Assembly: GCA_028823235.1 (NCBI GenBank)
Contig: JAPKBW010000002.1
Location: 124,001-188,000 of the forward strand
Origin: Longimicrobiales bacterium
GTDB lineage: Bacteria; Gemmatimonadota; Gemmatimonadetes; Longimicrobiales; Gaopeijiaceae
DNA: 64,000 nt
Reading direction: 5' to 3'
The notes beneath the pieces were generated by a model. That model searched no databases, was not told the DNA's origin, and saw only the letters and a program-made list of their open reading frames with translations. The translations under genes and the position numbers were made by a program. This document shows positions 1-64,000 of the stretch, piece by piece; position 1 is the first letter of the stretch; each line of letters begins with the position of its first letter.

Positions 1-873
1 ACCAATCGCCCCATCTGGGCGCAAGGCCTGCTTCGGCCGGCTGCGATGCCTGCCGACTTTGATGCTCTTTCTCCCGATCGCTCATGGTGGCCGGGTTCTG
101 TGGGGGAGGCTCAGGCTTCGGGACTCTACGCCGACTTCCAGGTGCCCGAGCAGCTGGACTGGGATGCCTATCTGGGACCGATCACGAAGGACGTCCCCTA
201 TCACCCGATCTATCATCCGTTCCACTGGCGCGGTTGGGTGGACTTCGGGGTTGGGGCTCTCGGCGACATGGGCGCCCATCTCATCGATCATCCGTATTGG
301 GCGCTCGGGCTGACCTACCCGACCCACGTCGAGGCTACCTCCACTCCGTGGGGAGGGCCGACCGATGATCCGGTCTCCTACCCGATGGCGACGACGGTTC
401 ACTATGAGTTCCCGCGCAGGGGCCTCATGCCCGCGGTTGACCTACACTGGTATGACGGCGGCCTGATGCCGAAGCGCCCAGCTGAGCTTCCCGCGGATGT
501 GGAGCTGGAGCGTGGTGGCGGTGTGATCTTTGTTGGTGAGCGGGGCATTCTCATGCACGAAACCTATGGGGAGAATCCACAGCTGTATCCGCAGTCTCTG
601 CACGAAGAGGCGGCTTCCGTGCCTCAGACGTATGCCCGCATCGAGGAAAGCCACGAGATGAACTGGGCCAACGCATGCATGGGAATCGGCGAGCCGACGA
701 GCCCGTTCTCGTATGCCGCCCCGCTGACCGAGGTCATGCTCCTGGGGCTCGTAGCACTTCGGGGTGGGCAAGGCTTTCGGATGGCATACGATGCCGACAA
801 CATGCGCGTACTAAATTCCGATGACGCCAACGCGTACCTCACGCGGGCCTATCGCGACGGGTGGTCACTATAA
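1..873 (+). CDS. Gfo/Idh/MocA family oxidoreductase, C-terminal part (cut by window edge)
   Basis: The reading frame is open from base 1 and already inside the protein (T-N-R-P-I-W-A-Q-G, a segment typical of this family just after the Rossmann half), so the NAD(P)-binding N-terminus lies upstream of the window. The visible 290 residues correspond to the alpha/beta substrate-binding half, with the conserved G-A-L-G-D-M-G-A-H stretch where the family places its catalytic His. Family members oxidise or reduce sugar carbons with NAD(P). The stop overlaps the next start (TAATG), so it is the first visible gene of the sugar-oxidation operon running to 8747. The substrate cannot be told from sequence. 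Confidence 0.88.
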
Positions 874-1607
874 TGCGCCGAACTATGCTGGCGATTGCTG
901 CGGTCTGCCTCTCGGTCGGTTGTGCGGCTGCTCAGGACGAGGCCGGCCCTGCTATGACAGACGCGGAGCACCTGACACCGGTGAATGTCCTGACTCAGGT
1001 TGAAATGGATGCCGGCTGGCAACTCCTCTTCGACGGTCACACTCTTGACGGGTGGCACGGATACAACCGTGACGGCCTTCCCGGCGGCTGGGGTGTCGAG
1101 AACGGCATGCTGACTCGCACCGGTGAAGGCGGGGACATCGTCACCGACCGCGAGTTCGTCGATTTCGAACTTTCCGTGGAATGGAAGCTGGAGCCCGGCG
1201 GAAACAGCGGCATCTTCTACCGCGCGGCAGAGGGTGAGGAGTGGATCTATCACAGTGCGCCAGAAATGCAGATCCTAGACGATGAGCGTCACCCCGACGG
1301 CCAGAACCCGCTCACGAGCGCGGGTGCCAACTACGGGCTGAACGCTGCGCCGCGGGGTGTAGTGCGACCGGTCGGCGAATGGAACGAATCGCGTGTGGTC
1401 GTCGAGGGATCGGACGTCGAACACTGGCTCAACGGCACCCGCGTGGTCGAATACGTCCTCGGGGGCGAGGAGTGGGAGGCACTCGTCGCCGACAGCAAGT
1501 TCGTCGAATGGCCCGCGTACGGCAGAGCTGCGAAGGGCCACATCGGGCTACAGGATCATGGCGACCCTGTTTGGTACCGGAACCTCAAAGTAAGAGAGAT
1601 TCAATGA
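873..1607 (+). CDS. DUF1080 / 3-keto-disaccharide hydrolase family lipoprotein
   Basis: This 244-residue protein begins with a lipoprotein-like signal ([17 protein letters not shown]), followed by the hallmark of the domain: W-Q-L-L-F-D-G-H-T-L-D-G-W-H, then F-E-L-S-V-E-W-K-L and G-G-N-S-G-I-F-Y-R. The family has a concanavalin-like fold, and characterised members hydrolyse or eliminate 3-keto-glycosides made by a glycoside 3-dehydrogenase. The ATG at 873 overlaps the upstream stop and I prefer it to the GTG at 861. Its neighbours (GMC dehydrogenase plus small subunit, TIM-barrel isomerases, MFS) fit cleavage of an oxidised glycoside at the cell envelope. The role in this organism is inferred. 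Confidence 0.88.
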   Translation: MRRTMLAIAAVCLSVGCAAAQDEAGPAMTDAEHLTPVNVLTQVEMDAGWQLLFDGHTLDGWHGYNRDGLPGGWGVENGMLTRTGEGGDIVTDREFVDFELSVEWKLEPGGNSGIFYRAAEGEEWIYHSAPEMQILDDERHPDGQNPLTSAGANYGLNAAPRGVVRPVGEWNESRVVVEGSDVEHWLNGTRVVEYVLGGEEWEALVADSKFVEWPAYGRAAKGHIGLQDHGDPVWYRNLKVREIQ

Positions 1608-2533
1608 TGGATCGGCGCACTTTCCTCGGGACGGTTCCTCTCGCGTTTCTAGGCACGAACCTTGGGGCTAGGGTTTCGGTCCGCACCCCTTCACAATGGT
1701 CCCCGTCTGCGGCCATGAATGATCGACAGCCCTACGAACACCTGGGCGTGCAGCTCTACACGCTCCGTGAGGCAATGGCGGCGGATGTCGACGCCACGCT
1801 CGCCAGGGTTGCAGAGATCGGGTACGCCGAGGTCGAGTTCGCCGGCCTCCACGGAGTCAGCGCGAGTGGGATGCGAGCGAAGCTCGACCGCGAAGGACTC
1901 TCGGCGACGTCGAGTCACGTTGGAATGGATCTTGTCCGGAGTCGGTGGTCAGAGACGTTGGATGTCGCTCAGACGCTGGGACAAAAATTGATCGTGGTGC
2001 CGGATGTTCCGAGTGACGAGCGCTCCGCCGAGCGACTCGTCCGAGTCGCGGATGACTTCAATCGCGCTGGAGAGGCTGCGGCCGCGGTTGGCATCCGCCT
2101 CGGCTATCACAACCATGCCTGGGAGTTCGAGCCGCTGGCGGACGGCCGGTTGCCGATGGATCTCCTGCTCGACCACACTGAGCCCGACCTGATCGACTGG
2201 CAGATGGACGTGTTCTGGACGGTCCAGGGTGGCGCGGACCCTCTGGCTCAACTCGCCAGACGTGCCGGGCGGGTGCGCTCAATACACGTAAAGGATCGCT
2301 CGCCCAGTGGAGACATGGTCGACGTCGGAGATGGGGTGATCGACTACCACCGGATCATCCCGGAGGGAGAACGCCACGGACTCGAACACGTGTACGTGGA
2401 GCATGACTGGCCCGACGATCCGTTCGACAGCGTACTGAGGAGCTATCGCCACTTGACGGAGGGCCGTGGACCGACCCCGTTAGCACCTCTGCCCGGTGTG
2501 TCTCGTGATCCTTTTGAGGAGCGGATTGCATGA
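1604..2533 (+). CDS. TAT-exported sugar phosphate isomerase/epimerase family protein
   Basis: A 309-residue AP-endonuclease-2/xylose-isomerase-like TIM barrel. It starts at the ATG overlapping the preceding TGA (ATGA), followed by D-R-R-T-F-L-G, a twin-arginine motif, and a hydrophobic stretch, so export through TAT is likely. Family signatures are L-G-V-Q-L-Y-T-L-R at the first strand, E-V-E-F-A-G-L, G-Y-H-N-H-A-W-E-F, the H-V-K-D metal-ligand motif and a terminal V-E-H-D. Members isomerise, epimerise or (in recently described cases) lyse sugars and keto-glycosides. Export plus linkage to a DUF1080 gene suggests it handles an oxidised sugar outside the cytoplasm. The precise reaction is unknown. 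Confidence 0.87.
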   Translation: MMDRRTFLGTVPLAFLGTNLGARVSVRTPSQWSPSAAMNDRQPYEHLGVQLYTLREAMAADVDATLARVAEIGYAEVEFAGLHGVSASGMRAKLDREGLSATSSHVGMDLVRSRWSETLDVAQTLGQKLIVVPDVPSDERSAERLVRVADDFNRAGEAAAAVGIRLGYHNHAWEFEPLADGRLPMDLLLDHTEPDLIDWQMDVFWTVQGGADPLAQLARRAGRVRSIHVKDRSPSGDMVDVGDGVIDYHRIIPEGERHGLEHVYVEHDWPDDPFDSVLRSYRHLTEGRGPTPLAPLPGVSRDPFEERIA

Positions 2534-4314
2534 GGAGAAAGGCACAGCAGGACTATGATGTCATCGTGGTCGGTTCGGGTGCCGCTGGTGGCATGTGTGC
2601 CTACGTGCTGGCTTGCCAGGGCGTGAAGGTTCTCATGCTCGAAGCAGGTCGCGACTACGACCCGGTCTCGGAGACGCCGATGTTCCAGACTCCCGCAGAC
2701 GCCCCTCTTCGGGCGGCGGGCACGGCTGAGAAACCGTTCGGATTCTATGACGCTACGGTGGATGGAGGCTGGCGTGTACCGGGAGAGCCCTACTCCAGCG
2801 CCGAAGGGACCGACTTCATGTGGTGGCGTGCCCGGATGCTCGGTGGCAGGACGAATCACTGGGGACGTATCTCGCTACGGATGGGTGAGTATGACTACAA
2901 GCCATACTCTCGAGATGGCCTCGGCTTCGATTGGCCAATGTCCTACCAGGACGTGGAGCCTTACTACGACAAGACAGAGATGCTCGTCGGAGTGTACGGT
3001 TCGAACGAGGGACTCGAGAATACGCCGAACTCTTCGCCTGGTGTTCTTCAGCCGCCCCCGGCGCCGCGTGCGGAAGAACTTCTGACGCAGAAAGTGTGCA
3101 CGGATATCGATATTCCGGTAATTCCGGCCCATCTGGCGATCATGACGCAGCGCCAGGACGCGCAGCGCCTGGCGCAGGCGTTGTGGCCCGGGAATCCGCT
3201 CGCGCAGCGCGTGACTGCCGAATCGATGCTTTCCCGAGCGGCATGCTTCTATGCAACGCCATGCGGCAGGGGTTGTTCGATCAAGGCCAACTTCCAGTCC
3301 CCGACGGTGCTGATCCCGCCGGCTGTCGCCACGGGTAATCTCGACATCCTGACCGACGCGATGGTCCGTGAGATCACGGTGGATTCGGCCGGTCGCGCCA
3401 ATGGCGTGCACTACGTCGATAAGCACACGAGACTCGACGAACATGTGAGTGCCCGAGTGGTGGTCCTTGCAGCCAGTGCGTGCGAGTCTGCGCGTATCAT
3501 GCTGAACTCGACTAGCGGGGCGTTCCCCGATGGTATCGGGAACGGCAGCGGACTGGTTGGGAAGTACGTAATGGACACGGTGGGCGCGGGTGTGTCGGGT
3601 CAAATCCCGACCCTAGAGAACATGCCGCCCCACAACGCGGACGGTGCTTCCGCGATGCACCTGTACATGCCCTGGTGGCTGTATCAGGAGCAGGCGCGCG
3701 GACAGCTCGACTTCGCGCGTGGATATCACGTCGAGTTCGGCGGTGGCCGGCGAATGCCCGGGTACGGTGCGTTCGGAGGTATCGAGCCTCTCACGCAGGG
3801 CTCATACGGGCACCAGTTCAAGGAGGATTGCCGCAGGTACTACGGGTCTTTCATGTCCTTCAACGGCCGGGGCGAGATGATCCCGAACGAAGATTCCTAC
3901 TGCGAGATCGACTCGGATGGGGTCGATCAGTTCGGTATCCCGACCCTCAAGTTCCACTGGAAGTGGTCGGATCACGAGCTGAACCAGGCCCGACACATGC
4001 AGCATACCTTCGCCGGAATCATCGATGCGATGGGAGGGCAGGTGCTTAGCACGGTCCAGGAAGACGGAGCCAACGCAATCGCGCGACCCGGCCAGATTAT
4101 CCATGAGGTCGGCGGCGTGATCATGGGGGACGACCCGTCGCGCTCGGTGCTCAACGAGTTCTGTCAGTCTTGGGAGGTCGACAACCTGTTCGTTACCGAT
4201 GGCGGCTGCTTCGCCTCGAATGCCGACAAGAATCCGACTCTGTCCATCATGGCGATTGCGTGGCGAGCGTCGGACTACATCGCGCAGCAACTCGGCCAGA
4301 GGAGCATTGGATGA
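2530..4314 (+). CDS. GMC-family FAD dehydrogenase (glucoside 3-dehydrogenase / gluconate dehydrogenase-like large subunit)
   Basis: A 594-residue flavoprotein. The N-terminal V-V-G-S-G-A-A-G-G dinucleotide-binding loop and the E-A-G-R following strand bind FAD. R-M-L-G-G-R-T-N-H-W-G and C-G-R-G-C are typical of the gluconate/glucoside-3-dehydrogenase branch. The C-terminal GMC domain carries the presumed active-site pair, His about 525 in H-E-V-G-G and Asn about 568 in N-P-T-L-S-I. No signal peptide is visible. Export probably depends on the partner encoded next, whose start overlaps this stop (ATGA), as in known three-subunit enzymes. No cytochrome c subunit is nearby, so the electron acceptor is unknown. 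It likely makes the 3-keto substrate for the DUF1080 protein. Confidence 0.92.
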   Translation: MRRKAQQDYDVIVVGSGAAGGMCAYVLACQGVKVLMLEAGRDYDPVSETPMFQTPADAPLRAAGTAEKPFGFYDATVDGGWRVPGEPYSSAEGTDFMWWRARMLGGRTNHWGRISLRMGEYDYKPYSRDGLGFDWPMSYQDVEPYYDKTEMLVGVYGSNEGLENTPNSSPGVLQPPPAPRAEELLTQKVCTDIDIPVIPAHLAIMTQRQDAQRLAQALWPGNPLAQRVTAESMLSRAACFYATPCGRGCSIKANFQSPTVLIPPAVATGNLDILTDAMVREITVDSAGRANGVHYVDKHTRLDEHVSARVVVLAASACESARIMLNSTSGAFPDGIGNGSGLVGKYVMDTVGAGVSGQIPTLENMPPHNADGASAMHLYMPWWLYQEQARGQLDFARGYHVEFGGGRRMPGYGAFGGIEPLTQGSYGHQFKEDCRRYYGSFMSFNGRGEMIPNEDSYCEIDSDGVDQFGIPTLKFHWKWSDHELNQARHMQHTFAGIIDAMGGQVLSTVQEDGANAIARPGQIIHEVGGVIMGDDPSRSVLNEFCQSWEVDNLFVTDGGCFASNADKNPTLSIMAIAWRASDYIAQQLGQRSIG

Positions 4315-5039
4315 GTGGGCTGGACCGTAAGGATCGATCGCTGCCGATTCTCGGCCAAGATCCACCGCTGGAATCGCTTCTCCCGATGGATCGGCGTCAG
4401 GCGCTCAAGGTCATGGCGATCGCTGCCGCGGCGCCTGGGCTCGGGAGTTGTTCGCCAGGAGAGGCGGGGAGCGCTGCAGGAGATGCGTCCTCTGTTCCGA
4501 ATCCGACGAGTAATCCATTGGCCGCTGGCACTGCGTGGGATCCCGATCTCGTCGCACCGTCGGTGCCGTGGGAGCGGGTTCTCCTAGATGACGAACTGCA
4601 GTCCCTTGCTGCGTTGTGCGATGTAATCATTCCGGAGGACGATCGGTCTCCATCCGCCAGTCAGATTGGTGCTCATGACTTCATCGACGAGTGGGTGAGT
4701 GCTCCGTACGATGGGCACCGGCGAGAACTCGTCACGATTCGGGGCGGACTCGCCTGGATAGACCGTGAGGCGGTGAGTCGCTTCGGGACCGGACTGCGCT
4801 TTCGCGACCTGAGCTCTCAGCAGAAGCGCGCGATCTGTGACGACATCTGCTATCAGCCGGACGTTGCGGCTGGATTCGAGGTTGGCGCGCGCTTCTTCGA
4901 TCGAGTCAGAGACCTAACGTCCACGGCGTTCTGGACGACACAGGCGGGCATGGACGACCTCCAGTATATCGGCAACGTGCCGCTTCCTCAGTGGGACCCA
5001 CCTCCGCCGGAAGTGCTGCGGCATATCGGCATCGAGTAG
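4311..5039 (+). CDS. Gluconate 2-dehydrogenase subunit 3 family protein
   Basis: A 242-residue partner of the preceding GMC enzyme; the two genes overlap by ATGA. The N-terminus has M-D-R-R-Q-A-L-K-V-M-A, a twin-arginine-like motif, then an alanine-rich hydrophobic core and C (L-G-S-C), so the small subunit can carry the folded flavoprotein out by TAT hitch-hiking. The body contains the family segment L-C-D-V-I-I-P-E-D-D with G-A-H-D-F-I-D-E-W-V. Known members are needed for maturation or export of the FAD subunit and are not catalytic on their own. I started it at 4311 instead of an earlier in-frame codon because of the overlap. Confidence 0.9.
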   Translation: MSGLDRKDRSLPILGQDPPLESLLPMDRRQALKVMAIAAAAPGLGSCSPGEAGSAAGDASSVPNPTSNPLAAGTAWDPDLVAPSVPWERVLLDDELQSLAALCDVIIPEDDRSPSASQIGAHDFIDEWVSAPYDGHRRELVTIRGGLAWIDREAVSRFGTGLRFRDLSSQQKRAICDDICYQPDVAAGFEVGARFFDRVRDLTSTAFWTTQAGMDDLQYIGNVPLPQWDPPPPEVLRHIGIE

Positions 5040-5083
5040 ATGGCTCCCCATCGCATGATCGACCCTCCATACCCCCGCGGCAT

Positions 5084-6568
5084 ATGACTAAGAACGGATC
5101 CTCTTCGGCGACCATATCAGCCGCGCCTCCCGTGAATGCGGACAAGCTCTTTCTGGGCAGCTGCATCGCGCTCATCGCGACGTCCGTGGCCTTTGCCACT
5201 GTCGGTGCGGTGATGCTCGCACTCAAACGCGACTTTGTTCTGACCAATGAAGAGGTTGGCTGGATCGGAGGCGCTGCGCTCTGGGGCTTCGCGTTGTCGC
5301 AGCTTGTCTTCGCGCCACTAGCAGACTCGATCGGGATGAGGGCGCTCCTGCGCTTCTCCTTCGTTGGGCACCTCGCGGGGGCCTTGATCATGATCTTCGC
5401 TGATGGATTCTCGACGCTGTTCGCCGGCGCGCTGATCATTGCGATGGCGAACGGACTCGTCGAGGCGGCGTGTAACCCGCTGGTCGCGGCACTTTATCCA
5501 GATAACAAGACGGTGAAGTTGAACCAGTTCCACGTCTGGTTCCCCGGCGGGGCGGTCATTGGAGGCCTGGCGGCGTTCGGGCTCGACGCTGCAGGCGTTG
5601 GCGGGTGGCAGATCAAGATCGGGCTCATCCTCATTCCCACGCTGGCGTACGGCGCGATGCTGCTGCGCGAGCCGTTTCCTGCGACGGAAGGTGCTGATGC
5701 GGGCGTGAGCATAGCTGAGAGCTTCAAGGCCGCGTTCACCACGCCCTTCATGTGGGTGATGCTCATTGCCATGGCGATGACGGCTTCCGTAGAGCTCGGG
5801 CCGAACCGATGGGTTCCCGCAGTCTTACAGGCTGGTGGTGTCGCCGGAATCCTTGTCCTCGTCTGGATTAGTGGACTCATGGCGGTGCTGCGCTACCGAG
5901 CGGGTGCCGTGGTTCACAAGTTGTCTCCCACCGGGCTGCTTCTCGCGTCGTCGGTCGTCTCGGGAGTTGGGCTTGCCGCCCTCAGCTACGCGAGCGGCGT
6001 GGTCGCTACGTTCGGCGCCGCGACAGTATTCGCGGTTGGGGTCTGTTACTTCTGGCCGACGATGCTGGGCGTGGTCTCGGAGCGAGTTCCCCGATCGGGT
6101 GCGCTTGGGCTCGGGCTCATGGGCACGGTGGGCATGGCCACAGTCGGTCTGGTGACCGCGCCTCAGATGGGCCGGATTGCCGACGAATACGCCCACGCGG
6201 AGCTGCCCGTCGAGCAGACTGTCATGCTTTTTCAGCGGGCGGAGCGACTCTTGGCGCCACGGAGCGACTCTGACGCCCAGGCGACGAAGGACGCGATGAC
6301 CGTCGTCGCTCGGGCATATCAGGCCGAGGGCTCTCTCCCGTCTCCCGAGACCTCCAATGCGCTCCGCACGATGATTGCGTCGGACACCGACGAGGGGCTG
6401 GTGGGCGAGGCTCAGGCGATCCTTGGCCCGGCTGACAACTATGGAGGCAGGGTTTCCTTCCGATACGTCGTCCCGTTGTGCGCGATGCTCGCCCTGATAT
6501 TCCTGGGTCTTTACACGGCTGATAAGCGGGCGGGCGGCTATCGCGTCGAGTCGATCGCCGACGCCTAA
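5084..6568 (+). CDS. MFS transporter, probably for sugar or sugar derivative
   Basis: A 494-residue polytopic membrane protein starting at ATG 5084 (M-T-K-N-G). It has about twelve hydrophobic segments, with the loop-2/3-like motif L-A-D-S-I-G-M-R-A-L-L-R near residue 80 and N-P-L-V-A-A-L-Y-P typical of the fucose/glucose-permease-like branch. An unusual hydrophilic insertion of about 100 residues, mainly helical, sits just before the last membrane span. The gene follows the dehydrogenase pair by 44 bases and overlaps the next start, so it is part of the operon and is best explained as uptake of the oxidised or cleaved sugar. The substrate is inferred from context only. Confidence 0.85.
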   Translation: MTKNGSSSATISAAPPVNADKLFLGSCIALIATSVAFATVGAVMLALKRDFVLTNEEVGWIGGAALWGFALSQLVFAPLADSIGMRALLRFSFVGHLAGALIMIFADGFSTLFAGALIIAMANGLVEAACNPLVAALYPDNKTVKLNQFHVWFPGGAVIGGLAAFGLDAAGVGGWQIKIGLILIPTLAYGAMLLREPFPATEGADAGVSIAESFKAAFTTPFMWVMLIAMAMTASVELGPNRWVPAVLQAGGVAGILVLVWISGLMAVLRYRAGAVVHKLSPTGLLLASSVVSGVGLAALSYASGVVATFGAATVFAVGVCYFWPTMLGVVSERVPRSGALGLGLMGTVGMATVGLVTAPQMGRIADEYAHAELPVEQTVMLFQRAERLLAPRSDSDAQATKDAMTVVARAYQAEGSLPSPETSNALRTMIASDTDEGLVGEAQAILGPADNYGGRVSFRYVVPLCAMLALIFLGLYTADKRAGGYRVESIADA

Positions 6569-7737
6569 TGAAGATTCGATACGGACAGGTTGGAGGTGGG
6601 CCGGGTGCGTTCATCGGAGCGGTCCACCGCATGGCCGCTTCGCTCGACGGTTGCTACGAACTGGTGGCCGGGTGCTTCTCGTCGGACGCCGCTCGAACAG
6701 CTGAGACAGGGTCCGCGCTCGGGCTCGATCCAAGCCGGGTTTACGACTCGTTCGAGACGATGGCCGCAGCGGAAAGTGCGCTGCCTGCGGAAGAGCGCAT
6801 CCAGGTGGTCTCGATCGTAACCCCGAACGATCTCCACCATCCTGTGGCGAAGGTGTTCATGGAGTGCGGCATCCATGTCGTCTGCGACAAGCCCATGACG
6901 ACGACTCTTGTAGATGCGGAGGAGCTGTGCCGGCTCGCAGCCACGTCGGGCCTGATTTTCGCCGTCACACACAACTACACAGGCTACCCGATTGTGAAGG
7001 AAGCTCGGGCCAGGGTCGCGGCAGGAGATCTCGGTGAGTTGAGAAAAGTCGTGGTGGAATACAGCCAGGGCTGGCTCCGGACGCTCCTCGAGGCCGAAGG
7101 GCACAAACAGGCTGAATGGCGAGGTGACCCAGACCGTGCGGGCGTGTCCTCGGCGCTCGGCGATATCGGTTCCCATGCGCACAATCTTGTCCGGTACGTA
7201 ACAGGGCTAGAGGTCCAGCAACTGTTCGCGGACCTCGGTACGGTCGTCGCGGGTCGTATCCTCGAAGACGACGCGACGGTCTTGCTCGAGCTACAGGGAG
7301 GGGTGCGCGCGGTCCTTATGGCGTCTCAGATCTCTACGGGTGAGCGGAATCATCTTCGGCTGCGTGTCTACGGAAGTGATGGTGGCCTCGACTGGTCGCA
7401 GGAGGACCCGAACCGCCTTCGCCTGATCGAGGCAGATGGGTCTGAGCGGATCATTTATCGGGGAGCCGGCGCGACCTCCGTAGCGGCACGGGATGCTTCA
7501 CGCCTGCCGGGCGGGCATCCTGAGGGATTCATAGAGGCGTTCGCGAACGTCTATCGAGGCGTCGCTGCCGTGGTTCGGGGAGACGCTTCGGGACAGAATA
7601 CGTCGAGCCCGGCCCCCGGCGTCTGTGATTTTCCGACCGCTCAGGACGGCGCCCATGGCGTCCACTTCATTCACAAAGCCGTCGAGAGCAACCGCGCCCG
7701 TGCGTGGGTCGACGCCAGCTACTCGCCTCCCTCATGA
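6568..7737 (+). CDS. Gfo/Idh/MocA family NAD(P)-dependent oxidoreductase
   Basis: A complete 389-residue member. The N-terminal Rossmann motif is [12 protein letters not shown]. The family catalytic loop C-D-K-P-M-T-T-T sits at about residue 108, followed by H-N-Y-T-G-Y-P and, in the second half, [14 protein letters not shown] where the active-site His is expected. No export signal is present, so it acts in the cytoplasm, unlike the exported enzymes upstream. TAATG coupling to the MFS gene and ATGA coupling to the next TIM-barrel gene place it in the same transcript. It likely reduces or oxidises the keto-sugar after uptake. Confidence 0.92.
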
Positions 7738-8747
7738 GTGAACCGATGCGCCGACCCGTGACGCTCTTTACTGGACAGTGGGCAGACCTCCCGCTGGCCG
7801 CACTCGCGGAAAAGGCGGCCGATTGGGGATACGACGGCCTCGAGCTTGCCTGCTGGGGAGACCACTTCGACGTCGTTCGCGCCGCGGACGACCCGAGCTA
7901 CTGCGTGGCCAAGCGTGAGTTGCTTGCTTCGCACGGACTGGATGTGTTCGCGATCAGCAACCATCTGGTCGGGCAGGCAGTGTGCGACCCGATCGATGCA
8001 CGCCATCAGTCGATTCTTCCAGCGCACGTGTGGGGCGATGGAGAGCCGGAAGGCGTCCGAACCCGCGCGGCCGAGGAAATGAAATGCACGGCGCGCGCCG
8101 CTGAAAACCTCGGTGTACCGGTGGTGAATGGATTCACAGGCAGCTCGATCTGGCACCTGTTTTACTCGTTTCCGCCCGTGACTGAACCAATGATCGACGC
8201 TGGATTTCGTGACTTTGCCGACCGGTGGAACCCGATTCTCGATGCCTTTGATGAAGCGGGTGTGCGGTTCGCGCTCGAGGTGCACCCGACGGAGATCGCA
8301 TTCGATTCGGTCACGGCGGCTCGTGCGCTCGAGGTGCTGGGCCACCGTGAGGCGTTTGGATTCAACTACGACCCGAGTCACCTCGCGTATCAGGGTGTGG
8401 ACTGCGTCGACTTTGTCCAGCGCTTCGGTGATCGGATCTATCACGCGCACATGAAGGACGTATGGTGGTCGCACAAGCCGATGCCTTCAGGTGTATTCGG
8501 GGGGCATCTGCCGTTTGGACACCGCGATCGATACTGGGACTTCCGATCTCTGGGTCGTGGCTACGTACCGTTCGAAGAGGTCATCCGTGCGCTGAATCGG
8601 TCCGGGTACGACGGCCCATTGTCGGTTGAGTGGGAAGACTCCGGCATGGATCGGGAGCATGGTGCCGCGGAAGCCTGCGCTTTCGTTCGGGACCTCGATT
8701 TTCCCACGTCGCAAGCGGCGTTCGACGTGGCTTTTTCCGAGGACTAG
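7734..8747 (+). CDS. Cytoplasmic sugar phosphate isomerase/epimerase family TIM barrel
   Basis: A 337-residue protein with no signal peptide, starting at the ATG that overlaps the preceding stop. The divalent-metal site of the family is visible: E in L-E-V-H-P-T-E, D-P-S-H, H-M-K-D and the final V-E-W-E-D. It is paired with the preceding Gfo/Idh/MocA gene, a combination seen in many inositol and keto-sugar operons where the two enzymes act one after the other. It is only distantly similar to the TAT-exported homologue at 1604, so the operon has one barrel outside and one inside the membrane. It is the last gene of the overlapping series. Confidence 0.88.
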
Positions 8748-8851
8748 CAACGAGAACCGGGCGGCCCATCGCCGCGTTGCTACTGGCGCGTGGCAGGGCT
8801 CAGCCAGAGAATCACCGTCCCATCCCACAAGATCCGAATCCTGGAACGAAC

Positions 8852-11800
8852 ATGTCGTACCGCCGCCTGCTGGTTCCAAGCCTCGGCGCACTCGCGTGCG
8901 TCGCCTTTACCGTGCCTCCTGTCGCTGCGCAGACTCTCGACGAGACTTGGTCCGGCGCGCTTCGATGGCGTCCGATCGGTCCGGCGAACATGTCCGGGCG
9001 CGTAACTGACGTAGAAGGGCTTCCGAGCCCCTCCAAGACCTTCTATGTCGCGGCTGCGGCAGGCGGGATCTGGAAGACCACGAACAACGGGACGACGTTC
9101 CGTCCGATCTTCGACAACGAGCGCGTTGTGGCTATGGGGGACCTCGCGATTGCCCCCAGCGATCATCAGCAGATCTGGGCCGGGACGGGTGAGGAGGACT
9201 CCCGCAACTCGATTTCCCCTGGCGGCGGCATCTATAAGTCGATGGACGGCGGGATTACTTGGGAACTCAAAGGTCTTGAAGCGACCGAACATATTGGTCG
9301 CATCCAGGTTCATCCGACCAATCCGGACATCGTATACGTCGCGGCGCTCGGAGCCCTGTGGCGGTCGAACCCGGAGCGCGGCCTGTATCGCACGCGCGAC
9401 GGTGGCGACTCATGGGAGCTCGTGAACTTCGTCAGCGACCGGGCAGGCTTTGTCGATGTGAAGCTCCATCCGTCGGATCCCGACATCATCTTTGCTACGA
9501 GCTGGGAGCGGGATCGGGGCCCTTACTACCTGCAGAGTGGCGGATCAGGCAGCGCCCTCTGGAAGAGCACCGACGGCGGTGACAACTGGGACGAGGTGGA
9601 GGGGAACGGGATTCCAGAAACACTGCTCGGAAAGATGAACGTGGCCTTTGCGCCGAGTTCACCCGACGTGCTGTACCTAATGGTCGAAGCCGCGGCACCT
9701 GAGGACTCCGATGATGACAACCTGAATGGGTTGTACCGGTCTGACGACGGCGGCGACAGCTGGACCATGATGAACGACTACAACTCTCGCCCCTTCTACT
9801 ATTCCGAAGTTGCGGTCGACCCATCGGATCCCGACCGCGTCTACTTTTCATCGCTCCGCTTCTCGGAGGACGGCGGGACGACGATGCGGAACATGGCGCA
9901 GGGCGTTCATGTCGATTTTCACGCGATCTGGATCGACCCCAATGACCCTGACCGCATGGTCCTCGGAAATGATGGCGGCATCGCGATGAGCTTCGATCGC
10001 GGCGGAAATTTCAGTTTTCCGAATACGTTCGCGATCGGACAGTTCTACAACATCAGCTATGACATGGGGATGCCGTACCGGGTGTGCGGCGGCCTCCAGG
10101 ACAACTACACGTGGTGCGGACCCAGCCGGAAGGCGAGCGGTGGAATCACCAGTCACGACTGGTTTCAGGTCAGCGGCGGAGACGGCTTCGTATCGCAGCA
10201 GGACCCGCGGGATCCCAATCGCGTCTACTCCGAGTCGCAGGGCGGCAACATGGGTCGCTCCTATCTCGCGAGCGGTGAGCGCCAAAGCTTTGGCCGGCCG
10301 AGCTGGCAGGACTCATATCGGGTCTTCCAGGATTCGATTGCGATGGTCTGGCCGGACAGCACTCAGCCGATGCCGAATGAGCACAGCGCGCGCATTGCGG
10401 ACCTGCAAGCTCGGGCGACCGCAGACTCGGTGAGTCTCCAGCTTCGTTACAACTGGAACACTCCGTTCTTCCTTTCACCTCACAATCCGGACGTCATCTA
10501 TGCGGCGGCGAACCGTGTAATGAAGTCGGATTGGCGTGGTGACGATCTCTATCTGATCTCCGGAGATCTCACTCGGGCAGATGCGGAGAAGATCCAGATC
10601 AGCACGACGACGACCGGTGGAATCACGCCTGATGCGACCGGCGCGGAGACATTCGCGACGATCGTGTCGCTGGCGGAGTCCTTCGTGCAGCCAGGGGTTC
10701 TTTATGCGGGCACCGATGACGGGAATCTCTGGGTGTCGTCAAATGACGGGGACAGCTGGACTGATCTCACGGCTGCGACGATCTCACTCGTTCCTGATGG
10801 CACGTATGTCAGCCGTATAGAGCCATCGCACCACGATGCCGGGCGTGTCTACGTCACGTACGACAATCATCGCCGCGGCGACTTCATGCCGTATGTCCTC
10901 GTCTCGGACGATGGCGGTAGCAGCTTCCGCTCGATCTCGAGCAATCTGCCCACCGGCAAGCCGGACTTCGCGCATGTCGTTCGGGAAGACGTCGTGAATC
11001 CGAATCTGCTCTTTGTCGGCACTGATGTGGGCGCCTACATGTCGCTCGATCGCGGCGGATCGTGGGAGCGGTTCATGACCGGACTGCCGACCGTTCCGGT
11101 TCACGATCTGCAGATTCACCCCCGGGAAGGCGAGATCATTGCCGGAACGCACGGGCGCTCTATCTGGATCGCTGACATCAAGCCGCTACAGCAGTATGCA
11201 CAGGCGGTGGTCGACGCCGATGCCCACCTTTTTGCTCCCGCCGAGGCGTATCAGTTCGGTACGGCGAAGACGGGCGGAGAGTTCACTGCCCAAGCGTACT
11301 TTCAGGTGGCGAGCCCGGGTTACGGTGCTGAGTTCACGTACTGGCTCGGACAAGACGCGGAAGAGGCCGACCTCAAAGTCACGGATGGCGACGGCAACGA
11401 GATGTGGTCGCAGAGCGTGGCGAGCACCCGAGGCATGCACTCGGCCCGCTGGGGGCTTCGGGGAGAACCCGCGCCGATCGATAAATCGCCATCCGAGGTG
11501 CGTGACAGCATCGCGATCGACGCGCGCCTGTTAGCGGTGGCAGACTCTCTCATCGAAGAGGGTGAGGAGTCGGATGCCGTCGAGGAGGCCGTCGAGTCGT
11601 TGCGGAATCAGCAGGGTGGTGGCGGACGCGGTTTTGGCGGTGGCGGTGGTGCCGGGCTTCCGTTCACGGATGACGGAGTCTTCATCGAGCGTCCCGCGGA
11701 GGGCGGCGAAGTGGACGCTGGCGGCGGAGGTGGCGATGCGGCTCCAGCCAACCTTCAGGATCGCATCCAGAACCTGGTGAAGCCGCCACAGGGTAGACGC

Positions 11801-11959
11801 AGGGGACGACGGGGCGGTGGAGGCGGTTTCTTCCCCGGACGTACGGAGCCGGCCCAGATGGCCGCACCCGGCCAGTACACTGTGACACTCACGGTCGACG
11901 GCACCGACTACACCCAGATGCTGGATCTCAGCTGGGCACTCACGGCGCCGTCACGCTGA
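8852..11959 (+). CDS. Secreted giant BNR/Asp-box (VPS10/sortilin-like) propeller protein, copy 1
   Basis: This protein of 1035 residues starts at ATG 8852 with a Sec signal ending A-A-Q. At least nine Asp-box-like motifs (S-x-D-x-G-x-x-W type, e.g. S-M-D-G-G-I-T-W, S-T-D-G-G-D-N-W, S-D-D-G-G-D-S-W) indicate one or two large beta-propellers over the first 780 residues. A beta-sandwich-like region follows, then a low-complexity Gly/Arg-rich tract at about 910-1000 and a short final domain. Such proteins are often labelled glycosyl hydrolase, but no catalytic residues are evident. It begins 104 bases after the sugar operon and could be its distal gene. Two paralogues lie in the window. Confidence 0.9.
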   Translation: MSYRRLLVPSLGALACVAFTVPPVAAQTLDETWSGALRWRPIGPANMSGRVTDVEGLPSPSKTFYVAAAAGGIWKTTNNGTTFRPIFDNERVVAMGDLAIAPSDHQQIWAGTGEEDSRNSISPGGGIYKSMDGGITWELKGLEATEHIGRIQVHPTNPDIVYVAALGALWRSNPERGLYRTRDGGDSWELVNFVSDRAGFVDVKLHPSDPDIIFATSWERDRGPYYLQSGGSGSALWKSTDGGDNWDEVEGNGIPETLLGKMNVAFAPSSPDVLYLMVEAAAPEDSDDDNLNGLYRSDDGGDSWTMMNDYNSRPFYYSEVAVDPSDPDRVYFSSLRFSEDGGTTMRNMAQGVHVDFHAIWIDPNDPDRMVLGNDGGIAMSFDRGGNFSFPNTFAIGQFYNISYDMGMPYRVCGGLQDNYTWCGPSRKASGGITSHDWFQVSGGDGFVSQQDPRDPNRVYSESQGGNMGRSYLASGERQSFGRPSWQDSYRVFQDSIAMVWPDSTQPMPNEHSARIADLQARATADSVSLQLRYNWNTPFFLSPHNPDVIYAAANRVMKSDWRGDDLYLISGDLTRADAEKIQISTTTTGGITPDATGAETFATIVSLAESFVQPGVLYAGTDDGNLWVSSNDGDSWTDLTAATISLVPDGTYVSRIEPSHHDAGRVYVTYDNHRRGDFMPYVLVSDDGGSSFRSISSNLPTGKPDFAHVVREDVVNPNLLFVGTDVGAYMSLDRGGSWERFMTGLPTVPVHDLQIHPREGEIIAGTHGRSIWIADIKPLQQYAQAVVDADAHLFAPAEAYQFGTAKTGGEFTAQAYFQVASPGYGAEFTYWLGQDAEEADLKVTDGDGNEMWSQSVASTRGMHSARWGLRGEPAPIDKSPSEVRDSIAIDARLLAVADSLIEEGEESDAVEEAVESLRNQQGGGGRGFGGGGGAGLPFTDDGVFIERPAEGGEVDAGGGGGDAAPANLQDRIQNLVKPPQGRRRGRRGGGGGFFPGRTEPAQMAAPGQYTVTLTVDGTDYTQMLDLSWALTAPSR

Positions 11960-11994
11960 GCCCGAGCGGCGGGTGCTGCCTTGCCTGAAATAGA

Positions 11995-12033
11995 AAATGG
12001 CCCCGCAGCGCTGATAGCGTTGCGGGGCCATTT
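11995..12033. terminator. Bidirectional rho-independent terminator
   Basis: A perfect 13-bp inverted repeat (AAATGGCCCCGCA at 11995-12007 and its complement at 12021-12033) extends inward with GCGCT/AGCGT (one G-T pair) around a three-base loop. It sits between the convergent ends of the BNR gene and the minus-strand gene ending at 12101. The A-run on one side and T-run on the other let it serve both strands. Confidence 0.9.
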
Positions 12034-12100
12034 CTGTGTCGCCCGGACCGGCCTGTCGTCCGTGATGTGGTCCCAGGCAAGTTCGGGTACACCGTTCGCG

Positions 12101-12562
12101 TCAACCCGCGTCGATACCCGCTTCACTCAACACGCCCTGCAGTGAATCCGTAAGCACGTTGTGCCCCCGGATCGTTTCTCGGCACGATGTCTCGGCAATG
12201 CGGAGACGCTGCTCCCGCTTTTCCCATGAGGCGACCGAGTCGTTGTAGCTGTCGAATACCTCCAGGTACGCGGGGTATCGTTCTGCCGGGACCCCTCTGC
12301 CGTTCATCGTCTCGAAAGAGTCCACGAGATTTCGGAGTGAGTCGATCGTGACGCCCAGGTCCAGCAGGGATGCTTCGCTGGTCTGAAGGGAGCCCTGGCA
12401 TCGATCGGACGAGATTCGCGCTCGGTGGAGGTCATCTCTCAGGCGATTGATCTCAGCCTTGGTGCGTTCGCGCTCGATGACCCGGTCGGCGCCCGTCACC
12501 ACTAATACTGCGATCGCGAGTCCGCCTGCTCCGAACAGGGCAAACTTGAGCGGAGGGTTCAA
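12101..12562 (-). CDS. Small membrane-anchored coiled-coil protein, unknown function
   Basis: A 153-residue protein. It has one N-terminal membrane segment (F-A-L-F-G-A-G-G-L-A-I-A-V-L-V-V), followed by a heptad-like, Glu/Arg/Leu-rich stretch to the end that predicts a coiled coil on the outer face. I recognise no named domain. Its start overlaps the stop of the multicopper oxidase gene (ATGA), so the two are cotranslated, and it may be an anchoring or assembly partner of that enzyme. The protein ends 68 bases before the shared terminator at 11995-12033. Confidence 0.7.
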   Translation of the reverse strand: MNPPLKFALFGAGGLAIAVLVVTGADRVIERERTKAEINRLRDDLHRARISSDRCQGSLQTSEASLLDLGVTIDSLRNLVDSFETMNGRGVPAERYPAYLEVFDSYNDSVASWEKREQRLRIAETSCRETIRGHNVLTDSLQGVLSEAGIDAG

Positions 12563-14268
12563 TCACCGTCTCCCACTGTGAAGCTGAACATCATTCCGGC
12601 GTGAAGGTGTTCAGCGATGTGGCAGTGTACCATCCATTCGCCCGGGTTGGACATTTCGATGAGCACGTCCATGGTCGAGCCGACCGGAACGATCGCAGTG
12701 TCTTTCCAGACCAGGTTCTCGTTCTCGACCCCGTCCATGGAGAGAACCAGGAAGCGCTGGCCGTGAACGTGAATCGGGTGGTTCATGGGGTGGAAGGAGT
12801 CGGGAGTGTTGTAGACCCGGACCTTCACTACCTCGCCGACTTCGAAACTCCAGTCGATCTCCCCGTTCTCGGCGCCTGTCTGACGATCCTTCAGGATCCA
12901 CGTGACCTGCTCCGCCGTGGAGAGCCAGTTCATCATGGGCATCGCGTCATTCCACTCCATGGGTGGCACGTACAGCGTGTCTGCTTCCATGGAGAGAACG
13001 ATGGATTGAGGCAGGTTCTGTACCCGCACCGTCGTCTCGAGCTCGTAGTCCGGTGCTCGTCCGAAGTAGGGGCGGAAGGTGTCGATATCCTCCACAACCG
13101 CAGTGTGTTCTCGCAGTTCGTCGAAGGCGCCTGAAATCGCAGGGTCCGCTTGGGTGTCCGAGACCGTGACGACCGAAAGTGTGTCGACAGACGGGTAGAA
13201 TTCACCCCGGGAGTGGTTGATCGCCTGAACCGTATTGGCGATCACGACTTCACCAGCCTCCTCGAAACGCACGTCGACCACGTATCGCTCAGCGGGCGCG
13301 ATGACGACGGACCCTACCCATTGCTCGCGCTCGAATCGACTGACGTCGGAAGCCACGACCTTCACCCGGGCTCCCCCGAAGGTCACGTTGAAGGTGCGTG
13401 AATTGGCGACGTTCGTGAGGTAGAAGCGGACGACCTCTCCACGGTCAGCGGTGAGGCGATAGTCGGTCTCTCCGTTCACCATCATGACGTTGCCGAATCG
13501 GCCCATGAGCGCGTGTGTCGGAGCCCGGTCACCCCACGGTAGCGCGCCCTGATCGTCGATGAGCATGTCGTCGAGCACGAAAACTTCTTCGCGGTGCGCG
13601 GGTCCGTAGTAGTCGGGGTCGGGCGACGTGACCAAAAGATTGCCGAAAAGTCCAAGGTCCTGCTGGACGTCCTCTCGGACATGTGGGTGATACCAGTACA
13701 TGCCGGCGTCGGGTACATGCACTTCGTAGGTAAAACTGTCGCCCCGGTCGATCGCTTCCTGTGTCACCCCGGGTACGCCGTCGAACTGGTTGTCGAGTCG
13801 GACGCCGTGCCAGTGAATCGTCGTCGGCATCTCGATGTCGTTGGTCACTCGCACCACAATCGTGGCGTCCTTCGGTGCCTGAATCAGAGGGCCCGGATAC
13901 TGGCCGTTGTAGCCGAACATGATCATCTCATGTCCCTCAATGGTTCGACGTACGGTGGAGACGAAGATGTCGAGGGTGTCCATGTCAGCCAGCGCTACGA
14001 CCTCGGATGGACGAGCCTCTGGGAGCATGGCCGGGTCCATGCCCAGCCCTGGCATGAAGGGGCCGACTATCGGGACCGTGCCTTCTAGGCCCGGGAGCAT
14101 GGGCATTTCCATATCCATGGGGACCATGCGCCACCCACTGCCCATGCCCATGTCGTGGGTGTCGTGTTGAGCGCGCGCTGATGAGGGAAGAATGACAGCG
14201 GCGAGCAGAACACTAAGCAGTGGTGCACCGATTGCTCGGACCCGTACGCGTTGGTTCGGTCGCTTCAT
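12559..14268 (-). CDS. Secreted multicopper oxidase (CopA/CueO type)
   Basis: A 569-residue laccase-like enzyme with a Sec signal ending A-R-A-Q. All four copper-ligand motifs are present: H-W-H-G at about 152, H-P-H-V at about 194, H-P-I-H-V-H-G near 500 and H-C-H-I-A-E-H-L-H-A-G-M at 548-559. The final Met fits an axial type-1 copper ligand. The first 80 mature residues are strongly Met/His rich (H-D-T-H-D-M-G-M-G, M-D-M-E-M-P-M), as in copper-tolerance proteins. The likely role is oxidation of cuprous copper or phenolics in the periplasm, with O2 reduced to water. No copper regulator or exporter is adjacent. Confidence 0.93.
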   Translation of the reverse strand: MKRPNQRVRVRAIGAPLLSVLLAAVILPSSARAQHDTHDMGMGSGWRMVPMDMEMPMLPGLEGTVPIVGPFMPGLGMDPAMLPEARPSEVVALADMDTLDIFVSTVRRTIEGHEMIMFGYNGQYPGPLIQAPKDATIVVRVTNDIEMPTTIHWHGVRLDNQFDGVPGVTQEAIDRGDSFTYEVHVPDAGMYWYHPHVREDVQQDLGLFGNLLVTSPDPDYYGPAHREEVFVLDDMLIDDQGALPWGDRAPTHALMGRFGNVMMVNGETDYRLTADRGEVVRFYLTNVANSRTFNVTFGGARVKVVASDVSRFEREQWVGSVVIAPAERYVVDVRFEEAGEVVIANTVQAINHSRGEFYPSVDTLSVVTVSDTQADPAISGAFDELREHTAVVEDIDTFRPYFGRAPDYELETTVRVQNLPQSIVLSMEADTLYVPPMEWNDAMPMMNWLSTAEQVTWILKDRQTGAENGEIDWSFEVGEVVKVRVYNTPDSFHPMNHPIHVHGQRFLVLSMDGVENENLVWKDTAIVPVGSTMDVLIEMSNPGEWMVHCHIAEHLHAGMMFSFTVGDGD

Positions 14269-14398
14269 CGAGATGGATTCCTCTCAGTGTCCTGTTCAAG
14301 GGTGCCGTCGGTCGCGAATCTAACTCGCCTCATCATTCAGAACTCGTGAAGGTTGTTGGAGTCCCCGAAAGTGGGCAAGACGGCCTCGGCTCTCATTC

Positions 14399-16819
14399 AT
14401 GACATCACCCACCGCTGAAAATGTCTCGACAGGTCCGCGCTATCTGCCGGCGCTTGTCCTGCTATTCGTGGGGAGCGGCTGCGCGGCCCTCATCTATGAG
14501 GTCGTCTGGTTTCAGATGCTTCAGCTCGTTGTCGGCTCGACCGGTGTTTCGCTGGGCGTCCTGCTGGGTGCGTTCATGGGAGGCATGTGTCTGGGGAGCC
14601 TCGCGTTGCCTCGCTATGTGTCCGCCGAGAAGAATCCACTGCGGGTTTACGCCGCGCTCGAACTGGTTATCGGAGCGCTGGCGATCATCCTTTTGGGTAT
14701 GATCCCGCTCGTGGGCGGTGCGTATCTGGCGGTCGTCCCGTCTGGGACCGCCAGTGTCCTATTCCGGGCTATGGTGGCTGGGTTGTTGTTGCTGCCGCCT
14801 ACCATGCTGATGGGCGCCACGCTTCCAGCGATCGCACGATCGGTGGAGGCGACGCCGGCCGGCGTTTCATGGATGGGCTTCTTCTACGGGGGTAATATCG
14901 CGGGTGCCGTGGTAGGGTGCCTGCTCGCGGGCTTCTACCTGCTTCGTACGTACGATGTCGTGATCGCGACATTCGCGGGCGTCGGAATCAACTTGCTGGT
15001 CGCGGCTCTCGCATACTGGCTCTCCCACAAGACGGATGGGTTGCCTGAGACCACACCTGCCCCGCTCGCAGTTTCCCACGTTGCCAGCCCGTCGTTGGCT
15101 AACCAGAGGCATAGAGCACTTCTCGTGGCGATCGGGATGTCCGGTTTCGTAGCGCTTGGATCGGAGGTCGTCTGGACCCGATTGATGGCGCTTATGCTGG
15201 GCGCGACCACCTATACCTTCTCGATCATTCTGGCGGTGTTTCTCGCAGCTCTCGGGGTTGGCAGCGCAGTGGGTTCCTTCACGTCGCGACACGCGTCGAG
15301 CCCGCGCGTTCTTCTGGGTCTTTGTCAGGCCGGGGCGATGCTCGGCATTGTCTGGACCGCACACGCACTCACCGAGCAGCTACCCTTCTGGCCCATCAAC
15401 CCGTCGCTTGCGACGGACCCGGGCTTCGTCTTTCAGCTCGACCTAGCGCGCGCACTCTGGGCACTCGTGCCGGCTCCCTTATTCTGGGGCGCCAGCTTCC
15501 CCCTCGCCGTGGCTGCTGCCGCGGAGGAGGGCCAGGACCCGGCTTTCCTCGTTGGTCGTATCTACGCCGCCAACACAGTCGGCGCGATCCTTGGAGCGCT
15601 CGCATTCGGGGTCGTGGTGGTGTCCACGATTGGTACGCAAAACGCACAGCGGGTACTCGCAGTCACCGCGCTGCTCTCGACGCTCGTCCTCTTGGCACCG
15701 ATCCGAGGTCGAGCGAGGGCGGGGGCTGTAGTAGCTGCGCTACTCGCCATACTGCTCGTTCCTGGCATCGGCCCAGTCCCGGAACTGCTTGTTTCCTACG
15801 GCCGGTATGCGGCGACGTACGATCCGGTGAACGCTCTGTATGTCGGGGAGGGTCGGAACTCGACTATCGCCGTGACCGAGCTAGATGGTGGGATCCGAAA
15901 TCTGCACGTCGGGGGAAAGATCGTGGCCTCGACCGAACCCCAGGACATGCGTCTCCAGGGAATGCTCGGGCATCTGACCGCACTCCTGCACGAGGATCCG
16001 AAGAGTGTTCTCATCGTCGGGTTTGGAGCCGGGGTCACCGCAGGCACATTCGTGACCCATCCGGGGATCGACCGCATCGTCATCGCCGAGATCGAGCCGC
16101 TCGTCGTCGAACAATCCTCGGCCTACTTCAGGGATGCCAACAACGACGTCCTAGCTGACCCGCGGGTGGAGGTCGTCTTTGACGATGCACGCCACTTCCT
16201 TCAGACGACGGACGAGACCTTCGACCTGATTACGTCCGACCCGATTCACCCGTGGATGAAGGGCGCGGCCGCTCTCTACAGCGAGGAGTACTTCGAACTC
16301 GTCGGTGAGCACTTGAACGAGGGCGGCGTGATCACGCAGTGGGTGCCTCTATACGAGAGCACTGAGGCCGCGGTGAAGAGCGAGATGGCCACCTTCTTCG
16401 AGGTGTTCCCCGACGGGTCGGTGTGGAGCAACACCTATCAGGGTGGCGGCTATGACGTGGTTATGGCCGCGCGGAAGGGAGGCCTCACTATTGACCTCCA
16501 TCGCTTTGCGGATCGTCTGATGTCACCGGATCACTCGTACGTCGCGATGGATCTGGCGGAGGCTGGTTTCTCCCGGACGCTCGATGTCCTTGGCACGTAT
16601 GGTGGGAGCGCCGACGACCTCATCGGCTGGTTGTCCGACGCGGAACTCAACCGAGACAAGAGCCTTCGGCTGATGTACCTCGCGGGCCTAGGGCTCAACC
16701 AGTACTCGGCATCCACGATCTACTCGGACCTGCTCGAGTATCGGACTTTTCCTCAGGGGATGTTCCGGGGTGATCCGCAGAGGGTGGCGATACTCCGTGA
16801 CCAGATGGGCTTCCGCTAG
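14399..16819 (+). CDS. Fused polytopic membrane protein / spermidine synthase-like protein
   Basis: This 806-residue protein combines about 12-14 hydrophobic segments in the first 470 residues, beginning with G-S-G-C-A-A-L-I-Y-E-V-V-W, with a C-terminal Rossmann-like methyltransferase-fold domain (V-L-I-V-G-F-G-A-G-V-T-A-G-T, E-I-E-P-L-V-V, F-D-D-A-R-H-F-L, S-D-P-I-H-P-W). This is the MFS/spermidine-synthase fusion architecture common in soil and marine bacteria, and its reaction is not established. The acidic polyamine-binding motif of true spermidine synthases is only partly kept (S-D-P in place of D-x-x-D-P). It is divergent from the multicopper oxidase across a 130-base gap that must hold both promoters. 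Confidence 0.85.
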   Translation: MTSPTAENVSTGPRYLPALVLLFVGSGCAALIYEVVWFQMLQLVVGSTGVSLGVLLGAFMGGMCLGSLALPRYVSAEKNPLRVYAALELVIGALAIILLGMIPLVGGAYLAVVPSGTASVLFRAMVAGLLLLPPTMLMGATLPAIARSVEATPAGVSWMGFFYGGNIAGAVVGCLLAGFYLLRTYDVVIATFAGVGINLLVAALAYWLSHKTDGLPETTPAPLAVSHVASPSLANQRHRALLVAIGMSGFVALGSEVVWTRLMALMLGATTYTFSIILAVFLAALGVGSAVGSFTSRHASSPRVLLGLCQAGAMLGIVWTAHALTEQLPFWPINPSLATDPGFVFQLDLARALWALVPAPLFWGASFPLAVAAAAEEGQDPAFLVGRIYAANTVGAILGALAFGVVVVSTIGTQNAQRVLAVTALLSTLVLLAPIRGRARAGAVVAALLAILLVPGIGPVPELLVSYGRYAATYDPVNALYVGEGRNSTIAVTELDGGIRNLHVGGKIVASTEPQDMRLQGMLGHLTALLHEDPKSVLIVGFGAGVTAGTFVTHPGIDRIVIAEIEPLVVEQSSAYFRDANNDVLADPRVEVVFDDARHFLQTTDETFDLITSDPIHPWMKGAAALYSEEYFELVGEHLNEGGVITQWVPLYESTEAAVKSEMATFFEVFPDGSVWSNTYQGGGYDVVMAARKGGLTIDLHRFADRLMSPDHSYVAMDLAEAGFSRTLDVLGTYGGSADDLIGWLSDAELNRDKSLRLMYLAGLGLNQYSASTIYSDLLEYRTFPQGMFRGDPQRVAILRDQMGFR

Positions 16820-16844
16820 CGCGATCCGCCTGCACTGCGAGTGC

Positions 16845-17417
16845 CTACTCGTTGCCGTATCCGAACGCCTGGCAATTTTCCTGCTGCAGGGCACCGTGCC
16901 CGATCATCGTGTGCATCATGCCGCTCCGGGACATGCCGCGGAATACGATGGGCCCAGCCCATCGTTCTGCTGTCGGGTCGTCGCCCGCCTCCAGCGTGAT
17001 CACGACGATGAAGCGATTCCAGCCCACGACCCCCGACCCACGGAGGTTGTCGTCGAGAGGACCCAGTCGCGTGATCTGGTCGATCTCCGGCGTGGTAACC
17101 CACGCGACCAGTTGGCCTTGCCGGGGCACGCGCATCCGATCGAGACCGATCTCAACGTCGTAGACGTAGCTGCCGTCCGGCCCGAGGGCGATCGAGAACG
17201 GTGACGTGCCTGAAACGGACACCTCGACCTGACCCTTTGCGAGTCCTGTGCCCGGAATGTTCTTCGTAGTGAAGAGTTCGAAGGCGTAATAGGCCGGACC
17301 CTCTGCCGCGCATACAGCCACGGGTATGCCCCCCGCATCGCCCAGATGCGGCCCAGCTGTAGGCGACGAGGTGGCGAACGAGCCAAACGCGGTCAGGAGT
17401 AGTGCGAGCGGTAGCAT
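16845..17417 (-). CDS. Secreted protein of unknown function
   Basis: I set the start at ATG 17417, which gives 190 residues with a clean Sec signal (M-L-P-L-A-L-L-L-T-A-F-G-S-F-A). Longer in-frame starts would put charged residues ahead of the hydrophobic core. The mature part is beta-rich with two cysteines and ends in a segment rich in Met/His/Gly (S-R-S-G-M-M-H-T-M-I-G-H-G), which could bind a metal. No known domain is recognised. It is convergent with the spermidine synthase-like gene, 25 bases away. Confidence 0.65.
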   Translation of the reverse strand: MLPLALLLTAFGSFATSSPTAGPHLGDAGGIPVAVCAAEGPAYYAFELFTTKNIPGTGLAKGQVEVSVSGTSPFSIALGPDGSYVYDVEIGLDRMRVPRQGQLVAWVTTPEIDQITRLGPLDDNLRGSGVVGWNRFIVVITLEAGDDPTAERWAGPIVFRGMSRSGMMHTMIGHGALQQENCQAFGYGNE

Positions 17418-17441
17418 GCTGGACCCTAGTCTGAAGGCAGT

Positions 17442-17606
17442 GTGGTTCGCAACATCCTCGGAGTTCTCGCCGGCGTCCTCGTGCCGAACCCGATGTGGTT
17501 CAGCACCCTCCAACTCGTGGGATATCCGGTGGCACTGGTCGCCGCATGGATGCTGCTCGCAAAGAAACGGCCCTCCGCCGAAGCAGAGGGCCGTCCGGCC
17601 TTATGA
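17442..17606 (+). pseudogene. Short membrane-protein remnant (start and end fused, middle missing)
   Basis: A GTG-initiated frame of 54 residues reads V-V-R-N-I-L-G-V-L-A-G-V-L followed at once by V-P-N-P-M-W-F-S-T-L-Q-L-V. From memory, proteins of about 130 residues beginning R-N-I-L-x-V-x-A-G-L-V commonly end P-x-P-x-W-F-x-x-L-x-L-V, so this looks like a family member with an in-frame internal deletion of about 80 codons. It could instead be a genuine one- or two-span small protein. Its last codons overlap the minus-strand terminator at 17568-17593, which argues against strong selection on the C-terminus. Confidence 0.45.
17568..17593 (-). terminator. Rho-independent terminator of the LVIVD-repeat gene
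   Basis: CGGCCCTC at 17568-17575 pairs with GAGGGCCG at 17586-17593 around a ten-base loop. Read on the minus strand, the hairpin is followed by TTTCTTT, the expected U-rich tail. It lies 66 bases beyond the stop of the minus-strand gene at 17659. Confidence 0.75.
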
Positions 17607-17658
17607 AGCCTGTGTCAGCCGCGCGGTGGGCGCACGCTCACCGCGTGCTCAATCCGTG

Positions 17659-19017
17659 TTAGTGATCCCGATCCTCGCTGATCGGACGCGTCACGACGGG
17701 TCGATCCCAGTCCTGCGCTGAGGAGATGTTCGGCATGCCCCAGTTTTCACCGTTCCAGCCTTGGAAGCCGTCCATTTGGAACGTCCAGAGGCCCGTCGAC
17801 ATGTCGCTGATCACGATCAGGCCGTCCTCATTGCGCACGTCCACCCCGAAGGCACCGTTGAACATGTTGGTCCGCACTGGGTTTGGCGGTCCGATGTAGG
17901 TGTCGAAGAAGCCCACCGTCTGCGGGTTCAGCGGATCCTGCAGGTTGAAGACCTGCAGGCCGTCGAGGTAGCCTGACACGAAGACGTATGGCCAGCGGAC
18001 CTCGTGATTGTGCACGAGGTTCTGCCAGTTCGCAGTGAAGGCCGAGATGGGTGAGCGGATGTTGGTCTGCTCTCCTTCGAGCGCAGGCTGCAGGTCGAAG
18101 ATCCGGAGCGGGGCGTACTGATACTCCGTTTCTGCGATCACGTACCGACCGTCCGGGCTCGGTGTGAATGTGTGACCGTAGTTGACCCCGGATACTCCGT
18201 TGAGCGTGATACGGAGCTCGGGGCTTTCCAGGCTCGTAACGTCGTAGATGTAGTACCCGCCGGTGCCTCCGCCGTAAAAGCGGTCCTCACCTGTGTCGGG
18301 GTGGTAGCCCACGTAGAAATCGTGGTAGCCACGCCCCCCTCCGCTGCCGAGCGCCGACTCCGGTACCGGAACCATGCCGACCTGAGCGTTCTCGAGATCG
18401 CCTTCGACAATCATACCGAGGTCGTAGATGAGTGCTCCGGGCGCGCTGGCGGTCGTGAAGAGGTAGACCCGGTCGTTCTGATGCTTGTAGATGAAGATGT
18501 TATGGAAGCCACCCGGGAAGTCGGGCTCACGAATCCGCGCCACTTCACGAACCGTCGACGGGTCGGGCAGACCCGTGACATCCAAGATCACGGCTCCGAG
18601 ATCATTGTCTGGTCCGCCTGATCCAAACTGCAGCGACTGCACCAGGTAGTAGCGGTCGTTCCATTTGAAATGCTTCACGTCCATGCCACCGGTACGCTGA
18701 TGGAGGTCCTGATCCTCGATCCTCCACTCGTAGAGCAGCTTCGGGTTTTCCGGATCTTCCAGACTGATGATGTCTGTACCCTTGGGTCCATCGAAGCCGT
18801 AGACCATGCGGGCGACGTAGGCGTAGGGCCTGTGCATCTCCTGCTCGAGATCCATGTCCGCGACAGACAGTCTCGCGCCAAGTGGGAGGTGACCGAGCAC
18901 CTCGATGTTGTCACTGCCACGCTGAAGGGGGGACCACGGGACCTGCTGGGCGGCCAGCGGTGCCGTCGTCGCAGCGACGAGTGCAGCGGCCAGAAGCATA
19001 CGCACGTTCTTCATCAT
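17659..19017 (-). CDS. Secreted LVIVD-repeat / selenium-binding-protein-like propeller
   Basis: The start at ATG 19017 (M-M-K-N-V-R-M-L-L-A-A-A-L) gives 452 residues with a Sec signal ending P-L-A-A-Q. The mature protein is a run of beta-propeller blades of the LVIVD type (T-D-I-I-S-L-E-D-P-E-N-P, A-V-I-L-D-V-T-G-L-P-D-P, Y-I-Y-D-V-T-S-L-E-S-P, L-Q-V-F-N-L-Q-D-P-L-N-P), each ending D-P/S-P. Such propellers are usually extracellular binding or scaffold proteins and no enzyme site is visible. It is a single-gene transcript ending at the terminator at 17568-17593. Confidence 0.85.
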   Translation of the reverse strand: MMKNVRMLLAAALVAATTAPLAAQQVPWSPLQRGSDNIEVLGHLPLGARLSVADMDLEQEMHRPYAYVARMVYGFDGPKGTDIISLEDPENPKLLYEWRIEDQDLHQRTGGMDVKHFKWNDRYYLVQSLQFGSGGPDNDLGAVILDVTGLPDPSTVREVARIREPDFPGGFHNIFIYKHQNDRVYLFTTASAPGALIYDLGMIVEGDLENAQVGMVPVPESALGSGGGRGYHDFYVGYHPDTGEDRFYGGGTGGYYIYDVTSLESPELRITLNGVSGVNYGHTFTPSPDGRYVIAETEYQYAPLRIFDLQPALEGEQTNIRSPISAFTANWQNLVHNHEVRWPYVFVSGYLDGLQVFNLQDPLNPQTVGFFDTYIGPPNPVRTNMFNGAFGVDVRNEDGLIVISDMSTGLWTFQMDGFQGWNGENWGMPNISSAQDWDRPVVTRPISEDRDH

Positions 19018-19143
19018 CAACCTCTCTAGGGTGCCATCCATTCGATTGGCGGAAAGTGGGGTCGCCCGGGGGAACCGGGCAACAGGCTCCGTACGTTGGA
19101 CGACCATCGTTCAATCGACCCTCGTGAACCAACTACGACCTCG

Positions 19144-19359
19144 ATGGGGTCCGGGGCACTCGACCAGACAGATGAGATCATCGAGGTGCCGTGCGCCGTC
19201 TGGCGGACGATTGAGGCTATCTACGGCGCTCCACTCGCAGATCTGGGTCTGTCGGAGACAGGAGACTACTTCCCTGGTCAGATCGGGATTGATGTTGGCC
19301 AGCGGGAGTTGGTCGCGGCACGTGTTGCTGCTTGCGCGGAAGTTGTGATCGGCGCGTGA
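19144..19359 (+). CDS. Short hypothetical protein, doubtful
   Basis: A 71-residue frame starting at ATG 19144 with normal-looking codon use and composition (L-A-D-L-G-L-S-E-T-G-D-Y-F-P-G-Q). I recognise no family. It lies divergently upstream of the LVIVD gene and is followed by a degenerate stretch. It could be a small cytoplasmic protein or the tail of a lost gene, and I have no independent support for translation. Confidence 0.3.
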   Translation: MGSGALDQTDEIIEVPCAVWRTIEAIYGAPLADLGLSETGDYFPGQIGIDVGQRELVAARVAACAEVVIGA

Positions 19360-19803
19360 CCCTGAAGGGGTCGGGTTAATCGTGGCGAAGCTGTTCCCCG
19401 GCCTATCCATATGCATGCAGAACCCGATCGAAGCTCTGAAAGAACGACGTGTATTTTCCGTTGCCCTTGCTTGGCGAAACCCCGCTCTCGTTTGCGAACT
19501 AGCCCAGCCTCTCGATCACGGACTTCCTAGACCAGCACCTCGGGCGGTAGGACGATAGGCAACCGGCGTGGCCAGAGTCAGGCTAGCTGGCCATCTCAAG
19601 GACGAAATGGAAGCCGCCCGACGCCTCACTTAAAGTCACTGCGGTAGCCTCGGCCTCTGGTTCGATCGTGTTTGCGCAGGCAGACACGGCGAGGTGACTC
19701 CGACGATGAGCGATGTTACGAAGGCTCTCTGGGGTGACATTGAGGAATTGGAGGGGACCCATGGGCACTGACACATGAAGGATCGAGGGTCGATGCCATG
19801 GAT
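19360..19803. other. Intergenic region with probable gene debris
   Basis: No intact gene is seen over 444 bases. From ATG 19414 a plus-strand frame (M-Q-N-P-I-E-A-L-K-E-R-R-V-F-S-V-A-L-A-W) resembles the first residues of TPR/TolB-like signalling proteins that open with L-K-R-R-x-V-F, but it soon degenerates. On the minus strand, 19583-19700 ends in a plausible coding tail (S-E-A-S-G-G-F-H-F-V-L-E-M-A-S) with no identifiable head. Both look like remnants. Confidence 0.35.
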
Positions 19804-22545
19804 CTAGCGGCGCTCCGCCCACCATTCGTCTTTGAGAATCGTGACCGTGCTTTCGTAGTCCATTCCGTTGGCGGAGAGTACGACTCGATACTCGCCGGGC
19901 ACGGCGTCGCTGATCACGAACTGCATGCGCTCAGCGGCTGATGGACCTCCGCGACCAAAGCCTCCGCCACCGCGGCCTCCACGACCGCCGTCTCCCGCCG
20001 CAGCAAGACGTTCCTGCTCTGCAGTGGTTCGCTCGATCCACTTCTCCAGATCCCACTGCACCTGATTGATACCGGCGGTCCCGCCGTGTTCGATCACACG
20101 AATCGGAATGTGTCCCTGATACACGGTCAGCGTCACTGCCGCGTCATTCGTCAGGTAGTAGAAAAGAGAAGCCCCGGGCTCCTCACTTTCACCGTCGAAA
20201 TTTGACGAGGAGTAGTTCATGCGGTCCGTGGCGATCCAGCGGACCTCAGGCTCCGGCGTGAAGAGATGAGCGCTCTGTGCGAGCACGGTTGGAGTGAGCT
20301 CGGCGAGTGGTGCGATGTCCGCGATGTAAATGCCCCGGCCGTGGGTCCCGACGACCAGGTCGTTGTCGCGCTCCTGTATTTTCATGTCGTGCACCGGCAC
20401 GGTGGGCATGTCGAGCTTCATGCTCGTCCAGCTTTCCCCTCCGGTGTTCGAAACCCAGACCTGAAGCTCGGTCCCGAGGAAGATCAGGTCAGGATTCTGA
20501 TGGTGTTCCCGGACGACGTTCACCGATCCGCTCGGCAGGCCGACTGCCAGTGACGTCCAGGTCTCTCCGAAGTCGGTCGTCTTGTAGACGAAGGGGCGGA
20601 AGTCATCGTTCCGGAGCCCCGTGTAGGAGATGTAGGCGGTACCCAGGTCGTGGTGAGATGCTTCGACGCGACTGACCCAGTACTCCGGATTGTTCGGCAC
20701 GTTGTCGTTCACGAGGGTCCAGTTCTCGCCACCGTCCTGGGTGACCTGAATGTTGCCGTCGTCCGTCCCGACCCAGATCAGTCCAGCCTTCAGCGGAGAC
20801 TCGTCGATCGTGGTGATCGTGCCGTACTGAATGTTGCCGTCCCCACCCTTTCCGGTGGTCAGGGTCGAAGTGTCGTTCTTCGACAGGTCCGGGCTGATGA
20901 TGTCCCAGCTCTCTCCGCGGAACTCCGAACGCATGAGCATGTTGCCTGCGTGGAAGACTACGTTGCAGTCGTGCGGAGACACGAGGATTGGAGCATTCCA
21001 GTTATAGCGGATGTCCCCGTCTGGGTGACGGATGCCTTTCCTCTCTCCGGTTAGGAGGTCGGTGCGAGCAATCGGTCCGAACTGTGACTCGTTGTAGAGG
21101 TAGCGGTTCTCGCACCACTCGATCTCGTTGTTCATCCCGTCACCACCACCGACCCGCTCCCATGCCTCGAAGCGAATGGGTCCGCCCGCAGGGTTCGTGT
21201 GATAACCCATGCTCGAGCCGTTGTCCTGCAGGCCGCCTGCGATCCGGTAGGGGCGCGAATTGTCGACTCCGATTGCGTAAAATTGTGCGAGAGACTGGAA
21301 GTCCGGGTGGTACCAATTCTCGCCGGCATCGTAGGAGATGCCGAGGCCGTGGTCGTATCCGAGGATGATGTGACGCGAGTCGTTCGGGTTGATCCATAGT
21401 GCGTGGTCGTCGCCACCGAAGCCGTATGGCTGACGCTCCCACGTCTCACCGCCGTCGTACGTTCCCCATGAAGCTGCCGAGAGGACGTGTACGATGTCCG
21501 AATCGTTCGGGTCGATGATGACCTGCCCGTAGTAGTAAGCGGGCCCACCACCGATCGACTCTCCGTCCGGGCTGACCTTGTCCCAGTTGAGTCCACCGTC
21601 CTCCGAGCGATAGACCTCGCCACCGATCATGCCTCGGCTGGCCTCGTGGTTCAGAAGTTCCTGGCGACGGTCCTGGTCGGACATTCCTTCCTTGTTGGCG
21701 TTCTCGATCGTTGTATAGAGGACGTTCGGGTCGCGCTCGTACACGTCGATGCCGATGCGACCGAGCATGCCTTCCGGCAGACCTTGACCGATCTGGATCC
21801 AGTTGTCTCCACCGTCGGTCGTCTTGTAGAGGCGGCTGCCCGGCCCTCCGAGATCGAAAGTGTAGGGGAGGCGTACCTTGTCGTAGGTCGCCGCGTAGAG
21901 CGTGTTCGGATTTGTCGGGTCCATGACCAGGTCGACGACCCCGATCGTGCGTCCCTCGACCTGAGGCGCGAGCACCTGATCCCAGCTGCGCCCACCGTTC
22001 GTCGTCTTGTAAAGACCACGCTCGTCGTTCTCTGAGTAGAGGTGTCCGAGAGCTGCAGCATACACGGTGTTCTCGTCCGTCGGATGAATCACGATGCGCC
22101 CGAAGTGGCCCGAGTTCGGCAGCCCGATGTTCGTCCACGTCTCCCCTGCATCCATCGACTTGTACATCCCGTTGCCCCAGTAGGAGGAGCGGGAGTTGTT
22201 GCCCTCGCCTGTTCCGAGATAGAGGACGCTGGAGTTCGTCTGCGAGACCGCGATCGCGCCGATCGAGAAGACGTCGGGTTGATCGTCGAAGAGCACGTCG
22301 AAGCTGATCCCCCGATTCTTCGTCTTCCACAGGTGACCGGATGCGGTCGCGATGTAGAACGTGTGCGGGTCGTCCGCCGGAACGGCGATGTCTATGAAGC
22401 GCCCGCTCTGGCGGGTGGGGCCGATCTCACGGTACTCGAGATTTGTGAGGACAGCTTCGTCCAAGGACTGAGCCAAGGCAGGTGATGTCGGTGCGACACC
22501 GGCAACTGCAGCGGCGACGATCAGAACACGGCGGAGGGACTTCAT
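19804..22545 (-). CDS. Secreted giant BNR/Asp-box (VPS10/sortilin-like) propeller protein, copy 2
   Basis: The start at ATG 22545 gives 913 residues with a Sec signal (M-K-S-L-R-R-V-L-I-V-A-A-A-V) ending A-L-A-Q. Asp-box-like repeats include S-M-D-A-G-E-T-W, T-T-N-G-G-R-S-W, T-T-D-G-G-D-N-W, S-E-D-G-G-L-N-W, T-Q-D-G-G-E-N-W and T-T-D-F-G-E-T-W. Near residue 860 there is a Gly/Arg-rich tract (G-G-R-G-G-R-G-G-G-G-F-G-R-G-G) before a last beta-domain, the same architecture as the gene at 8852. No catalytic residues are recognised. It is monocistronic, with 428 bases of sequence upstream. Confidence 0.9.
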   Translation of the reverse strand: MKSLRRVLIVAAAVAGVAPTSPALAQSLDEAVLTNLEYREIGPTRQSGRFIDIAVPADDPHTFYIATASGHLWKTKNRGISFDVLFDDQPDVFSIGAIAVSQTNSSVLYLGTGEGNNSRSSYWGNGMYKSMDAGETWTNIGLPNSGHFGRIVIHPTDENTVYAAALGHLYSENDERGLYKTTNGGRSWDQVLAPQVEGRTIGVVDLVMDPTNPNTLYAATYDKVRLPYTFDLGGPGSRLYKTTDGGDNWIQIGQGLPEGMLGRIGIDVYERDPNVLYTTIENANKEGMSDQDRRQELLNHEASRGMIGGEVYRSEDGGLNWDKVSPDGESIGGGPAYYYGQVIIDPNDSDIVHVLSAASWGTYDGGETWERQPYGFGGDDHALWINPNDSRHIILGYDHGLGISYDAGENWYHPDFQSLAQFYAIGVDNSRPYRIAGGLQDNGSSMGYHTNPAGGPIRFEAWERVGGGDGMNNEIEWCENRYLYNESQFGPIARTDLLTGERKGIRHPDGDIRYNWNAPILVSPHDCNVVFHAGNMLMRSEFRGESWDIISPDLSKNDTSTLTTGKGGDGNIQYGTITTIDESPLKAGLIWVGTDDGNIQVTQDGGENWTLVNDNVPNNPEYWVSRVEASHHDLGTAYISYTGLRNDDFRPFVYKTTDFGETWTSLAVGLPSGSVNVVREHHQNPDLIFLGTELQVWVSNTGGESWTSMKLDMPTVPVHDMKIQERDNDLVVGTHGRGIYIADIAPLAELTPTVLAQSAHLFTPEPEVRWIATDRMNYSSSNFDGESEEPGASLFYYLTNDAAVTLTVYQGHIPIRVIEHGGTAGINQVQWDLEKWIERTTAEQERLAAAGDGGRGGRGGGGFGRGGPSAAERMQFVISDAVPGEYRVVLSANGMDYESTVTILKDEWWAERR

Positions 22546-22973
22546 GTGGAGCGACTCCGGATGACGACTTGGGTGATGCGGCGGGTGGGCGACACGTCGG
22601 AGCGTGCCGTCACGATGGTCCTCAAAATACTCCCAAACCCACGGGAGCGCTGAGGGATCGGAGGCTAGACGTCCCGGGGGAGCGAGGCAAGGACAACAAA
22701 CTAGGGCGGGCACGCGTAAAGCGTACCCACCGGTCTGTGGCCGGCGCTACTGTCTAGTGCAGTCCACCATGGCCGTCGGTGATCGGCTGGTTGCCGCGTG
22801 ACTGGGCCTGAGCAGTGCTCGGCAGTGCGACGAGCAAGGTCCAGCCGAGGTGACCAACGTGGCGCTGCACGGTGCCCCCTGGGTACCGGATGGTATTTCG
22901 ATTCCCCGCTTTGTGTCTGACGCGGGTGACGGGAAGACTCGCGACGAGTGCGAGATGCTGATAGTTCAGGGCC
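22546..22973. other. Intergenic region between BNR copy 2 and the methyltransferase
   Basis: It must hold promoters for both divergent genes, but I cannot point to convincing -35/-10 pairs. A short minus-strand stretch (about 22754-22871) reads like an isolated signal peptide (H-L-G-W-T-L-L-V-A-L-P-S-T-A-Q-A-Q) with no mature protein behind it, a possible remnant of an exported protein. Confidence 0.35.
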
Positions 22974-23651
22974 ATGTCTCATTCCGTTCGACACCACCTG
23001 CGCCTCGAAATCGACGAATACGATGCGACCATTCGGCGATTCATTCCGGGGTATGAAACGATGCTCAAGGTTGCAGCCGAGGCTGTCGCGTCTGTGAAGC
23101 CTGATCTGGTCGTTGATCTCGGGTCAGGGACCGGCGGACTGTCGGAGGTGATGCTCGGGCAGGAATCAGTCGACATCGTCGAGCTACTCGACGTGGATCC
23201 GGAGATGATGGCTCAGGCTCGAAATCGACTTGCTCGGTTCAGCGACCGGGTTCGGTTTACACTTCGATCGTTCGACGACCCGTTTTCGCCGTGCGATGCG
23301 TTTGCGGCTTCACTGTCCTTGCATCACATCCCGACGCTCGCAGCAAAGACACTGCTGTTCCAGAGAGCCTTCGCCGCGCTGCGTCCGGGCGGCGTGCTCG
23401 TGAACGCGGACGCCACGATGCCGAGAGACGCCGCTGAGCAGGAACTGCTCTACCGAGGCTGGGCGGACCACATGGTGTCGGAAGGGATCCTTGAGGAGCG
23501 CGCTTGGGAGCACTTCAGCGAATGGGCGGGGGAGGACACCTACCTGCCACTAGCAGATGAGCTGACGGCTCTCCGCTCCTCAGGCTTCCTGGCGGAGCGG
23601 GTCTGGTATGCGGGACCGATCGGGGTGGTCGTGGCGAGGAAGCCGGAGTAG
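22974..23651 (+). CDS. Class I SAM-dependent methyltransferase
   Basis: A 225-residue protein with the full motif order of the Methyltransf_25/12 fold: V-V-D-L-G-S-G-T-G-G-L (motif I) near residue 48, an acidic residue at the end of the second strand (L-L-D-V-D-P-E-M), L-S-L-H-H-I (motif IV-like) and L-R-P-G-G-V-L-V. The substrate is not evident; small molecules are as likely as proteins or lipids. It is a lone cytoplasmic gene. Its 3' end abuts a palindrome at 23651-23668 and faces the glycosylasparaginase gene. Confidence 0.85.
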   Translation: MSHSVRHHLRLEIDEYDATIRRFIPGYETMLKVAAEAVASVKPDLVVDLGSGTGGLSEVMLGQESVDIVELLDVDPEMMAQARNRLARFSDRVRFTLRSFDDPFSPCDAFAASLSLHHIPTLAAKTLLFQRAFAALRPGGVLVNADATMPRDAAEQELLYRGWADHMVSEGILEERAWEHFSEWAGEDTYLPLADELTALRSSGFLAERVWYAGPIGVVVARKPE

Positions 23652-23668
23652 TGACCACGCGTGGTCAC
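23651..23668. repeat. Perfect 18-bp palindrome
   Basis: GTGACCACG at 23651-23659 is followed directly by its exact complement at 23660-23668. The palindrome starts at the last base of the methyltransferase stop codon. As RNA it would fold only with a small loop and has no T-run after it, so it is either a weak terminator or a protein-binding site. Confidence 0.6.
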
Positions 23669-23766
23669 CGATCAGGATCGGACTCTCGGGACCCGACCGA
23701 GCCATTCTTCCGAAACAGGGGTGTGGCACGTGTTGCATCCGCTCGCGATGAGCTGTCCCTCCGACA

Positions 23767-23792
23767 CATCCGATACCAGCTGGTATCGGATG
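23767..23792. repeat. Perfect 26-bp palindrome
   Basis: CATCCGATACCAG at 23767-23779 is followed without spacer by its exact reverse complement at 23780-23792. It lies between two convergent genes, 54 bases from the stop of the glycosylasparaginase. A 13-bp arm with no mismatch is unlikely by chance in this length. There is no U-tract, so a simple intrinsic terminator is not a full explanation. Confidence 0.65.
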
Positions 23793-23845
23793 ACCGCGAG
23801 GAAATGGGCGACTTGACCGGGGCGGACTTGATGGCCGGGGAGGCC

Positions 23846-25105
23846 TTACCCCCGCGGCGACCCGTCGAGGAGCCCTTCCAGTGCCTCTTCGCGGGCTCCG
23901 TTCTCGTCACACACCGCGAACATCGATTCGCCCGACCCGTACATCGCGACGCCTGCATAGTCACCTGCTTTGTTCAGCACGAAGAAGCGGACGTCGAAAT
24001 TGGGTAGCCCTCGCTCGTTGAGGAGGCGGCTTTCGATGGTGTTGTCCTTGATCCGTGTCAGGGCGGCCATGCCGGCATCCTTGGGGGACATGCCTTGGCG
24101 CATGAACTCGACGATCAAGAACGAGGCGCAGTTGTAAAGATTGGCTTCTCCTCGGCCGGTGGATCCGGCCGCTCCCACACTGTTGTCCAGGTACTGACCC
24201 GCGCCGAGGATAGGCGAGTCTCCAGCCCGCCCAGGGATCTTCCACGAAAGGCCGCTGGTCGTCGTGACGCCGCAGATGTCGCCATCTGCGGAGACTGCTT
24301 CGACGCTGGTTGTACCCCAGAATGAGTCCGGGTCGATCAGACCGTCGTCCACCATGGAAAGTCCAGCCGCGAGGGCCGCTTCCTGGAAATTCATGAGGCG
24401 CGCTTCGTGCTCGAGGTCGCGATACTGCATTCCTCCGCGGCGACGGATGGTATCCGGGTCGGTGTCTTCACCGGTCCGACTCATGCCGTTGATCCGTTCC
24501 TCGGGGTCCAGCCAGTGGCCGGGGTCGACGCGGCGGCGCCACTCCAGCCACAGCTCTCTCGAAGCGGGGGTGTTTAGGTCGTCCTCCACTTCGAAGCCCA
24601 GCGAGCGGGCGAACTCACGCGCACCCTCTCCCACGATGAGATGATGATCGGTGAGTTCAGCGACCGCCTTTGCAACGAGTGACGGAGTGCGGATCCCCTC
24701 TATGCCAGCCACGCCCCCCGCCCAGTGTCGGGGGCCGTGCATTAGGCACGCGTCGAGTTGGACCACGCCGTCTGCGTTCGGGAGCCCTCCATACCCGATG
24801 CCCTGCTCCTCCGGGTCAAGTTCAGGGATATTCACGCCCGCGACCATCGCGTCGAGCATGTCCTCACCTTCGGTGATTCCCCGGTACGCACGCTCGATTC
24901 CCGTCTCCGTGCCACCATTCGTGTAGCGCACGCTGCTTACATCCGCGATGCAAAGCGGGCGGGCACGCCTCAGATGAACCGCGGGCGCCGATTGAGCACC
25001 CGAAGTTAGGCTTCCGATAGGGCCGGAGGCTGCTTCCAGAGATGCCGGGGTCGCAGCAGCGGCGACACCGGCTGCCGTGGTGCGTACGAAATTTCGACGG
25101 TCCAT
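23846..25105 (-). CDS. TAT-exported N4-(beta-N-acetylglucosaminyl)-L-asparaginase-like Ntn hydrolase, copy 1
   Basis: A 419-residue protein with a twin-arginine start (M-D-R-R-N-F-V-R-T-T). Glycosylasparaginase features are G-Y-G-G-L-P-N near 105, L-D-A-C-L-M-H-G, the autoproteolysis site region W-G-T-T-S-V-E-A-V with nucleophile Thr about 265, and V-T-T-T-S-G-L followed by G-R-A-G-D-S-P-I-L-G-A-G. The usual H-D-T of bacterial glycosylasparaginases is G-T-T here, nearer to isoaspartyl peptidase style, and the alpha part is longer than in copy 2 (55346). The likely role is cleaving Asn-linked sugars or related amides outside the cytoplasm. Confidence 0.87.
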   Translation of the reverse strand: MDRRNFVRTTAAGVAAAATPASLEAASGPIGSLTSGAQSAPAVHLRRARPLCIADVSSVRYTNGGTETGIERAYRGITEGEDMLDAMVAGVNIPELDPEEQGIGYGGLPNADGVVQLDACLMHGPRHWAGGVAGIEGIRTPSLVAKAVAELTDHHLIVGEGAREFARSLGFEVEDDLNTPASRELWLEWRRRVDPGHWLDPEERINGMSRTGEDTDPDTIRRRGGMQYRDLEHEARLMNFQEAALAAGLSMVDDGLIDPDSFWGTTSVEAVSADGDICGVTTTSGLSWKIPGRAGDSPILGAGQYLDNSVGAAGSTGRGEANLYNCASFLIVEFMRQGMSPKDAGMAALTRIKDNTIESRLLNERGLPNFDVRFFVLNKAGDYAGVAMYGSGESMFAVCDENGAREEALEGLLDGSPRG

Positions 25106-25222
25106 AGGAGTACGGTCATGTTGGAGACGACACGTTCAGGCCGACAGCATAGCATGTGCGGGTTGGACCCGCCCTCCAGATCGTTGCCACATTCGAGTCG
25201 TACTCTCGTCAAGTCCTTGCTC

Positions 25223-25492
25223 ATGAGCCACTACAACAAGCCCGCGGGCCTTGTCTGGACGTGGTTCGGAACGTTCATCGCGGTTGTGCTACTCAGCGCC
25301 GCCCGGCCCGTTGTCGGTCAGACAGTCATCGGGTCCGTGCTCGACGCGAACACCTCGGCGCCCCTGCCCGGTGCCGCGATAGCTACCGGGACCGATATCC
25401 GACCGTCGTGCGTTAGTCAGACAATGGTGGCGCAGTTGGTGGTGGCTTCCGGTGCATTGTGCCCTGCTCGTACGCGTATGCGATTCGAATGA
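25223..25492 (+). pseudogene. 5' stub of a CarboxypepD_reg/TonB-dependent receptor-type gene
   Basis: From ATG 25223 a Sec signal (I-A-V-V-L-L-S-A-A-R-P-V-V-G-Q) leads into T-V-I-G-S-V-L-D-A-N-T-S-A-P-L-P-G-A-A-I, the first strands of a carboxypeptidase-regulatory-like domain that fronts many TonB-dependent receptors. After about residue 60 the similarity stops, and the frame runs into the antisense of the amidase 3' end before a stop at 25492. This is a truncated gene head, not a functional receptor. It is divergent from the glycosylasparaginase gene. Confidence 0.6.
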
Positions 25493-26993
25493 TCAGTGGC
25501 TCGGACCAGGCGTCCCCGAGAACCTGCAGGCCTGCAGGCAATGTCTGGTCGCGAACGAAGCCCATTGGGACCGTCAGGGCAGGGAAGCCGGTGGGTGGGG
25601 CCGGATACTGGCTGTTGTCCCCGGCGGGCGTCGTCATGTCTCCGACGAGACGGGGCGGGTTGCTCCAGCTCGGATAGATGATCGCTTCGACGTCGTATTC
25701 GGCCATCGCGGCACGAAGGCCCTCGCGAAATCGCGCCTCCTGCTCCAATCCGCGGATGCACTGCTCGTTCGTCTCAGGTGTCCCCTCGAACTCGAGGAAG
25801 CGCATCACCGAGGGCAGCACGGTTCGATAGACGCGACCGCTCTCCGAGATTTCTTTCAGCGTGCGGACAGGTGGATCGGGGATCCCCGCGAGGTAGTTCT
25901 CGATATCGTATCGAAAGCGTGAGCATCCGGTCCCTCTCCGGAGCTCGGCGAGGTCAGCAATTTCAAAGTCGCGGACCACCGTGGCACCGAGCCGCTCGAG
26001 GTCGCGGATCGCTTCTCCGAAGCGTGCCAGAATCTCGACGTCTGCGCTCTGCTTATAAGCGATTTGCTTCGCGACACCGATTCTGACCCCAGTGAGATCT
26101 GTCTTGAGAGCCGTCAGGTAGGAGGCAGGGCGACGCGCATCGGCCTCCGCGGTCACGGCGTCAACCGGATCACTCCCGGCGATGACGTCGAAGACTCGGA
26201 CTACGTCCTCGACGGTCCGTCCCATGGGACCGCCAATGTCCCTGTGGGCGAAGAGTGGCATGATGCCGGCGCGGCTGGTCAGCCCCTGGGTGGAGCGAAT
26301 CCCAACGAGTGCCTGATGGCTGGAAGGCCCGCGGATCGAATTTCCTGTGTCACTGCCGAGTCCGATCAGGCCCATGTTCGCAGCGACGGCGGCGGCCGTC
26401 CCACCGCTCGATCCTGCCGTCACTCGATTCAGCGCGTACGGGTTGAAGGTCCATCCGGGCAACATCGACCCGACGGTTTCGAGCGCCGTGAACGCGAACT
26501 CGGCCAGATTCGACTTGGCGAGTACGATCGCCCCTGCCTCGCGAATCTTGCGGACCTGATATGCGTCATCCGCCGCCATCGACCCTGCGAGCGATGCCGA
26601 GCCACCGGTGGTCGGCATGTCATGCGTGTTGAAGTTGTCCTTCACGATGAACGGGATCCCATGAAGCGGCCCCGTGAGTTCACCGCTGCGTCGGAGCGCG
26701 GTATCGAGTGAATCTGCGCGGGCAAACACACGAGGGTTCGTGAGAATGATCGCGTTGATCGTCGGGCCGTTCCGGTCGTACGCGTCGATTCTGTCGAGGT
26801 AGGCTTCGACGAGCATGCGCGACGTAAGTGTTCCGGCGAGCATCGCCTCGTGCGCCTCGGCAATCGTGAGCTCGATTAGCTCGACTCCGCCGACCTCTTG
26901 GGCATGGACGGCGGGCTGGATGGCGATGAAGATCGCCGTGGTCACGGCGGCCGAGGCGAGCGCACGGAAGGCGCGAGATCTTTGTCGAGTCAT
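25413..26993 (-). CDS. Secreted amidase (amidase-signature family)
   Basis: A 526-residue enzyme with an N-terminal Sec signal ending A-V-H-A-Q. The Ser-cisSer-Lys triad of the family is visible: Lys118 in I-V-K-D-N, Ser195 in A-G-S-S-G-G-T and Ser219 in G-S-D-T-G-N-S-I-R-G-P-S. Length and motifs match the full family domain. It hydrolyses C-N bonds of amides, but the substrate is unknown and a peptide, aryl or fatty amide are all possible. It is monocistronic; its 3' end overlaps the truncated receptor stub on the other strand. Confidence 0.93.
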   Translation of the reverse strand: MTRQRSRAFRALASAAVTTAIFIAIQPAVHAQEVGGVELIELTIAEAHEAMLAGTLTSRMLVEAYLDRIDAYDRNGPTINAIILTNPRVFARADSLDTALRRSGELTGPLHGIPFIVKDNFNTHDMPTTGGSASLAGSMAADDAYQVRKIREAGAIVLAKSNLAEFAFTALETVGSMLPGWTFNPYALNRVTAGSSGGTAAAVAANMGLIGLGSDTGNSIRGPSSHQALVGIRSTQGLTSRAGIMPLFAHRDIGGPMGRTVEDVVRVFDVIAGSDPVDAVTAEADARRPASYLTALKTDLTGVRIGVAKQIAYKQSADVEILARFGEAIRDLERLGATVVRDFEIADLAELRRGTGCSRFRYDIENYLAGIPDPPVRTLKEISESGRVYRTVLPSVMRFLEFEGTPETNEQCIRGLEQEARFREGLRAAMAEYDVEAIIYPSWSNPPRLVGDMTTPAGDNSQYPAPPTGFPALTVPMGFVRDQTLPAGLQVLGDAWSEPLIIRIAYAYEQGTMHRKPPPTAPPLSD

Positions 26994-27030
26994 CCAGCCA
27001 AGCTACGAGCCCGCAGGGTGACTCGCGACG

Positions 27031-27714
27031 CTACCTCGAGATTAACGCTCGGGCGCGATTCCAGATATTGTCGAACATCGGTTCGGTGAGTTTGCCAGTG
27101 AACGTGTTCTGCTGGCTCGGATGAAAGGAGCAGAGGACCGTGAGTGCGTCCGACACCTCGACCTCGGCTCCGTGCCCGAACTTCGGCCGAGGCCTGGGGA
27201 TCGAGAGCCCTCGATCTCCCAAGATTCGCAGCGTCTGCTGATAAGCGAAGCCGCCGAGAACCACGATGACACGAACGTTCGTCAGGACGTCCAGTTCAGC
27301 CTCGAGCCACGGGCGGCATGCGTCGCGTTCCGCCGGGGTAGGCTTGTTCGCTGGCGGCGCGCAACGGACACCGGCTGTCACGACGAGGTCGGTCAGAACC
27401 AACCCGTCGTCCAATGAGGTGGAGGTAGGTTGGCTCGCGAAGCCGGCACCGTGAAGTGCTCGGTACAGCCAGTCGCCGGAACGATCGCCCGTGAACATCC
27501 GGCCGGTGCGATTCGCGCCGTGTGCCGCCGGCGCGAGGCCCACGACCAGCACGCGTCCACTCGGGTCTCCGAAGGCGGGGACCGGACGCCCCCAATACGG
27601 CTCGTCGCGGTATGCGGCTCGCTTTTCGGTGGCGACTTGTTCCCGCCATGCGACGAGTCGGGGGCAGGCGCGGCACGCGCAGACCTCGGCCTGAATACCG
27701 TCGAAATCGATAAC
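27031..27714 (-). CDS. Type-5 (UdgB-like) uracil-DNA glycosylase with non-standard start codon
   Basis: Family 5 signatures are strong: C-R-A-C-P-R-L-V-A-W-R-E and Y-W-G-R-P-V-P-A-F-G-D upstream, then G-L-A-P-A-A-H-G-A-N-R-T-G-R-M-F-T-G-D and V-R-C-A-P-P-x-N-K-P-T-P, with 4Fe-4S cysteines at both ends. The only GTG (27552) lies inside the domain and would delete the cysteine motif and the W-G-R-P segment. Between the in-frame stop at 27727-27729 and those motifs there is no ATG, GTG or TTG. GTT at 27714 or ATC at 27711 are the best-placed start candidates, giving about 227 residues. It excises uracil and deaminated bases from DNA. It sits 12 bases after the CoA ligase gene, in the same frame. 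Confidence 0.82.
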   Translation of the reverse strand, partial: VIDFDGIQAEVCACRACPRLVAWREQVATEKRAAYRDEPYWGRPVPAFGDPSGRVLVVGLAPAAHGANRTGRMFTGDRSGDWLYRALHGAGFASQPTSTSLDDGLVLTDLVVTAGVRCAPPANKPTPAERDACRPWLEAELDVLTNVRVIVVLGGFAYQQTLRILGDRGLSIPRPRPKFGHGAEVEVSDALTVLCSFHPSQQNTFTGKLTEPMFDNIWNRARALISR

Positions 27715-27726
27715 GTGCCGTCCTGG

Positions 27727-29322
27727 TCAGGCGGTGAGGTTGTCCGCTGTTTCGATGCCGTCCGAAAGGACCTTGATCGTCTCGTCGGAGGACCGACCTT
27801 CGCCTCGAGATAGCTTGCCGCGGTCGACTTTCCCCAGGTGGGTCCGCGGCAGGTCCGTCATGAAGGTCACGTCACGAGGATACTTGTAGGGCTCAAGACG
27901 ACTCTTGGCCCAGTCCTGAAGCACTCCCGCGAGATCACCTGAAGCCGCAAAATCGCGATTGAGAATGACGAAAGCACTCGGCTTCACGAGCCCGTCCGGC
28001 GTCTTCACGCCGACGACCGCGGCCTCCCGCACCGAATCGTGTTCGAGAAGACAATTCTCCAACTCCTGCGGAGAAAGCCATTTGCCGCTGACCTTCAGCA
28101 TGTCATCGGCCCGCCCTCCGTATGTCACGTAGCCGTCAGCGTCGATGCTGATCATGTCACTCGAGACATACCACTCGCCCTGGAATGCATCTCGCGTTTT
28201 TTCATCATCCTGCCAATATCCGATTGCGAGAGAATCTCCTCGGACCCGCATGATCCCCATTTCCCCGGCTGGGACATCGTTTCCAGCGAGATCACATGAC
28301 CGGACGTCGAAGCCGTCCACGACACGTCCCAGCGTACCGGGTCGGACGTCGTCTGGACGATTGGAGATGAAGATGTGCCACATCTCAGCGGTTCCGAGGC
28401 CGTCGAGCAGCGGGATTCCGAACTGTTCTTCCCACTTGCGATGCAGCTCGACCGGCAGAGCCTCTCCCGCCGATGTCGACAGCCGAATGCCGGCGAGGTC
28501 GGGGATCTGTTCTTCGGTGCCCAGCAGGTTGTTCACCATCGTCGGGACGTTGATGAGGACGGTCGGCTGGAACTGCTCGATGCGGCGGAAGAAGGCCTCG
28601 GTCGTGCAGCGCTCCGGAAACAGGGCGGCGGTCGCACCGGCATAGAGCGGAAAAAAGAGATTGCTTCCAGTCGCGTACCCGAAGAAAAGTTTGGGTACCG
28701 AGAGCGTGACGTCGTCTTCCGTCAGGCCGAGCGTCCCCTGTCCGTAGAGCTTGGTCGTATTCAGGAACGACCGATGTGACTGAACGACCGCTTTCGGATT
28801 CCCTGTCGTACCGCCGCTGAACAGGAACATGGCCGCGTGAGCGTCGAGGGTCGGATGGAAGGCAGGCTCGGGGCTGGCAGAAGACAGTCGTTCCGAGAAT
28901 GACTCGGTCCCCACTTCGAGGAACACAGGGGGCGCGCTCAGTTCCGTCGCGGCTGCACTGAACTCGTCGAATACCTCGGTATGCACGAGGGCGACGGTCG
29001 GTGTGGTGTAGTCGAGGAAGTAGCTGGTCTGATCCGACTTCAATTGCGGATTGACCATGACTACTACGGCACCCGCTCGGAGAATTCCGAAGAGTGCGCC
29101 GACATAATCCACGCCGTCCGGCAGGGCGATGAGCACCCGGTCGGTCGGCTTCAGGCCCGCCTCCTGCAGGAGCGTCGCGTATCGGCCGGCCAGCTCGTGT
29201 AGCTCCCCGTAGGTCGTTTCTCCGCGGTCCGTCAGGAGTGCGCGCCGGTCCCCGTGCTGCTCGGCGTGGTGCCGGACGAACGGGTCGTAGATGTTCAACG
29301 GTTGTAGTGGTATTGCAGTCAT
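27727..29322 (-). CDS. Benzoate/2-aminobenzoate-type CoA ligase (AMP-forming)
   Basis: A 531-residue adenylate-forming enzyme. The P-loop is F-L-F-S-G-G-T-T-G-N-P-K, followed by F-F-G-Y-A-T-G-S-N-L-F-F-P typical of the benzoate-CoA ligase branch, G-L-G-T-A-E-M-W-H-I-F, Y-G-G-R-A-D-D-M-L-K-V-S-G-K-W and the catalytic Lys near the end in H-L-G-K-V-D-R. The start at ATG 29322 drops an implausible 62-residue extension. It is divergent from the 29391-35632 operon across 68 bases, so both probably share regulation. In that context anthranilate (from kynureninase at 36727) is the most likely substrate, giving 2-aminobenzoyl-CoA. Benzoate cannot be excluded. Confidence 0.9.
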   Translation of the reverse strand: MTAIPLQPLNIYDPFVRHHAEQHGDRRALLTDRGETTYGELHELAGRYATLLQEAGLKPTDRVLIALPDGVDYVGALFGILRAGAVVVMVNPQLKSDQTSYFLDYTTPTVALVHTEVFDEFSAAATELSAPPVFLEVGTESFSERLSSASPEPAFHPTLDAHAAMFLFSGGTTGNPKAVVQSHRSFLNTTKLYGQGTLGLTEDDVTLSVPKLFFGYATGSNLFFPLYAGATAALFPERCTTEAFFRRIEQFQPTVLINVPTMVNNLLGTEEQIPDLAGIRLSTSAGEALPVELHRKWEEQFGIPLLDGLGTAEMWHIFISNRPDDVRPGTLGRVVDGFDVRSCDLAGNDVPAGEMGIMRVRGDSLAIGYWQDDEKTRDAFQGEWYVSSDMISIDADGYVTYGGRADDMLKVSGKWLSPQELENCLLEHDSVREAAVVGVKTPDGLVKPSAFVILNRDFAASGDLAGVLQDWAKSRLEPYKYPRDVTFMTDLPRTHLGKVDRGKLSRGEGRSSDETIKVLSDGIETADNLTA

Positions 29323-29390
29323 GGCGTGAGGATACGTGACAGCTAGAATGATGGTCAATCGTAGCTCCTCACTCCCACGGCCCCAGAGCG

Positions 29391-30137
29391 ATGTCGATTC
29401 ACCGTCTCGCAGAGATGACATGGGAGGAGGTACGCGATGCTCGCTCGGACGGCAGCGTCGCAATTCTTCCGGTCGGGGCTGTCGAAGCGCATGGCCCGCA
29501 TCTGCCACTCGGCACGGATGTGGTAATCGCTGAGGCCATGGCCCGGTCCTGTGCGGAAAAGCTGGGCGAGCGTGAGGTTGTGGCCTTCGTTCTCCCGCCG
29601 CTGTGGTATACCGCGGCTGGCTTTGCGGATAACTTTCCAGGCACGATCTGCGTGGACGAACGCACCGTGTCCGACCTCATTCGTCAGATCGCGACTTCAC
29701 TGAAAGGGCAGGGGATCACGACGTTGGCGATTGCGAACGCGCACCTCGATCCGACGCACGTGGATGCTCTCCGTGCCGTTGCATCCGACCCTCCCGCCGG
29801 GTCCAGGATCGTCTTTCTGGATCTCACGCAAAGACGCAATGCCGAGCAGCTCACCGAGGAGTTCCAGACCGGTGCCTGCCATGCGGGTCGATTCGAGGGA
29901 AGTATCGTCCTCGCGGAGAACCCTGAGCTGTTTCGTGAGGACAAGGCGCGAGAGCTGGAGCCGAATCCGGCTTCGTTGTCGACTGCCATCGGAAAGGGAC
30001 ACACCTCTTTTGAAGAGGCCGGCGGAACGAGGGCTTACTTCGGTTGGCCTGCGGACGCCACCGCCGAAGAGGGACAAGCCACCATCGAAACGCTGGGCGC
30101 ACTGCTCGCCGACGCCATTGTTGAAGAGGGCGCATGA
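29391..30137 (+). CDS. Creatininase-family amidohydrolase of the aminobenzoyl-CoA operon
   Basis: A 248-residue protein with the family opening I-L-P-V-G-A-V-E-A-H-G-P-H-L-P-L-G-T-D, which supplies the Glu/His/Asp metal ligands, and H-A-G-R-F-E-G-S in place of the common H-A-G-E-x-E-T-S. The central N-G-H-G-G-N motif is altered to N-A-H-L-D-P, so its chemistry may differ from creatininase. It is first in a run of overlapping genes for anthraniloyl-CoA degradation. Possible jobs are hydrolysis of N-formylkynurenine (no other formamidase is adjacent) or of a cyclic intermediate. Both are inference. Confidence 0.82.
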   Translation: MSIHRLAEMTWEEVRDARSDGSVAILPVGAVEAHGPHLPLGTDVVIAEAMARSCAEKLGEREVVAFVLPPLWYTAAGFADNFPGTICVDERTVSDLIRQIATSLKGQGITTLAIANAHLDPTHVDALRAVASDPPAGSRIVFLDLTQRRNAEQLTEEFQTGACHAGRFEGSIVLAENPELFREDKARELEPNPASLSTAIGKGHTSFEEAGGTRAYFGWPADATAEEGQATIETLGALLADAIVEEGA

Positions 30138-30910
30138 GCGCTCTCAGTCGATACAACGCCCTGGTCACCGGAGGTGGCCGAGGAATTGGAGCGGCCGCGG
30201 GCCTGGCATTGGCCAAGGCCGGTGCGAAGGTCTCGCTGGCCGCCAGGAACGAGGCGCAGGTGGTCGAGATCGCGTCCGAGATCAGGCGCAACGGCCAGGA
30301 AGCATTCGCGTTTCGTTGTGACGTGACCGATCCGCGTCAGGTGCGCGATCTGGCCTTGTCGGCGACCGAGGCCATGGGTCGCATCGACATCCTTGTGAAC
30401 AACGCTGGGACCGCCACGTCGAACCCGCTCTCGAAAATCACGCACGCCGAGTGGCAGCACATCATGGATGTGAATGCGACCGGCACCTTTCTGTGCAGCC
30501 AGGCAGTGTACGAAAAGATGGCGAGTCGCCGGTGGGGTCGGATCGTCAATGTTGCGTCGATCGCAGGCTTGGAAGGTGACAAGTACATCTCGGCCTACAC
30601 CGCCGCGAAGCACGCAGTGGTCGGCTTTACGAAGGCGATGGCGATCGAGTCCAAAGGGAAGGGCATCACCGTGAACGCAGTATGTCCCGGCTACGTAGAC
30701 ACCCCTCTGACCGACGAGACGATCTCTCGGATCATGCACCACACGGGCAAGTCGTGGGAGGAGGCGTTGATGTCCTTGCTGGGGCAGTCAGGCCAGCCTC
30801 GCCTGATCCGGGCTCATGAGGTAGCAGACGAAATCGTCTCGCTTTGCCTCGAGGAATCGGGCGGCCGGAACGGAGAACTCGTGATACTCGATGCTTCGGA
30901 GACGCCGTGA
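30134..30910 (+). CDS. SDR-family NAD(P)-dependent dehydrogenase
   Basis: A 258-residue classical short-chain dehydrogenase: T-G-G-G-R-G-I-G cofactor loop, N-N-A-G, the catalytic Ser in V-A-S-I-A-G and Y-T-A-A-K. It overlaps the creatininase gene (ATGA) and the RidA gene (GTGA). In the operon it fits oxidation of a 3-hydroxyacyl-CoA or reduction of the 5-oxo group of a cyclohexene-carbonyl-CoA intermediate during beta-oxidation-like processing of the dearomatised ring. Confidence 0.9.
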   Translation: MSALSRYNALVTGGGRGIGAAAGLALAKAGAKVSLAARNEAQVVEIASEIRRNGQEAFAFRCDVTDPRQVRDLALSATEAMGRIDILVNNAGTATSNPLSKITHAEWQHIMDVNATGTFLCSQAVYEKMASRRWGRIVNVASIAGLEGDKYISAYTAAKHAVVGFTKAMAIESKGKGITVNAVCPGYVDTPLTDETISRIMHHTGKSWEEALMSLLGQSGQPRLIRAHEVADEIVSLCLEESGGRNGELVILDASETP

Positions 30911-31323
30911 GTTACGAGCACATCAACCCTGAGGCTCTGGGCGAGCCCAAGGGCTGGACCAACGGGATGCTGGCACCGGCCGGAGGGCGGGTGCTGTTCG
31001 TCGCGGGTCAGGACGCCGCCATGCCCGAAGGTCACGTAGTTACGGATGACTTTGTCGAGCAATTCGGTATCGCTCTCGCCAAGACCCTCGCGATCGTCTT
31101 TGCCGCTGGCGGTGACGCCTCGTCGATCGGCCGCATGACAGTTTTCGTTACCGACTTGGATGCGTATCGTGCGGCCCGAAAGGAGATCGGTGGCGTCTAC
31201 CGTGAGCACATGGGCAGGCACTTCCCGGCAATGGCCCTGATGGAGGTGTCTCGCTTGGTGGATCCCCGCGGCCAAGTCGAAATCGAGACCACAGCAGTGA
31301 TCGCTGCATCCGGAGAGAGTTGA
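30907..31323 (+). CDS. RidA/YjgF-family protein, candidate enamine hydrolase
   Basis: 138 residues from a GTG that overlaps the SDR stop; an upstream in-frame ATG would overlap the SDR by more than 60 bases and is not needed. The RidA/UK114 fold is visible from L-F-V-A-G-Q-D-A and M-T-V-F-V-T-D-L-D-A-Y to the end. The canonical Arg-dependent enamine deaminase region is replaced by S-R-L-V-D-P, so the active site belongs to a divergent RidA branch, with Arg in S-R-L still available. 2-Aminobenzoyl-CoA monooxygenase yields an enamine (2-amino-5-oxo-cyclohexenyl-CoA), and RidA proteins hydrolyse enamines to release ammonia. The assignment to this step is inferred. Confidence 0.85.
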   Translation: MSYEHINPEALGEPKGWTNGMLAPAGGRVLFVAGQDAAMPEGHVVTDDFVEQFGIALAKTLAIVFAAGGDASSIGRMTVFVTDLDAYRAARKEIGGVYREHMGRHFPAMALMEVSRLVDPRGQVEIETTAVIAASGES

Positions 31324-32123
31324 TCGTGTTCCAGCCCAAGTCATTTTTGTATTCGCTCGACGCCGACACTGGTGTCGCGACAATCACGCTGAATCGTCCA
31401 GATCGACTCAACGCACTGACGTTCGAAGTGTACGACGAGCTCCGGCGCGCCTTTTACGCTCTCCATGACGAAGAGGACGTGCGGGTCATCGTGCTTACGG
31501 GCACTGGCCGTGGCTTCTGCACCGGCGGGGATGTTGAGGACATCATTGGCCGACTCTTTGAGCGTGAAATGCGGGGCCTGCTCGAATTCACGCGGATGAC
31601 CTGCGATCTCATTCTGTCGATTCGGAAGTGCCGAAAGCCTGTTGTCGCCGCACTGAACGGCACGGTCGCCGGCGCGGGAGCCGTAATCGCGACTGCGTGC
31701 GATATGAGAATCGGCACCGAGTCAGCGAAGATTGCCTACCTATTTACCCGGGTGGGGTTGTCCGGTGCTGACATGGGCGCGGCCTGGATGCTTCCCCGAA
31801 TCGTGGGCATGGGGAAGGCGAGCGAGTTACTCATGACGGGGGACTTCATCAGCGCCGCCGAAGCTTATCGGATCGGACTGTACAATCGAATCGTGGACGA
31901 CGGTACGGTGGTGGAAGCCGCAACTGAGCTGGCACAGAAGCTCGCTCGCGGACCCTCGTTCGCACTCGAGATCACCAAGGACTCACTGAATCGTGAGGCG
32001 AGTATGGACCTCGCCGGTGCGCTCGAGGCCGAGGCTCAGATTCAGGCGGCGCTTATGCTGCACCCAGACTTCCGCGAGTCCTACGACGCATTCATCGAGA
32101 AGCGTCCCGCGAACTTTCTCTAA
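31320..32123 (+). CDS. Enoyl-CoA hydratase/isomerase family protein
   Basis: A 267-residue crotonase-fold enzyme: A-T-I-T-L-N-R-P-D-R-L-N-A-L at the first strands, G-R-G-F-C-T-G-G-D-V-E-D for the first oxyanion-hole segment and N-G-T-V-A-G-A-G-A-V for the second. The start is TTG 31320, overlapping the RidA stop; GTG 31326 is the alternative. It is coupled to its neighbours and most likely performs the hydration or ring-opening step on the CoA-bound alicyclic intermediate. It shares no special residues with dedicated ring hydrolases that I can see. Confidence 0.9.
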   Translation: MIVFQPKSFLYSLDADTGVATITLNRPDRLNALTFEVYDELRRAFYALHDEEDVRVIVLTGTGRGFCTGGDVEDIIGRLFEREMRGLLEFTRMTCDLILSIRKCRKPVVAALNGTVAGAGAVIATACDMRIGTESAKIAYLFTRVGLSGADMGAAWMLPRIVGMGKASELLMTGDFISAAEAYRIGLYNRIVDDGTVVEAATELAQKLARGPSFALEITKDSLNREASMDLAGALEAEAQIQAALMLHPDFRESYDAFIEKRPANFL

Positions 32124-32180
32124 ATCGTGTGTTCGGTTCCCTGGATCCGCTGGCGGGGAATCGCAGGAGACCTGACATAG

Positions 32181-33350
32181 ATGTCTGATATCCATTCCGT
32201 CCGCGCATTTCTCGAGTCCGCCCACCACGAGTGGAACGACAAGGTGGCTTCGTTCGCCTCCCGCGAGCTCGCGGAGCGCCCTGAACCCGTTGATGACGCT
32301 GCCGGGCGAGAAGAGGCCCGGGAGCTTCTGAAGCTCATGGGCGCTGCCGGCATCTTTGCGCCGATTGGCCATCGCGACCTCCGTGCTTGTTGCATAGCGC
32401 GTGAACTCGTGGCGGCGGCATCACCGCTCGCCGACGCGGTATGGGCCCTCCAAGGGCTGGCCATCACGCCGCTCCTGATCGCCGGTACGGACGCCCAGCG
32501 CGCACAGTGGGTCGAGCCGGCGCTGGCCGGTGAGATCATGGGTGCCTTCGCGATCACAGAACCGGAAGCCGGCTCCGATGTCGCCTCTATGCGAACCCGT
32601 GCGGTTCTCGATGGCGACGACTATGTCATTGAGGGCCACAAGTGGTTCATCAGCAACGCGGGAATCGCCGATTACTACGTGGTCTTTGCTTCGACCGACC
32701 CGGACCAGGGTAGCCGTGGCATTTCGGCGTTCCTTGTGCCGGCCGACGCGGAGGGACTGACCTTCCGTGGCCCGCAGATCATGAGTGCAGCGCACCCGCT
32801 CGGGAAGATCGTGTTCGACGAGTGTCGGGTGCCGGTGGACAACAGGATCGGAGACGAGGGGCGTGGCTTCATGATCGGTATGGCGACGCTCGATCAGCTT
32901 CGGCCAACCGTTGGAGCTGCTTCGTGTGGAATGGCGGAGCGCGCGTTGCGTGAGGCGCTGGGACACGCGGTGCGGCGCGAGCAGTTCGGACAGCCGCTCG
33001 CCGACTTCCAGATCATCCAGGAGAAGTTCGGGCGCATGGCCATCGAGCTGGCCGCCTCTCGACTGCTCGTCTACCGGGCTGCCTGGGAGAAGGATCGCGG
33101 GGCCGATCGAATCACGATCGAGGCTGCGATGGCGAAAGCATATGCGACCGAGGCTGCGCAACGGATCATCGACGAATCGATTCAGATTCTCGGCGCTCGC
33201 GGGGTGCTGGCGGATCATCCGTTGGACCGGCTGTACCGCTCGGTCAGGTCACTGCGTATCTACGAGGGAACCACCGAGATCCAGCACCTGATCATCGCCG
33301 GCCAGATGATTGCTGAAGCGAAAGCCGAAGTCGCGGATCTCGAAGGGTGA
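32181..33350 (+). CDS. Acyl-CoA dehydrogenase
   Basis: A 389-residue FAD enzyme with the family marks [11 protein letters not shown] near 120, W-F-I-S-N-A at the flavin, [18 protein letters not shown] and the catalytic Glu in Y-E-G-T-T-E-I-Q. It follows enoyl-CoA hydratase after 57 bases and overlaps the monooxygenase start (GTGA). In this pathway it would introduce the double bond in a cyclohexane- or pimeloyl-type CoA ester. Confidence 0.93.
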
Positions 33351-35632
33351 AGATTCTCGTAGTCGGTGGTGGCCCTTCAGGGCTGTACTTTTCGATTCTC
33401 ATGAAACGGGCGGATGCCTCTCATGAGGTCGTCGTGCTCGAGCGCAACCTTCCCGACGACACGTTTGGTTTCGGGGTTGTCTTCAGTGATGCCACGATCG
33501 CCGATGTGGAGAGCGCCGACCCCGAGACCTATCGAGCGATCACCGATCACTTCATTCGTTGGGACGACATCGACGTTCATTACGGTGACGATGTAGTTCG
33601 GTCCACCGGCCACGGGTTCAGCGGGATGAGTCGTCAGCGATTGCTAACGGTTCTTCAAGAACAGGCGACAGAACTCGGCGTCGATATTCGGTTTGAGACC
33701 GAGTTCGCCGGGTTTGGTGAGGAGGGCAGTGCTCCGGAAGACTACGATGTCATTATCGGCGCGGACGGCGCGAATTCCGCCGTCAGGGACGCTTTGGCCG
33801 ACCGTTTCCAGCCCTCGTTCGATTGGCGCCCCAATCGCTTCGTGTGGCTCGGTACGACCAAGCCGTTCCCCGCGTTCACGTTCTACTTCCGCGAGAACGA
33901 ACACGGACTATGGCGCGTTCACGCATACCAGTATGAGCCGGGTCGATCGACGTTCATCGTCGAGTGCACAGAGGAAACCTGGCGCTCGGCAGGGATGGAG
34001 GACGCCCAGGAAGATATGGTCACTGCTTACTGCGCGGAGTTGTTCGCCGAAGAGCTCGCCGGTCACGAACTCATCGAGAACCGGAGCGTATGGCGCAGTT
34101 TCCCCACGATTCGGTGCAAGAACTGGTTTGTTGACAACGTTGTTCTCATGGGCGATGCGGTGCACACCGCGCACTTTTCCATTGGCTCGGGCACCCGCCT
34201 TGGGATGCTTGATTCGATCGCCCTGCGAGATGCGCTTGTCGCAGAGTCATCGGTCGAGGCAGCGCTGTCTGCCTATCAGGAGGCGCGTCAGCCAGCGGTT
34301 GAATCGTTGCAGCGAGCGGCTCAGGCCAGCCTGGAATGGTTCGAGGCGACAGAACGGTATCTGGATCTGGATCCAGTCCAGTTCGCCTTCACCCTTCTGA
34401 CCCGCAGTCTCCGGATTACCCACGAGGATTTGCGGCTCAGGGATCCAGATTTCCTGGTTTCAGTCGATGCGCTCGTCGCCGATCAGGCGGAAACTCAGAG
34501 CCGCACGCACGTATCTCGCCGCCCGGTGCCGCCTCCGATGTTTACCCCGTTCAGGCTCCGAGAGGTGGTCGTTCCGAATCGTGTCGTCGTCTCACCCATG
34601 TGTCAGTACATGGCGGTAGACGGGACTGTTGGCGACTGGCACCTGCAGCACCTTGGCAGCCGTGCGGTCGGGGGGGCGGGCATGGTCTATGCCGAGATGA
34701 CCGATGTATCGCCGGAGGCGCGGATCTCACCCGGATGCGCGGGGCTGTACAAGCCTGAGCACGTCGACGCGTGGAAGCGGATCGTGGACTTCATTCACGG
34801 AGAGAGTCCGGCCAAGGTCGCCATGCAGCTTGGACACGCAGGCCGCAAGGGTGCTACGAAAAACCTCTGGGAGGGAGACAGTGAACCGCTCCGCGAAGGT
34901 GGATGGGAACTGCTATCGGCCTCGCCTCTGCCCTACTTCCCTGATCGGAGCCAGACGCCGCGGGAGATGACCCGCGCGGACATGGACGAGGTCTTGCGGG
35001 ACTATGTGAGGGCTACCGAGTACGCGAACGAGGCTGGCTTTGATCTGCTCGAAGTCCACATGGCGCATGGGTATCTCCTCGCATCCTTCATCTCGCCTCT
35101 CACGAACCAGCGCGCCGACGGGTACGGCGGATCACTCGAGAACCGCATGCGGTTCCCCCTCGAAGTGTTCGACGCGTGCAGGGCTGTGTGGCCGGACGAA
35201 CTGCCTATGAGCGTTCGGGTCAGTGCCGTCGACTGGATGCCGGGTGGTATTGGGCCGGAAGACACCGTAGAGGTGTCCCGGATGCTCGTAAGTCATGGCT
35301 GCGACGTGGTGGACGTGTCTTCGGGGCAAACCGTTCCTGACCAGCAGCCCGTGTACGGACGCCTGTTTCAGACACCATTCGCCGACCGGGTTCGGAACGA
35401 GGTCGGCATCTCGACGATGGCGGTCGGGAATATCTCCTCGTGGATGGACGTGAATACGATTATCGCCGCTGGGCGCGCAGATTTGTGCCTCATTGCCCGC
35501 GCCCATCTTTTCGATCCGTACTGGACCCGACACGCGGCGCACATGCTGGGGTATCACTTGCCGTGGCCGAATCAGTACAAGTCGGTTGAACGCTACACGC
35601 CCCGTTTCGAGTTCCATTTCGGCGGCGAGTAG
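33347..35632 (+). CDS. Two-domain 2-aminobenzoyl-CoA monooxygenase/reductase (or salicylyl-CoA 5-hydroxylase-like)
   Basis: 761 residues from GTG 33347. Residues 1-390 are an FAD aromatic monooxygenase (G-G-G-P-S-G at the start, [14 protein letters not shown]). Residues 400-761 are an Old Yellow Enzyme-type FMN reductase ([39 protein letters not shown]). This fusion is diagnostic of the aerobic hybrid anthranilate route known from Azoarcus evansii, in which the CoA ester is hydroxylated and the ring then reduced. Linkage to a CoA ligase and to TDO and kynureninase favours 2-aminobenzoyl-CoA over salicylyl-CoA. It is the last intact gene of the operon. Confidence 0.93.
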
Positions 35633-35647
35633 GGACCGGAGGACTCT

Positions 35648-35773
35648 GTGGATATCCGGACCAAGCTGGTCCTAACTCTGGTATCGGTGTCGCTTGCGAG
35701 CATGCTCGTGTTCGGTCTGATCACGTATCGGACGGTTCAGGGAGAGTTCGGCACCCGAACGACGGCCCCGTAA
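35648..35773 (+). pseudogene. 5' remnant of a sensor-protein-type gene
   Basis: From GTG 35648 the frame reads V-D-I-R-T-K-L-V-L-T-L-V-S-V-S-L-A-S-M-L, then F-G-L-I-T-Y-R-T-V, and stops at residue 41. The opening D-I-R-T-K-L plus a single membrane helix is a familiar start of histidine kinase or other membrane sensor proteins, but no sensor or kinase domain follows. It could be a real 41-residue membrane peptide, but I favour a truncated gene head. It lies 15 bases after the monooxygenase. Confidence 0.4.
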
Positions 35774-35898
35774 TGCTGATCTCCAGTGGCGTCCTCGCGC
35801 TGTGTGCCTCGAAGGCTCGGCCGATTGGTCGAACGTTGGGTATAGGTATGTTGTTGGTCTACATGGGCTATTGGGGCACACTGTACGCCGTCGTATAA
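35773..35898 (+). pseudogene. Possible 3' remnant of a membrane-transporter gene
   Basis: A 41-residue frame, beginning at the ATG that overlaps the previous stop, contains S-K-A-R-P-I-G-R-T-L-G-I-G followed by M-L-L-V-Y-M-G-Y-W-G-T-L-Y. This looks like the last loop and membrane helix of a cation-exchanger-type transporter. Together with the preceding sensor-like head it appears to be the fused residue of two genes with the material between deleted. The identification is weak. Confidence 0.3.
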
Positions 35899-35919
35899 CG
35901 GTCGGGCGAAGCCCGGCCG
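35899..35919. promoter_or_regulatory. Hairpin just upstream of the tryptophan dioxygenase gene
   Basis: CGGTCGGG (35899-35906) pairs with CCCGGCCG (35912-35919), with one G-T pair and a five-base loop, 20 bases before ATG 35939. It may terminate transcripts coming from the aminobenzoyl-CoA operon or act in the leader of the dioxygenase mRNA. The only A/T after it is ACCTATTT, so intrinsic termination would be weak. Confidence 0.4.
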
Positions 35920-35938
35920 ACCTATTTCAGGAGAGACG

Positions 35939-36724
35939 ATGTCCGAGGCGGTTACTTACGGGGAGTACCTGAGAATCGACGAGCTTCTTTCGCTGCAGCA
36001 GCCGCGAGATGAGGTCGAGCACGACGAAATGCTCTTCATCGTCATCCATCAAGTCTACGAACTCTGGTTCAAGGAGGTGTTGCACGAACTGGACTTCTGT
36101 AAGCGACTTCTGGGGTCGGGAGACTCGATCAGAGCCCAGAAGACGCTTCATCGCGTACTCACCATCTTGAAAGTGATGGTGTCCCAGCTCGACGTGCTGG
36201 AGACGATGACACCGACTGAGTTTCTGACGTTTCGGGAGCGACTGGATAGCGCGAGCGGATTTCAGAGTGATCAGTTTCGGCAGCTCGAGTTCGCCCTGGG
36301 GAAGAAGTCGCAATCGGCCCTCGATCGCTTTCCCGAGGGTAGTCGAGCGCGGGTCGCGCTTGAGGAGCGGTGGGGCCAGTCCACCCTGTGGGATGCCGTG
36401 CTCCAGTACCTGGCGAGCCAGGGCTACGAGATCCCCGCAGCGCATCTTGAGCGCGATGTGGTAGCTCCGGTCGAGCCCTCATCCGGGATCCAGAGCGTCC
36501 TGATCGACATCTACCGTAATGACGCTCCGAACACGAGCCTCTGCGAGCGTCTTGTGGATCTCGACGAGGGGATCCAAGAGTGGCGGTATCGCCATGTGAA
36601 GATGGTCGAGCGGACCATCGGAGTGAAAATGGGCACGGGAGGCTCGATGGGCGCCGCATATCTTCGCAGCACCCTCAACGCTTCGCTTTTTCCGGATCTG
36701 TGGGAGATCCGGGCTCAGCTTTAG
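35939..36724 (+). CDS. kynA: Tryptophan 2,3-dioxygenase
   Basis: A 261-residue heme dioxygenase of normal bacterial length. H-D-E-M-L-F-I-V-I-H-Q-V-Y-E-L-W-F-K at 28-45 is the family signature. The proximal heme His is about 219 in Y-R-H-V-K-M-V-E-R-T-I-G, and G-T-G-G-S-M-G shapes the substrate carboxylate site. It opens the indole ring of L-tryptophan with O2 to N-formylkynurenine. A GGAG ribosome site precedes ATG 35939. It is followed two bases later by kynureninase, so the two are one unit. Confidence 0.96.
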   Translation: MSEAVTYGEYLRIDELLSLQQPRDEVEHDEMLFIVIHQVYELWFKEVLHELDFCKRLLGSGDSIRAQKTLHRVLTILKVMVSQLDVLETMTPTEFLTFRERLDSASGFQSDQFRQLEFALGKKSQSALDRFPEGSRARVALEERWGQSTLWDAVLQYLASQGYEIPAAHLERDVVAPVEPSSGIQSVLIDIYRNDAPNTSLCERLVDLDEGIQEWRYRHVKMVERTIGVKMGTGGSMGAAYLRSTLNASLFPDLWEIRAQL

Positions 36725-36726
36725 CC

Positions 36727-37917
36727 ATGGTTGCCGTACCCCACACGCTCACGTCGCTGCAGGCAAGCGAGAACTCGCTGGCGCCGCACTATTCGTCCTT
36801 TCGGGTCTCGGAACAACTTCTTTTCACAGGCCATTCCCATCAGGCCTGGCCGGACGCTGGCTTCGCAGGTCAAAAACAGGCATGGCTCGATGCTGCGCTA
36901 CACGCAGACGGGAAGTGGGATGCGGTCCAGGAGCAGGTCGACCGTGTCTGTGCCGGATACAGAACGCTCATGGGTGGCTGCGAGGGCGACCTGACACTCG
37001 ACTCGAACACACATGCTTTGGTCGTGCGCTTCCTCTCTGCGCTCCCGCTTCGTGACCGGCCTCGAATCGTCACGACCGATGGAGAATTTTACTCCGTCCG
37101 GCGGCAGCTTGATCGACTCGCGGAAGAGGGAGTGGAAGTCGTTAAGGTCTCGGCCGACCCCGTCGATACGCTCGGCGAACGTCTCGCGGCTGAAGTCGAT
37201 GATCGGACCTCCTGCGCCATGGTATCCTCGGTCCTCTTCGGGAGCGGTCTGATCGCTTCGGGTCTCTCTAGGGTGGCGGAAGCGTGTAGCGCGGTTGGGG
37301 CGGAGATGCTGGTCGACGCGTATCACTCCCTAGGAGTCGTCCCCTTCTCGCTCAAGGGCATGGACCAAGCCTTCGTCATCGGCGGGGGCTACAAGTATCT
37401 CCAGTGTGGCGAGGGAGTCTGTGTCCTCCGTGTCCCTCCGGGGTGCTCTATGCGCCCGGTCGTCACCGGATGGTTTGCGGAATTCGCTGAGCTCGCTGTG
37501 GCGCGGACGCCCGGTGAGGTGCCCTATGGCGTTGGCTCAGCACGCTTTGCGGGCTCTACATATGACCCAACATCGCAGTATCGCGCTGCGGCCGTCATGG
37601 GATTCTTCGAAGAGCAGGGGCTGGATGCGAGTTTTCTCAGGGCCGTGAGCCAGCATCAGGTGGGGTTGCTGGCCGAGACCTTCCGGAGCCTGGATCTCGA
37701 TCCGGATACGGTACGCCTGCGTCACGACGTGTTGACGACCGAGCGAGCCGGTTTCCTGGCACTTGAAGCGCCCGAAGCGGGAGGGTTATGCACGCGGCTA
37801 CTCGAGCGAGGTGTGCGGACGGATGCCCGCGGGACGGTGCTCCGCTTCGGGCCTGCGCCGTATCACAGTGATGCGCAAATCGTTGATGCGATTGCGGTGC
37901 TTTCGGAGGTCCTCTAG
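36727..37917 (+). CDS. kynU: Kynureninase-like PLP enzyme
   Basis: A 396-residue class V aminotransferase-fold protein started at ATG 36727, two bases after the dioxygenase stop. The PLP site is visible: D197 in V-D-A-Y-H and the Schiff-base Lys223 in G-G-G-Y-K-Y-L-Q-C-G-E-G; T-G-H-S-H-Q-A-W-P lies near the N-terminus. It would cleave kynurenine to anthranilate and alanine. The next enzyme, the aryl-CoA ligase, is 7 kb away on the other side of the ring-degradation operon. Some homologues are annotated only as class V aminotransferase, but the pairing with TDO makes kynureninase likely. Confidence 0.88.
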   Translation: MVAVPHTLTSLQASENSLAPHYSSFRVSEQLLFTGHSHQAWPDAGFAGQKQAWLDAALHADGKWDAVQEQVDRVCAGYRTLMGGCEGDLTLDSNTHALVVRFLSALPLRDRPRIVTTDGEFYSVRRQLDRLAEEGVEVVKVSADPVDTLGERLAAEVDDRTSCAMVSSVLFGSGLIASGLSRVAEACSAVGAEMLVDAYHSLGVVPFSLKGMDQAFVIGGGYKYLQCGEGVCVLRVPPGCSMRPVVTGWFAEFAELAVARTPGEVPYGVGSARFAGSTYDPTSQYRAAAVMGFFEEQGLDASFLRAVSQHQVGLLAETFRSLDLDPDTVRLRHDVLTTERAGFLALEAPEAGGLCTRLLERGVRTDARGTVLRFGPAPYHSDAQIVDAIAVLSEVL

Positions 37918-38381
37918 CCCCCGGCGGTCACCGATTCGGCCACTGGGGCGTCGATCGAGACTGCGTCTCCGACCTTCACTTCTCCGTCGTTCAGGACCAC
38001 ACCGTAGGCTCCGCCATTCCAGTGCGGATCGAGCGCGGCGGTGAATCCTTCTACTTGAGCGTCCATTCGCTCGCACGGTAGCGTCTCACCGTACAGCCGG
38101 ATACGAACGCCACCGAGGGTCAGGATGTGATCCCGGGTGTTCTCCAGTCGGATCCCGCTCACCATGATGTTGGCTCTCCGCATGCCGGGCTCGACGTCCG
38201 GCAAATCTGCCATGATCTGGTCGAGTACCTCCTTCTCGATAATCGTCACCTGACGTTTTGAGCGTCCGAGGTTCGCGTCCGAATCGATGCCTTTCCCCTC
38301 GACCAAGGTGATCGCGTCCGCGGGGTCCATCACCCCCCGGTGCGCTCTCTTGGTCCAGAGTGCTTCTACTCGTCCGTTCAT
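37914..38381 (-). CDS. MOSC domain protein
   Basis: A 155-residue molybdenum-cofactor-sulfurase C-terminal-like domain: G-K-G-I-D-S-D-A-N-L-G-R at residues 30-41, R-Q-V-T-I-I, R-R-A-N-I-M-V-S-G-I, and the family's invariant Cys in L-P-C-E-R-M. Stand-alone MOSC proteins bind Moco or handle sulfur at a Cys persulfide, and this one's target is unknown. Its stop overlaps the kynureninase 3' end by four bases (convergent), and it follows the cupin gene by one base. Confidence 0.87.
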   Translation of the reverse strand: MNGRVEALWTKRAHRGVMDPADAITLVEGKGIDSDANLGRSKRQVTIIEKEVLDQIMADLPDVEPGMRRANIMVSGIRLENTRDHILTLGGVRIRLYGETLPCERMDAQVEGFTAALDPHWNGGAYGVVLNDGEVKVGDAVSIDAPVAESVTAGG

Positions 38382-38382
38382 G

Positions 38383-38865
38383 TCAGTCTCCCGGGCGCCG
38401 CATTGACGGCACGTTCACGATGTTCTCCCACTCCGATGCGTCCGAGCGCGCAACCACCGCGATCACGGGCTCCGCGTCGCTGAGGTTGATAACCTCGTGG
38501 GGCACACCGGGCTCAATAAAGATGAAATCACCAGCTTGGTTGTCCATAGTTTTCTCGAGGTTATCCCCGTACTCGTGGCGCACATGCCCCTGAAGGATGA
38601 AGAGCATGACTTCGAAATCGACATGGATGTGGGCATAAGCCACGGCGCCTGGCGGCACGGTCGCCACGTTCATGGAGAGCTTGCTGGCACCGACGTTTTT
38701 GGCGGACATGCCGGTCTTGTACTGAATGCCGTTCCACCCCCTGTGCGTGTCGGGATTTCGAATGCAGAGGATGCCGTCGCCGTTCTCGGTACGTGCCTTG
38801 AGCTCCGCAGGATCGTTGCCGGTGTCCGTGCCGTTGCCCGTGGTTTCGCCGTTCTTGTCGCTCAT
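38383..38865 (-). CDS. Cupin-domain protein
   Basis: 160 residues. A single cupin barrel spans about 60-150 with motif 1 Y-A-H-I-H-V-D-F-E-V-M-L-F-I-L-Q-G and motif 2 G-D-F-I-F-I-E-P-G-V-P-H-E-V-I-N. The His/His/Glu/His metal set is largely kept, although position 3 of motif 1 is altered. The first 30 residues are polar and probably disordered. Its start overlaps the stop of the Xaa-Pro peptidase gene. The substrate is unknown; dioxygenase, isomerase and sensing roles are all possible. Confidence 0.85.
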   Translation of the reverse strand: MSDKNGETTGNGTDTGNDPAELKARTENGDGILCIRNPDTHRGWNGIQYKTGMSAKNVGASKLSMNVATVPPGAVAYAHIHVDFEVMLFILQGHVRHEYGDNLEKTMDNQAGDFIFIEPGVPHEVINLSDAEPVIAVVARSDASEWENIVNVPSMRRPGD

Positions 38866-40262
38866 CGCATTACCGCCTCGATCTCATCGGGAGTGCGTGC
38901 GAGGCTCTTCGTGAGCACCTCCACGCCATCTTCCGTAACGACCACGACGTCCTCTACGAAGACCGCGATCTCAAGATCATGATTGTAGTACCAAGGCTCG
39001 ACGGTGAAGACCATGCCGGGCTCGAGCGGTTCATTGATCAGCGCGGGATCACCGGCGTTCAATCCGATGTGGTGTCCGAAGAACGAGGGGGTCTGCATGT
39101 ACTTCTCTTCGTCATCCGGAATCGCGGCGTACGCAATCTCGGTCAACTCCGCGAAGGTCACGCCCGGTCGGATCGCGGCGATGATGGCGTCTGCAGCCAC
39201 GATACTCACCATCATTTTCTCTCTCTGAATCAGAGTGAATGTTCCGTCCACTGGGAAGGTGCGTCCCACGTCACTGATGTACCCGTCGATCTCACAACCT
39301 ACGTCGAGGATGACCAACTCGTCGGACTCCATGGGACGGTTTCGTCGCCCGTAGTGCGATGCGAGCACGCGCCATGGCCAGAGACTGTTTGGCCCCGACT
39401 TCACGATCGGCGTGAAAGGGATGGTCTGTGAGCCGAGCGCCCGACACGTCGACTCGAATTCTCCCTGTAGCGTCCGCTCGTCGACTCCCGCTCGGATCAA
39501 TTCAGCCGAGGAAAGGATTGCCTGGCTCGTGGCGTCAGCCGCGATCTGCATTTTCTGCAACTCATAACGACTTTTCACCATGCGTCCCCGAGCCACTTCT
39601 TCGAACGCGTTCTGAACCTGGGCTTCTGGGAAGTCGACACGCAGTTTCATGATCATGGTCTGGAGAGCGTCTGGAGCGCCGAACATCGCGACCTCTGGCT
39701 GCCGCAGTGCGCCGCCTGAGCCTCCGTTGACACGCAGGACTGTGCGGCCTCTCACACGCTGAGCTAGGTACCGGGGTAGATCCTCGATATCTCTGTACTC
39801 TTCCATGCCTGCGTTGCCGCGGAGCTGGAAATCATTGAGCAGTGGGCGACCGGGAAAATCGTTTCGGCGGCCCGGGTTCTCGAAGCGATAGTCGGTCTTC
39901 GGGAGGAAGAGGACCGTTCGGTCGCGGTCCGCGTCGAGGACGAGCATCGAGTTTGGCACCTCGAGCCCCGTATAATACCAGAAGTCTTCGAGCTGCCTGA
40001 ACGTGTCTCCGTGCGTGAGCCCGTCAGAGGAAGGGACGAGCATGATTCCACCGCCCGTGTGGCGAAGGAGCCGGATCATGTTGCTACGCCGGAACGAATA
40101 TTCCTGCGGCCGGAAGTCGAGCCGGCGCACCCACTCGCCGTAGCGTTGTTCAGGTGGGAACTCGGGGGCTTCGGGGGAGGCCGGTTCAGGCTCCTGGGCC
40201 CCAGCGGAGGGAGCCGCGAGCAGGGCCGAGGTGAGAAGCGAGAGGCCGATCAGTGATCGCAT
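38862..40262 (-). CDS. Secreted Xaa-Pro aminopeptidase (M24 family)
   Basis: A 466-residue protein with a Sec signal (M-R-S-L-I-G-L-S-L-L-T-S-A-L-L) ending S-A-G-A-Q. The N-terminal aminopeptidase-P domain is followed by a pita-bread domain with the dinuclear metal ligands: D in L-D-V-G-C-E-I-D-G-Y-I-S-D, H in F-F-G-H-H-I-G-L-N, E in F-T-V-E-P-W-Y-Y and E in V-F-V-E-D-V. It removes N-terminal residues ahead of proline in the periplasm or outside. It is first in the peptidase-cupin-MOSC operon. Confidence 0.93.
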   Translation of the reverse strand: MRSLIGLSLLTSALLAAPSAGAQEPEPASPEAPEFPPEQRYGEWVRRLDFRPQEYSFRRSNMIRLLRHTGGGIMLVPSSDGLTHGDTFRQLEDFWYYTGLEVPNSMLVLDADRDRTVLFLPKTDYRFENPGRRNDFPGRPLLNDFQLRGNAGMEEYRDIEDLPRYLAQRVRGRTVLRVNGGSGGALRQPEVAMFGAPDALQTMIMKLRVDFPEAQVQNAFEEVARGRMVKSRYELQKMQIAADATSQAILSSAELIRAGVDERTLQGEFESTCRALGSQTIPFTPIVKSGPNSLWPWRVLASHYGRRNRPMESDELVILDVGCEIDGYISDVGRTFPVDGTFTLIQREKMMVSIVAADAIIAAIRPGVTFAELTEIAYAAIPDDEEKYMQTPSFFGHHIGLNAGDPALINEPLEPGMVFTVEPWYYNHDLEIAVFVEDVVVVTEDGVEVLTKSLARTPDEIEAVMR

Positions 40263-40386
40263 GTAACAAAAAACCGGGCGCGGGTTAGGGGACCTCGGTA
40301 CGTTGGGCGTGTTGTTCGGAGCCCGCTAGCCCCCCCGGACGTCGGTGTCGGGTCATGCACTGACCGGTGTTGCAAGGAGGTCGAAA

Positions 40387-40737
40387 CTGTCCCTGAAGCT
40401 TCAAATCGAACTCGTGTATGACACCGGCTGTCCGAACGTCGACCTCGCGCGCGTCGTTTTGACGACTGCTTGCCGAAGTGCCGAGATCCCTGCGGTCTGG
40501 ACCGAGTGGGACAGCGAAGACCCGAGGTGCCCGCCTTACGGGCAAAACTTGGGGTCGCCGTCCGTCCTGGTGAACGGTGAAGACGTCGCGCCCGGCCCTC
40601 ATCCGTGGGCCGAACGGAATCCCGATGCAGGCCCGAGATGCCGAGTCTATCGAGACGGTGATTCCATCGTGCAGGCTCCTCCTCAGGCTAGGGTCGAGGA
40701 TGCGATCGCCCGCGCCATGCAGCCCGAGGTCGGCTAG
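40387..40737 (+). CDS. Thioredoxin-like small protein, apparent CTG start
   Basis: About 116 residues: L-Q-I-E-L-V-Y-D-T-G-C-P-N-V-D-L-A opens a thioredoxin-like fold, followed by G-S-P-S-V-L-V-N-G-E-D-V near 60 and C-R-V-Y-R-D-G, a layout common in small proteins found beside metal-resistance genes. A near-perfect Shine-Dalgarno AAGGAGGT at 40374-40381 stands five bases before CTG 40387, and no ATG, GTG or TTG follows before the conserved region. The only standard starts lie upstream of the SD. The function is unknown. Confidence 0.7.
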   Translation: MSLKLQIELVYDTGCPNVDLARVVLTTACRSAEIPAVWTEWDSEDPRCPPYGQNLGSPSVLVNGEDVAPGPHPWAERNPDAGPRCRVYRDGDSIVQAPPQARVEDAIARAMQPEVG

Positions 40738-41286
40738 CTCACACGCCTGGGCAACGTCGATCGTTGACCCGTATATGGAGTCCGAGGTCTTCCTGATAAG
40801 CGTATTCTCGTTCTCAGGGCAGAAGGGACCTGTGCGGAGACCAGTCACGCAGTAACGGCGGTGTGAAACCGTTGCGAGGGAATCCCTTCGGGGGCAAGCG
40901 ATTAGCCAGTGCGACGTGCTTGAGTAAGCGACGCTCAGGGTGATCTCGCTGTTCGGCACCCTTCCGGGCCTCGTATCCGTCGAAAACATGTGGGGCACCG
41001 ACTACGGCATCATGATGGGGTGGGCGGGCTCGATCGGCCTGGCTCGGGCAAGCTGGATTCTGGTCCCGCTGCCCCAGTTCCCGTTGATCGCGAAAAAATG
41101 GTGCAAGGCGTAAGCAGAGAACGCACGCCATAGGCCGAAGAGGGACACCGGAAGCATAAGAACCGTTTGCCGGACTGATTCCGACACAAAGAGGTTGGCA
41201 CCTACCCCGTGCCGGTTTGTCGACCCTGCAGTAGAATCCTTGGAGCGCCCTCCCACACCGTTTCACTCATCCGTTCACGGTATCCC
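40738..41286. other. Intergenic region without a convincing gene
   Basis: 549 bases between the thioredoxin-like gene and BNR copy 3. The longest plausible coding piece is a 41-residue plus-strand frame at 40988-41113 ending in a hydrophobic stretch (W-I-L-V-P-L-P-Q-F-P-L-I-A-K-K-W), perhaps the tail of a lost membrane protein. The promoter of the BNR gene should lie in the last 100 bases, but I cannot define it. Confidence 0.3.
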
Positions 41287-44200
41287 ATGAAGACCTCGAG
41301 ATTGTTTTACTCGAATGCGGTCGCGCTCTTCGCGTTTGCCGCATTCGCACTCCCATCGCAGCCCCTTGAGGCTCAGGACCGCGGCATCGACGTCGTTCTC
41401 GACTCGGCGCTCCTCGCCGGATACAACTGGCGAAACATCGGTCCTGACCGTGGTGGTCGTTCGATCACTGCGTCGGGAGTGAAGGGGCGCCCTGCCGAAG
41501 GGTACTTCGGTGCTGTCGGTGGGGGTCTGTGGAAGACCTCCGACTCCGGGGAGAACTGGCTCCCGGTGACCGACTTCCAGATCTCGTCGGCATCTGTCGG
41601 GGCGATGGCGGTCAGCGAGACGAATCCGGACTTGGTCTTCATTGGTACCGGCGAGACCTGCATTCGCGGAAATATTCTTCCGGGCGATGGCGTGTATCGC
41701 AGCCGCGACGCTGGTGAGACATGGGAGCACGTCGGTTTCAGGAATTCCCACGGGATTTCGAAGATCCGAATTCATCCGACGAATCCGGATATCATCTTCG
41801 TCGCCTCGTTCGGGAAGTACAGCGCTCCGAGTGAAGAGCGGGGTGTCTTCCGGAGCACGGACGGTGGCGATACCTGGGAGCGCGTTCTGTTCCGGAACGA
41901 CGAGACCGGTGCCATCGACATCGTGATCGACCGCAACAACCCGGACGTACTCTACGCGGCGTTGTGGGAGGCGTACCGCAAGGAGTACCAGATGTCCTCA
42001 GGTGGTGAGGGCTCCGGGATGTTCAAGAGCGTCGACGGAGGGACCACTTGGGAGGAAATGACCCGTGCACCGGGAATGCCTCAGGAAGGTCTCGTGGGCC
42101 GAATCGGCCTGGCAGTTTCGGGCGCCGACTCGAACCGACTGTGGGCACTCTACGAGAACGACAACGGCGGACTCTTCCGCAGTGACGACGCCGGCGAGAC
42201 CTGGGAGTTGATCAACACCGACCGCGCGATTCGTCAGCGGGCGTTCTACTACACACACGTCTTCGCCGATCCGATGGATCGCGACGTCGTCTACATGCAA
42301 AACACATCGTTCTTCCGATCGACGGATGGCGGTGAGACGTACGAGTCGATCAACAACGGCACGCACGGCGACTTCCACGACATGTGGATCGATCCGGACG
42401 ATCCGACGCATATTCTGGTCGCCAATGACGGTGGTGGTGCGGTCAGTGTGAACACCGGTGAGAAGTGGACGGACCAGGAGTTCTCGACGGCCCAGTTCTA
42501 TCACGTGGTCACGACGGCGCATGAGCCGTTCCATGTCTGCGGATCTCAGCAGGACAACTCGACACTCTGCCTGCCGGGCAACTGGAATGCGTCCCGCATG
42601 GGCTTTGGTCAGGGCGGCAGTGATGGCGGTTCGATCACCGAAGGCTCGATGGACGTGGCGTATCGCGCGGGTGGTGGAGAGCCCGGCTATATCGCGCCCG
42701 ATCCCAAGGACATCGATGTCTTCTTTTCTGGGACGAACAACGGGTCCTACATCGACAAATTCAATCGTCGACTCGGGACTTCGCGTGAAGTAAACCCGTA
42801 TCCGTGGTTCTACTCGGGGGAGCCGGCCATCGAGATTCGTGAACGGTGGCAGTGGACCTTCCCGATCATCTTCTCGACAGTCGACGAGAACCGGATGTAC
42901 ACGTCGTCCCAGCGCCTTTGGATGACGGAAGACGGGGGCGGGACCTGGGCGCAGTTGAGTGATGATCTGACACGCGCTGATCCATCGACGCTTCAGCACA
43001 CCGGCGGACCGATTACGGGCGACATGAACGGGCCCGAGGTCTACGCGACGATCTTCTCTGTCGGACCGGGCAAGCTCGATGCGGATGTCATCTGGACGGG
43101 CTCCGATGATGGGCTCGTACACGTCACGCGCGACAACGGCCAGAACTGGGCGAACGTGACGCCCACGGACATGCCGGACTTCGGGCGTGTCAGCCAGATC
43201 GATGCGTCTTCGTTCGACTCGGGTCGGGTGTACATGTCCGTGCGCCGCCCGCTGCTTGATGACTTCGCACCGTACATCTGGCGGACGGCCGACTATGGCA
43301 CGTCCTGGACCATGATCGTGAATGGCATTCCAGCCGACGCTTACGTCCACGTGGTGCGTGAGGATCCTCGCCGTGACGGGCTTATCTACGCGGGTACGAA
43401 CCGCGGTGTATACATCTCATACAACGACGGAGATCGCTGGCAGGCGTTGAATCCGAATCTGCCGGATCTGCCGATTATCGACTTGATCGTTGAGGAGAAC
43501 GAGCTCGTTGCTGGTTCGCACGGGCGTGGCTTTTGGGTACTCGACAACATGGCCCCGCTTCGTGAGATGATGCCGGGAATGACCGCGGACGGGTCGAAGC
43601 TGTTTACGCCACCGACCGCGACGCGGTCGGCTGGCGGTGTGACGATCAGCTGGTGGATCGGCGATGAGGACCCCGGCGCCCAGCTCGAGATTCTCGACGC
43701 GACTGGCGATGTGCTTCGCACCTACACGCCGGCCGTGGAAGACGCACCGAGCGGCGGGCCGGAGGCTAGGTACAGTGGTCCTTCTCTTTCGAACGAAGCT
43801 GGCCTCAACTACCTGCACTGGGACCTGCGGACGGAGCCGGCTGCGGTCTTTCCCGGGATGATCCTGTGGGGCGTGCGCACCTTCAGCCCGGCTGTGCCGC
43901 CGGGGACCTACTCCGTTCGGTTGACTGCGAACGGTGCGACTCAGACGGTGCCTCTCACGGTTCAGGGAAATCCTTGGATTACTGATGTGACCGATGCGGA
44001 CCTGCAGGCTCAGTACGACTTCGGTCGGGCGGTGCGTGACAAGGTCACTGAAGCGAACAGCGCGGTAATTTCGGTTCGCAACATGAAAGCCCAGCTCGAG
44101 AACCGACTCGAGCGGTCGGACGACCGACGCCTCCGGGACGCTGGCGCTAGGCTCGATGGCAGCGCGTCCGAAGTCGAGGGGAACATCTACCAGGTTCAGA

Positions 44201-44472
44201 ATCAGGCGGGCCAGGATCCGCTCAACTTCCCGATCAAAGTGAACAACCGACTCGCGAACCTTATGTCGATGTCGGAGCGCGGAGACGGACGGCCCGGGAA
44301 CAACATGCCTGTCATCTTTGACATTCTGGTAGAAGAGCTGCAGGGCTACACGGACCGGCTCGACATCATCTGGTCAGAGGAACTCGCAGCGGTCAACGCG
44401 ATCCTGGGTGGACTCGACCTGCCGGCGATCGATCCGAGCTGTGCGCAGCCGGAAGGTTGCATGGTTATGTAG
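41287..44472 (+). CDS. Secreted giant BNR/Asp-box (VPS10/sortilin-like) propeller protein, copy 3
   Basis: The start at ATG 41287 gives 1061 residues with a Sec signal ending L-E-A-Q. Asp-box-like motifs recur (T-S-D-S-G-E-N-W, S-R-D-A-G-E-T-W, S-T-D-G-G-D-T-W, S-V-D-G-G-T-T-W, S-D-D-A-G-E-T-W, T-R-D-N-G-Q-N-W). It differs from copies 1 and 2 in having no Gly/Arg-rich tract. Instead it has a helical C-terminal domain of about 150 residues (from A-V-R-D-K-V-T-E-A-N to the end) that ends with two Cys (C-A-Q-P-E-G-C). No enzymatic residues are seen. It is followed by a terminator hairpin. Confidence 0.9.
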   Translation: MKTSRLFYSNAVALFAFAAFALPSQPLEAQDRGIDVVLDSALLAGYNWRNIGPDRGGRSITASGVKGRPAEGYFGAVGGGLWKTSDSGENWLPVTDFQISSASVGAMAVSETNPDLVFIGTGETCIRGNILPGDGVYRSRDAGETWEHVGFRNSHGISKIRIHPTNPDIIFVASFGKYSAPSEERGVFRSTDGGDTWERVLFRNDETGAIDIVIDRNNPDVLYAALWEAYRKEYQMSSGGEGSGMFKSVDGGTTWEEMTRAPGMPQEGLVGRIGLAVSGADSNRLWALYENDNGGLFRSDDAGETWELINTDRAIRQRAFYYTHVFADPMDRDVVYMQNTSFFRSTDGGETYESINNGTHGDFHDMWIDPDDPTHILVANDGGGAVSVNTGEKWTDQEFSTAQFYHVVTTAHEPFHVCGSQQDNSTLCLPGNWNASRMGFGQGGSDGGSITEGSMDVAYRAGGGEPGYIAPDPKDIDVFFSGTNNGSYIDKFNRRLGTSREVNPYPWFYSGEPAIEIRERWQWTFPIIFSTVDENRMYTSSQRLWMTEDGGGTWAQLSDDLTRADPSTLQHTGGPITGDMNGPEVYATIFSVGPGKLDADVIWTGSDDGLVHVTRDNGQNWANVTPTDMPDFGRVSQIDASSFDSGRVYMSVRRPLLDDFAPYIWRTADYGTSWTMIVNGIPADAYVHVVREDPRRDGLIYAGTNRGVYISYNDGDRWQALNPNLPDLPIIDLIVEENELVAGSHGRGFWVLDNMAPLREMMPGMTADGSKLFTPPTATRSAGGVTISWWIGDEDPGAQLEILDATGDVLRTYTPAVEDAPSGGPEARYSGPSLSNEAGLNYLHWDLRTEPAAVFPGMILWGVRTFSPAVPPGTYSVRLTANGATQTVPLTVQGNPWITDVTDADLQAQYDFGRAVRDKVTEANSAVISVRNMKAQLENRLERSDDRRLRDAGARLDGSASEVEGNIYQVQNQAGQDPLNFPIKVNNRLANLMSMSERGDGRPGNNMPVIFDILVEELQGYTDRLDIIWSEELAAVNAILGGLDLPAIDPSCAQPEGCMVM

Positions 44473-44503
44473 AGCCGAACGGTTCGGCAGGATATGATGG
44501 AGC

Positions 44504-44536
44504 GAGCGGCTCCGACCTCTGTGGTCGGGGCCGTTC
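44504..44536 (+). terminator. Terminator-like hairpin after BNR copy 3
   Basis: GAGCGGCTCCGACC (44504-44517) pairs with GGTCGGGGCCGTTC (44523-44536) with two G-T pairs and a five-base loop, 31 bases after the stop. The following T-run is weak (GTGTATGG), so efficiency is uncertain. Confidence 0.6.
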
Positions 44537-44624
44537 GTGTATGGGTCAGTCATCGATTCTAACCGTTCCCCTTGGTGTCACATCGAAGGGAGATAGGTCT
44601 GTTGTTGTCGGGTGCCGGAGCAAG

Positions 44625-44994
44625 ATGATCTGCCGACCCCGTTCGGAGTGCCTTGATCGGCTGCTCCTCCACGCCTGTCCGAAGCGGTTCAGGGATCGCT
44701 TCAAGGGCTGGTGGAGGCGTTTCGCGAGCAGCACAGGGAGCCACATTACATAGTGGTGCGACTGCGACTGTGGTCGTGGTCGGTGTGGCTGGCGACGTGA
44801 CCCATAATGGACTGACCACGGAGGTCAATCTGAAGTTCTACATTCCCGGCGCCCAGTGGGAGCTGGTGGCGCAGGGAAAATCGACGCCGATGCGACTCGT
44901 CGTCTCGGCTGTTACGGGCCTGGGGTTCACCTTCCTATTGAGCAGCTACCTCGGCACGCTGCTATACGGTGTCAGCGCGGGCGGGTATTCATGA
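44625..44994 (+). pseudogene. Decayed ADOP-type (MacB/FtsX-like) ABC permease gene
   Basis: Three frames each carry a piece of one known protein in the right order. From ATG 44625: L-D-R-L-L-L-H-A-C-P-K-R-F-R-D-R-F, the usual opening of ADOP permeases. Shifted frame from 44702: Q-G-L-V-E-A-F-R-E-Q-H-R-E, its continuation. Third frame from about 44764: V-V-V-G-V-A-G-D-V-T-H-N-G-L then K-F-Y-I-P, a late periplasmic motif, and finally S-S-Y-L-G-T-L-L-Y-G-V-S-A, the last membrane helix. Some 700 codons are missing between the head and these tail pieces. The 3' end overlaps the FG-GAP gene on the other strand. Confidence 0.75.
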
Positions 44995-46084
44995 ACAACC
45001 GGTTAATGGCGCCTGAGTTGGCGAAACCGATTTCAGGGAGTCCGTCGCCGTTCAGATCGGCGACGGATACGCCATAGCTCGAGTTCTCCTCCTCACCCAG
45101 CCACACTTCTGTCCAGCCGGTCCCACTGCCGTCATTCAGATAGACCGCGTTGAGTCCGCGGACGTTCGAGATCACAAGGTCCTGGTCGCCGTCTCCATCG
45201 AGGTCCGCAGCCACGCTCATATAAGTCTGCTCGTCATGCCCGAACGCGACACCTGATTCGAAAGTTCCGTCGCCATGACCGAGATAGACGGCGTTCGGCT
45301 CGCCGATGTTTCCGGCCACGATGTCGACTCGTCCGTCGCCGTTCAGGTCTTCGAGCAGGACGGATCGGGTCTCGTCGTGCCCGGTGCCGAACTCGCGGAC
45401 CTCCGCGAAACCGAGATTGCCATCATTGAACAGAATCTGGTTGGCCTGTCCGTCTCGGTTCGCGAGTACCAGGTCGATATCCCCGTCGGAATCGACGTCA
45501 CCGAGTGCGACCGCGATGGTCGAACCGTCTGGGTCACCAAACGTCCGCTTTGGACCGAAGTGTCCCGTGCCGTCGTTTAGGTAGAAACCATTGGCTGTGC
45601 CGCGGTTGGTCACGAGGACGTCCAGTGAGCCATCGCCGTCCATGTCGAACAGCTGAGCACTTCGGGTCGGCTCGACGTCTCCGCTGACGTCCCAGGCGTA
45701 AGAAAATCGCCCGTTCCCGTCGTTGAGGTACACCCAGTTCTCCGCTCGGTCATTCCCCACGACAACATCGACGTCGCCATCGCCGTCGAGATCTCCGGCG
45801 GGGACGGCATACGTCGTGGCCTTCTCGGGTCCGAGCGCGTAGCCCACCGTGAACTGTCCTGCGCCGTTGTTGAGGTAGACCTCGTTGAGTTGAGCCCAGT
45901 GACGCCCGTTCGCATAGATGGCGTCGCGGTCGCCGTCTCCGTCTACATCAACGAAGGCGACGGACGCGGTGAGGTCCTCAGCAGTACCGAGGACGTTGCG
46001 GTCCGTCGAGACGAAGGAGCGCTCCTGGGCGGCTAGGCACGCCGGAAGCGAAATCAGAATCGCGAGCTGGTACGTGGATCTCAT
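44972..46084 (-). CDS. Secreted FG-GAP/VCBS repeat protein
   Basis: A 370-residue protein with a Sec signal (M-R-S-T-Y-Q-L-A-I-L-I-S-L-P-A-C-L-A-A-Q). Seven calcium-binding blades are visible through D-x-D/N-x-D-G motifs: D-V-D-G-D-G-D-R-D, D-L-D-G-D-G-D-V-D, D-M-D-G-D-G-S-L-D, D-V-D-S-D-G-D-I-D, D-L-N-G-D-G-R-V-D, D-L-D-G-D-G-D-Q-D, D-L-N-G-D-G-L-P-E. Each is followed by Y-L-N-D-G-type turns. This is a seven-bladed integrin-like propeller, probably extracellular and binding, with no enzyme motif. It lies one base from the deacetylase gene, so the two are probably cotranscribed. Confidence 0.9.
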   Translation of the reverse strand: MRSTYQLAILISLPACLAAQERSFVSTDRNVLGTAEDLTASVAFVDVDGDGDRDAIYANGRHWAQLNEVYLNNGAGQFTVGYALGPEKATTYAVPAGDLDGDGDVDVVVGNDRAENWVYLNDGNGRFSYAWDVSGDVEPTRSAQLFDMDGDGSLDVLVTNRGTANGFYLNDGTGHFGPKRTFGDPDGSTIAVALGDVDSDGDIDLVLANRDGQANQILFNDGNLGFAEVREFGTGHDETRSVLLEDLNGDGRVDIVAGNIGEPNAVYLGHGDGTFESGVAFGHDEQTYMSVAADLDGDGDQDLVISNVRGLNAVYLNDGSGTGWTEVWLGEEENSSYGVSVADLNGDGLPEIGFANSGAINRLFMNTRPR

Positions 46085-46085
46085 T

Positions 46086-47072
46086 CTAGTTCATGCCTGC
46101 CTGCTCGCGGACGTAGCGCGCGGCTTCTTCGTGCGTGCCGAACCACACACTGCCCTTGGACTTCATGTGATCGATCAGCCCTTCGAGCGCCACGATCCGT
46201 GAGCGATGCCCACTGACGTGGGGATGCATGGTCAGCAGAAACATCGTTCCCTCCTCCCATGCCTTGTCGAACTCGTCGATCCAGACCTGCATGACATCCC
46301 GTGGGTTCATGTAGCTGTTGCCGCGGGGGTTGAAGAGCGGCGCGTCATCGAGGATCCATTCGACCGGAAGCTCGACGACCCCTGTCGCCTCACCGTCCTG
46401 AAGCAGCTCGTAGGGTCGGTCGTCGTGCATGAGTGAGCTCTCATACAGGAAGCCCATATCACGCACGATACGGAGCGTATTCGGAGAGTGATTCCATGAC
46501 GGCGCTCGGTACCCGACGGGTCTCGTCCCCGTGATCTCTTCGATCTCGTCGACGGCCTGTCTGAGAAGCCGCTCCTCCGTCGGGCCGTCCAGCGCGGTGT
46601 TGAGCTCATGAATCCAGCCGTGCACGGCGATTTCGTGCTGCCCGGACGCCTGGATCAGGTCAGCCTGCTCAGGTGCGAGCTTGAGACTCCACGCAGGGAA
46701 GAAGAAAGTCGAAGGGACGTTCTCATCGTCCATGAGCTTCACGATCCGGGGCAGGGCGACTCGTGAGCCGTACTGACCCTGGGAAAGCGGGCCGATGCTG
46801 ATGTCCCCTGTGCGCAGGCCCTGAACGGTTTCGTTGTCGACATCGTACGACAGGAGCACTGCTACGCGAGCGCCGCCGGGCCACGAGTCGGGATTCAGAT
46901 CTCGACCGGCACGCACGTGACCTACTACCTCACGAACGTACTCCTCTGACCAATTCCAGGGCTCGGCCGGGTTCTGCGCGGAGATATGTTCGGGCGAAGC
47001 GCTGGCTAGAGCGACAAGGGCGAAAGACAGGCCGGCAGACAGGTGCCGGAAGGACGACGACATCGACTTCAT
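46086..47072 (-). CDS. Secreted polysaccharide deacetylase-like protein (NodB fold)
   Basis: 328 residues with a Sec signal ending H-I-S-A-Q. NodB-homology features are S-Y-D-V-D-N-E-T (motif 1, catalytic and metal Asp), H-G-W-I-H (motif 2, H-x-x-x-H metal pair), Y-R-A-P-S-W-N-H-S (motif 3) and L-T-M-H-P-H near the end (motif 5). This resembles the PuuE/peptidoglycan-deacetylase-like branch that removes N-acyl groups. The real substrate, glycan or small amide, is not clear. It precedes the FG-GAP gene on the same strand. Confidence 0.88.
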   Translation of the reverse strand: MKSMSSSFRHLSAGLSFALVALASASPEHISAQNPAEPWNWSEEYVREVVGHVRAGRDLNPDSWPGGARVAVLLSYDVDNETVQGLRTGDISIGPLSQGQYGSRVALPRIVKLMDDENVPSTFFFPAWSLKLAPEQADLIQASGQHEIAVHGWIHELNTALDGPTEERLLRQAVDEIEEITGTRPVGYRAPSWNHSPNTLRIVRDMGFLYESSLMHDDRPYELLQDGEATGVVELPVEWILDDAPLFNPRGNSYMNPRDVMQVWIDEFDKAWEEGTMFLLTMHPHVSGHRSRIVALEGLIDHMKSKGSVWFGTHEEAARYVREQAGMN

Positions 47073-47101
47073 GGAGCAGCTCCTTTCGAGTTGCCCTGAG
47101 C

Positions 47102-47875
47102 CTATCTCCCGGCGCGCGTCCAGACCAGAACTGCGCCCGATGCTGCCAGCGTACCGTACTGCATCACCGCCTCCGTGGGTGTCAGTACGGCCATAGTCTC
47201 AATCGCTTCCGTGTCGATGTTGAGCGCCTGGACTCCTGAAATCGGCACGCCGTTCAGAACCACGAGTGCGCACGTATTGCTGCCGTTCGCTCTCCGAGCC
47301 CGCTGCATGGATACGCACATGCCCATGTTCTCGCTGCCCATGGTCAGGTTCTCGGGGCGGACGATACGGAGGCCGTTCTGCGAGGTGTTCTCCAGAACCG
47401 TGCCCAGGTCGCGCTTCACCGGGATAGCCTCAATCTGATCCTTTGAGATCCATCGTCGCCCGAGGATGTTTGCGCTGAGTCCCATGATACTGAGCTGTTC
47501 GGCTGCTGCCTCTTCCACCGACACCTCCAGCCCCTCAAGGCCGATTGGGGCCGGCGATACCATGAGTTCGAGCGTGGCTTCACCCTCGAGTTCCAGGGCG
47601 AGAAGGGGAGAACGGGTCTCGAGGTAGCCGAATGCCTGCGTAACGAGGAGATACTCTCCGGCCTCCTGCGGTGCGATGACGAACGCTCCTGCAACGTCTG
47701 TAAGCGTGCGGACGGACTCTTCGCCGCTTCGAGTGATGAGCGAGACGACGACCCCACCAACCCCCGCCTCGTTGATGTTGTCCAGGACTCTCCCGACAAT
47801 CGTTTGCGCGTGCGCGGTGTCCGGCGACCCAAGAAGGAGCGCCGCTAGCAGAGCGAGGGCAGGAAGACGATTCAT
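47102..47875 (-). CDS. Secreted CarboxypepD_reg + TonB-plug-like protein without barrel
   Basis: The start at ATG 47875 gives 257 residues with a Sec signal ending A-H-A-Q. It opens with T-I-V-G-R-V-L-D-N-I-N-E-A-G-V-G-G (carboxypeptidase regulatory-like domain to about residue 105). A plug-like module follows (L-V-V-L-N-G-V-P-I-S-G, I-D-T-E-A-I-E-T-M-A-V-L-T, A-V-L-V-W-T), with one Cys pair. The protein stops where a TonB-dependent receptor would begin its barrel. The homologue at 57046 shares G-Y-x-E-x-x-S-P-L-L-A. It is not a random truncation, as the end is clean. The function is unknown; it may be a periplasmic or surface binding protein. Confidence 0.8.
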   Translation of the reverse strand: MNRLPALALLAALLLGSPDTAHAQTIVGRVLDNINEAGVGGVVVSLITRSGEESVRTLTDVAGAFVIAPQEAGEYLLVTQAFGYLETRSPLLALELEGEATLELMVSPAPIGLEGLEVSVEEAAAEQLSIMGLSANILGRRWISKDQIEAIPVKRDLGTVLENTSQNGLRIVRPENLTMGSENMGMCVSMQRARRANGSNTCALVVLNGVPISGVQALNIDTEAIETMAVLTPTEAVMQYGTLAASGAVLVWTRAGR

Positions 47876-47906
47876 TGTGTGAGTGTACGCGTGGGCGCTC
47901 GCATGG

Positions 47907-48866
47907 TTACGCACCCGATACCGAGTAAGGCACGGCCATCGTGCCTCGGCTTACCGGAACGGCTGAGCCTCCTACCCGTACTCTCGAGGTCGCCCCGTTC
48001 GCCCGATCGGCACCTACCTCGATGATGCTCGGGCGGCCCATCTCGATGCCTTGTTCGACGGTCCACCAGAGCGAGGCCTCCTCACTGCCATCGGCCTTGG
48101 ACAGATAGCCGCCCAGTGCCGCTGCGGCCGACCCGGTCGCCGGGTCCTCGGGGACTCCGGACCCCGGCGCGTACATCCGGACGTGAACGTCGACCCCATT
48201 ACCCTCGCCATCCATGCACACTACGTAGACGTGGTGGGCCCACGCGTCGGCGAGCATACGCTTCCACATGGCCATGTCGAGTACCGTTCGCCGGACGGCA
48301 TCCATCGTTTTCACTGGGATGATGAAGTACTCGAGTCCGCACGACACCTGTTCGATCTCGAGCTGGCCACAGCCCGGGGTCTCTCCGCCGATGTCAGACG
48401 CGTCGAGCCCAATCAGCGCAGCGACCTCGGCCACAGGGTGAGAGGAGGGCCGGTGCTCCGGGAGCATCGCGGTCGTGAACATCGCTGAGACCGGACGGCC
48501 ACCCTGGAAACACACCTTCACCGGGACGGGGCCGACGTTCTCCTCAAGGATGAGCTGAACGTCGCCGTTGCCGTCCGGGTCGAGGTTAGACGGTGCCTCA
48601 GACTGGGATGCGAGGAAAATCGCCGCGCCGACCGTCGGGTGCCCGGCGAACGGCACTTCGCGTCCCGGTGTGAAGATCCGTACCCGAGCGCTGCCTTCCG
48701 ATGTCTCTGGAGGACCCAGGAACACGGTCTCCGAGAGATTCATCTCGAGCGCGATCTGCTGCATCAGCGCGGTCGGGAGGTGTGCCGCATCGGGGAAAAC
48801 GCCGAGCGGATTTCCGCCAAAGGTTCGGTCCGTGAAGACGTCGAGGGTATGAAAAGGAAGATTCAT
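47907..48866 (-). CDS. PhzF-family isomerase/epimerase
   Basis: A 319-residue protein started at ATG 48866 (M-N-L-P-F-H-T-L-D-V-F-T-D). Family motifs are F-G-G-N-P-L-G-V-F, the catalytic Glu in M-N-L-S-E-T-V-F, F-A-G-H-P-T-V-G-A-A in the first half and E-D-P-A-T-G-S-A-A-A-A-L-G-G-Y in the second. It is a diaminopimelate-epimerase-like fold. Most members have no assigned substrate, and no phenazine genes are near. It is 31 bases upstream of the plug-like protein gene on the same strand. Confidence 0.92.
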   Translation of the reverse strand: MNLPFHTLDVFTDRTFGGNPLGVFPDAAHLPTALMQQIALEMNLSETVFLGPPETSEGSARVRIFTPGREVPFAGHPTVGAAIFLASQSEAPSNLDPDGNGDVQLILEENVGPVPVKVCFQGGRPVSAMFTTAMLPEHRPSSHPVAEVAALIGLDASDIGGETPGCGQLEIEQVSCGLEYFIIPVKTMDAVRRTVLDMAMWKRMLADAWAHHVYVVCMDGEGNGVDVHVRMYAPGSGVPEDPATGSAAAALGGYLSKADGSEEASLWWTVEQGIEMGRPSIIEVGADRANGATSRVRVGGSAVPVSRGTMAVPYSVSGA

Positions 48867-48970
48867 TTCGTTCAGTCGCTGTTGCGGTGTCGGGCGGAAG
48901 CCTCCCAACCTGTCTTACCCTTCACCCCGCGTGCAACGGGTGTCAAACTGGCCTGGATGAGGAATCATAT

Positions 48971-49462
48971 ATGCGTCATATCGGCGTGATCTCGGATACG
49001 CATGGACTTCTCCGTTCAGAAGCACTTGATGCGCTCGCAGGGAGCGAGGTGATCATTCACGCCGGTGACGTCGGGGACTCGGAAATTCTCGAGCGACTCG
49101 CTGAGGTGGCACCGGTCCACGCTGTACGTGGCAACACGGACTACGGCCCGTTCGGCCAGTCTCTACCGGTTTCGGAGGTCGTCTCACTGGGGCCCGAGGG
49201 CAGTGATGCGGGCGGACCGCTCGCGTACGTCCTCCACGACCTAGCGGAGCTGGAACTCGACGCGGGTGAGGCGGGCATGCGGGTCGTGATCCACGGTCAC
49301 TCGCATCGACCGGCGATCGAGGAGCGAGGGGGCGTGCTCTATTTCAATCCGGGCGCGGCCGGTCATCGAAGGTTTTCACTGCCGGTCACAGTGGGACGAC
49401 TGACCATCGATGACGATGGCAACGTCACGGCGGAGATTTTGGATCTGGGCGAGGTCCCCTAA
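48971..49462 (+). CDS. YfcE/MJ0936-family metallophosphoesterase
   Basis: 163 residues from ATG 48971. The calcineurin-like metal motifs are in order: I-S-D-T-H-G (D-x-H), H-A-G-D-V-G-D, V-R-G-N-T-D, and H-G-H-S-H near residue 120, then N-P-G-A-A-G. Small members of this family hydrolyse phosphodiesters in vitro, and the physiological role is unknown. It is divergent from the PhzF gene across about 100 bases. Confidence 0.92.
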   Translation: MRHIGVISDTHGLLRSEALDALAGSEVIIHAGDVGDSEILERLAEVAPVHAVRGNTDYGPFGQSLPVSEVVSLGPEGSDAGGPLAYVLHDLAELELDAGEAGMRVVIHGHSHRPAIEERGGVLYFNPGAAGHRRFSLPVTVGRLTIDDDGNVTAEILDLGEVP

Positions 49463-49508
49463 TGGCGCGGTGCATTGAGGGAAGAATATTCGCGAAGGAG
49501 AGCAGCAG

Positions 49509-50522
49509 ATGACGAAGTCCAGTGACGTGAGGAGCTGGCGGAGCGTCTTCCTTCTCACCGTGCTCGTAGTCTCGGCGGCGCAACCGCTCCAGGCCCAGGA
49601 ACTCGACCCCCACGAAACCGTGTCCGCCGATGTGCTCCGGGCCTGGATGGCGGAGGTGTCGAATCACGGGCGATGGGGTGCAGATGATCAGTTGGGCACA
49701 CTCAACCTGATCACTCCAGCACACCGACTTGCAGCGGTTGATCTGGTCGTGGACGGGGTCACCGTGTCTCTGGCGCATGACCTGATTGCAGGCCCTGATG
49801 AGAACGCGATCCGTCCGCTCGAGGTCGAGCACATTCCCTTCATGGGCGATCCGGCATCAGGCGCGCTCGACCGTGTCGATATTCTTTACCACGGATACGC
49901 CTATTCGCATCTCGATGCCCTGTCACACTTCGCCTTCGATGGGTCGTTCTACAACGGATTCGGACTGGAGACGGTGTCGACCGAGGGAGCCAGCAGTCTC
50001 GGGGTCGAGAACATGAGTGACGGGATTGTCACTCGCGCGGTTCTGATCGATATCCCGCGCCTGCGAGGCGTCGACTATCTCGACCTTGGCGATGTCGTCA
50101 CGGTCACGGACTTGGAGGCATGGGAGGCGAGGACCGGGATACAGGTCTCGGAAGGCGACGTCCTCCTTATTCGCACGGGGCGGTGGGCTCGAGAGGCAGC
50201 CCTGGGACCTTGGTCGGTCCGCCAGTCGTCAGCGGGACCTCATCCATCTATCGGTAGGTGGCTCCGCGAGCGTGGAGTAGCGGCTCTCGGCGGTGATGGC
50301 GCGAACGACCGCAAACCTTCCCTTGTCGAAGGTGTGGGTGATCCCCTGCATCAGGTCACGATCGTGGCGATGGGCATGCCGCTCTTCGACAATCTGGACC
50401 TCGCGGCGGTCGCCGAAGCGGCTGCCGAGCGCAACCGTTGGACGTTCCTTTTTATGGCCTCGCCACTCCGGCTGGTAGGCGCGTCGGGCTCACCTCTGAA
50501 CCCGATCGTGATGTTCGAATAG
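49509..50522 (+). CDS. Secreted cyclase-family (kynurenine-formamidase fold) hydrolase
   Basis: 337 residues with a Sec signal (V-F-L-L-T-V-L-V-V-S-A-A-Q-P-L-Q-A-Q). The family metal motif H-x-D-x-x-x-H is clear in S-H-L-D-A-L-S-H-F, with G-A-D-D-Q-L-G-T-L-N near the start and the characteristic W-G-A-D-D. Good ribosome site AAGGAG before ATG 49509. The fold includes bacterial kynurenine formamidase, which the tryptophan pathway at 36-38 kb lacks locally. The export signal and greater length argue against this gene filling that cytoplasmic step. Confidence 0.85.
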   Translation: MTKSSDVRSWRSVFLLTVLVVSAAQPLQAQELDPHETVSADVLRAWMAEVSNHGRWGADDQLGTLNLITPAHRLAAVDLVVDGVTVSLAHDLIAGPDENAIRPLEVEHIPFMGDPASGALDRVDILYHGYAYSHLDALSHFAFDGSFYNGFGLETVSTEGASSLGVENMSDGIVTRAVLIDIPRLRGVDYLDLGDVVTVTDLEAWEARTGIQVSEGDVLLIRTGRWAREAALGPWSVRQSSAGPHPSIGRWLRERGVAALGGDGANDRKPSLVEGVGDPLHQVTIVAMGMPLFDNLDLAAVAEAAAERNRWTFLFMASPLRLVGASGSPLNPIVMFE

Positions 50523-50600
50523 GAGGAACTCTGCTGCGAGCATGAGTATGCTTGCAGTCTTTCGATTCCCCCCCACCTCCTCTCCTCTCCTGAGAAGCTC

Positions 50601-51245
50601 ATGCCAACATTGAGACAGGCCCTTGCCGACCTCCGCGCGGAGAAAGACGCCGCCCGAGATCCGGTCGCGACCACGATCATGAACCGTGCGACCGAACAGC
50701 TCGCAGCATCGCCGATCATGGAGTCGGTGGTGAAACAGGGAGACACGGCTCCGATGTTCGCGCGACCCGACCTCGACGGGGAGACTGTGCGCCTGCGCTC
50801 CGTGCTCAAGGACGGTCCGGCCATCGTGAGCTTCTTTCGGGGCCGTTGGTGACCCTACTGTCACCTTGAGCAGGTTGCTCTCCAGGAACTGCTGCCGGAA
50901 TTCACCAAGAAGGGAGCCACCCTTCTGACTCTCTCCCCTCAGCTCGAACCGTATGCGCGGAAGTGGGTCGAGGAAGACGGTGTCGAATATCCGGTACTCC
51001 TCGATCTCGGCCTCGGTGTGGCGCGCGACTACGGCTTGACCTTTGAACTCGGCGCCGAGTTGCGAAGCCTCTATACAGAGAGACTCAAGATCGACCTCTC
51101 CCGCTTCAACGGCGACCAGTCATGGGAACTCCCCATTCCTGCGACCTGTGTCATTGATACGGACGGGACTGTGGTCTACGCCTCTGTCCATCCGGACTAT
51201 ACGCAGCGCCCCGAACCGTCTGAGATCCTTCAGGCGATCCCATGA
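50601..51245 (+). CDS. Selenocysteine-containing peroxiredoxin-like protein (UGA read as Sec)
   Basis: One frame runs from ATG 50601 to 51245 (214 residues), broken only by a TGA at 50850-50852. Before it stands A-I-V-S-F-F-R-G-R-W; after it P-Y-C-H-L-E-Q-V-A-L-Q-E-L-L-P-E-F. This is exactly the peroxiredoxin-like family segment R-G-x-W-C-P-Y-C, with the first Cys replaced by the UGA (U84, resolving C87). Similarity continues to the end (L-P-I-P-A-T-C-V-I-D-T-D-G, H-P-D-Y-T-Q-R-P-E-P). A SECIS-like hairpin lies 12-35 bases after the TGA. It should reduce peroxides or thiols via a selenol in the cytoplasm. A nonsense mutation is the alternative, but the frame beyond is undecayed. Confidence 0.88.
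50864..50886 (+). promoter_or_regulatory. Bacterial SECIS-like hairpin of the peroxiredoxin-like gene
   Basis: GAGCA (50868-50872) and TGCTC (50876-50880) form a stem closed by the loop GGT. An outer CCT/AGG pair (50864-50866, 50884-50886) extends it past a small internal loop. The loop begins 20 bases after the UGA, and a GGU apical loop is the feature SelB contacts in the E. coli fdhF element. The element lies inside the coding frame, as bacterial SECIS must. Confidence 0.72.
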
Positions 51246-51411
51246 AGACGCCCTGACTCTGTGTGCGTCACCAGGATAAGCGGCTAGGTCGCGACGCAGG
51301 CAGCCGACATCGATATCCGCCTGCGCTCGCAGTCGGGGAAGAGGCGAAATTCACCTCGGTGGGTTACGTCAGGCATAGCAATACGGCACGCTCAGATTCG
51401 GCGGAAGTGTG

Positions 51412-52086
51412 ATGACGACACCCCAACCCATTCCCGAGTCCCTCGCAGGTGCGCACGCATGGGCGCGCTCGCAGCCATGGCTTTCCCGGTTCACTCTGAT
51501 GAATCGGATTCTCTTGGCCATGGCATTCATCCCGACCGGCCTGGTCAAGGCGACCGGGAACCGATTTACCATTTTGCCGGTGACGGACCCGGTCGGATTC
51601 TTCTTCGAAGCCATGTATCAGACCGGTCCGTGGTGGCATTTCATCGGGTTCTCGCAGATCGCCGCAGCCGTCATGCTGCTGGTTCCTGCGACCGCGACGG
51701 TCGGAGCTATCCTCGCCCTTCCGATCGCGGTCAGCATCTTCCTCATCACCTGGGGCGTAGGCTTCCACAACACCGTGTACATCGGCGCGGGAATGGTCGT
51801 GTCCTTCACCTACCTGCTTTGCTGGGACGCAGATCGCATCTGGAATGCGGCGTCCATGGTGCTGGGGCGGCGCTCCTCGCCAGCGCTTCTGGCAGGGGCT
51901 CACATTGTCGAGAAACTCGGCTGGGGCCTGGGTGGCGCCACGGGCCTCGCGCTCTTCATGGTCACTCGAGGGTTCGTGCCAAACAGCTGGATCAGGGGTC
52001 TGCTTCTGGTAGGTGTTGGGTCTGTGGGTCTTGTCGTGGTGGGCTGGCTCGCGGGCGCGTGGCGCTCTCGGACGGATACGGCCTGA
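51412..52086 (+). CDS. DoxX-like integral membrane protein
   Basis: About 224 residues (ATG 51412; a GTG three bases earlier is equally possible). There are five or six hydrophobic helices, with L-L-A-M-A-F-I-P-T-G-L-V-K-A-T-G at the first and G-F-S-Q-I-A-A-A-V-M-L-L-V-P at the second, matching the DoxX/DoxD-like pattern of a four-helix core. It is cytoplasmic-membrane located with no catalytic motif, and the role is unknown. Its position 167 bases after the selenoprotein gene does not imply cotranscription. Confidence 0.65.
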   Translation: MTTPQPIPESLAGAHAWARSQPWLSRFTLMNRILLAMAFIPTGLVKATGNRFTILPVTDPVGFFFEAMYQTGPWWHFIGFSQIAAAVMLLVPATATVGAILALPIAVSIFLITWGVGFHNTVYIGAGMVVSFTYLLCWDADRIWNAASMVLGRRSSPALLAGAHIVEKLGWGLGGATGLALFMVTRGFVPNSWIRGLLLVGVGSVGLVVVGWLAGAWRSRTDTA

Positions 52087-52213
52087 CTCGTGATCACGCT
52101 GCCGGGCGAAGGACGTCGAGCCTAGGCCCCGACACGCGTGGTCGGCAAGCTGGAATTCGCCTCCGACCTTTCACCGTAACAGATTGTCGTCCAACTCAAT
52201 TCTGGAGCCCATC

Positions 52214-52558
52214 GTGTTACCACGACTTTGGACCTTGCCCGTGGTCTTCCTCCTGGCTGCTTTGCTCGGCGCATGCGTCACTTGGCAGCCGGTCACGACG
52301 CCTGCTGCGGATTACGTGACCAGTGAAGCGCCGGAGCGCGCCCGCATTACCACGAGCGACGGGACCGTGATGACCATCGAAGCTCCCGTAGTGCGAGCCG
52401 GGGCCATCGTTGGCACGCTGTCTCCCGGTGCAGCGCTCCTTGGGGATATCTCCTTTTTCGAAGTCGAGCAAACCGCAATGGTTCGCTCCGTGTTGCTGGT
52501 CCTTCCGGCCGTCGTGTTGGTGGCCATCGTCGCTCTCGTCTCCTGCAGGTGCATCTGA
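52214..52558 (+). CDS. Small lipoprotein with C-terminal membrane helix
   Basis: The start at GTG 52214, preceded by TGGAG, gives 114 residues. A lipobox L-L-G-A-C closes the signal segment (L-P-V-V-F-L-L-A-A-L-L-G-A-C). A short beta-rich middle follows (A-R-I-T-T-S-D-G-T-V-M-T-I-E-A-P-V-V), and the protein ends with a hydrophobic helix (L-L-V-L-P-A-V-V-L-V-A-I-V-A-L-V). I recognise no named family. It is immediately followed by the D-aminoacylase-like gene. Confidence 0.7.
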   Translation: MLPRLWTLPVVFLLAALLGACVTWQPVTTPAADYVTSEAPERARITTSDGTVMTIEAPVVRAGAIVGTLSPGAALLGDISFFEVEQTAMVRSVLLVLPAVVLVAIVALVSCRCI

Positions 52559-52559
52559 A

Positions 52560-54497
52560 ATGTCGAACGCAACGAAGCTTTGGGGCGCACTGCTCCTGCT
52601 TGCATTCATCACTGCCTGCGGTGGGGCGCCCGAGTATGACATCATCATCAGAAATGGGACGGTCCTGGATGGGACCGGAACGCCGAGGTACATGGCAGAT
52701 GTAGCGATTTCGGGTGAGGCGATCGCTCGGGTCGGCGATCTTTCCGGAGTGAGCGCTGTCGAGGAGGTGGACGCCACGGGGATGTTTGTGAGTCCGGGCT
52801 TCATCAATCTCCACAGTCACAATCGCCTCGATGCCGCACCAACCGCCGCGAACCTCCTTGCGCAGGGTGTCACGACCATCATCCTGAACGCGGACGGGGG
52901 AGGCCCGCTCGATATCTCAGCACAGGTCACTGAAGCAGAGGCGCTTGGCCTCGCCGTGAACATCGGGCCCACCATCGGATTCAACTCAGCGTGGGCCGAG
53001 GTGAATGGACGAGAGGAGACCCGCCCTGATGCGTCTCAGATCGAGGAGATGGCGTCGATGGTCGAGGCCGGACTCGAGGCCGGTGCTTGGGGCGTCTCAG
53101 CCGGGCTCGACTACACGCCGGCGTACTTCGCTCGTATGGAAGATGTGATCGCGGTCCTCTCCCGGACCGGGCGATGGCGGTCTCTCTTCACGAACCACGA
53201 CCGAACGACGCCGGAGACTGGCTACAGCTCGCTCGTGGGCATGCGGGAGACTGTCGAGATCGGTGAGGCGACAGGGCTTATGCCGCTGATCACGCACATG
53301 AAGATCCAGGGTAGCGAGCAGGGCACCTCTGCCGCCGTCCTCGCCATGATGACCGAGGCGACGAACCGCGGCGCGTATACAGCGGCGGACGTGTATCCGT
53401 ACCTCGCTGGGCAGACTTCACTCATGGCGCTCATCATCCCCAGTTGGGCGCAGGCCGGCACCCGCGATCAGGTCCTGTCCCGATTCGGTGATCCCGCGTT
53501 GCGCGGCCGAATTATCCGGGAGGCCAACGAAGCTCTGGATCTTCGGTTCGGTGGTCCGTCCGGCGTATTCCTGCCGGAGACGCAAACCGAACTGACCGAC
53601 GTCATGGAGGAAATGGGCGCGACGTCGGGGGGGGAGACCGTTGTCCGACTGCTCCAGGAGTCTGACGACAGTCCGAGCGCGATTCTCCGCTTTGGCAGCG
53701 AGGAAGACCTGGCTGCGATCATGGCGCATCCGACGTCTTCGATCGCATGCGACTGCGATGCGACCGCCGGGCCCGCAGGGCATCCTCGATACTATGGCAC
53801 CTTTCCGCGCGCCCTGGGCCGCTACGTACGGGAGCTTGGTGTGTTGTCCTGGGAAGATGCGATCCGGAAGATGACGGGACTGCCTGCGACGACTGTGGGC
53901 ATGATCGACCGTGGTTATCTCGCCCCAGGGATGGCGGCTGACGTCGTAGTTTTTGATCCCGAGACGGTGATTGATCACGCGACCTTCATGGACCCGACCG
54001 CGGCATCAGAGGGTGTTCATCAAGTGTTTGTGAACGGCACGTGGGCGCTTCGTGACGGAGCACCGATCAGTCAACGCGCGGGGAAGGGACTCCTCCGGTC
54101 GGCTAATATGCCTGCCCGGCCGATGAGCCTGGGTGAGGCTCAGCGCGTGGTGGCTCGAGGCACTGTCGACAGCGGGACGTCTCGGTTTGAGCTGGAAATG
54201 TCCGTCCGTCAGATGGCCGGGACGCGGGTCGCCGAGGGTGACTTCCACCTTACGGCGGAGGACGGAAGTGTCGATTTCGTCGCCACGAACTGGGGTGTCC
54301 TTCAGACCACCGATGGTTGGGCCAGCTTCACGGTCCGGGGACTGACCGCAGGGGGCGATGAGCGAAGCGCGTTCGTGGTGCTGGATACGGCTGACCCGAC
54401 CACGGAAGCGGGCAGTATCAACCTGATGGTAGTGATTGAGGGCATGGAGCCGATCATGGCGACGGTCACCGGAGATGTGACCCTGCCGAATTTCTGA
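52560..54497 (+). CDS. Lipoprotein N-acyl-D-amino-acid deacylase-like amidohydrolase with extra C-terminal domain
   Basis: 645 residues from ATG 52560, one base after the preceding gene. Lipobox F-I-T-A-C. The amidohydrolase domain shows Y-D-I-I-I-R-N-G-T-V-L-D-G-T-G at the N-terminal beta-sandwich, the metal motif N-L-H-S-H-N-R-L-D, G-V-S-A-G-L-D-Y-T-P, T-H-M-K-I-Q-G and A-P-G-M-A-A-D-V-V-V-F-D. D-aminoacylases are usually about 480-530 residues. The last 110 residues form an additional beta-rich module (R-F-E-L-E-M-S-V ... A-F-V-V-L-D-T-A-D) that resembles an Ig-like or post-amidohydrolase accessory domain. It acts on the periplasmic or outer face on acylated D-amino acids or peptides. Confidence 0.87.
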   Translation: MSNATKLWGALLLLAFITACGGAPEYDIIIRNGTVLDGTGTPRYMADVAISGEAIARVGDLSGVSAVEEVDATGMFVSPGFINLHSHNRLDAAPTAANLLAQGVTTIILNADGGGPLDISAQVTEAEALGLAVNIGPTIGFNSAWAEVNGREETRPDASQIEEMASMVEAGLEAGAWGVSAGLDYTPAYFARMEDVIAVLSRTGRWRSLFTNHDRTTPETGYSSLVGMRETVEIGEATGLMPLITHMKIQGSEQGTSAAVLAMMTEATNRGAYTAADVYPYLAGQTSLMALIIPSWAQAGTRDQVLSRFGDPALRGRIIREANEALDLRFGGPSGVFLPETQTELTDVMEEMGATSGGETVVRLLQESDDSPSAILRFGSEEDLAAIMAHPTSSIACDCDATAGPAGHPRYYGTFPRALGRYVRELGVLSWEDAIRKMTGLPATTVGMIDRGYLAPGMAADVVVFDPETVIDHATFMDPTAASEGVHQVFVNGTWALRDGAPISQRAGKGLLRSANMPARPMSLGEAQRVVARGTVDSGTSRFELEMSVRQMAGTRVAEGDFHLTAEDGSVDFVATNWGVLQTTDGWASFTVRGLTAGGDERSAFVVLDTADPTTEAGSINLMVVIEGMEPIMATVTGDVTLPNF

Positions 54498-54628
54498 TCA
54501 TGCCGACCGTCCCAGAATTCCTCGGCCAACTGATGGCCGCGAGGCGCAGGCCGAGGAGTCCATAGCGCTCTGGATCGAAACGCGGGACCGCTATGCTGCT
54601 CTCGGCCTCGACGAAGTCGAAGGAAATC

Positions 54629-55303
54629 TCACTCGTCGAGGTTCGTTGTCAGGCGGTTGATGATGTCTTCCATTTGACGCGCACGGGTGTGAGCCCACGC
54701 CGGCAGACTGAGGCGACTTCCCATGTGCAGCACCAGTCCACCAGCGCCCAGGGCGACCAGGACGATAATCTCCTCGGGACTTCCGCCGAGCCCGCCCAGA
54801 AGCCCGCCTGCGCCGACGCAAGCCATGAGCCCGCCCGATGCCATTAATGAATAGGCGGAGCCCTTCCTGGTGCGCAGCCTTACACGCTCGCCACCGTCCG
54901 TCGGCTCGACCAGGGCCTGCAGGTTCCCGTTGGTCCACTGCCTGAAGGCACCGTCCTGCTCGATCGTGCCCTTCGCACCGAAGGTCTCTCTCAGGTCGAC
55001 GACGAGCCGATTCCATTCGGCCCCGGTGAGCGCCCGTGGCAATGTCACGGACCGACCCACGCCCGTCCTGGCTCCAAGAAACGACTGCTCAGGGGCAGAA
55101 CTGGCCGCTGGTCTGTCGAGGCTGGCTGCCGCACTGCGAATTGCGTCCTTCGGGATCCCGACCTCATCTCCGATCTGCTGGAGCTCGGAGAGCGAGAGGC
55201 CTTCTGCCGGACCGTCACCCGATGCGCGTTGGACATGGGTCTCCGTCGCACGATCCAGGATCTTGGAGACTTCGTCGTCGGAGTAACTGCGCTCGGGCGT
55301 CAT
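54629..55303 (-). CDS. Hypothetical protein with SHOCT-like N-terminus and two membrane helices
   Basis: 224 residues. The opening Y-S-D-D-E-V-S-K-I-L-D-R-A-T-E, then L-S-L-S-E-L-Q-Q-I-G-D-E-V-G-I, is a conserved-looking helical module seen at the start of many uncharacterised proteins in this type of genome. Near residue 150-200 two hydrophobic Gly-rich helices lie close together. The rest is charged. The function is unknown, probably membrane-associated. The gene is alone between the D-aminoacylase and glycosylasparaginase genes. Confidence 0.7.
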   Translation of the reverse strand: MTPERSYSDDEVSKILDRATETHVQRASGDGPAEGLSLSELQQIGDEVGIPKDAIRSAAASLDRPAASSAPEQSFLGARTGVGRSVTLPRALTGAEWNRLVVDLRETFGAKGTIEQDGAFRQWTNGNLQALVEPTDGGERVRLRTRKGSAYSLMASGGLMACVGAGGLLGGLGGSPEEIIVLVALGAGGLVLHMGSRLSLPAWAHTRARQMEDIINRLTTNLDE

Positions 55304-55345
55304 GGCGATCGTAGAAGGGTTAGTGCGGATATGGAGGACTGAAGT

Positions 55346-56329
55346 CTAGAGCCTGCTTTCAGCGTCGATGAGCTGATTGCCTGACTCGGGCGTGTAGACG
55401 GCATAGTCGAACCCGGGAGCGATGCAGAAACTCCCGCACTCTCCGTTCTTGTTCAAGGCCAGAAAGCCGACCTGGATTTCCTGCCAGTCCGGGTTCTTCT
55501 CGATCACTCGCTCGACTGCGAGGCGACAGGCCTCGTCAGGACTGTGGCCCTGCCGCATGAGTTCGACTACAAGAAAGCATCCCACCGCCCGGATCACGGC
55601 CTCGCCCCAGCCCGTCGCGGTCGCTCCTCCGACGTCGTTGTCGACGTACAGCCCCGCTCCGATGATCGGCGAGTCACCGACGCGACCGTGGTATTTGTAC
55701 GCCGCCCCGCTGGTTGTGCAGGCGCCGGACAGATTCCCCGCCTGGTCGATCGTGAGCATTCCGATCGTATCGTGGTTCTCCACGTTGATCATCGGGAGCG
55801 TCTCACCGTTTTCGGCTTTCCACTGCTCCCAGCCAGCCCGGGACTGCTCGGTGAGCAGGTTTTCCTGCTCGAATCCGTTCGCCAGCGCAAAATCCAGCGC
55901 GCCCGCGCCAACGAGCATTACGTGAGGCGTCTTTTCCATGACCTGACGCGCCACGGAAATGGGATGCATGATGTCCTTGAGGAAGGCGACCGACCCGCAT
56001 CGACCCCGCTCGTCCATGATGCATGCGTCGAGGGTGACCTGACCGTATCGATCTGGCCAGCCACCATAGCCGACTGACGTGATCTCTGGATCGGCTTCGG
56101 GGATACGCACACCGGCCTCGACCGCATCGAGGGCACTCCCTCCGCTCGAAAGAATTGGCCACGCGGCATCGTTCGCTGCGAGGCCGTGATTCCAGGTAGA
56201 GAGGGCGACGGGTCGGACCGGGTCTGCGATCTCGGCCGCCTGGTCGATGGCCGCGCAGCCGTGCAGCAGTGTAGGAGCGGCAGCTGCGCCCAGCGCGGAG
56301 GTACGGAGAAACGTGCGACGGTCAGTCAT
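55346..56329 (-). CDS. TAT-exported N4-(beta-N-acetylglucosaminyl)-L-asparaginase-like Ntn hydrolase, copy 2
   Basis: The start at ATG 56329 gives 327 residues with a twin-arginine signal (M-T-D-R-R-T-F-L-R-T) and a Cys at the hydrophobic core's end (L-L-H-G-C) that could be lipidated. W46 in S-T-W-N-H-G, G-Y-G-G-W-P-D, L-D-A-C-I-M-D and the autocleavage site N-H-D-T-I-G-M with nucleophile Thr188 are all standard for bacterial glycosylasparaginases, as is G-R-V-G-D-S-P-I-I-G-A-G. It is shorter and more canonical than copy 1. It should free GlcNAc-amine from asparagine in glycopeptides. Confidence 0.93.
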   Translation of the reverse strand: MTDRRTFLRTSALGAAAAPTLLHGCAAIDQAAEIADPVRPVALSTWNHGLAANDAAWPILSSGGSALDAVEAGVRIPEADPEITSVGYGGWPDRYGQVTLDACIMDERGRCGSVAFLKDIMHPISVARQVMEKTPHVMLVGAGALDFALANGFEQENLLTEQSRAGWEQWKAENGETLPMINVENHDTIGMLTIDQAGNLSGACTTSGAAYKYHGRVGDSPIIGAGLYVDNDVGGATATGWGEAVIRAVGCFLVVELMRQGHSPDEACRLAVERVIEKNPDWQEIQVGFLALNKNGECGSFCIAPGFDYAVYTPESGNQLIDAESRL

Positions 56330-56677
56330 ACGGGGCGCGTGAGTCAGCGAGGGAGGCGACCCCTTGAGGTTACCGATCTCGCTCTGCGCACGGCAAGCGT
56401 GCTCGGGTGACCAGATGCCTGGAGAGTGAGTGCGGACCAATACGAAACGTTGCGGCTTCCCGGGTTCGTGTGCTCACGAACCACTCTCGTCATCAGCTGA
56501 ACTCAGAGGGGGACCCCCCTCTCCCCTATCAGCCACTGATAGAAAACAGCGATCTGAGCGTAGAAGAAACAGCGGCTCGCATCATCGATCATTTCTCGCT
56601 TCCGAATGCGGCGAATGACACCTTGGACGCGACCGTATCCGGCGGACAGGATGCTGGGAACCAATCAGGAGCGTCTC
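56330..56677. other. Intergenic region with possible kinase-tail remnant
   Basis: No intact gene over 348 bases. In the plus frame around 56529-56612 the peptide P-L-I-E-N-S-D-L-S-V-E-E-T-A-A-R-I-I-D-H-F resembles the end of small nucleotide- or sugar-kinase P-loop proteins (an I-D-T/N-S-D-L-S-x-E-E-x-A-x-x-I pattern), with no P-loop upstream. It may be the 3' stub of a deleted gene. The promoter of the DUF805 operon should lie here. Confidence 0.35.
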
Positions 56678-57046
56678 ATGGATAGACTGGTCGATCTGTT
56701 CACGACGCAGGGTCGCGCGAATCGGGCATGGTACCTGTGGCATGTGGTGCTCGATGACGCTGCCATCTTCACAGCGGGCATCAGCATCTTTGCGCTCGCG
56801 GGCGTCCTGGGAATGCTGTTTCTGGCTCTGCCGGGCTTTGGCGTGATCGCCGCTGGGGTTTGGGCGGCGATCTGCATCACGATCAAACGACTACATGACC
56901 TCGATCGACCCGGCTGGCACGGGCTCCTTTTCCTCATCCCGTTATACAACCTGTACCTCTCTTGCGTCCTCCTTTTCGTGAAGGGCACCGAGGGCGCGAA
57001 TCAGTTCGGCGCGGATCCTCTCCAGGCGGCGAAGGTGCTCGACTGA
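56678..57046 (+). CDS. DUF805 family membrane protein
   Basis: 122 residues from ATG 56678, preceded by AGGAGCG. The family opening L-F-T-T-Q-G-R-A-N-R-A-W-Y-L-W is followed by two or three hydrophobic helices and the signature K-R-L-H-D-L-D-R-P-G-W-H-G-L-L, then K-G-T-E-G-A-N-Q-F-G. It is an inner-membrane protein of unknown function (YhaH-like). The stop overlaps the next start (TGATG), so it begins a run of four genes and one selenoprotein gene reaching 59657. Confidence 0.9.
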   Translation: MDRLVDLFTTQGRANRAWYLWHVVLDDAAIFTAGISIFALAGVLGMLFLALPGFGVIAAGVWAAICITIKRLHDLDRPGWHGLLFLIPLYNLYLSCVLLFVKGTEGANQFGADPLQAAKVLD

Positions 57047-57873
57047 TGGGGCGCTGGAAGTGGTGTGCGGGTGGAGTGGGGATGCTTGTGTTCTCTGCAT
57101 TTCTCTCCGCGGAGTGCCTCGAAGCTCAGGATATTCGCGGACGAGTAGTCGATTCGGAGAACGGTGCCGCGGTGGGTTTGGCGGCGATCTTCCTGCTCGA
57201 TAGAGAACGCAAGCCCATACAGGTGTGGGCTGCCGACATAGAGGGGAACTACGTCCTCACCGTGCCTGAGGGCGGCGAGTACATCATGATCGTGGAGCGG
57301 CTCGGGTACTTTGAAAACGAGTCGCCGCTGCTCGCGGTCGAAGAAGGCGGCGTATACGGAGTCGACTTCGAGATGCGGCCCGAGCCGTTCAGGCTGGACC
57401 CGCTTCAGGTGACGGTCCAGAACGAGAAGCTAGAGGACTTCCTTACCCTCGAGTTCGGACAACATCCAGCGTCGCTTCCCGGCTATCGTTCGATCCAGGG
57501 CTGGCGCCTCGAAGAGGCGAAGCTCAAGGCAGAAGACGTCACCGAGACACTGCGCTACCTGTACATTCCCGTGAGCCATGGGGCTAGGGTATGCGTTGGC
57601 TCGGTTGGCGCTCCTGGACATCTCGCACGGAGCGGATGGGAACGACAGAACGAGGCGGTGGAGCGTGCGGCGGAGGGCCCTGGTGAAACGCCCACACGAA
57701 AGGGACAATGCGGAGCACTGTTCGTGGACGGCTATCAGTGTTCGAACGAATACATCGAGTCGATCGACATGGACCGGATCGGGGTCGTCGTAACCTTGGA
57801 GAACGCAGTGCACATGTACACGAGAGAGTTTGATTGGACCTTCCGTCCTAGTGGGGGTGCGCCCTCGTGCTGA
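57046..57873 (+). CDS. Secreted CarboxypepD_reg protein with degenerate plug-like C-terminus
   Basis: 275 residues from ATG 57046. Sec signal with a Cys (L-S-A-E-C-L-E-A-Q). The carboxypeptidase regulatory-like domain is I-R-G-R-V-V-D-S-E-N-G-A-A-V-G-L to about residue 115, with G-Y-F-E-N-E-S-P-L-L-A shared with the protein at 47102. The C-terminal half has F-V-D-G-Y-Q-C-S-N-E-Y-I-E-S-I, where TonB plugs have L-V-D-G-V-x-x-x-x-x-x-I, and three more Cys. No barrel follows. The function is unknown. TGATG coupling to DUF805 and overlap with SurE suggest coordinated expression. Confidence 0.75.
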   Translation: MGRWKWCAGGVGMLVFSAFLSAECLEAQDIRGRVVDSENGAAVGLAAIFLLDRERKPIQVWAADIEGNYVLTVPEGGEYIMIVERLGYFENESPLLAVEEGGVYGVDFEMRPEPFRLDPLQVTVQNEKLEDFLTLEFGQHPASLPGYRSIQGWRLEEAKLKAEDVTETLRYLYIPVSHGARVCVGSVGAPGHLARSGWERQNEAVERAAEGPGETPTRKGQCGALFVDGYQCSNEYIESIDMDRIGVVVTLENAVHMYTREFDWTFRPSGGAPSC

Positions 57874-58745
57874 CGAGATCTTTCGGCGCGCTGATCGCGG
57901 CGCTCGTTGTGGCTGCTGCGCCGGTGAGTGCTCCGAGCGGCCTCAATATTCTGCTCGCTAACGACGACGGATACGACGCCGAGGGCTTGATCGCAGTCCG
58001 CACGGCTCTTCTCGCCGCCGGACATCAGGTCACGGTCGTCGCCCCGCTCGAAAATCGAAGCGGCAGCGGCGCCTCTCTGACTACGAGCGGGACCATCGAC
58101 TACTACCCTCAGGAAGAGGGTGTGTGGGCTGTTGATGGGACGCCGGTCGACGCCGTGACGCTTGGACTGGTTCACGTACTTCGGGCCAATCCCCCGGACC
58201 TTGTGATCACGGGCGCCGACTTCGGGCAAAATGTCGGCGCGAACGTGATTGCATCAGGCATCATCGGGGCAGCGCTTTCGGCCAGCAGGGCAGGCGTGCC
58301 GGCTATCGCGCTGTCGGTCGAGGTGGATCTGAGCGAGGGCGAGAGAGCTCGCCGTTTCTCGAGTACGATCGACGCGTTCGAGCCGGCCGCAGAATTTCTC
58401 GTCGAGTTGGTCCGACAGATGGCCGAGTCTGGTGGCGCGGGCCTCCTGCCTCCCCGCACGATTCTAAACGTGAACTACCCGGCCGTGGGTGCCGACGACC
58501 CTGAGGGAGTTCGGTTCGCTACCGTATCGAGTGTGCGCGGATTTCGTCAGCTGTTCTCCGTAGGCGGCGACCAAGGCCCAGCGCGCGTGCAGCTGGCGCC
58601 CGGGAACGTCGAGCAGGCGGAGGAAGGATCTGATGTCGCCCTGGTGGCGGCTGGGTTCGTGACGATCAGTGTGCTGGACGGCAACCTGGATCTCGGATCC
58701 GCTAGCTGGGAGCCGTTGCTGCAAAGACTGATCATCGAGCGTTAG
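57867..58745 (+). CDS. surE: Exported SurE-family 5'/3'-nucleotidase
   Basis: 292 residues from GTG 57867, overlapping the previous stop. A Sec-type signal (L-I-A-A-L-V-V-A-A-A-P-V-S-A) precedes the SurE core: I-L-L-A-N-D-D-G-Y-D-A-E-G (metal Asp pair), A-P-L-E-N-R-S-G-S-G-A-S, G-T-P-V-D-A-V, T-G-A-D-F-G-Q-N-V-G-A-N and V-N-Y-P. All catalytic positions look kept. SurE is normally cytosolic; this version is probably periplasmic and would dephosphorylate nucleotides there. Confidence 0.9.
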   Translation: MLTRSFGALIAALVVAAAPVSAPSGLNILLANDDGYDAEGLIAVRTALLAAGHQVTVVAPLENRSGSGASLTTSGTIDYYPQEEGVWAVDGTPVDAVTLGLVHVLRANPPDLVITGADFGQNVGANVIASGIIGAALSASRAGVPAIALSVEVDLSEGERARRFSSTIDAFEPAAEFLVELVRQMAESGGAGLLPPRTILNVNYPAVGADDPEGVRFATVSSVRGFRQLFSVGGDQGPARVQLAPGNVEQAEEGSDVALVAAGFVTISVLDGNLDLGSASWEPLLQRLIIER

Positions 58746-58755
58746 GGTAGTTTCG

Positions 58756-59310
58756 ATGATCGAGACCGAGCGCCTCATCCTGCGTGAACTGGACGAAGAA
58801 GACTTCTCGGCGGTCCATGCATACGGCTCTGATCCTGAGGTCGTCGAATACCTCCCGTGGGGGCCGAACACGGCCCAGGTGACGCAAGATTTCATCGAGC
58901 GGAACCTGGAGCGCGCCGCCGCCGAGCCCCGACTCGAATTCGTGTTCGCAGTCGTGCCCAAGGAAACGGACGAACCCGTGGGGTCAGTGGGGATCTACCT
59001 ACCATCTGCGGATGCCCATCTCGCGATGCTGGGATACGCCTACGGAAAGCCGGCATGGGGCAAGGGATACGCGACGGAGGCGGCACTCGCGATGGTCGCG
59101 ATGGGCTTCGACATGCTGGGCCTGAAGCGAATCTGGGCGTCGTGTGACCCTGACAACACGGGGTCTGTCGGGGTGCTCCGGAAGTGCGGCATGACCCTCG
59201 AAGGCCAGCTCCGGAGGGAACAGAATATACGGGGGGCCTTGAGGGATAGCATGATTTGGGGGATTCTCGAGCTGGAATGGAGAACTTTCCTCGAACGGAG
59301 CAACAGATGA
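58756..59310 (+). CDS. GNAT-family N-acetyltransferase (RimJ/RimL-like)
   Basis: 184 residues. The family start I-E-T-E-R-L-I-L-R-E-L-D-E-E-D leads to V-G-S-V-G-I-Y-L, L-G-Y-A-Y-G-K-P-A-W-G-K-G-Y-A-T-E-A (acetyl-CoA pyrophosphate loop), A-S-C-D-P-D-N-T-G-S-V-G-V-L-R-K-C-G-M, all typical of the Acetyltransf_3 group that acetylates protein N-termini or small amines. It lies 10 bases after surE, and its stop overlaps the start of the selenoprotein gene (ATGA). Confidence 0.92.
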   Translation: MIETERLILRELDEEDFSAVHAYGSDPEVVEYLPWGPNTAQVTQDFIERNLERAAAEPRLEFVFAVVPKETDEPVGSVGIYLPSADAHLAMLGYAYGKPAWGKGYATEAALAMVAMGFDMLGLKRIWASCDPDNTGSVGVLRKCGMTLEGQLRREQNIRGALRDSMIWGILELEWRTFLERSNR

Positions 59311-59657
59311 CTCGCAGTCTCGAGTGGCGCTACCACCGCCCTGGCTGAACAAGCTGCAAACGCACTCAAGAGTTTCTTGAGCAGAATCAAATCCCCGATG
59401 GTGAGATCCAGAGCACCGGTCGAGACCCCATTGAGGGGGCCGCGGCCCTCGGAGTTCTCGACGGCGTCACGCACCTGCATGTGGCAAAAGGAAAGAAGTC
59501 GCTCTATGTCGACCTTTCCCAGGAGCGGCCGTCTGATGACGAACTCCTCGCTCTTCTCCTTGGACGATCCGGTAAGCTGCGGGCTCCGACCTTCAGGTCG
59601 GGCGATCGTCTGATTGTCGGTTACAACGCCGATCTCATGGCCGAAACGATGCTCTGA
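59307..59657 (+). CDS. Selenocysteine-containing ArsC/Spx-like thioredoxin-fold protein (UGA read as Sec)
   Basis: From ATG 59307 (overlapping the GNAT stop) the frame reads M-T-R-S-L-E-W-R-Y-H-R-P-G, then TGA at 59346-59348, then T-S-C-K-R-T-Q-E-F-L-E-Q and on to a stop at 59657, 116 residues in all. The ArsC/Spx fold has its C-x-x-C exactly here (C-T-S-C-K/R), so UGA occupies the first Cys (U14, C17). The end, L-R-A-P-T-F-R-S-G-D-R-L-I-V-G-Y-N, is a normal family C-terminus. A seven-pair hairpin lies 17-33 bases after the UGA. It is probably a cytoplasmic selenol reductase. Ordinary gene finding would miss the whole gene. Confidence 0.87.
59365..59381 (+). promoter_or_regulatory. Bacterial SECIS-like hairpin of the ArsC-like gene
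   Basis: CTCAAGA (59365-59371) pairs perfectly with TCTTGAG (59375-59381) around the loop GTT. The loop starts 23 bases after the UGA and begins with G, meeting the usual bacterial SECIS criteria for spacing and apical loop. It is in frame and does not interrupt the protein. Confidence 0.72.
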
Positions 59658-59695
59658 GTTATCGGGGCCGTCCGGTCCGAAGGGATAGAACGGCA

Positions 59696-59726
59696 AAGGC
59701 CCGGGACGCTGCGCGTCCCGGGCCTT
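59696..59726. terminator. Bidirectional rho-independent terminator
   Basis: AAGGCCCGGGACG (59696-59708) and its exact complement (59714-59726) enclose a five-base loop. It lies 38 bases after the selenoprotein stop and 48 bases from the convergent minus-strand gene end at 59775, with short A- and T-flanks on the two sides. It marks the end of the DUF805-SurE-GNAT-selenoprotein unit. Confidence 0.88.
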
Positions 59727-59774
59727 CTTCCATCGATCTCACAAAGAGTCAGCCCTGGATGTGATCGGTTGCCA

Positions 59775-60398
59775 CTAGTGGGAGGTGCCGAGGCCCTCTA
59801 CGAGCACGCCAGGGATCCTGTGGTTGACGCGAACTCCGTAGATGCCATCCGTCCGGCCAGCCATCCCCTCTTTCGGTGCGGTAAACACGACACTTCCATT
59901 GATGACGAACTGAGTTTCGCTGGAGCTGACACGAACTTCGAGCTCGTTCACCGACGTGCCGCTGTCTCCGGGCTGGACGACTGCATCGTGCGGGGTCCGA
60001 CCCTGGAGGTCGTGGACGGTTTCGTTACCGGCTCGGTGCTTCACGATGTAGCTCCCGTTCTGACCAATCAGGAAGTACATGTAGTTCTGACGCTCGCCTT
60101 CGAGCGCTCCACCACCGTAGAACAGGCCGTAGTAATTGTTGTGTCCGCTCGGCTCCTGAAGTGTGAACGTCGCCGAGAGCGTGTACGCGCCGGTCGCCGT
60201 GTTCGCATCGTCCCAGACCAGGGCGGCCGGACCGGTGTTGATCTGGAAACCATTGCCGACGTTTGCAATGGTCACCTCAGGTACGTCGTCCGGGTCTGCG
60301 GCATTCGTGCTCTTGTCCACGCGAAGTTGAAGATCCTGAGCGGCCAGTGGAACGGCGATCAGGAGCGCGAGGGCTGCCATCGAAAATCGACGGATCAT
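59775..60398 (-). CDS. Secreted concanavalin-fold (LamG/DUF1080-like) protein
   Basis: The start at ATG 60398 gives 207 residues with a Sec signal (F-S-M-A-A-L-A-L-L-I-A-V-P-L-A-A-Q). The mature part is a beta-sandwich: T-G-A-Y-T-L-S-A-T-F-T-L, H-N-N-Y-Y-G-L-F-Y-G-G, Y-M-Y-F-L-I-G-Q-N-G, and V-N-E-L-E-V-R-V-S-S followed by Q-F-V-I-N-G-S-V-V-F, the order seen in 3-keto-disaccharide-hydrolase and laminin-G-like domains. It lacks the L-F-D-G start of true DUF1080, so binding and not catalysis is likely. Confidence 0.75.
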   Translation of the reverse strand: MIRRFSMAALALLIAVPLAAQDLQLRVDKSTNAADPDDVPEVTIANVGNGFQINTGPAALVWDDANTATGAYTLSATFTLQEPSGHNNYYGLFYGGGALEGERQNYMYFLIGQNGSYIVKHRAGNETVHDLQGRTPHDAVVQPGDSGTSVNELEVRVSSSETQFVINGSVVFTAPKEGMAGRTDGIYGVRVNHRIPGVLVEGLGTSH

Positions 60399-60529
60399 TG
60401 TGCCTCCTATTGAAAATGGGCGAAAAAGGTACGTGGCCTGATACAACGGGGCACGGGCTGGTTGCCCGGCGATGAGCCGCCGCCCATCGTGAGCGTCCTC
60501 CACTGTCCCCTGATTCCGAGACGACGCCC

Positions 60530-61762
60530 ATGACTTTCTGGACCTCTGGCCGGCTCTGGCCGAAGCGGATGACCCGCTGCGTCGGTCTGTCCATATGCAT
60601 CGCAGCCACCGCGGTTGGCTCAGCCTGTGGCCAGGCTCAGTCGGTCGATCTTCAGGCACAGGTCGAGGGTGTCCAGTCACAGGTCGGTGAGCAGGGCTAC
60701 GGAGATCTCACGCTGGACCAACTGATGCAGGACCTCGGCGTCCCGGGCATGAGCATTGCCGTGATTCAGGATTTTGAGATTCTCTGGGCAAAGGGCTACG
60801 GGGTCGCCGATGTAGAAACGGGTCGCGCTGTCGATGTCGAAACGATGTTCCAGGCCGCCTCGATCAGTAAGCCGGTGGCAGCCATGGCCACGATGCGGGC
60901 GGTACAGGATGGCATGTTCACGCTCGACGGCGACATCAACGATGTCCTCGAGTCCTGGACGCTCGACGGAGGCGGTTTCACGGATCATCGACCCGTGACA
61001 GCTCGGTCACTCACGAGCCACACGTCGGGGCTCGGTGATGGCTTCGGCTTCCCAGGCTACGATCCGGGCACACAGGTCCCGACCTCGGTGCAGATCCTTG
61101 AGGGGCACGATCTGTCCAACGTCGGTTCGCTCTTCATGGAGCGTGAGCCCCTGACCTTTTACGAGTATTCCGGCGGCGGGGTCACGGTCATGGAACTGGC
61201 ACTCTCCGATGCGCGTGGTCGGCCGTTCGAAGAAATCATGACCTCAGACGTACTCACCCCGATCGGAATGACGAACAGCTCGTACGAGCAGCCGATCGAT
61301 CCGGCTCGCGATGTGAACGCGGCGAGAGCGCATGACGAAACCGGATCGTCCATGGGGCCGAAGTGGCATGTCTATCCGGAGCGAGCAGCAGCCGGACTCT
61401 GGACGACCCCGAGCGACCTGGCCCGCTTTGCGATCGAAGTACAGAACACGTATCGGGGCACGTCGACCAGGGTGCTCGATCAGGCGCACGTTTCGGAGAT
61501 GTTGTCTCCGGTCGGCGTGGGGCCATTCGCGGTCGGGTTCATCGTCTCGAAGCGTGGTGAGGGGTGGTACTTCGAGCACGGCGGGAGCAACTGGGGATTC
61601 CGGGCGAACCTTATTGCCCACAAGGTGAAAGGCTACGGTGTCGCTGTGATGACCAACGGTGACCAGGGGTCGGCTCTGGCAGCGGAGATTCTCCGCCGGG
61701 TTGAACTCGCTTACGAGTGGGACTCGGTCGCAGATGGAGTGAGGAGAGGGTACGGGGGGTGA
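60530..61762 (+). CDS. Secreted serine hydrolase (beta-lactamase/PBP4* family)
   Basis: A 410-residue class C beta-lactamase-like protein. The catalytic S-x-x-K is in Q-A-A-S-I-S-K-P-V-A, the Tyr element is at Y-E-Y-S-G-G-G (in place of Y-x-N), and the third motif is E-H-G-G-S-N-W-G near residue 350. The second in-frame Met, at 60569, would give a cleaner lipoprotein signal (A-T-A-V-G-S-A-C). Members are esterases, D-aminopeptidases or peptidases, seldom lactamases. The stop overlaps the GrpB-family start. Confidence 0.9.
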   Translation: MTFWTSGRLWPKRMTRCVGLSICIAATAVGSACGQAQSVDLQAQVEGVQSQVGEQGYGDLTLDQLMQDLGVPGMSIAVIQDFEILWAKGYGVADVETGRAVDVETMFQAASISKPVAAMATMRAVQDGMFTLDGDINDVLESWTLDGGGFTDHRPVTARSLTSHTSGLGDGFGFPGYDPGTQVPTSVQILEGHDLSNVGSLFMEREPLTFYEYSGGGVTVMELALSDARGRPFEEIMTSDVLTPIGMTNSSYEQPIDPARDVNAARAHDETGSSMGPKWHVYPERAAAGLWTTPSDLARFAIEVQNTYRGTSTRVLDQAHVSEMLSPVGVGPFAVGFIVSKRGEGWYFEHGGSNWGFRANLIAHKVKGYGVAVMTNGDQGSALAAEILRRVELAYEWDSVADGVRRGYGG

Positions 61763-62283
61763 GCCGGCGGGTTGCTCGGCCCTTCGAGGTCGTTGGGCAT
61801 GACCCGGCGTGCGCCGAAACCTTCTCCACCGAGAAGGCACGTCTAGCCCCGGTTTTCGCGGACACCACGGTGAAGATCGAGCACGTGGGGAGCACATCCG
61901 TGCCGGGCCTCGCTGCGAAGCCCATCATCGATATCTGCGTTGGACTCCCGCGGCTGGCAGACGCGGAAGCCCGCGTCGACGCGATGGCCTTGCTCGGCTA
62001 CCAGTATGTGCCCGAGTTCGAGGCAGACATACCCCATCGTCGCTACTTCCGTCGCCCGCATGCTCGGCCACGCAGTCATCATGTCCACTGCTGCGTGTTT
62101 GGCGACTCGACATGGGCGCGACATCTACTTTTCCGTGATTATCTGCGAGGGCATCCCGACGTAGCGAACGAGTATGCGGCACTCAAGCAGGCTCTCGCTG
62201 ACCGGCACCGAAACGAACGGCTCGCGTATACCGAAGCGAAGGACCCGTTCATCACACGAATTCTCGAGCAGGTATCACATTGA
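61759..62283 (+). CDS. GrpB/UPF0157 nucleotidyltransferase-like protein
   Basis: 174 residues from GTG 61759, coupled to the hydrolase stop. Motifs are I-E-H-V-G-S-T-S-V-P-G-L-A-A-K-P-I-I-D-I, the nucleotidyltransferase-fold core with an Asp metal ligand, H-V-H-C-C-V-F-G and F-R-D-Y-L-R. The family is widespread and of uncertain activity, with some members involved in coenzyme A or nucleotide transfer. The stop overlaps the outer-membrane barrel gene (TTGA). Confidence 0.9.
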   Translation: MSRRVARPFEVVGHDPACAETFSTEKARLAPVFADTTVKIEHVGSTSVPGLAAKPIIDICVGLPRLADAEARVDAMALLGYQYVPEFEADIPHRRYFRRPHARPRSHHVHCCVFGDSTWARHLLFRDYLRGHPDVANEYAALKQALADRHRNERLAYTEAKDPFITRILEQVSH

Positions 62284-62921
62284 AGATTGTGTACCCTTCT
62301 CTCTCTCTGGTCGCGACCATGCTGCTGGTCTGCCTGGGTTATGCGCCGGACGCCCGAGCTCAGAACGCGCCGTCGACGATTGGAGCGATCGCCGGTTACA
62401 ACATGAGCAGCGGGGTGTGGCAGCCCGAATCCGAGACTGAAGCAGTTGGAGGATTTATCGTGGGTGCGTTCGTTCATGCCAAGACGCCCGTGTCGTGGTT
62501 TTCCGTGATGGCGGAGGCACTCATCGTTCAGCGCGGCAACAATCTGGCCCCGGAGACGCCTGGGGATCCCATCAAGGGCGCGGTGCGCTCCGAATACGCC
62601 ACGCTGACCGTGGCGCCACGCCTCACACTACATGTCGGTCCTGTGCAGCTTCATGTCGGGGGTGGCCCGTCGGTTGACCTTCTTCTGCGGAGCCGACTCG
62701 ACACGGGTCTCGGTCCGGTTCTCTTTCGTGATCACGGAACCGTGTTTGGTGTGACCGGTGGGGTCGGACTCGGTATGACGGTCGGGCAGCGGTACCAGGT
62801 CGAAGTCGAAGCACGGCTCTACGAGGGCTTGAGTGACGCATACTCCGGCAATTTCGTATCCGTGCGAAACCGCTCTGCCGAGTTCGTAGCGAGAGTTGGC
62901 ATTCCCCGACCGCGGGACTGA
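62280..62921 (+). CDS. Outer-membrane beta-barrel protein
   Basis: 213 residues from TTG 62280, overlapping the preceding stop. Sec signal ending D-A-R-A-Q. The mature chain alternates hydrophobic and polar residues in eight or so strands (W-F-S-V-M-A-E-A-L-I-V, Y-A-T-L-T-V-A-P-R-L-T-L, V-Q-L-H-V-G-G-G-P-S-V, Y-Q-V-E-V-E-A-R-L-Y) and ends A-E-F-V-A-R-V-G-I, as small OmpW/opacity-type barrels do, though the last residues R-P-R-D are not a classic aromatic terminus. It is probably a surface porin-like or structural protein. Confidence 0.78.
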   Translation: MKIVYPSLSLVATMLLVCLGYAPDARAQNAPSTIGAIAGYNMSSGVWQPESETEAVGGFIVGAFVHAKTPVSWFSVMAEALIVQRGNNLAPETPGDPIKGAVRSEYATLTVAPRLTLHVGPVQLHVGGGPSVDLLLRSRLDTGLGPVLFRDHGTVFGVTGGVGLGMTVGQRYQVEVEARLYEGLSDAYSGNFVSVRNRSAEFVARVGIPRPRD

Positions 62922-62989
62922 GGAAGGCGATGGGAGGCTTGCCGCACCCGGGCCGCGCGGGCATGGTGGACGCCGCGGTATCATGACAC

Positions 62990-63008
62990 GGAAGCCAGCG
63001 CGGCTTCC
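62990..63008 (+). terminator. Terminator-like hairpin after the barrel gene
   Basis: GGAAGCC (62990-62996) pairs with GGCTTCC (63002-63008) around AGCGC, followed by TTAA. The stem is short and the T-run minimal, so it is only a candidate. It lies 68 bases after the barrel stop and 41 bases before the next start. Confidence 0.5.
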
Positions 63009-63049
63009 TTAACCCGGCGCCACAGGCTCCGAAGCGTGAGGATCAGACG

Positions 63050-64000
63050 ATGAGCCCGACAAGAAGAGACTTTATTCGTACTACCGGCGTGGTCGGAGCC
63101 GGCCTCGCGCTTGGTGGAAGTGCGGGCTGTGCGAGCGAGTCCGATCCAGGCGCAGCGGCTTCGACGGCGCCCACGCCAAAGCGCATTCTTATGCTGGGCG
63201 GTACCGGTTTTATCGGTCCGAACATGGTTCGCTACGCGGCTGAGCGAGGCCACGAGGTCACGATCTTCACCCGCGGCCGCTCAGAGATGGTGCTGCCGGA
63301 CGGCGTCGAGCATCTCATCGGGGACCGAAACGACGATCACGTCGCGCTCGAAGGACGGAGCTGGGACGTCGTGCTGGACAACAACGCTCAGGACTACCGG
63401 TGGGTGCAGAAGAGCACGGCCCTGCTGGCCGATGCCGCTGAGCACTACATCTTCGTGTCTTCCATTTCGGCCTACGATCTGAATGGGCTCGGCGACCCCG
63501 AGACCCTCATGATGGAACCGGTGGTGGACGAGGACTTCAAGCGGATCGATCCTCCGGAGGGCTGGTCGGACGGTGACGACGCTCCGTACGGCCTCATGAA
63601 GACTCTGAGCGAGAACACCGTCCACGCCGCGTTCCCCGGCCGGACTACAGTGGTACGCCCCGGGCTTATCGTGGGCCCTGGCGACCCTACCGATCGGTTT
63701 ACCTATTGGCCGGTCCGGATCGATGAGGGCGGCGAGGTGCTCGCCCCTGGAAATCCAGACCACGCGAACCAGATCATCGACCAGAGAGATCTGACCGAAT
63801 GGATCGTCCGCCTCGCTGAGAACGGCACGATGGGCGACTTCAATGCGACGGGTCCAGGAGAGCGGCTGTCGATGGGATCGATGCTCGAGCAGATCAGTGC
63901 GGCGGTCGACACCCCCCATGAGTTCACCTGGGTGTCGGAGTCGTTCCTCGAGGCTCAGGGCGTAACTTCCTGGAATGATCTGCCATCATGGATCCCCGGT
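63050..64000 (+). CDS. TAT-exported NAD-dependent epimerase/dehydratase-like protein (cut by window edge)
   Basis: The frame is open from ATG 63050 to the last base (317 codons). The twin-arginine signal T-R-R-D-F-I-R-T-T-G-V-V-G-A-G ends near S-A-G-C, so lipidation after export is possible. The Rossmann start I-L-M-L-G-G-T-G-F-I-G-P-N is followed by V-S-S-I-S-A-Y, Y-G-L-M-K (the Y-x-x-x-K pair) and R-P-G-L-I-V-G-P-G-D-P-T-D-R-F, typical of extended SDRs acting on sugar nucleotides or sugars. An exported NAD-dependent enzyme is unusual. The missing C-terminus lies beyond the window. Confidence 0.88.
   Translation, partial: MSPTRRDFIRTTGVVGAGLALGGSAGCASESDPGAAASTAPTPKRILMLGGTGFIGPNMVRYAAERGHEVTIFTRGRSEMVLPDGVEHLIGDRNDDHVALEGRSWDVVLDNNAQDYRWVQKSTALLADAAEHYIFVSSISAYDLNGLGDPETLMMEPVVDEDFKRIDPPEGWSDGDDAPYGLMKTLSENTVHAAFPGRTTVVRPGLIVGPGDPTDRFTYWPVRIDEGGEVLAPGNPDHANQIIDQRDLTEWIVRLAENGTMGDFNATGPGERLSMGSMLEQISAAVDTPHEFTWVSESFLEAQGVTSWNDLPSWIPG

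Follow-up and report, generated by a model that had tools for sequence, protein, structure and literature searches.

Described relatives and layout of the locus

Selenoproteins of the ArsC/Spx type with a UxxC motif have been catalogued before. A 2008 analysis of Global Ocean Sampling data described 42 sequences as 'Arsenate reductase 2' (cd03032, UxxC; PMC2398784), and a 2026 review lists NF041106 as an arsenate reductase-like protein with UxxC, citing the ocean survey for it (PMC13188914). An earlier arsenate reductase selenoprotein family from the Sargasso Sea has UxxS, as opposed to the UxxC of NF041106, and the deep-Sep paper does not mention the NF041106 family. For ArsC, Cys12, Arg60, Arg94 and Arg107 are reported to be necessary for arsenic resistance (PMC5155266). 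In Spx, Arg92 adjoins the CxxC motif (PMC7235348).

We analysed a 64,000-nucleotide stretch of DNA, hereafter the window, from a Gemmatimonadota genome (3.14 Mb in 90 contigs, 97% complete). The features discussed below are listed with the evidence for each in brackets.

50601–51239, + strand: second selenoprotein, coding part; peroxiredoxin/ResA-like, U-P-Y-C, UGA at 50850–50852
58756–59310, + strand: GNAT acetyltransferase ORF, overlapping the selenoprotein start as ATGA (PF13302, 129 bits)
59297–59300, + strand: GGAG, likely ribosome-binding site, 6 nt 5' of the ATG and within the end of the GNAT ORF (sequence)
59307–59657, + strand: selenoprotein gene, ArsC family (seleno)protein (NF041106), 116 aa plus stop TGA (NF041106.1, PF03960, dN/dS, AlphaFold2)
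59346–59348, + strand: in-frame UGA, codon 14, almost certainly read as selenocysteine in U-T-S-C (UGA in homologues, alignment to Spx CTSC)
59365–59381, + strand: putative bSECIS hairpin, stem 59365–59371/59375–59381, loop GUU 59372–59374 (pairing, covariation)

The first-pass annotation had described an overlooked ArsC/Spx-like selenoprotein gene here, and its account of the layout was accurate. The start codon (ATG at 59307) shares bases with the stop of the GNAT gene, 13 codons precede the TGA, and the frame then runs open from TSCKRTQEFLE onward to the terminator TGA at 59655–59657, giving a coding span without terminator of 59307–59654 (+). The read-through product is MTRSLEWRYHRPGUTSCKRTQEFLEQNQIPDGEIQSTGRDPIEGAAALGVLDGVTHLHVAKGKKSLYVDLSQERPSDDELLALLLGRSGKLRAPTFRSGDRLIVGYNADLMAETML, and its UGA stands where a CxxC motif has its first Cys (U14-T-S-C17). 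Many homologues are also preceded by GGAG-like runs. As had been predicted, ordinary ORF finding misses the gene, with only 13 codons before the UGA and no in-frame ORF of at least 60 aa listed after it. Despite the stop codon that seems to disrupt it, the gene is intact, and ordinary gene callers do not see it.

Profile searches with the read-through product supported the ArsC/Spx-like label. The product scored 113.3 bits against NF041106.1, "ArsC family (seleno)protein" (cut-off 85; residues 5–109 on profile positions 1–105 of 107), and gave a weak match just over the cut-off to PF03960 (ArsC; 28 bits, cut-off 24). The UxxC motif of NF041106 is present as U14-T-S-C17, and both columns are invariant in 36 aligned members. 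With the same whole length and the same motif, the gene has no essential difference from NF041106 (ArsC_rel_Se_1) and belongs to it. 'Arsenate reductase 2' is likewise an ArsC/Spx-type UxxC selenoprotein, matched to our gene by its description and by the 2026 citation. Because NF041106 and the published catalogues already describe such proteins, the gene adds a member to a catalogued family and does not found a new one, and it opens no new category. We consider it very probable that it encodes a genuine selenoprotein in which a hairpin directs selenocysteine to codon 14, most likely a thiol-disulfide oxidoreductase.

Conservation of the UGA and the downstream hairpin

A protein search of one collection, with one genome per species, found UGA at the site in 24 of 24 homologues. 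When 395 genomes of the phylum were searched with NF041106, 67 matches exceeded the cut-off in 66 genomes, and each of the 67 contained exactly one in-frame TGA. No Cys version of the family occurred among the 24 homologues or the 67 phylum matches over the cut-off, a pattern suggesting that the protein needs selenium as such. Three proteins of the same order (L082, L083 and L085) were considered as Cys forms and rejected, as they belong to a different ArsC subfamily (31–39 bits). A match in genome G379 (L081) was also rejected as a selenoprotein, since its CTTC motif is intact, with the TGA upstream of it. Another sequence, L086 (G116:C2:179516-179686), keeps the UGA and hairpin and departs abruptly from the family past about residue 59, possibly owing to a frameshift, a deletion or an assembly error.

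Coding constraint extends to both sides of the UGA, as judged from comparisons with 11 homologues. Downstream of it, selection is purifying, dN/dS was approximately 0.07–0.19 where dS was computable, and differences fell mostly at third codon positions (20/8/53 by position against one homologue, L002). Differences upstream of it were also mostly at third positions.

The host genome encodes the machinery expected of a bacterium that makes selenoproteins, SelA, SelB, SelD and tRNA-Sec. It contains a single tRNA-Sec with a strong score (70.9 bits, gathering threshold 47) and, according to ARAGORN, a UCA anticodon, together with a SelA N-terminal domain, and SelB (324.6 bits) and SelD (387 bits), both over their cut-offs. 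The SelD protein (L042; C10:120945-121871 in its own genome) carries an in-frame UGA of its own, in the GAGUACK of the SelD catalytic site, and is itself a selenoprotein. Across the phylum, the SelA N-terminal domain was found in 60 of the 66 carrier genomes compared with 267 of 395 overall (Fisher one-sided p = 1.7e-6, uncorrected for relatedness of the genomes). The full SelA model, applied to the remaining six carriers, gave four matches over the cut-off and one partial match just below it, bringing the total to 65 of 66; one carrier, G339 (89% complete), had no SelA match even with the full model. The first-pass annotation had made its reading depend on two points, the presence of this machinery and the occurrence of Cys at the UGA position in homologues. 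Both were found, the latter in distant homologues such as Spx.

The hairpin (CUCAAGA-GUU-UCUUGAG) starts 16 nt downstream of the UGA with its loop at 23 nt, exactly as had been reported. We assessed it in 43 distinct 42-nt homologue segments with 500 shuffles. In the 7-bp stem, 96% of cells were paired, compared with 86% with shuffled partners, double-sided changes numbered 27 cells versus 5.7, and 0 of 500 shuffles matched the observed pairing or covariation score; sequence relatedness inflates this comparison, and the shuffle figures are not probabilities. The pairing signal was lost when the partner was shifted by 1 to 3 columns. One stem pair is GC, UA, CG or AU depending on lineage, and another is AU or GC.

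Some of these compensatory changes cross codons in different arms of the stem. Where CAA (Gln) is replaced by CGA (Arg), its partner CUU changes to CUC (both Leu), and where ACU is replaced by ACG (both Thr), its partner GAG (Glu) changes to GCG (Ala). A Gln-to-Arg replacement in one arm accompanied by a Leu CUU-to-CUC change in the other is strong evidence, of a kind that sequence alone can provide, for SECIS function. Furthermore, the GUU loop is invariant in homologues, although its G is a third codon position.

We also resampled synonymous codons for the same peptide using local codon usage (4000 draws per sequence). For the window, only 0.1% of draws produced all seven pairs plus the loop G, and for 39 of the 43 distinct homologues the share was below 5%. 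The hairpin thus exceeds what chance would give. Three of the four exceptions (L052, L055 and L067), all with CCAGGAGUUCCUGG, have a shifted stem with loop AGUU and G at position 2; L052 was the one folded.

The published bSECIS model specifies a loop of 3–9 nt with G in the first two places, a stem of 4–16 bp, a spacing of 16–37 nt and an MFE of at most −7.5 (PMC13188914). The window hairpin fits it, with a 3-nt GUU loop (G first) that starts 23 nt after the UGA, a 7-bp stem and −8.8 kcal/mol for the 51-nt stretch. Folded alone, this 51-nt stretch is not exceptionally stable (z = −1.2). The signal for the hairpin comes from conservation and covariation and not from single-sequence stability. 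An Rfam search of the window and the SECIS region gave no family match; bacterial SECIS elements differ widely from gene to gene (PMC13188914).

Family f7, genus g73, contributed 13 further, somewhat weaker NF041106 matches, each with one TGA (two of them were read). In the same genus, L077 and L078 represent a divergent NF041106-like group that keeps the UGA. This group must rely on a different SECIS, since the CAAGAGUUUCUUG hairpin sequence is absent there.

Together, the conserved UGA, the Sec machinery and the covarying hairpin support the earlier proposal of a genuine Sec gene, and selenocysteine insertion at UGA 14 is almost certain as far as comparative sequence analysis can tell. That translation really ends at this UGA, whether in a pseudogene, through a sequencing error or because two short ORFs lie here side by side, is extremely improbable. 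In favour of a stop, a 13-codon ORF is implausible as a gene, UGA normally terminates translation in this genome, and the support for read-through is computational. Against it, dozens of genomes share the UGA and none exchanges it for TAA, TAG or Cys, and purifying selection after it, together with the covarying SECIS, already contradicts termination. We give next to no credence to decoding as another residue, for instance Trp through a code change or a suppressor. The open frame would accommodate it and nothing else speaks for it, while the full Sec machinery and a SECIS are present, Spx and other relatives have Cys in the column of the UGA, and the gene's own terminator is likewise UGA.

Fold, active site and relation to arsenate reductases and Spx

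An AlphaFold2 model built from the 36 aligned members had a mean pLDDT of 92 and a pTM of 0.84. Foldseek placed Spx first among PDB structures, then ArsC-related proteins, with glutaredoxins next, although the global TM-score of the predicted model to Spx was modest (approximately 0.54). A profile search against the PDB also recovered Spx (E = 1e-10) and aligned U14-T-S-C17 with C10-T-S-C13, in agreement with the earlier assignment of the UGA to the first Cys of the redox motif. Residues W7, Y9, R11, P12, G13, U14, C17, F23, L24, G62, G89, R92, A93, P94, G99 and G105 are invariant in the 36 sequences. Nearly all members have LRAP, and the residue before the conserved Pro is Ala in 36 of 36.

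From this fold and motif, the protein is most likely a Sec/Cys (U14-C17) thiol-disulfide oxidoreductase. In the proposed mechanism, SelB and Sec-tRNA(UCA) would recognise the GUU-capped hairpin 16 nt past the UGA, and UGA 14 would be decoded as selenocysteine to give a 116-aa protein of the glutaredoxin/ArsC fold. The active site, U14-x-x-C17, would lie at the start of helix 1, with P94 in the usual cis-Pro position. Sec14 would attack the substrate, Cys17 would resolve the selenenyl-sulfide, and a thiol system would then recycle the enzyme.

Membership in neither the arsenate reductases nor Spx is supported. A selenium-dependent arsenate reductase with true ArsC function is quite unlikely. 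The published name, 'arsenate reductase-like', and the PF03960 match point towards it, and glutaredoxin-coupled ArsC (TIGR00014) has in common with the window protein the PF03960 fold family and the N-terminal catalytic Cys/Sec position. However, the product scores only 14 bits against TIGR00014 (cut-off 106.05), and the ArsC triad Arg60/Arg94/Arg107 is not conserved in it. The Arg94 position is invariant Ala93 (36 of 36), and the Arg107 position, the arginine of a G-R-P motif, is probably Tyr, Phe or His, as assigned by motif matching. Recurrent ars genes are also absent from the conserved neighbour clusters (approximately 54 loci). Since the protein lacks the ArsC arginines and its gene has no ars genes beside it, 'ArsC-like' is not to be taken to mean arsenate reductase.

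The G-R-P arginine is present in L079, a separate ArsC-type UGA protein from genus g8 of the same family, which scores 99.7 bits against TIGR00014 (cut-off 106). L079 keeps LLRTRE, QRP and GRP, highlighting residues that the NF041106 group lacks. Together with L080 (and G333 and G085, genus g8), it has U-T-T-C and keeps the arsenate reductase-like arginines. This group possibly represents a true Sec-dependent arsenate reductase with UxxC.

It is unlikely that the protein is an Spx-like redox switch that contains selenium and binds to RNA polymerase. Spx (PDB 6ghb, 1z3e, 3gfk) is the best PDB match by both sequence and structure, and shares with the window protein its fold, a C-T-S-C equivalent to U-T-S-C and a VGYN-type motif. 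The window protein differs in having Sec for Cys10 and another middle segment, predicted to be a beta-hairpin, and the Gly that lines up with the middle region of Spx is not kept in every member. Neither the protein nor its family has the Spx RRPI motif with Arg92 beside CxxC, the Arg92 counterpart being the invariant Ala. Scores were likewise far under the Spx cut-offs (39 bits against TIGR01617, Spx/MgsR, cut-off 75; 24 bits or lower against Spx models, cut-off 123). It is very doubtful that the protein is an Spx-related transcription regulator that ties RNA polymerase to the redox or selenium state through a Sec14-Cys17 selenenyl-sulfide switch, one that much of the Gemmatimonadota would keep obligatorily as Sec.

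Neighbouring genes and a second selenoprotein

The GNAT gene adjoins the oxidoreductase-like gene at only 6 of approximately 54 loci, all in close relatives, so the acetyltransferase is probably not a functional partner of the selenoprotein. SurE-like and beta-lactamase-like neighbours, like GNAT, recur in close relatives only and give no functional lead.

The second selenoprotein in the window has FFRGRWUPYC around its UGA. This single UGA is kept in strong, full-length matches of the genus (55–71% identity). The protein passed no NCBIfam cut-off, so its family may be uncatalogued. In several relatives, its gene lies approximately 5–9 kb from the ArsC-like gene. Elsewhere in the window's own genome, 2 kb upstream of SelD (C10:118267-118734), lies the gene of a redox protein distantly homologous to the second selenoprotein; it has one in-frame TGA.
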